The translations under genes were made by a program, and so were the position numbers. 20,162 nucleotides of DNA, from IMG/VR virus record IMGVR_UViG_3300044859_000244, positions 1 through 20,162 of that record. One strand, 5' to 3'. The stretch comes from a virus. Shown in pieces: positions 1 through 20,162 of this stretch (position 1 is its first letter; every line of letters starts with the position of its first letter). Below the pieces are notes generated by a model that was not told where the DNA came from, did not search any database, and saw nothing but the letters and a program-made list of their open reading frames with translations.

Positions 1-420
1 TAACAATGGCTGACTTGCTGCTGTTGCTTGTACTGCATCTCCTGCTACTGTTAAACTATATAATTTAGCTGCTGCTTGTCCTGCTGTTGCTCCTGTTCCT
101 GAACCTAATTTGTATCCAATCCAATGTGCATCGTAACACACTGGCACGTTTGTTAGTGAACCGTATATAGTTTTTAAACCGACTACAAAATAATTTAGGC
201 GAATCAAATTAGACACACCACCGTCAGCAATAATTCTATTATAGACTACCTGAGATTCAGGGTCTATATCATTAGGATTAGCAAATCCCCATATATCAGT
301 AGAGGTTTGACTCCACTTAAATTTAGACCTAAATCCCCATATCATTGCTCCTTTTAAATAGTTTACTACACCATCTAAATAAGTAACAGGTTTACCAAAT
401 TTTATTTGATTAAAGTTCAT
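1..420 (-). CDS. Tail-associated adhesin-like protein, C-terminus beyond left edge
   Basis: An open frame begins with ATG at 420-418 and stays open for 140 codons to the window edge, so only the N-terminal part is present. It begins MNFNQIKFGKPVTYLDG. It contains the string VYNRIIADGGVSNLIRLN, a type of N-terminal motif I associate with Bacteroidota phage virion proteins, and later AAKLYSLTVAGDAVQATASQ, which resembles the start of LamG/concanavalin-like domains in such phages. The start overlaps the preceding 100-residue gene by 11 bases, which suggests translational coupling. Its place at the end of the fibre cluster suggests a surface-exposed binding protein. The frame is certain; the role is inferred from motif style and context, and the visible part includes no catalytic motif. 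Confidence 0.7.
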   Translation of the reverse strand, partial: MNFNQIKFGKPVTYLDGVVNYLKGAMIWGFRSKFKWSQTSTDIWGFANPNDIDPESQVVYNRIIADGGVSNLIRLNYFVVGLKTIYGSLTNVPVCYDAHWIGYKLGSGTGATAGQAAAKLYSLTVAGDAVQATAASQPLL

Positions 421-712
421 ATCTAAATGTTACAGTTGCTGTTGCACCAGTAGCTGTTTTAACAGAAACTGTATTTAAATTAGAAATGTTATTGATTGGA
501 AATATAGCACCATCAGGTAAATATAAATCTTTACCATCTAATCTAGCGTATAATACTTCAGTTGTAGTATTAGAAATATATACTATTCTGGCAGGAGTAT
601 CTGTAGCTAATGCAACGTATCCTGCACCAGTAGTAACGCTACCATTAAATGCTCTAGTTGTAAAACTTTTAAATATTGATTGAACAAGTTGTTCTAAATT
701 AGTTAATCCCAT
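410..712 (-). CDS. Small tail-cluster protein, 100 residues, function unknown
   Basis: I do not recognise a named family. The protein has a short helical-looking start (MGLTNLEQLVQSIFKSF) and then a Val/Thr/Asn-rich body likely to be beta strands, ending TVTFRYEL. It has no signal peptide, membrane segment or cysteine. It lies between the giant fibre gene and the adhesin-like gene and overlaps the latter by 11 bases, so it is probably a small virion or fibre-accessory protein. A TAnnTTTG element lies 15 bases before its ATG, so it may start a new transcript. The start ATG at 712-710 is the first in frame after the 64-base gap. Confidence 0.75.
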   Translation of the reverse strand: MGLTNLEQLVQSIFKSFTTRAFNGSVTTGAGYVALATDTPARIVYISNTTTEVLYARLDGKDLYLPDGAIFPINNISNLNTVSVKTATGATATVTFRYEL

Positions 713-727
713 GATATTATTTTTTTA

Positions 728-735
728 CAAAGTTA
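728..735 (-). promoter_or_regulatory. Possible Bacteroidota -7 element before the 100-residue gene
   Basis: On the minus strand the sequence reads TAACTTTG, matching the TAnnTTTG -7 element, 15 bases before the ATG at 712. That distance is similar to the two better-supported promoters upstream of the portal and scaffold genes. No TTG is present about 20 bases further upstream; that stretch is A/T only. The call therefore rests on one box and its placement in a 64-base intergenic gap. Confidence 0.35.
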
Positions 736-776
736 AGTTTTTTTCAAGTAAATAAAAATAAATAATCTATTACTAT

Positions 777-3700
777 TTAAGCTATAAAAGTCCAACCTGT
801 TGATTTGTTTACATATACTCCTTCTACAACGTCAGTGCAATATACTATAAGTCCTACAGCAGGTGTAGCTATTGCTATTCTTTGAGCATTAGTCATTCTT
901 GGTGGAAGGAATCCTTTTGTTGTACTGTCAATTTGAAATAAAGCAGAAGCAACAGCATCTAAATTACCAACAGAAACAGAACCATTATTTATTATTCTTA
1001 ATGCAACTTGTGCAGTTGTTCTATTATAAAAATAAATCCTTGCTACATCGTGTTCTATTGAATATCCATTTGCACCTGTTTTAACAAATTCAATTGCCCT
1101 ATCTCCTGAATGATATATAACATGAGTATCGCTATTAATAATTCCATAACCACTATCATCAGCTAATCTAAAATCTATAGCACTTCCACTTCTTTTTATT
1201 GCAGGAAAGCTACTTGTTGTACCACCAAGCATTATTCTACCAAAATCAGTTCCTGTTGAATTTGATATTTGTAATAAACCATTTCCTTGTGCTCCTGAAA
1301 ATCTAATATTTCCATTACTAGGCCATAATTCGCCTAAAGCATAAATAGTTCCTGCCGCTCTTACTGTACCTGTATTTGTTACACTAAATCTACTTACACT
1401 ATTAACTTGTAAATCCATTAAGTTATGGGTCATTCCGTTTAATGACGTTTCAGTCGCATTAAGAAAATAACCTGTTGTATTTCCTGTTTGTGCACCACTA
1501 GCATTTATAGTATAAGACGTATTAAAAAGTCTAAAATTAGCAGAACCTGCCGCAGGAACAATACTTAATACACTACTAACTGCATTTATTACTCCTGATA
1601 AAATACCTGTTCCTTGTGAACTAGAAATAGCACCATTAAAATTACCTCCTCCTGCACTTATAGTAGAAAAACCTGAATCATCTGCTAATTTAAAATCTAT
1701 AGCACTTCCATTTCTTTTAATTGATGGAAATAAGTTTGTACCTCCTCCAAATTGTAACCTTCCAAAATCTGTACCTGCAGTATTTTGTAATAAAATATTT
1801 CCATTAGAAGGTGCACTAATAACACTTGAAAGCATAAATTTAATTCCAAATGTTCTATCAATTAAAACTTGACCTGTATTAATTACACTAAATTTACTTA
1901 CTCCTCCAACTTGTAAGTCCATAAGATTATGAACCATGCCATTCAAAGCTGTTTCAGTTGCGTTTAAAAATATTCCTGTGGCTGTTCCTGTCTGTATTCC
2001 TGTATTATTTATAGTATAACCTATATTTAATGGTCTAAAATTAGCCGAACCTGCTGATGCTGAAAATGTTTGAGATAGATTTATTAAATAATAATCTCCA
2101 CTTATACTTGTGTTATTTATTGCACTAAATCTAAAACCATTTACGTATCCACTAGAAATATCAGTAAATGCTCCACTTCCTTTTTTTATTAACATGACAC
2201 TACCACCAAGTGCAAATCCTCCATTATACCCTGCTGTTATTGATTCAACACTTGAACCACTAGAAATTGGTAAAATATTTCCTCCAAGACTTATATAAAA
2301 TCCATTAGCTCCTGCAGTGTCTTCAAATCTTGCAATAGGATTAGTACCATCGCCTTTAACTTGTAATGTAGCTAATATACTACCAACATTAGATACTCCA
2401 ACTCCTAACTGTCCACTAGAATTCATTGTAGTTTTAGCCGCTAGTCCATTAGCAAATACTATATTATTCCCTATATTTATAAAAAGTGTAGCAGATTGTT
2501 TTGATAAAAACTTATAGTCTGTTCCCCAATATAAACCTGTGTAATCTGTTAATGTTGAATCAGACTTAATTATAAAATCTACAGATGATGGATTAGATAT
2601 TTTTAATAAAGCAGTTGCTGACGCTCCTGAAATATGGAGGGATGCTGTTGGAGTTGTAGTTCCAATACCTACATTACCGTTACTTTGTAAAACAGTTAAT
2701 CCAACATTATACGCTGAACCTATAGTATAATAAGTAGGGACTGCTCCACTATTACCATTTGCAAATAATCCTCCTGCAAGTGTTCCTGCAGATGACCTAA
2801 ATTTATATCCCATAACCCATCCATAAGAAGGGTGCCCTGTTATATCAACTCCTAAGCTACCAAATCTAGTAGTTCCTGATATACCTGATGCTCCTACTTG
2901 TAATAAATCTAATGGAGTTGTAGTTCCTATTCCAACATTACCTGAACTTCTTTTAATAAATAGTGGTGTACTTAATAAAGTACCAGCATCATTATAAGCA
3001 CGAATCTGAAAATCGCTTCCTACATTAGAACCACTTTCAGCTGTATTATTAGTATATAATCCAAAACGCTGTAGTCCTGCTGAACGATAAGTAATAATCT
3101 TACTTTGACCTGCATCTCCATCTAATAATAAACGAGTAGTTCCAGATGCTGTTTTTAAATGTAAAATGCCTAATGGGGTATTTGTTCCAATACCTACATT
3201 TCCTGTGTCTCTATCAACTGTAAGTCTAGTATTTACAGCGGCTTCATTACCTGATTTTAAATAAAGTTTATTATCTACACCATTCATCATCCATCTAAAC
3301 CCACTAGTACCAACAACTCCAAAAGAAGTTCCGGTATTTAGTTCCATTAAATCTAAAATTGCATCACCTGCATTATTTGAAGCAATTTGTACTCCTGCAG
3401 AAGCGATTTTATAAATATCTAATATTTGAGCAGGGGTGGTAGTTCCTATTCCTACATTACCAATATTATCAATCCTTACTCTTTCAATGTTTGTCCCTGT
3501 AGCAAAAACTAATATACCTGCAGAATCATTTCCTGGACCTCCCGTAGTACCTAATCTAAGTTGTTTTGTACCGGTATTATAATAAAGACTACCCCCATAA
3601 GAACCACTTAGACCAATGTTAATGCCAGCATATTTTCCTACAGTATCTACTAAAGCAGATATATACGCATTTTTATTTACTCCTAAAATATCAAGAAGTT

Positions 3701-4655
3701 GAGTTGGTGTTGTAGTTCCAATACCTACATTACCTGCTGAACTAATAAATAGTTTATTAACAGCACCTATTGAAAAATCATAACTATTAGCTTTTATTAA
3801 TAAGTCTTGATAATTAGAGGCATCTGCATTATAGCTTCCAACAATATTTGTTGTAGCTTTTAAAAAATTTAAACCGTTTTTAATACTTACTTGACCATTT
3901 ACATCTAAGGTAGATATAGGAGTAGCTGTTCCTATTCCTACGTTACCTGAGTTTAATATAGTCAGTCTTTGTAAACTATTAGTCCAAAAGGACAGTATAG
4001 TAGTTGATAATCTTATAGATTGTGTATTTGAATTTATATCATAAATAGAATTAGTATACAAAGTTGTAGATGCTATTGCACTTGTATTAATAGTAGTTGC
4101 AACTCCTGCACTATTATAAGCACTTATTGTCCTACCATCTGCACCACCTAATCGTATATATCCTTGTCCTACTGTTTTAATATCTAAAGTATCTAAAGCA
4201 GGATTTGTTCCAATACCTAGTCTTTTATTTGTATTATCAAAAAAGAAGTTTGCATTGTCTTGTGCTAAAGTTGTTCCATTGCTAAATACTACAGAACCTG
4301 AAGTTAATGTAGGTAAAGCAAAATTATTAATCCATTGAGTATTATAATTAGTTGAATTTATTTTAGCTAATATTTGTCCAGCAGTTCCTCCAACAGGTAC
4401 TCCAGGGCCAACTGGGCCAACTAATGAAGCTAACCATTGTGTTTCAGTTCCGACAAAACCATCAAATACTGCAATTTGATATGCAGAAAATCCTTCAGGG
4501 CCTTGAGGCCCTTGCCCGCTACATCCTTCAGTAGACTCAAAATCATTCATAAGTGCAACGTTGCCGTCACACGATGAAGTATTAGATGAAAATCCAACTA
4601 AAGGAGAAGAAGTAGTGCTTGTAGTACATGACTCTGTTGAACTAAATTCTAGCAT
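777..4655 (-). CDS. Giant modular tail fibre protein, 1292 residues
   Basis: Probable receptor-binding or side fibre. Residues about 48-88 hold Gly-Pro collagen-like triplets flanking a segment with AYQIAVFDGF and TQWLASL, followed by GQILAKINSTNYNTQWIN near 93-110, a layout typical of fibre necks. Residues about 145-760 carry eight NVGIGT-type repeats, six canonical, spaced about 71-93 residues. Residues about 868-993 and 1037-1168 are two copies of a module marked by FLNATET, NLMDLQV and IDFxLADDSG, 168 residues apart. Residues about 1238-1292 form a C-terminal domain with GFLPPRMTNAQR and GLIVY. Both the module and the C-terminal domain recur in the 329-residue protein at 6197-7186. No S74 autoprotease domain is visible at the C-terminus. 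The fibre assignment is strong; the receptor is unknown. Its start overlaps the preceding 86-residue gene by 7 bases. Confidence 0.88.
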   Translation of the reverse strand: MLEFSSTESCTTSTTSSPLVGFSSNTSSCDGNVALMNDFESTEGCSGQGPQGPEGFSAYQIAVFDGFVGTETQWLASLVGPVGPGVPVGGTAGQILAKINSTNYNTQWINNFALPTLTSGSVVFSNGTTLAQDNANFFFDNTNKRLGIGTNPALDTLDIKTVGQGYIRLGGADGRTISAYNSAGVATTINTSAIASTTLYTNSIYDINSNTQSIRLSTTILSFWTNSLQRLTILNSGNVGIGTATPISTLDVNGQVSIKNGLNFLKATTNIVGSYNADASNYQDLLIKANSYDFSIGAVNKLFISSAGNVGIGTTTPTQLLDILGVNKNAYISALVDTVGKYAGINIGLSGSYGGSLYYNTGTKQLRLGTTGGPGNDSAGILVFATGTNIERVRIDNIGNVGIGTTTPAQILDIYKIASAGVQIASNNAGDAILDLMELNTGTSFGVVGTSGFRWMMNGVDNKLYLKSGNEAAVNTRLTVDRDTGNVGIGTNTPLGILHLKTASGTTRLLLDGDAGQSKIITYRSAGLQRFGLYTNNTAESGSNVGSDFQIRAYNDAGTLLSTPLFIKRSSGNVGIGTTTPLDLLQVGASGISGTTRFGSLGVDITGHPSYGWVMGYKFRSSAGTLAGGLFANGNSGAVPTYYTIGSAYNVGLTVLQSNGNVGIGTTTPTASLHISGASATALLKISNPSSVDFIIKSDSTLTDYTGLYWGTDYKFLSKQSATLFINIGNNIVFANGLAAKTTMNSSGQLGVGVSNVGSILATLQVKGDGTNPIARFEDTAGANGFYISLGGNILPISSGSSVESITAGYNGGFALGGSVMLIKKGSGAFTDISSGYVNGFRFSAINNTSISGDYYLINLSQTFSASAGSANFRPLNIGYTINNTGIQTGTATGIFLNATETALNGMVHNLMDLQVGGVSKFSVINTGQVLIDRTFGIKFMLSSVISAPSNGNILLQNTAGTDFGRLQFGGGTNLFPSIKRNGSAIDFKLADDSGFSTISAGGGNFNGAISSSQGTGILSGVINAVSSVLSIVPAAGSANFRLFNTSYTINASGAQTGNTTGYFLNATETSLNGMTHNLMDLQVNSVSRFSVTNTGTVRAAGTIYALGELWPSNGNIRFSGAQGNGLLQISNSTGTDFGRIMLGGTTSSFPAIKRSGSAIDFRLADDSGYGIINSDTHVIYHSGDRAIEFVKTGANGYSIEHDVARIYFYNRTTAQVALRIINNGSVSVGNLDAVASALFQIDSTTKGFLPPRMTNAQRIAIATPAVGLIVYCTDVVEGVYVNKSTGWTFIA
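1150..2054 (-). repeat. Tandem pair of fibre modules also found at 6463-6895
   Basis: Two copies of a roughly 130-residue module lie within the giant fibre, anchored by near-identical plus-strand strings starting at 2041 and 1537 (TTAGCCGAACCTGC and TTAGCAGAACCTGC), 504 bases or 168 codons apart. Each copy reads SANFR, YTIN, FLNATET, HNLMDLQV, GTDFGR, FPxIKR and IDFxLADDSG in that order. A third copy is in the 329-residue protein. The nucleotide sequences have diverged while the protein motifs are kept, pointing to older duplication under selection. Confidence 0.8.
2398..4226 (-). repeat. Eight NVGIGT-type coding repeats in the giant fibre
   Basis: The repeat core appears on the plus strand as variants of CCAATACCTACATTACC, beginning at 4210, 3931, 3718, 3445, 3187, 2926, 2662 and 2398. 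The intervals are 279, 213, 273, 258, 261, 264 and 264 bases, or 93, 71, 91, 86, 87, 88 and 88 codons. Six copies read GNVGIGTxTP followed by a hydrophobic strand such as LDI or LHL; the first (RLGIGTNP) and last (GQLGVGVSN) are degenerate. Sequence between cores differs, so this is an array of related domains rather than a simple DNA repeat. Confidence 0.85.
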
Positions 4656-4909
4656 GGAGAAGTTATATCTTTTACTTTATTTACAATATCGTTTAATTCT
4701 TCTATAGTAAGAAGATTATAATCTAATTGGCCGTCTAAAGCCCATCTATACAAGAACACCTCAGCTAAAAATAATACGTCTGTACAACCTATACTGTATT
4801 TTCTATTAGCTAATAATCCATTAGCTAAGTTTGAGTATAGTACATTTAAACTACTTAAAGTTGAATTTATTTGGTCTTGTGTATAATTAACAATTACAGC
4901 ATCCATCAT
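4649..4909 (-). CDS. Small tail-cluster protein, 86 residues, function unknown
   Basis: This is a short, mostly helical-looking acidic protein with no recognised family. It begins MMDAVIVNYTQDQ and ends VKDITSPC, with a hydrophobic stretch VLFLAEVFLYRWAL near residues 44-58 that is short for a membrane span and more likely a buried helix. Its start lies inside the end of the 271-residue gene (23-base overlap) and its end overlaps the giant fibre start by 7 bases, so the three genes form one coupled translational unit. The second Met codon, immediately after the first, could equally be the start. It may be an adaptor or fibre chaperone by position, but nothing in the sequence proves this. Confidence 0.7.
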   Translation of the reverse strand: MMDAVIVNYTQDQINSTLSSLNVLYSNLANGLLANRKYSIGCTDVLFLAEVFLYRWALDGQLDYNLLTIEELNDIVNKVKDITSPC

Positions 4910-5702
4910 TACAATAGTTGGTTAGGTATTCAATAATATCTTGAGCTTTTTGGTATTTACCTAAATCCATATTAGGTTGTATTGCCATATAAAGCATTAC
5001 AGCTTCATATAATTTTTCAGTACATCCATTATTACAAGTACAACTAGATATAGCTAATTTAGATATTCTGCTATGTAAACATTTGTTTATAGAATATGTA
5101 TTAGCAAAATATGCAATTGATGAATATCCTACTAAATAAGTTGTTAAAGCACCAATAGTTTCTACTGTTCCATTTAAAACTAACTCTCCAGTACTTGTAT
5201 TTAAAGATACTATTTCAAATATTTCTATTGCTCCTAAACCATAAGATATTTTTATATAACTAGCATTAACAAATTCTTGAATATCTCCAACAGTAATACT
5301 AGTAGTTGAATTATTTAAAATTGTAAATTCTCCATGAAACCAGTTATAATAATAAGATTTATAAACAGCATCAATGTATACTTCAGGAATTGCAGTTCCT
5401 AAATCAATAGTTTTAGGCGTACCTGCAGCAATTGCTGTGGCATCTACTGTTGAATAATTTACAGAGTAAATACCATCTACAACTGTAGCAGCAGATGACC
5501 CAGTAAAATTAACTGTACCATTATAATTTAATAGTTGTAAAACTGAAGTGTCTACATCTGCAGTTTCTCTAAACGGTGTAGGAACTTGACTTGTACCATA
5601 TCCTGTTGAATTTGTGCTACTATATACTCCAGTAGTTTCAGTAAAAACTATATTTCTATTAGAGTTATTAGGGACTATTTTATGTTTTATTTGTAATGCC
5701 AT
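4887..5702 (-). CDS. Virion-associated protein with Cys-rich C-terminus, 271 residues
   Basis: I do not recognise a named family. The N-terminal two thirds are Ser/Thr/Val-rich and look beta-stranded (ATAIAAGTPKTIDLGTAI, TSITVGDIQEFVNASYIKIS). The last quarter turns helical and cysteine-rich, with CTCNNGCTEK, a helix containing YMAIQPNMDLGKYQKAQ, and the end NYCNDGCCNC. The cysteine groups could bind metal or form cross-links in the mature particle. The gene lies in the fibre cluster 9 bases after the 156-residue fibre gene and overlaps the 86-residue gene by 23 bases. A tail or fibre-base role is inferred from position. Confidence 0.75.
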   Translation of the reverse strand: MALQIKHKIVPNNSNRNIVFTETTGVYSSTNSTGYGTSQVPTPFRETADVDTSVLQLLNYNGTVNFTGSSAATVVDGIYSVNYSTVDATAIAAGTPKTIDLGTAIPEVYIDAVYKSYYYNWFHGEFTILNNSTTSITVGDIQEFVNASYIKISYGLGAIEIFEIVSLNTSTGELVLNGTVETIGALTTYLVGYSSIAYFANTYSINKCLHSRISKLAISSCTCNNGCTEKLYEAVMLYMAIQPNMDLGKYQKAQDIIEYLTNYCNDGCCNC

Positions 5703-5711
5703 ATTGTATAT

Positions 5712-6182
5712 TTAATTATAAACTCTTATTTCTATCATACACATTGGAGTTCCAGTAAGAATATCATCAGCTACTCCACCTCCAAATGGCACTCTTCCCT
5801 GTATAGTAATTGTACTTTCAGTTACACTATTTATTTGAATTATAAATAAGTTTTCGTTAATATTAATACCTGAAGTAGGAATTGCCGTTTTACCAATTTT
5901 AAATGCATTTGCAAGAGTAATAGTATAAATTCCAGTAGAAACATATCCTAAAACTGGAACGCCACCTAAAGTATTTTCTAATATATTAGCTGTAGGTGCA
6001 GAAATACCTGTTTGAGTTAACAAAGCAGTATAAACTTTATATGATGATGCAGGAGCAGGTAATGCTGCGGCAAATTTTTCTACAGTCATTGTAGCATCTA
6101 CTCCACCAATGTTAACATTAAGAGTAGTGTTTTTAGTATTAGGTATAGATTTCTCTATAAAATTTCCGTTAATTGTATTCAT
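5712..6182 (-). CDS. Short fibre-type protein with shared attachment N-terminus, 156 residues
   Basis: Residues 1-35 (MNTINGNFIEKSIPN, then TLNVNIGGVDATMTVEKF) closely match the first 35 residues of the next protein upstream, the 329-residue fibre, so both probably dock on the same virion site. The rest contains YKVYTALLTQTGISAPTANI and LENTLGG, then GIYTITLANAF, a beta-domain pattern I know as recurrent in fibre proteins of Bacteroidota phages. There are no repeats and no catalytic motif. It follows the 329-residue gene after 14 bases and precedes the 271-residue gene by 9 bases, probably in one transcript. It may be a truncated or alternative fibre. Confidence 0.8.
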   Translation of the reverse strand: MNTINGNFIEKSIPNTKNTTLNVNIGGVDATMTVEKFAAALPAPASSYKVYTALLTQTGISAPTANILENTLGGVPVLGYVSTGIYTITLANAFKIGKTAIPTSGININENLFIIQINSVTESTITIQGRVPFGGGVADDILTGTPMCMIEIRVYN

Positions 6183-6196
6183 TTTTTATTTAGTTA

Positions 6197-7186
6197 TTAC
6201 ATTGGTGAATGGTTAAATTTAACCCATGCACCGCTTTGATAACAGCACGTGTGAGAAATTGTAGTATTATATACTTGCAAACCGTTTGCAGGTGCTGCTA
6301 TTGCGTTTATTTGTGCCGTTGTCATTCGTGGCATTAAAAAGCCTTTTGTTGTACTATCTGCTTGTAAAATTGCACTTGCTGAAACAACTAAACTTCCAAA
6401 TATACCTGTTCCCGTGCTTAAAACATCCCCAAAACATTGCACTGTTCTTAATGATACATTACAATACGCACTATCATCCGCCAATCTAAAATCAATTGCC
6501 GCCCCGTTTCTTTTTATACTTGGAAAACTTGACGTTGTGCCGCCTAATTGTAATAAACTAAAACTTGTTCCAGATGAGTTTTTAAGTGTTAAATTACCAT
6601 CAGAAGAACAAGTTATTATACTTCTTACTCCCCACCCTAATTGCCCCGTATTCGCCATTAAGACACTATCTCCCGATGTAATATTTCCAGCACTATTAAT
6701 AGTTGATGAAACTGTAATTGCACCCGCATTTGTTAATTTAAGTCTACTAACTCCACCAACTTGCAAATCCATTAAATTATGAGTAATACCATTCAATGCC
6801 GTTTCGGTTGCGTTTAAGAATAGACCTGTTAAAGTACCTGTTTGAACTCCGCTATTGTTAATGGTGTAAACCTCATTAAATAAACGTGGATTAGTTGCTC
6901 CTGCTGCTAAGTTAACAGTTCTTGATAAGCCTACTGCCTCTGTGCTTAGTTGTAAAGGACTTTCTGTAATTGTTTCATTACTATCAACAACAGTATTTAA
7001 TGTGCTACTAAGCGGTAAACCGTCTTTCATTTTTAATCCTTTAGAAGAACTATAAGAAGAAAATATTGCAGTTTGAAAATCTGCAAGATTCATAGTAGCT
7101 ACCTGATCTCCAATTAATAGATTTAAAGTTGCATTTTTAATATTAGGTATAGACCTCTCTATAAAATTACCATTAAGAGTATTCAT
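6197..7186 (-). CDS. Tail fibre protein sharing modules with giant fibre, 329 residues
   Basis: Three parts can be seen. Residues 1-40 (MNTLNGNFIERSIPN, then IGDQVATMNLADFQ) are the attachment module shared with the 156-residue protein. Residues about 98-241 are a third copy of the giant-fibre module (YTINNSGVQTGT, FLNATETALNG, NLMDLQVGGVSR, FPSIKRNGAAIDFRLADDS). Residues about 271-325 are the C-terminal domain with DSTTKGFLMPRMTTAQ, matching the end of the giant fibre. It looks like a miniature of the giant fibre lacking the collagen-like neck and NVGIGT array. The start is supported by N-terminal homology with its neighbour. It is the first gene after the terminator at 7211-7246 and probably opens the fibre operon. 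Confidence 0.85.
   Translation of the reverse strand: MNTLNGNFIERSIPNIKNATLNLLIGDQVATMNLADFQTAIFSSYSSSKGLKMKDGLPLSSTLNTVVDSNETITESPLQLSTEAVGLSRTVNLAAGATNPRLFNEVYTINNSGVQTGTLTGLFLNATETALNGITHNLMDLQVGGVSRLKLTNAGAITVSSTINSAGNITSGDSVLMANTGQLGWGVRSIITCSSDGNLTLKNSSGTSFSLLQLGGTTSSFPSIKRNGAAIDFRLADDSAYCNVSLRTVQCFGDVLSTGTGIFGSLVVSASAILQADSTTKGFLMPRMTTAQINAIAAPANGLQVYNTTISHTCCYQSGAWVKFNHSPM
6463..6895 (-). repeat. Third copy of the fibre module
   Basis: This segment encodes residues about 98-241 of the 329-residue fibre and matches in motif order the two modules at 1150-2054. It sits about 4.4 kb from the nearest copy, in a separate gene. The C-terminal domain that follows (about 6210-6376) likewise matches 777-945. 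Shared segments of this kind could support recombination between fibre genes. Confidence 0.75.
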
Positions 7187-7190
7187 GTTA

Positions 7191-7198
7191 CAAATATA
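7191..7198 (-). promoter_or_regulatory. Possible -7 element directly before the 329-residue fibre gene
   Basis: The minus strand reads TATATTTG, a TAnnTTTG match, only 4 bases before the ATG at 7186. No TTG lies 19-21 bases upstream, where the terminator stem is found. If active it would yield a leaderless or nearly leaderless transcript for the fibre operon. Its position just after a strong terminator makes a promoter here expected, but the box alone is weak evidence. Confidence 0.35.
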
Positions 7199-7210
7199 AT
7201 ACTTTTTAAA

Positions 7211-7246
7211 TAAAAAAGGGGGTAGAAATAAAATTCCTACCCCCTT
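7211..7246 (-). terminator. Strong intrinsic terminator after the 448-residue gene
   Basis: On the minus strand a perfect 10-base stem (AAGGGGGTAG with CTACCCCCTT, 7237-7246 and 7216-7225) closes an 11-base loop and is followed by a T-rich run TTTTTTATTT. It begins 18 bases after the stop codon of the 448-residue gene and separates the head and connector genes from the fibre operon. Confidence 0.9.
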
Positions 7247-7264
7247 CAGTTAAGTCAGTAATTA

Positions 7265-8611
7265 TTATACTGCAAAATAACCAGTAGTACTATTCAAGAT
7301 ATCAGCTAAAGCTGTAAATTGAGCACTTGCAGGAACTGCTAAGATAGCATTCATAGATTCACCTGCAATAAAACCTTGTGCAGTAAAATCATTAACAAAT
7401 GCTGTGTATTGTATTCCAACAGTAGAGTAATTAGTTCCAGCTACAGAGTAGATAGGGAAGTTATCAGGTAAGAAACTTCTGTTTGTAAATCCTGAGTAAC
7501 CAACAGCCCAAAGTTCTTTTTTGAAGATTTGAGAGTAAGTACCAGCACCTTCAGTGTAAGGTAATAATTGACCTGATAATGCAGGGTTAGTTCCAGTAGC
7601 AGGAGTTCCAGCAGCAGCAGTGTAAACTTTAGCAACAGTTTGGTTGTTTTGCATTGGAGTTCCAGATAAATTAACTGAACAAGATAAGTTCATGATAATA
7701 TTAAACTGAGGTTCTAATACTTGAGAACCGTTAAATCTGTTACCGTACTCAGTTACTCTAACACCTGCAGTTGCAGCGTTAACAGTAGCAGCAGTAGCTG
7801 AACCAGTTACTAAACCAGCAATTGAAGCGCCTAAAGCAATTTGTGCATTTACATAAGGAGTTTCTAATTCAACAGCAGTAGTTACAACAGATTTTACTCT
7901 ATAGATAGCAGCAGTAGTTGCAGTAGCAGAACCAAATTTAATATAGTCACCTGCAACAACACTTGTTGAACTAACTGATAAAGTAACACTTGCAGAACCG
8001 TTAATTACAGTTGCAGTTGGAACAGAAGTAGTAGCAGCAGTAGTTGCACTTGATAATACTTCAGAGAATGCAAAGTTTTCGTAAGGAGCTACTAAGTTAG
8101 CAGGAAGTAAAGCTTGAGAGTTTACGTCTTTAACAATTGCATTTGCAATAGCTATTGAAGTAGCTGAACCAGCAGTTGTAAAGTTAGGAGTAGAACTCAA
8201 AGTTGGGAAAGGTGGGTTACCTACAGTAGTATTTTGGATTTTAAATCCGTAAGTACCAGCAACACCACTAGTTAAGTCATAAGTAGCAGTTACGCCATCA
8301 TAACCTGCAGTCCAAGCACTAGGTACTGGAGCAACATAAGCAGAGTTTAAATACGCTTTTCCAAACGCTTTAGGAGGAACTACAAAACTTTTAATGTTAC
8401 GACCAGTAGCTGCACCTTGTGCTATCAATATTGATAACCCAGCGTTAGCAGCAGCAAGACCTGCAGCAGCATTAGTTAAACGAGTATACCCGTTATTAGT
8501 AGTAAGAGCAGGATTTATAGAGTAAATCCCAATTTCGCCAGCAGCCAATAAAGTTGGATTTGTAGCAGTTGTGTAAGATACGTTAGTACCTATTAAAACA
8601 TTTTTTAACAT
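7265..8611 (-). CDS. Abundant Ala/Thr-rich virion protein, 448 residues
   Basis: I do not recognise the family. The protein is rich in Ala, Thr, Ser, Val and Gly with very few charged residues and a single cysteine (NLSCSVNLSG), which suggests an all-beta, tightly packed structural protein. It begins MLKNVLIGTNVSYTTATNP and ends DILNSTTGYFAV, with no signal peptide. Candidate roles are tail-tube or auxiliary capsid or decoration protein. High expression is suggested by its private layout: an A-rich leader with repeated CAAAAA just before the ATG, and a strong terminator just after the stop. It follows the two connector-type genes and precedes the fibres, fitting a tail or head-surface component. 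The structural assignment is good; the exact role is open. Confidence 0.8.
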   Translation of the reverse strand: MLKNVLIGTNVSYTTATNPTLLAAGEIGIYSINPALTTNNGYTRLTNAAAGLAAANAGLSILIAQGAATGRNIKSFVVPPKAFGKAYLNSAYVAPVPSAWTAGYDGVTATYDLTSGVAGTYGFKIQNTTVGNPPFPTLSSTPNFTTAGSATSIAIANAIVKDVNSQALLPANLVAPYENFAFSEVLSSATTAATTSVPTATVINGSASVTLSVSSTSVVAGDYIKFGSATATTAAIYRVKSVVTTAVELETPYVNAQIALGASIAGLVTGSATAATVNAATAGVRVTEYGNRFNGSQVLEPQFNIIMNLSCSVNLSGTPMQNNQTVAKVYTAAAGTPATGTNPALSGQLLPYTEGAGTYSQIFKKELWAVGYSGFTNRSFLPDNFPIYSVAGTNYSTVGIQYTAFVNDFTAQGFIAGESMNAILAVPASAQFTALADILNSTTGYFAV

Positions 8612-8634
8612 TGTTTTTGTTTTTGTTTTTTATA
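8612..8634 (-). promoter_or_regulatory. A-rich translation leader with CAAAAA repeats
   Basis: The bases just before the ATG at 8611 read, on the minus strand, AAAAAACAAAAACAAAAACA, with no Shine-Dalgarno sequence. A-rich, unstructured leaders favour initiation in Bacteroidota, where Shine-Dalgarno pairing is little used. A similar leader (AAAAAACAACAATAAATAAAC) precedes the capsid gene at 12188. This suggests strong translation of both. Confidence 0.6.
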
Positions 8635-8654
8635 TTGATTATTAATTAAGAAAA

Positions 8655-9752
8655 TTATTCATTAGTTTGTTCTACTCCTAAAGAAGATTGCAGTCTACCT
8701 GAAGCCTCCATAGTTTCTAACAATAAATTAACAGCATCTCTAAGTATCTCAGCATGAGTTTCTTCCGATAACTCACATGACTGATTAGTTGTTGATGACA
8801 TCAATCTTGGTTTACGAAGATACGATATTGCAATTTCATTTACAATAAAAGCTTCTGAGCCAGTTGGTCTATAAAATACATCTATAGAATCCGTGTGTAT
8901 AATTGTTAACGGACCTTCAAATGCATCTGTTCTATTAAACGGGTCAACCTGCATTATATACACGTCATCCTGTTGTGCAAATCTATTTGGTGCTATCTCT
9001 TCATTTCCATTAGCTACTATATAGGTTTTAGTATTAGTTACTTTTGTAAAGGTTGAAGGAGATCCTGGATAAGTACCAGTTAACGTATAATACAAATTAT
9101 TTGTATCTGCAGTTGGTACTGTTATAACAATATCTCCTTTTACATTTCTATAATTACTACTATATGCTACCCAACCTGGAGTAGTAAAATTAGTATTATT
9201 ATTTAACGTATCTACAACAGTTTGAATAGCTAAAGTTTTTTCTTGGCCATCTAATCCTGTTAAAGTTCCTACTGGCAACACAATTTGAGCAGCACCAGCA
9301 GTAGCCCCTAATTTCATTCCAAACAATGCGTAGTCTGTTAAAATAGACAAGTTAATTGTAATAGTTTTAAAAGTATCAACTGTATCAACCGGAATTAATG
9401 TTCCACAATGGTTATGTTTCATTTTACTTCTACTAGAAGTAAGGAACATGTAATCACCAGGAAAATAAAACTTTAATTTACTAGCATAATCAAAATCAGT
9501 AATAGGTAACCTAAAGCATTTATCGTAATAATTAGGTACAAGTAAATTTCTTAAATCGTCTATTCTTTTTTGGCTCATTTCAAATCCTTCTCTTTTAGAG
9601 TTAGATAATGCACCATAGCGTTGTTTAATAAATCTTTCTTGTGCTCTATTTAAAAAATAATCCTTTTCTTGCGGAAGAATTATTTCATATAGATTGGAGT
9701 TAAGTTTATTTAACTCCAAGTCTATATTTAAATGCATTTCGGTTATATCCAT
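8655..9752 (-). CDS. Conserved head-tail connector or ring-type virion protein, 365 residues
   Basis: The N-terminus is helical and charged (EIILPQEKDYFLNRAQERFI, then KQRYGALSNSKREGF), the middle is beta-rich, and the end carries YLRKPR near residues 311-316, CELSEETH near 326-333 and a final helix AEILRDAVNLLLETMEASGR. The pairing of YLRKP with CELxEETHxEI is a pattern I associate with a conserved crAss-like virion family that sits after the capsid gene and is regarded as part of the connector or tail tube. The start ATG overlaps the preceding stop by one base (TAATG), showing coupling to the 292-residue gene. The family is recalled rather than searched, so the precise position in the particle is tentative. 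Confidence 0.78.
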   Translation of the reverse strand: MDITEMHLNIDLELNKLNSNLYEIILPQEKDYFLNRAQERFIKQRYGALSNSKREGFEMSQKRIDDLRNLLVPNYYDKCFRLPITDFDYASKLKFYFPGDYMFLTSSRSKMKHNHCGTLIPVDTVDTFKTITINLSILTDYALFGMKLGATAGAAQIVLPVGTLTGLDGQEKTLAIQTVVDTLNNNTNFTTPGWVAYSSNYRNVKGDIVITVPTADTNNLYYTLTGTYPGSPSTFTKVTNTKTYIVANGNEEIAPNRFAQQDDVYIMQVDPFNRTDAFEGPLTIIHTDSIDVFYRPTGSEAFIVNEIAISYLRKPRLMSSTTNQSCELSEETHAEILRDAVNLLLETMEASGRLQSSLGVEQTNE

Positions 9753-10630
9753 TATTTACTTGCCTTTGCTACCTTTTTAAATTCTTTTAAAGGAATTCCA
9801 AATTCTTGTAGTCTTGCTTGTAACACTACATACTCTGAAGAGTTGTTAGGGTCTTTCATCCAAGCAATGGTACCATCTAAGCTACCTAAATTACTACTAC
9901 CATTTAAAAATCTATTTCCTTCTTTTACTAATATGCTGCCTTCAACCATTGACATGATTTCTGCTTTGTATTGTAAATCTTTATCAGAAACTATTTCCAA
10001 GAAGTAAACAGCATCTTTTTTTACTAATTCACTTATTTTAAGTTGTTTCTTTTTAGAGGCAAGAGCTAACAATTCTGTTAAGCTTCCCATCTCAGGATAT
10101 TTAATAATTACGTTTCTAATTACTAGATCTAATTTGTTTTCGTCTTCAACTAACTTAGCAAATTCAACCATTGCTTTAGTCTCAGATTCTAACTCAGTAG
10201 ATTTAATTTCATCTTCTGCTTCTGGATCAGTTATATAGAACTGTAACATTTTATTGTTTTCACACTCATCTTTAGTTTTACCAGTATACGGATGAGCTAA
10301 AGCCATTTTCCATATTAAGTAATCTTCGATGTTTAAGGGCTGCCCTTGAGAATCTTCACCGATCTCTAGTTCTGCACCTTGAAATTCTACTTTCTTTCTT
10401 AAGTTCTTGTAGTAGTTTGATACTGCAACTCTAAAACCTATATCTTTTGGATTAAGGTTAACAATTACCGGCATTAACAAATCTTCTTGTTCATAAGTTA
10501 AAGGTCTAAAAACGTTACCATTTCTATCCATAAAACTAGACAATACTACAACTGTTTCATAAGCAAAAGTATCGGGAAACCCGTATCTTTTAACTTGTTT
10601 TCTCATGATTCTTACTTTTCTACTTTTCAT
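9752..10630 (-). CDS. Conserved phage virion-module protein, 292 residues, function unknown
   Basis: It begins with a basic stretch (MKSRKVRIMRKQVKRYGFPD). The middle is acidic and helical with YITDPEAEDEIKSTELESET, and the C-terminal part includes DAVYFLEIVSDKDLQYKAEI, LNGSSNLGSLDGTIAWMKDP and a last helix. The pattern of an acidic helical middle followed by a segment ending in an LGxxxGxxAWMKDPxN motif is one I have met in structural regions of Bacteroidota phages without a proven function. It lies between the tRNA and the connector-type protein and shares TAATG with the latter. A head-completion or adaptor role is plausible from position. The start is the first ATG after the tRNA and has an A-rich leader (TTTAAAGAAAA). 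Confidence 0.75.
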   Translation of the reverse strand: MKSRKVRIMRKQVKRYGFPDTFAYETVVVLSSFMDRNGNVFRPLTYEQEDLLMPVIVNLNPKDIGFRVAVSNYYKNLRKKVEFQGAELEIGEDSQGQPLNIEDYLIWKMALAHPYTGKTKDECENNKMLQFYITDPEAEDEIKSTELESETKAMVEFAKLVEDENKLDLVIRNVIIKYPEMGSLTELLALASKKKQLKISELVKKDAVYFLEIVSDKDLQYKAEIMSMVEGSILVKEGNRFLNGSSNLGSLDGTIAWMKDPNNSSEYVVLQARLQEFGIPLKEFKKVAKASK

Positions 10631-10648
10631 TTTTCTTTAAAATTTTTG

Positions 10649-10720
10649 TTGCGAGTGAAGGATTTGAACCCCCGATCCCTAGCTTATGAGGCTAGTGAGA
10701 TACCGCTTCTCTAACTCGCA
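10649..10720 (-). tRNA. tRNA with CAT anticodon (Met or lysidine-modified Ile)
   Basis: A complete 72-base cloverleaf reads on the minus strand. The acceptor stem TGCGAGT/ACTCGCA is perfect, the D stem is GAGA/TCTC with loop AGCGGTA, the anticodon arm is CTAGC-CTCATAA-GCTAG, the variable loop has 5 bases, and the T arm is GGGGG-TTCAAAT-CCTTC with two G-T pairs. The anticodon is CAT. The anticodon stem lacks the three G-C pairs of initiators and the 1-72 pair is formed, so it is not an initiator. Elongator Met and AUA-reading Ile cannot be told apart by eye. CCA is not encoded. It sits between the capsid and 292-residue genes in the same direction. Confidence 0.92.
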
Positions 10721-10725
10721 ATATT

Positions 10726-10751
10726 AAGGTAGGGCTATTACACCCTACCTT
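10726..10751 (-). terminator. Hairpin between capsid gene and tRNA
   Basis: A perfect 9-base stem AAGGTAGGG/CCCTACCTT with an 8-base loop begins 6 bases after the capsid stop codon. On the minus strand it is followed by TTAATATT, a weak T-run; on the plus strand by TTTTTT. It may act as a partial terminator of capsid transcription, as a 3'-end stabiliser, or as a boundary for tRNA processing. Confidence 0.65.
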
Positions 10752-10757
10752 TTTTAA

Positions 10758-12188
10758 TTATAAACCAGCAACACACTGTAAGTCGATAGATGTATTGAAA
10801 CGTCTAAGAACTACTTGTCCTGTTTTCAACATGTGCAATGAACTTGCATCTTTATCTGTTGAAACAGTATCGTTACCTTGTAAGCTTGGAGATACTTCAT
10901 TCATACCTTTTACCATTGCTCTAACCATTCCTCTTCCTTTTTTAGTAACCATTGAGATGTTAGAAACACCATCATAGATTGAACTATCAACGAAAGTCAT
11001 ACGATAAGACTCTAAAGGTAAACCAGTTTTAGGATGGAATAAACCTTTAGAAGCAGGACCATCATCATACAAACGGTTAGTTACAATATTGATAGTGTAA
11101 CCATCAACGTGTTCGTAAGTATTGAAATATCCACCTAAACGTAATTCTCTACCTTGACCAGATACGAATCTGTTATCAGTTAATTTGATATAGCTTTGAG
11201 CTAATAACTCAGACTTCATTGCTTGATCAAATGCATCACGTCCACCTGTACCAGTAAACAAAGTGATTTGTTTGTTTTGAGCATCGCTCATACCGAAGAA
11301 TACATCACGGATTGTTTGCTTAATTTTTTCAGCAGTCAATTCTGAGTAAGTATCCTTGTTTTGAATTTGCTCTAATAAACCAGCTCCACGGATGATAGGA
11401 TTACCTTCTTCATCTCTTTCGTTGATTTGACCAAATTGATCACGGTTTGAAGTTTCATACCAGTAGTTAGATTCGCACTCTCTACGGAATGATAATTGAT
11501 GTTGCCATTCTTCAGTTGACCACCATAATTGAGTTTCACCACCATTTTTGTTTGGTAAAGCGATACCTTTTGCACTACGTTGTTTTACGTTACCTTCCCA
11601 AGCGTAAGATTTACGGATAGTCGAAACATCTCCCCTTACTTTTTGAGAACTAGTTGTAGTAGACTCTGAACCTCTTGAACCCCAAGATGCTGCAGCATAC
11701 CAACCCAATGAATATAAAGCTCCAGCAGCTAATTCACTTGCAGGAATAAATTCTGCAGCAGATTTAGCACCAGCAATCTTTACAGTATATTGCCATAAGC
11801 CACCGATGTTTTTACGATCTGTGATTACTAAATGGTAATTACGTGGAGAGATAATTGTGTACTTGTTAGGGAAAATACCTTCATTGAAAGTAATTACAAA
11901 TGAACTGAATCCAGCACCAGCGTTTGCTGTACTAACAGCAGTAGCTAAAGGAACAGCTTTGAATAGACGACCCATTACATCATACTCGAATTCGTCACCT
12001 TCAATTTCCATTGTAGAACGAGCTCCTTCTGATAAAACGTGAAGAGGGAAACGGTTGTCCTCGTAACCCATTAAATAGGTTAATACTGGAGTTAACTTGT
12101 CTGGTTGAAGCATCAACTGACGTGCTAAAGAAGCATCGTTAGTTTTCATGTCTTCATTCCATGTTTGAGATGTTATTAATCTTGCCAT
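10758..12188 (-). CDS. Major capsid protein, 476 residues
   Basis: The assignment rests on gene order (portal, scaffold-like, then this), length and sequence resemblance to crAss-like capsid proteins of the HK97 fold. Near residues 45-73 it has NRFPLHVLSEG and GDEFEYDVMGRLFKA, a segment of the kind I recall near the start of these capsid proteins. Aromatic-rich stretches (TQLWWSTEEWQHQLSFRREC) and a late GRGMVRAMVKGMNE also fit a shell subunit. The A-rich leader before the ATG and the hairpin after the stop fit high expression. The N-terminus starts directly with the helical MARLITSQTWNED, with no obvious propeptide. It follows the scaffold-like gene by 29 bases, probably on the same transcript. 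Confidence 0.85.
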   Translation of the reverse strand: MARLITSQTWNEDMKTNDASLARQLMLQPDKLTPVLTYLMGYEDNRFPLHVLSEGARSTMEIEGDEFEYDVMGRLFKAVPLATAVSTANAGAGFSSFVITFNEGIFPNKYTIISPRNYHLVITDRKNIGGLWQYTVKIAGAKSAAEFIPASELAAGALYSLGWYAAASWGSRGSESTTTSSQKVRGDVSTIRKSYAWEGNVKQRSAKGIALPNKNGGETQLWWSTEEWQHQLSFRRECESNYWYETSNRDQFGQINERDEEGNPIIRGAGLLEQIQNKDTYSELTAEKIKQTIRDVFFGMSDAQNKQITLFTGTGGRDAFDQAMKSELLAQSYIKLTDNRFVSGQGRELRLGGYFNTYEHVDGYTINIVTNRLYDDGPASKGLFHPKTGLPLESYRMTFVDSSIYDGVSNISMVTKKGRGMVRAMVKGMNEVSPSLQGNDTVSTDKDASSLHMLKTGQVVLRRFNTSIDLQCVAGL

Positions 12189-12217
12189 GTTTATTTATTG
12201 TTGTTTTTTAAAATTTT

Positions 12218-13324
12218 CTAAATACTATCCCAGTCTATCGAGTTGTTTGACACGTTTTGACCAGAAGCACCGTTTTTACCGGTTCCAACAGAGTTTCTTA
12301 ATTTTGCACTAAGTGTATTTGCCTTTTGTGTGGCAGCTGCAGCTTGTACATATTTACCTAGATTCCCTTTATTTTTTACCCAAATATTTAACTCTGTGCG
12401 TCTTGTAGGATCTTTAAGTATTTCATTTAAATCCTTCATAAGACCACCTTGAGTGTCATATTCAAATATTGCTTTTTTTTCTGTAACAGGAATTGTAAAG
12501 TTATTTACCTTACCACTATCTATTACATTTTTAATATTACCAAAGAACGCTCTAGTGTTTTCTTTTCTTTGAGCCTCAGCTTGTCTTTCTTGTTCAAGAA
12601 GACCTGCTCTCTCTTTAGTCTGGATTGCACCTAGCTTTTTAGAAGCTACCTCTGATTGTTTTTTCAAAGTATCCGCTATTTCCATATCGTCAATAGCGTC
12701 TTTAATTTCCTCATCAGTATAATCCATCTTCTTATAGAAGGTTTTCATTACTGCTTTTTGTACATCAGTATTATCTAAATCTACTTCGCTATAATTAATC
12801 TCTGGATTAACTGTAGTAAAGAAAGCTTTTATATTATCTTCAGTAGCATCTTCACCTAACATTTGGCAGTAATCAAAAAAATCACCAGCAATAGAAGGTA
12901 AACTTGCAAAGTATCCATTCAACTTAGCATCTGCCATACTATCTGCAGCGCGTTGTGTGAAAGCTACTAAGCCATCTTCTGAATCTTCAAAATCTTCGTC
13001 ATCACCTAATTCGATACCTATCTTTTTAGCGATTCCTTTTATAAAGCCTTCTTCGATTTCCTCAGATTCCTCTGAATCTTCTGAATCATCAGTTTCACCT
13101 TTTTCATCCTTTATAGTATCTATAGGAGGATTAACTGGTGTTGCTGGTGCAGCTTTTTTAGATTTTGTTTCTCCTTTTTTACTTTTAGCTTCATCCACAG
13201 GTGGAGTTGCCGGATCTGCAGGGGGAGTTACTGCGTCACTCTTTGGTGTAGTGTCTACTACATCATCAATTGATGTCATCTCTCCAAGAGATGTATCATC
13301 GAAGTCTATGTTATCTATTTCCAT
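12218..13324 (-). CDS. Scaffold-like head assembly protein, 368 residues
   Basis: It is very acidic and low in complexity at the N-terminus. A Pro/Ala/Lys-rich linker covers residues about 34-68, an Asp/Glu/Ser tract about 73-93, and a helical, probably coiled-coil segment with KKQSEVASKKLGAIQTKERA about 221-240. The C-terminal third has a positive NIWVKNKGNLGKYVQ stretch and ends NNSIDWDSI. These features, together with a place between portal and major capsid genes, fit an internal scaffolding protein, which in many phages guides shell assembly and leaves or is cleaved. No protease motif is apparent. It has its own promoter (TTTG-N20-TAAGTTTG) 14 bases before the ATG. Confidence 0.72.
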   Translation of the reverse strand: MEIDNIDFDDTSLGEMTSIDDVVDTTPKSDAVTPPADPATPPVDEAKSKKGETKSKKAAPATPVNPPIDTIKDEKGETDDSEDSEESEEIEEGFIKGIAKKIGIELGDDEDFEDSEDGLVAFTQRAADSMADAKLNGYFASLPSIAGDFFDYCQMLGEDATEDNIKAFFTTVNPEINYSEVDLDNTDVQKAVMKTFYKKMDYTDEEIKDAIDDMEIADTLKKQSEVASKKLGAIQTKERAGLLEQERQAEAQRKENTRAFFGNIKNVIDSGKVNNFTIPVTEKKAIFEYDTQGGLMKDLNEILKDPTRRTELNIWVKNKGNLGKYVQAAAATQKANTLSAKLRNSVGTGKNGASGQNVSNNSIDWDSI

Positions 13325-13338
13325 ATCATTTATCGTTA

Positions 13339-13370
13339 CAAACTTAATACTGATTTAGGTGGTAAACAAA
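13339..13370 (-). promoter_or_regulatory. Bacteroidota-type promoter for the scaffold and capsid genes
   Basis: On the minus strand TTTG (13370-13367), a 20-base spacer and TAAGTTTG (13346-13339) match both boxes of the Bacteroidota housekeeping promoter. The ATG of the scaffold-like gene starts 14 bases after the -7 box. The -33 box abuts the hairpin at 13370-13399, so this looks like an end-then-restart junction between the portal and head-shell transcripts. Confidence 0.7.
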
Positions 13371-13399
13371 TAAGCGTTTTATGTTGTTGAAACGCTTAT
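13370..13399 (-). terminator. Hairpin after the portal gene
   Basis: A 10-base perfect stem, ATAAGCGTTT/AAACGCTTAT, closes a 10-base loop 17 bases after the portal stop codon. The minus-strand continuation, TTGTTTACC, is only moderately T-rich, so termination may be partial. It lies directly before the scaffold promoter. Confidence 0.6.
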
Positions 13400-13416
13400 A
13401 TATATCTTTACACTTA

Positions 13417-15759
13417 TTACCTTGATTTATTCTCTTTAGCTATCTTTAAATCGTTAGCCATTTTTTCTTTTTCTACTGACAACTTCATTGCGGCTTCATT
13501 AGATTTAGCGTTAATAGCTTTGTCTTTGATGCCTAAGTCTTGTTGCTTAATTCCTAACTCCTGTTGTTTAAGAGCTAACTCAGCAGTTTTTTGAATTGCG
13601 TCTGCATTAGATCCTTCATCTATAGCAAAGGCAGTCATTTCAGTTTTACGAATATCCCACTCACCTTTTCTATCTATTAAATCTAATTCGTACTGATGTT
13701 TTTTATCCATTGCAGAATCTTGAGCAGCTAACATTTGTTCTTGTTGTTGAGCAGCAGCTTGTTGTTTTTGCTGTTCCATTTGTTGTTGCATTTGCTCTGC
13801 TTGTTGTTCAGCATATATAAACTTAGCTTTAAGTTCTACAAATGAGTCAGAATTAATTATATCTACAATAGTAGAAGCTTTGGCACCATTCTGAATAAAG
13901 TTTTGCATTTGAGCTTCTAGTTTTTGTTTCTTTTCTGCTTGTTTACCAGATAGCGCTACAAATATTCCGTACTCTGCTTCAGTAAAATCAATAGGGTCTA
14001 CATCTAAATATACTATTTTACCAGAATCAGGTAAAACAAAAGAAGTCTTTTTACCGTCTCTCCAAGCTAGTTTAGCATAATCCATTAGTCCTTGGTATTC
14101 TCTTTCTTTGAACTGATCAAACTTATTAAAGTAAATTTCAGTAATCATAGATGACTGAACTACAGCACGCTCTACACCACCTACAGTTTCAGATGAAGTA
14201 ATTTGACCTTCTCTTTGACGAGATATACCACATACTTCTTCCCATTCTGTTTTAATAAAACGTAGCAACTCTATATAAGATTGTATAGTTGTAGAAGCAA
14301 GCTTTAATACTGATTGATGCGTGGCTGAACCACGATAGCCCTCCTTAGAATAATCTACAAATAGAAGTCCAGTAGCATCTCCGTATAACATCCACTCTTC
14401 AAGAGTCATGTTTTTAGGTTTTAGATTTACATCTAACTGTATCATATCATCTTTCATTTTAGCCATAGCTAATTTAAGACGATGGAAAGTAGCATTATAA
14501 AGTATCTGATATGGTACACCTAGCATAACTAAAGATATATTCCTAGAGTTAACTGCCTGCAACATTCTACCATTATATGCTCCTCTGCATTTAGATATAT
14601 TATCTAGAGACGCTCTTTGCATTGGAATAGGACGTATTTTAAAAAACGTATCTATACCACACATCCAGCCTTCCCACCATTCATTTACCCAAAACCATTC
14701 TACTGTTTGACCAGCTTCTTTATTTGGTACAAAAGTTTCTTCAACTTCCATAGACTGAGGTTGGCCATATTCATCCATGAACGAACACACTCCAATTCTA
14801 ACTTTAGATCTCCAAGTAACATGTTTAACTTCAATTAATCTGTTATAAATTTGTTGAGGGGTATTTGAGTCATATATAATAGGTGCAGTTCCAAAAATAG
14901 TAGTATTAGTTCCAAGAGTTTCAATCTTGTTAATCATATCCTTTTTATCTTGTTCTGTTTTACCTAACTCATCGTAAAAGAATTCTGTTACAGAAGAAGG
15001 AGTCATATATTTTCTCCTTACTACCCAGTCACAGTCTTCAGTAAATTCTAAATCTGGATCCTTATCGTAATCTACATCAAGAGGATTAACTACTTCATAA
15101 TATACCTCATTATGTACAACGCCTTTATAAGAATATACTTCTCCAGAAACTAACCAATGGAAAAACATTAACTGAAATTTCTCTTGTAGCTTGCAATATT
15201 GCTCAACAAACTCTAAAGCATGTTGGCCCATTATAGCGCGCTTGTCTCTGTATGAAGTAACAAATTCTTTTTCTACCTCTTCAGGAGTTTTAACTTCTTC
15301 AGTAGGAACACCTGTGTCTATACCTTGTGCGTTAAGAGTATTAGCAAATAACTGCTCTAGGTTCTGAAGGACTATTTTATTTTTTTCTGTAAGAGATTGA
15401 TTAACAACATCTTCATTAGTTACGTATACCTCTCTGTAGTTAGGGCGTTTAGCAAATTCTCCTCTTAGTAAATCTATCTTAGGTTTAATAATAGGGTAAT
15501 TAACTACTTCTGACCAGTCGCCTTCAAGACGTTTACCAAAAGGCTCTGTAATTATTTTATAATCTTCTATATTTACATGGCCATTGTAATAGTCATATAA
15601 TTTTTTAATTGCTAGCTTATGTTGCGTAGCAGAAAAGTACGATCTTTGGATGTATCCAAGCATCGTTTTTTTACCCCATTCAAAGTCATCTGCTATCTTA
15701 TCTGCATAAGATACTGTCTGTACCGGGATATTTATATTATATTTTATTTCTTTTGGCAT
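13417..15759 (-). CDS. Portal protein, 780 residues
   Basis: The portal forms the dodecameric ring at the head vertex through which DNA is packaged. Position just after the large terminase, large size and sequence fit portal proteins of crAss-like phages. Residues about 224-248 carry VNPLDVDYDKDPDLEF and EDCDWVVRR, recalled as a conserved portal segment. A Trp-rich stretch VEWFWVNEWWEGW lies at about 353-365, and a central helical part at about 390-560 includes GISRQREGQ and TVGGVERAVVQSS. The C-terminal 130 residues are an extended helical region: Gln-rich (about 652-676), then a sevenfold-spaced QQELGIK-QQDLGIK-DKAINAK pattern (about 732-752) and a Lys-rich end. This tail may form the barrel or a coiled coil reaching into the head. 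A promoter lies 13 bases before the ATG. Confidence 0.85.
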   Translation of the reverse strand: MPKEIKYNINIPVQTVSYADKIADDFEWGKKTMLGYIQRSYFSATQHKLAIKKLYDYYNGHVNIEDYKIITEPFGKRLEGDWSEVVNYPIIKPKIDLLRGEFAKRPNYREVYVTNEDVVNQSLTEKNKIVLQNLEQLFANTLNAQGIDTGVPTEEVKTPEEVEKEFVTSYRDKRAIMGQHALEFVEQYCKLQEKFQLMFFHWLVSGEVYSYKGVVHNEVYYEVVNPLDVDYDKDPDLEFTEDCDWVVRRKYMTPSSVTEFFYDELGKTEQDKKDMINKIETLGTNTTIFGTAPIIYDSNTPQQIYNRLIEVKHVTWRSKVRIGVCSFMDEYGQPQSMEVEETFVPNKEAGQTVEWFWVNEWWEGWMCGIDTFFKIRPIPMQRASLDNISKCRGAYNGRMLQAVNSRNISLVMLGVPYQILYNATFHRLKLAMAKMKDDMIQLDVNLKPKNMTLEEWMLYGDATGLLFVDYSKEGYRGSATHQSVLKLASTTIQSYIELLRFIKTEWEEVCGISRQREGQITSSETVGGVERAVVQSSMITEIYFNKFDQFKEREYQGLMDYAKLAWRDGKKTSFVLPDSGKIVYLDVDPIDFTEAEYGIFVALSGKQAEKKQKLEAQMQNFIQNGAKASTIVDIINSDSFVELKAKFIYAEQQAEQMQQQMEQQKQQAAAQQQEQMLAAQDSAMDKKHQYELDLIDRKGEWDIRKTEMTAFAIDEGSNADAIQKTAELALKQQELGIKQQDLGIKDKAINAKSNEAAMKLSVEKEKMANDLKIAKENKSR

Positions 15760-15772
15760 TGTTTTTTAATTG

Positions 15773-15804
15773 CAAATTTATTATAAAACTGAGGGAATTC
15801 CAAA
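15773..15804 (-). promoter_or_regulatory. Bacteroidota-type promoter for the portal gene
   Basis: On the minus strand TTTG (15804-15801), a 20-base spacer and TAAATTTG (15780-15773) match both boxes of the Bacteroidota promoter. The -33 box lies within the last codons of the terminase gene, and the portal ATG starts 13 bases after the -7 box. Spacing is identical to the scaffold promoter at 13339-13370. Confidence 0.72.
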
Positions 15805-17859
15805 TTTTGATTTTAGGTTCACAAAGAACTCGTCATCAAAAAGAGATTTAGTCCCTTGCTCTACCTGTGGTTTAAGTAATAATTCTTTTTTATATAGCAT
15901 CCCTACTAACATAGCAGAATGCCTATCCATATTTCCATCATAAGAAAACTTTAAGATTTCTTCCAACAAAGGTACAGAATAAATCTTATGTAAGTTCAAT
16001 TCAAATTCTCCATCCTCATTCATCTCTCTAGGAGACAATAACCAATCTCTAAAATATTGTACAGATTGTTTCTTAACTTCCAGGTTCGACATAGATACTC
16101 CATAATTTCTACCTAGCTTTTTTCTAGGCTGATCGTTGCTATCGTATACCGTTAGTTCTTCTTCTAGCCAGTTAAGTAACTTATTAGTCCTAGCATAAGC
16201 TAAGATATTACCGTCCCTGTCATTTTCAAATACAATCTTAGCATTATAATATTGAGCCATTAAGAACAACTGTCTATTAAAGTCATCTTGAAACTTAGGC
16301 CTAGCTACATATTCTGCAACTATTAAATCATAAGGCTTAGAGAAATTATTAATCCTCTTCATTACATACGCGGCACCAAGAGAATCTCTTTTACCTAAAG
16401 CCTTATTTTTATCTTTGTCCATCGCATACGGATCGACACATATATAATATAGTTCTGGCGGAGTATGATTTCCAAATTTGTAGGGCGGCTGGTATTGTAT
16501 AACACAACCCTCACCATCTACATCTGGTTTATAAGGAAAGTTTAGTATTGGTTTAGTATCTGTAGAAGGGTTAAATAGAATGTTACCGTCTAACTTCTGC
16601 TCAAAGAATCCAGGTGTACCTAAGTTACTCAAGCTTCTATCAGCTTTTATTCTACTTATCTGTCTGTTAATCTCAGCTTTAGGGTAAATATTAGTACCCA
16701 TTTTCAACATAGCTTCAGATGGTTTGAGAGGGTTCTCACAAATCATTTTATCTACTATATTAATATCTTTAGTATTTCTTCTAAGATGTTCGCGCTCTGC
16801 AATAATTGCTACTTCAGCTTCTCTATGATACGATACTCCTTGAGGATTAATAAATCCTTCCTTAGAAAAAGAATCAGGTAAAAAGTAACCAATAGATTGA
16901 TTACTGCCTTCATCATACATATTATCATAAGCTAAAAATCCGTAAGTATCTGGATCATAAAACATTTCCTCAAAATCCACCATACCTCCAGAGAAATCTC
17001 CTCCAGTTCCGTACACATAAATCTGCCCTGATACTGATGTACCTGATTCTACTGTAGGACGAGTTACTGTATAAGCAGCTTTAAGATTTGACATAGAACC
17101 TGCTTCTTCAAACAGAATTATTCTAGCGTCTTTACCCCTTGCTACATCAGGATTATTTAAAGTAGAGTATTGCATTATCCTACTCATTGATCCGCCTGGT
17201 AATTTTCTACCGTCTGCAGTTATCTCTTCGTAAGATGCTTGCACCATTTCTCTAGGCTTATTAATATGCTGTCTTTGTCTAGCAAATCCAGTAAATCTAT
17301 TTATAAAATCTAGATAACTTACGGCCATCCTCATTGTTTCCTCAGAATACTTTTTATCTTCTGCAAGTATCAATGAATTAGCCATAGATTTACTAAACGA
17401 ATAAGTATGCGCGCACTTAGCTGCATTTTTATAAGAATATCCTCTTCTTCTGGGTTTAAGAACTATCATATGTAGCCCAATATCCTCAGCACGTTTACAC
17501 TCTGTAAAATAAAACCAGTCTGAATCCCAGAAATCAGGAAATGTTACAGCAGTATCTACTCTTTGTTTTTTAGATGTAAGTTCTTCTATAGTTGCAGCCT
17601 TGTTAGATAGCTTTAAAGATATCTGGCAAAAGTTAAGATAGAAGTAATGCTCTCCTGTAATCTTTATACCTCCTACAGAATAGCCTTCTTTGCAATAAAA
17701 CGCTTGAAGGTTCCAATAATTCTTCCATTCCATAGAACCTTTAGGGGCATCTATGTAAAATCCTTTACCCGGCCCAAATCTTTTCTCGTTTGCTAGAAAT
17801 GTAATCGCCTCTCTTCTAAAGTCTTCTGTATTTATGTGGGATGTATTTAATTCAAACAT
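15781..17859 (-). CDS. terL: Terminase large subunit, 692 residues
   Basis: This is the ATP-driven DNA packaging motor and genome-cutting nuclease. The ATPase part has a variant Walker A, VLKPRRRGYSYK, near residues 133-144, a Walker B ARIILFEEAG near 245-254 with its acidic pair, and YGTGG near 283-287 as coupling motif. The nuclease part has an RNase H-like fold with acidic positions in YICVDPYA (D476), VFENDRDG (about 543-550) and DRHSAML (about 645-651). The N-terminal 120 residues (KGFYIDAPKGSMEWKNYW, PDFWDSDWFYF) fit Bacteroidota phage terminases. The start ATG is 2 bases beyond the preceding TAG stop and has an AAAGGAG sequence 6 bases before it. The portal gene follows after 21 bases. 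Confidence 0.93.
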   Translation of the reverse strand: MFELNTSHINTEDFRREAITFLANEKRFGPGKGFYIDAPKGSMEWKNYWNLQAFYCKEGYSVGGIKITGEHYFYLNFCQISLKLSNKAATIEELTSKKQRVDTAVTFPDFWDSDWFYFTECKRAEDIGLHMIVLKPRRRGYSYKNAAKCAHTYSFSKSMANSLILAEDKKYSEETMRMAVSYLDFINRFTGFARQRQHINKPREMVQASYEEITADGRKLPGGSMSRIMQYSTLNNPDVARGKDARIILFEEAGSMSNLKAAYTVTRPTVESGTSVSGQIYVYGTGGDFSGGMVDFEEMFYDPDTYGFLAYDNMYDEGSNQSIGYFLPDSFSKEGFINPQGVSYHREAEVAIIAEREHLRRNTKDINIVDKMICENPLKPSEAMLKMGTNIYPKAEINRQISRIKADRSLSNLGTPGFFEQKLDGNILFNPSTDTKPILNFPYKPDVDGEGCVIQYQPPYKFGNHTPPELYYICVDPYAMDKDKNKALGKRDSLGAAYVMKRINNFSKPYDLIVAEYVARPKFQDDFNRQLFLMAQYYNAKIVFENDRDGNILAYARTNKLLNWLEEELTVYDSNDQPRKKLGRNYGVSMSNLEVKKQSVQYFRDWLLSPREMNEDGEFELNLHKIYSVPLLEEILKFSYDGNMDRHSAMLVGMLYKKELLLKPQVEQGTKSLFDDEFFVNLKSKFGIPSVL

Positions 17860-17861
17860 AA

Positions 17862-18491
17862 CTAACTCCTTTCAAATTCATTAATCTCAGCACTACCTCT
17901 GTACTTAGATGCTTTAGCTTGTTTTTCTTTTAGAATTTTCTCATCTAACTTCTCATACTGATCAATAGACTTAGGAATTTCATTGGCTACTTTAAGTAAA
18001 GCCTGTAAGTCATTAAGCATTAGCTCTACACCTGATACAATCTGGCCTTTTTTGTTATTTATACCAGATTTATGTTTCTCGTCAGTAAGGTCTTGCTCGA
18101 TTTGGTTAATAAGCGCGTCTACAATCTTGTTAGATTTGTGCAGTGCGTTAATAATTGTGTTAAGTGCTTGTGAAGATGGGGTTTGGTTTAAATCTTTAAA
18201 TCTTTCTACCCCGGCTTTAACTTCTTCATCCGGTTGCCAGGTGTGATCTTCAAATAAATCGTTAGCTAATTGTATATGTCTATCAAAAAGTGTATAACTT
18301 GCATACGGGCCCTCAGTAGAAGCCATGTGAAACACATATGCTAACTCTTTTTTAGCCATTAATTTCTGTCTACCATCATGATCCTCTTTACATTTCTTAG
18401 TTCTCTTTACAATATTCTTGAACTCAGGTATTAGCAACGTTTCAGGCAGTATTTCAATCTTTAAATCTTCTGTTACTTTAAGTAATCTCAT
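17862..18491 (-). CDS. Putative terminase small subunit, 209 residues
   Basis: The protein is largely helical and charged. It has KNIVKRTKKCKEDHDGRQKL near residues 26-45, a mid segment with FDRHIQLANDLFEDHTWQPD, then long helices (about 107-195) ending EKQAKASKYRGSAEINEFER. Such helical, charged proteins encoded directly before the large terminase often are small terminase subunits, which recognise phage DNA for packaging. No helix-turn-helix is obvious by eye, so the assignment rests mainly on position. The gene overlaps the preceding metallopeptidase-like gene by 4 bases (ATGA) and ends with TAG 2 bases before the terminase ATG, so the packaging genes are translationally linked. Confidence 0.6.
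   Translation of the reverse strand: MRLLKVTEDLKIEILPETLLIPEFKNIVKRTKKCKEDHDGRQKLMAKKELAYVFHMASTEGPYASYTLFDRHIQLANDLFEDHTWQPDEEVKAGVERFKDLNQTPSSQALNTIINALHKSNKIVDALINQIEQDLTDEKHKSGINNKKGQIVSGVELMLNDLQALLKVANEIPKSIDQYEKLDEKILKEKQAKASKYRGSAEINEFERS
17866..17872 (-). promoter_or_regulatory. Shine-Dalgarno-like AAAGGAG before the terminase
   Basis: AAAGGAG lies 6 bases before the terminase ATG, overlapping the last codons of the preceding gene. This is ideal spacing for a ribosome binding site, yet the other starts in the window rely on A-rich leaders or overlaps. It could be functional or a chance result of the Glu-Arg-Ser codons. Confidence 0.4.
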
Positions 18492-18793
18492 CTCTTTGTT
18501 GTTTCGTATTGGTGGTATAAGCCTCCTATTAAATCTACTAGTTGTTCATTTAACCATAAATCTTCATGTCCTGTATAATATAATATACAATGTATCAATT
18601 CGTGATGAAAAGTATGTTCAATAACGGAGGGCTTATATTTTCTCCATGTCTTCTCTGTTTTATATTTTGTTGCTAGCATAATAGTATTATCCCAAGGAAT
18701 GAAACGCCCAATGCATTCATTCTCTTGGCAATAGCTATTATCTATCTTTACTATGATAGTATGTCCTAATAAATTAAATTGTTGCGGCAGCAT
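18488..18793 (-). CDS. Small HExxH metallopeptidase-like protein, 101 residues
   Basis: Residues about 60-68 read HTFHHELIH, containing the zinc-binding HELIH motif (H64, E65, H68). A glutamate (E83, in WLNEQLVD) lies where a third ligand is often found in small zincins. The N-terminal part is beta-rich with FNLLGHTIIVKID. The fold resembles SprT-like or ImmA-like minimal peptidase domains, but the target is unknown. I place the start at ATG 18793-18791; the frame extends four codons upstream only to a TTG, which is less likely. The gene overlaps the 98-residue gene by about 20 bases and the 209-residue gene by 4. In a packaging operon it might process a head protein, but this is conjecture. 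Confidence 0.75.
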   Translation of the reverse strand: MLPQQFNLLGHTIIVKIDNSYCQENECIGRFIPWDNTIMLATKYKTEKTWRKYKPSVIEHTFHHELIHCILYYTGHEDLWLNEQLVDLIGGLYHQYETTKR

Positions 18794-19070
18794 GTATCGC
18801 TTCAATCAATTTATCTACTGGTAGATTTACTATTAGATTTCTTGCATCATAGAATTCTACTACAGAATGCTCAGGATTTTTCTTTCTAGCTGTAAAACAA
18901 AATACTTCTTGGGCTAAGATAGTAGAATTAAACCACATATCTTGCCAATGATATTCTTCTTCTTCTGTTTGAGCTTCTATATTTAGCTCTTGTAATAAAT
19001 CATTATACGCAGAACTTTTACCGTTCTCGTCTTCTACCTTACATAAAATTTCTAGTTTTATTAAATCCAT
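18774..19070 (-). CDS. Hypothetical protein, 98 residues
   Basis: I do not recognise a family. The protein is acidic with a Glu run (TEEEEYHWQDMWFN) near residues 35-48, a central strand-like stretch ILAQEVFCFTARK, and a C-terminal helix VDKLIEAIHAAATI. It has no signal peptide or membrane segment. It overlaps the exonuclease gene by 10 bases and the metallopeptidase-like gene by 20, so it belongs to the same coupled unit. Its function cannot be inferred from the sequence. Confidence 0.7.
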   Translation of the reverse strand: MDLIKLEILCKVEDENGKSSAYNDLLQELNIEAQTEEEEYHWQDMWFNSTILAQEVFCFTARKKNPEHSVVEFYDARNLIVNLPVDKLIEAIHAAATI

Positions 19071-19834
19071 TTTATTAAATTTTCTTTAGTTCTTATAAGT
19101 TTATTATATGTTGAAAATGCTATTTGGTACCACTTGCCACAATCTAGGCAATTTAGTCTATAAAATCTAGTGCCGGCTGCAGTAACTCGTATTCCTCTTT
19201 TTACAACGTTTTCTGATTCACATTCTGGACAACTTGCTTTATCATTGCCTCCGTGTACACCAATATGAGTCTTATGATTAGTATACTCTTTCATTCTTTG
19301 GTATACTTTCTCTTGCAGTACTACATCCTTTTTACAATATGTAACCATTTTCTTCATGGCCCTTACATCGTTATCTAACACAATACTTTTCCATAAAGCA
19401 AAGCCAGTATGTAATTTATGTCCTCCTCCTAAAAAACTAGATATGTAATCTAATTTATTAGAGTTAAATCTAAAATACTTTTTAGCTAGTTTATATGTGT
19501 CTACTGTAGAGTAATCAGGTATAGCAGGTATACCATGATATAAGCATCTGGTTCTCACCCACTTAATATCAAAGTTGTCTGAGTTATGCCCTATTACTTC
19601 ATCGGCAGTATTCATTATCTTCATAAAATCTACAAGGAGTTTCTTGTCGTCTCCCTTTTTCCACTCTAAAGAATGTACTTGTTTATCTCCTTCCCATTTA
19701 TAACAGATGCACATAATAGCGCGTTCTTTTATAATGTTTTCAGGAGGCAGATTTAATTTATACCCTGCAGTCCAGGCAAACATAATGTTTGGGCTGGTTT
19801 CAATGTCAAAGAATAATCTTTTAAATCTTCTCAT
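19061..19834 (-). CDS. DEDDy-type 3'-5' exonuclease with C-terminal zinc ribbon, 257 residues
   Basis: The N-terminal 185 residues form an RNase H-like DnaQ-type exonuclease. They include LFFDIET (D10, E12), IGHNSDNFDIKW (D89) and the YxxxD motif TYCKKDV (Y166, D170), so four acidic metal ligands and the tyrosine are all present. Such enzymes remove nucleotides from 3' ends of DNA or RNA using two metal ions. Residues about 200-235 add a zinc ribbon, CPEC and CLDC (C202, C205, C229, C232), likely a nucleic-acid-binding addition. It resembles the stand-alone YprB-type exonuclease group rather than a polymerase-linked domain. It sits just before the packaging genes, overlapping its neighbours by 14 and 10 bases. 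The substrate is unknown. Confidence 0.85.
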   Translation of the reverse strand: MRRFKRLFFDIETSPNIMFAWTAGYKLNLPPENIIKERAIMCICYKWEGDKQVHSLEWKKGDDKKLLVDFMKIMNTADEVIGHNSDNFDIKWVRTRCLYHGIPAIPDYSTVDTYKLAKKYFRFNSNKLDYISSFLGGGHKLHTGFALWKSIVLDNDVRAMKKMVTYCKKDVVLQEKVYQRMKEYTNHKTHIGVHGGNDKASCPECESENVVKRGIRVTAAGTRFYRLNCLDCGKWYQIAFSTYNKLIRTKENLIKWI

Positions 19835-20072
19835 AGCGGCTAGTTATTAAATCGATGTCATCGTTAAAGTGGCTAGGGCCTTGAGGGTTATTAATTACTT
19901 TTTGAATCTCGTTTACTTTAGCTGCCATAATTTCTTTGGCATCTGCAATAACTTTTTCATTTGGAATAGGAGCTATACAATGTTCGTAATTCAATACGTT
20001 AATCATTGCATTGATCAAGTTGATCTCTGTCTCCATCTTCGGGAGCCTCTTCAATTCGTGGTATTTCGTCAT
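19821..20072 (-). CDS. Hypothetical protein, up to 83 residues
   Basis: This is a small, helical protein with a run EKVIADAKEIMAAKVNEIQK and ending DLITSRYEKI. No family is recognised. The first ATG (20072) lies well inside the end of an upstream frame (74-base overlap). Later in-frame ATGs at 20036 and 20006 would shorten the protein to 71 or 61 residues and cut the overlap to 38 or 8 bases. The longest form has an A-rich leader (AAAAAACAAACT), but that is also coding for the upstream protein. The end overlaps the exonuclease start by 14 bases, consistent with coupling. Confidence 0.6.
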   Translation of the reverse strand: MTKYHELKRLPKMETEINLINAMINVLNYEHCIAPIPNEKVIADAKEIMAAKVNEIQKVINNPQGPSHFNDDIDLITSRYEKI

Positions 20073-20162
20073 AGTTTGTTTTTTGAAATTTTACTGCAAG
20101 AGTAGGATGAAAGTTTATAGTCCCAAGTCCTTGCAATCTAATTGATGATCTATCTTTTATTG
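19999..20162 (-). CDS. C-terminal end of a gene entering from the right edge
   Basis: An open frame of 53 sense codons runs from the window edge to TAA at 20001-19999, in a different frame from the 83-residue gene. The visible protein includes SSIRLQGLGTINFHPTLAVK and an acidic end RIEEAPEDGDRDQLDQCID. A short hydrophobic/basic block followed by an acidic tail looks like a genuine C-terminus. IRLQGLGT faintly recalls the GFGTF segment of HU/IHF proteins, which crAss-like phages carry, but the match is too short to name. The N-terminal part lies outside the window. Confidence 0.5.
   Translation of the reverse strand, partial: IKDRSSIRLQGLGTINFHPTLAVKFQKTNYDEIPRIEEAPEDGDRDQLDQCND

Follow-up and report, generated by a model that had tools for sequence, protein, structure and literature searches.

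The major capsid protein (MCP) gene in a clade of crAss-like phages is followed by a short cassette, composed of a hairpin and a tRNA or tRNA-like RNA, and from its sequences we judge it slightly more probable than otherwise that this cassette is an RNA-processing mark between the capsid message and the messages of the head genes downstream. The observations are of six kinds: the position of the cassette, its fold, its constant occupancy in the sampled clade, the exchange of its occupants, the presence of covarying but decoding-dead forms, and the use of a second junction in a sister clade. Together they suggest that the shape of the tRNA marks where the message is to be cut, and that translating codons is not its main task. 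The processing idea is favoured because a degraded anticodon arm is the commonest form of the occupant in the relatives.

A hairpin and a CAT tRNA behind the capsid gene

The DNA analysed is the virus record IMGVR_UViG_3300044859_000244, positions 1-20,162, and this whole stretch of 20,162 bases is referred to here as the window. It belongs to a crAss-like phage whose principal genes lie on the minus strand (Table 1): TerL and portal come first, then a 368-aa gene that matches no family, the MCP gene, a gene of 292 aa, and one resembling ring protein 3/4. With a crAss-type MCP, portal and TerL in order, the phage falls within the Crassvirales. The MCP also matches phrog_11589 (E 2.4e-81) and the major capsid protein gp32 of PDB entry 7qof (E 1.6e-18). 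An initial annotation, made from the sequence alone, had placed a tRNA between the capsid and connector genes, leaving the strand unnamed, and the first of these names is borne out by the Crass_capsid match. The second is a guess from position: the 292-aa gene has no PHROG, and Pfam and PDB profile searches with it returned no match of weight.

Table 1. Features at the capsid gene junction of the window
Feature	Coordinates	Strand	Basis or remark
Major capsid gene (MCP), 476 aa	10758..12188	-	Pfam PF23898 Crass_capsid, E 7.7e-71; upstream of the cassette in transcription
Hairpin, 9 Watson-Crick pairs and 1 wobble, loop of 6	10726..10751	-	Would cap the 3' end of capsid mRNA
Linker AATAT, 5 nt, between hairpin and tRNA	10721..10725	-	Alignment; strings preceding the element in 15 rows
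CAT tRNA	10648..10720	-	ARAGORN, RF00005 (63.2 bits), isotype comparison, alignment, pair counts
17 nt from tRNA to next start codon, AAAAATTTTAAAGAAAA	10631..10647	-	Sequence
292-aa gene, downstream of the cassette	9752..10630	-	Relatives 46-98% identical
Ring protein 3/4-like gene, 365 aa, second after the cassette	8655..9752	-	PF25710 CrAss_Ring_3_4, E 3.9e-7

ARAGORN reports a single tRNA in the whole window, and the Rfam family RF00005 matches positions 10649-10720 at E 7.5e-12, far above its cut-off of 29 bits, with no mispaired positions marked and a seven-nucleotide anticodon loop, CUCAUAA. The tRNA has the pairs U1-A72 and A11:U24 and the anticodon stem CUAGC/GCUAG, and CCA is not encoded. 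The hairpin in front of it, with arms AAGGTAGGG...CCCTACCTT on the sense strand, is closed by a U.G pair, and the two fold as separate units with a combined energy of -39.7 kcal/mol (z -4.78; none of 200 shuffles as good). ARAGORN, RF00005 and folding thus agree on the complete, co-oriented CAT tRNA, five nucleotides from a hairpin with a nine-pair stem, that the initial annotation had described behind the capsid gene, and a degraded tRNA, which it had named as a finding that would overturn its reading, does not apply to the window copy. A scan of the slot against Rfam returned RF00005 only, with four other matches far below their own cut-offs and no ribozyme family.

Two other readings of the region were rejected. 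An intrinsic terminator on the sense strand has no U-run behind the hairpin, the tail AATATTGC containing a longest T-run of 2, and the terminator pattern was found on the opposite strand only. A prophage or attachment site was rejected, the MCP query having found no relative among contigs of bacterial genomes. Between 8000 and 14000 on the minus strand, the highest-scoring sigma-70-like promoter match lies at 10786-10757 (TCGACT-18-TATAAT, 10/12), at the 3' end of the capsid gene before the hairpin, and a separate transcription start before the window tRNA is possible. Promoter-like matches in this interval are at chance overall (21 observed, 21.2 in shuffles), and the TATAAT is absent from three related loci (L007, L008, and L081).

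To identify the kind of tRNA, it was compared with the tRNAs of four bacterial genomes, of which three bear the title Sphingobacteriales or Chitinophaga; their CAT tRNAs were sorted into fMet, elongator Met and Ile2 by features that we presume to be diagnostic. By a narrow margin the window tRNA is closest to Bacteroidota fMet (65% identity), followed by elongator Met (60%) and Ile2 (55%); for the ten other phage CAT tRNAs, identity to fMet is 64-89%, while elongator Met does not exceed 67% nor Ile2 65%. Of the three kinds fMet is the nearest for all eleven. On a wider list of tRNAs, tRNA-Thr is 63.5% identical to the window copy and is the best match (64.9%) of one relative, L002. All eleven phage elements and the host control have A11:U24, which together with the CAT anticodon we take to be an initiator feature. 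Two further features that we take to be initiator hallmarks, the lack of a Watson-Crick 1:72 pair and three G:C pairs at 29-31:39-41, are missing from the window, which has U1-A72 and AGC/GCU at these positions; among the eleven, C1xA72 is found in L049 and L060 only, and the complete G:C triple in L067 only. Because these hallmarks are missing we describe the window tRNA as likely descended from an initiator, with drift, and not as an initiator.

The possibility, raised in the initial annotation, that this is a lysidine-type tRNA-Ile2, serving AUA codons in an AT-rich genome, did not survive these comparisons, and we regard it as very improbable. The CAT anticodon would suit such a tRNA, and ATA accounts for 195 of the 451 Ile codons in the 18 window ORFs counted, but among the three CAT kinds it is Ile2 that the window tRNA resembles least, A11:U24 is present, and the capsid gene uses ATA once among 25 Ile codons (9 ATT, 15 ATC). 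In the clade described below, moreover, 19 of 25 occupants are something other than a CAT tRNA.

Occupants of the slot in related phages

IMG/VR was scanned with the MCP, the 292-aa protein, and an MCP alignment. The alignment scan, covering the best 80 of 81 relatives, yielded 79 loci that are distinct; 13 that end inside the MCP gene were dropped, and 66 have a readable MCP 3' end and sequel. Twenty-four loci with an MCP 63-99% identical to that of the window and a complete slot form, with the window, a clade set of 25; one further clade locus, L045, is cut inside its element and stands outside this count.

The slot is filled in all 25 members, always in the sense orientation and each time by a tRNA-like element that a short linker joins to a hairpin in front of it. 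The element begins 33-90 nt past the MCP stop codon in the 15 rows measured, the hairpin is present in all 26 rows with a filled slot, and the linker ATAT is found with all 11 phage CAT elements. Six occupants are CAT tRNAs (the window, L001, L002, L003, L008, and L016), two are CCA (Trp) tRNAs (L005 and L015), twelve are a tRNA-like RNA that we call TLS (L007, L040, L010, L011, L041, L042, L014, L046, L047, L048, L079, and L081), four are a second cloverleaf (L017, L018, L043, and L044), and in one, L039, only an acceptor-type helix and a T arm are recognisable. Sixteen of the 25 are cloverleaves with an anticodon loop that is not seven nucleotides long, and with L039 the occupants without a normal loop number 17. 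In L005 an extra short sequence with AGTGC...GCACT arms (2701-2750) precedes the usual hairpin and Trp tRNA, and is possibly the remnant of a second element. ARAGORN, to which TLS is invisible, found no tRNA around the MCP gene at five other crAss-like loci (four named records and one unverified scaffold), for which reason we do not consider the cassette general among crAss-like phages.

These counts bear directly on the main rival to processing, that the phage supplies a working tRNA, an initiator in the case of the window, which would replace host tRNA destroyed by tRNA-cutting defences or boost initiation, the site behind the capsid gene giving late and strong expression. The CAT copies are cloverleaves whose loop, CUCAUAA, is invariant in all 11 and whose stems covary (paired in 98% of cells, with changes on both sides in 45 cells), which suggests that they still act as tRNAs, and all 11 are nearest to fMet. 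Phage tRNAs have been proposed as a counter-defence in PMC10264068, and its reference list includes papers on VapC cleavage of initiator tRNA. A supply of initiator sits poorly with the 17 of 25 slots that lack a normal seven-nucleotide anticodon loop (12 TLS, four of the L017 type, and L039), with the loss of the initiator hallmarks from most copies (C1xA72 in 2 of 11, the G:C triple in 1 of 11), and with the differing descent of the occupants (fMet, Trp, and Gln). We consider it unlikely, and an additional role in translation is possible for the window occupant.

TLS is the commonest occupant, and its D and T arms are nearly invariant across phages with MCPs 63-83% identical to that of the window. 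Its acceptor stem is unusual in having an extra U and a UU/C internal loop, and in the hand-drawn structure the stem of the anticodon arm is rebuilt with other letters around a loop of 3, 5 or 6 nt. Across seven distinct rows 96.8% of cells are paired and 9 of 22 pairs have changed on both sides, a result matched by none of 500 shuffles, with the structure having been fitted by hand to the same seven rows, which favours it, and the shuffles ignoring relatedness; registers slid along the alignment are 38-60% paired. Three of the four helices show compensatory changes, and the D stem does not vary. Single-sequence minimum-energy folds give no clean cloverleaf for TLS of L007, L010, and L081, nor for the ordinary tRNAs of L008 and L015. 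TLS has no seven-nucleotide anticodon loop with U33, and the tRNA finders used miss it: ARAGORN makes no call at TLS loci, and RF00005 at E<=1 has no match in the four searched (L007, L010, L014, and L048).

A model built from TLS, R1, scores TLS at 94-104 bits and ordinary tRNAs, in the slots or elsewhere, at 24-46 bits, and has no match in the slots of L001, L017, and L039. When the viral collection was scanned with a TLS pattern, the 12 contigs matched were the same 12 with TLS at the slot; in the 83.8-kb record of L081, TLS is the sole R1 match and RF00005 finds none. A host search covered 295 bacterial genomes, from the class of a MAG titled Chitinophaga pinensis, with up to 15 candidates scored per genome and stricter filters. 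The best R1 score among these candidates was 53.4 bits, against the 94-104 bits of the phages, and an origin of TLS as a host RNA was rejected; TLS was not found outside these phages among the viral collection and the candidates scored in the 295 genomes. At each of the eight best bacterial loci lies an ordinary tRNA-Gln(TTG), which makes tRNA-Gln the probable ancestor of TLS.

The near invariance of the D and T arms, perhaps beyond what a cleavage signal needs, and the probable descent from tRNA-Gln would suit a tRNA-like RNA with another function: luring synthetases, nucleases or modification enzymes as a decoy, or controlling translation of the 292-aa gene as an operator. A single specific ligand is hard to reconcile with unrelated cloverleaves at the same place, and we find this explanation improbable.

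ARAGORN calls the L017 type a tRNA with an undefined anticodon, and it folds with a 6-nt anticodon loop. In the L039 element (7470-7600) an acceptor-type helix (7-8 pairs) and a T arm enclose a longer, unrelated middle of about 80 nt, in a phage whose MCP is 98% identical to that of the window; the fold of this element is no better than shuffles (z -0.63), and a split or intron-containing tRNA was rejected when ARAGORN with introns allowed found none. Odd elements also occur at other places in these records. L170, the record of L077, has tRNA-model matches of 24.2 and 33.9 bits at 160-227 and 2377-2445, far from the capsid gene, with anticodon loops that look odd by eye and no ARAGORN call, and these phages may carry decoding-dead tRNAs more widely. 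L168 and L169, the records of L062 and L094, carry identical 113-nt tRNA-like genes (39 bits), which ARAGORN calls tRNA-Gly(TCC) interrupted by an intron of some 40 nt. In L173 (the record of L080), from a sister-clade phage without a slot tRNA, a lone T-arm-like stretch lies at 191-263 (R1 19.9 bits, E 0.004).

Exchange of occupants

Comparison of close relatives shows that occupants can differ between otherwise identical junctions. L007 and L008 are 100% identical (rounded) over 1400 nt of MCP DNA and over the 600 nt downstream, and their elements are 68% identical, the one being TLS and the other a CAT tRNA; from the sequences this difference is a replacement. The window and L001 have flanks that are 98% (1400 nt) and 99% (103 nt) identical around elements that are 77% identical. 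L081 and L007 present the reverse pattern, with MCP DNA 79%, downstream DNA 68%, and the element 92% identical. An MCP tree of 56 rows, from which 11 loci with MCPs of 41-47% identity were left off, requires at least seven changes of element kind among the 26 filled rows, some of which may be decay instead of replacement.

Such exchange is also what an insertion or recombination hotspot would produce, in which tRNAs and their debris are swapped through conserved flanks or by homing-endonuclease conversion, with little function. Flavobacterium phage FpV4 (L165, 7646-8428) has an annotated HNH endonuclease directly behind the MCP gene, and post-capsid ORFs in L085 (3536-4138) and L166 (from about 4487) are candidate GIY-YIG-like genes by eye. 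The identical flanks around the swapped elements of L007 and L008 are in keeping with this, as is L016, which has its hairpin and trailer in common with both. We nonetheless regard a hotspot of little function as rather unlikely: all 25 slots are occupied and always in the sense orientation, the compensatory changes in the TLS helices argue against debris, and the element shared by L081 and L007 is better conserved than its flanks, although an element passed on horizontally would show the same pattern.

A second junction and the proposed processing of the capsid message

In a sister clade of 23 loci, with MCPs about 60% identical to that of the window, the gap behind the MCP gene is 70-92 nt where measured and contains a hairpin without a tRNA. 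In this clade the arrangement of hairpin, ATAT and CAT tRNA is found one gene further on: of the 20 loci readable where the ring gene follows the 292-aa gene, 9 carry it (three of the 23 are unreadable at this junction), and the hairpins there have sequences of their own. In the record of a more distant relative, L098 (L171/L174, 1647-1718), a hairpin, ATTT, and a tRNA-Arg(TCT) lie between two ORFs, and by eye the layout is the same as that of the cassette.

A hairpin with at least three G:C pairs follows the MCP gene in 55 of the 56 rows tested, with or without a tRNA. T-runs were measured in the 12 nt past the last G/C of the hairpin, with L073, which has no hairpin by this rule, left out. 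None of the 26 filled slots has a T-run of at least 5 (four have a run of 4), in contrast to 24 of the 29 empty slots, whose hairpins resemble intrinsic terminators. L072 is the clear exception to this pattern. The contrast fits a terminator where the slot is empty and a processed 3' end where it is filled; as the filled and empty states switched twice on the tree, it consists of two independent contrasts and is without statistical power. Behind the capsid gene of L072 lies a stretch of about 280 nt with strong hairpins (7423 to about 7705) and no Rfam match over cut-off, which looks like an insertion, its close relative L073 having a much shorter gap.

We propose that hairpin and tRNA form one cassette that would part the capsid message from the following head-gene message by RNA processing. 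Transcription would read through the cassette, and host RNase P would cut at the 5' end of the cloverleaf, leaving the capsid message with the hairpin and a few nucleotides, and thus with a protected 3' end formed without termination; host tRNA 3' processing would release the next message just ahead of its start codon. The feature required would be the tRNA fold, above all the acceptor and T arms, and the anticodon would be immaterial; on this proposal the slot is filled with varied tRNAs and tRNA-like RNAs because the fold and not the anticodon is needed. Because the occupants share a cloverleaf, or at minimum an acceptor-type helix with a T arm, shortly behind a hairpin, and do not share an anticodon, recognition by tRNA-processing enzymes would be the simplest function common to them. 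The enzymes, the cleavage, and the effects on mRNA stability and on protein ratios are what we infer from this arrangement. The idea in the initial annotation, of a message cut after the capsid gene when the tRNA is excised, gains indirect support from the lack of an empty slot among the 25, the exchangeable occupant, and the 16 of 25 occupants that are cloverleaves with a loop other than seven nucleotides long, the cleavage itself being predicted.

Parallels exist in other systems. In mitochondrial polycistronic RNA, intergenic tRNAs mark the cutting sites (tRNA punctuation). The phage arrangement differs in being confined to one or two junctions, in having a hairpin in front, and in that most of its elements are not ordinary tRNAs. 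The nearest working parallel, by analogy, is MALAT1/mascRNA, and likewise NEAT1/menRNA, where a tRNA-like RNA on the 3' side is cut by RNase P and an upstream structure protects the end (PMC10869381). Those are vertebrate lncRNAs with a triple helix, whereas the phage cassette lies in a protein operon, with a plain hairpin, genes behind it, a swappable element, and a cleavage that is predicted. The chances are about even that in this lineage the capsid mRNA acquires a MALAT1-style 3' end, with RNase P acting at a tRNA or at a purpose-evolved, decoding-dead tRNA-Gln descendant that would be a new RNA family, the end capped by a hairpin, transcription continuing, and the cassette being a module exchanged between phages and between junctions.

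Other likenesses are more partial. The TMERs of MHV68 have a virus-encoded tRNA part, not detectably charged where tested, and ELAC2 3' processing that frees the neighbouring RNA (PMC12239594); they differ in being herpesvirus Pol III transcripts with miRNA cargo that do not lie between protein genes. The closest phage device in the literature consulted is the Theta ribozyme, an RNA-processing device beside tRNAs of gut phages whose hosts are thought to be Bacteroidota and Bacillota (PMC10879173); Theta ribozymes are self-cleaving, HDV-like, and proposed to act on the 3' trailer, whereas in the cassette the hairpin is on the 5' side. Non-tRNA substrates of RNase P listed in PMC11143913 include phage M3 RNA, the phage-derived antisense C4 RNA, the TYMV tRNA-like structure, and mRNAs; the likeness is that RNase P cuts a phage or viral RNA, and none of them is a cloverleaf cassette behind a capsid gene. 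Among the matches listed from open PMC papers, no title reports such a cassette following the capsid gene of a phage.

The reason why phages carry tRNAs has been unclear for more than 50 years, as PMC10264068 states in its abstract, and the usual answers are codon supply and escape from tRNA-cutting defences. A single junction at which normal-looking and decoding-dead tRNAs are interchangeable is a natural experiment that parts tRNA shape from decoding. If the predicted cleavage occurs, bacterial viruses would have a route to mRNA 3' ends of which organelles and vertebrate lncRNAs have so far provided the known examples. A single operon could then yield unequal amounts of capsid and neck proteins, and the known RNA families would be joined by a new one that escaped the tRNA finders used.
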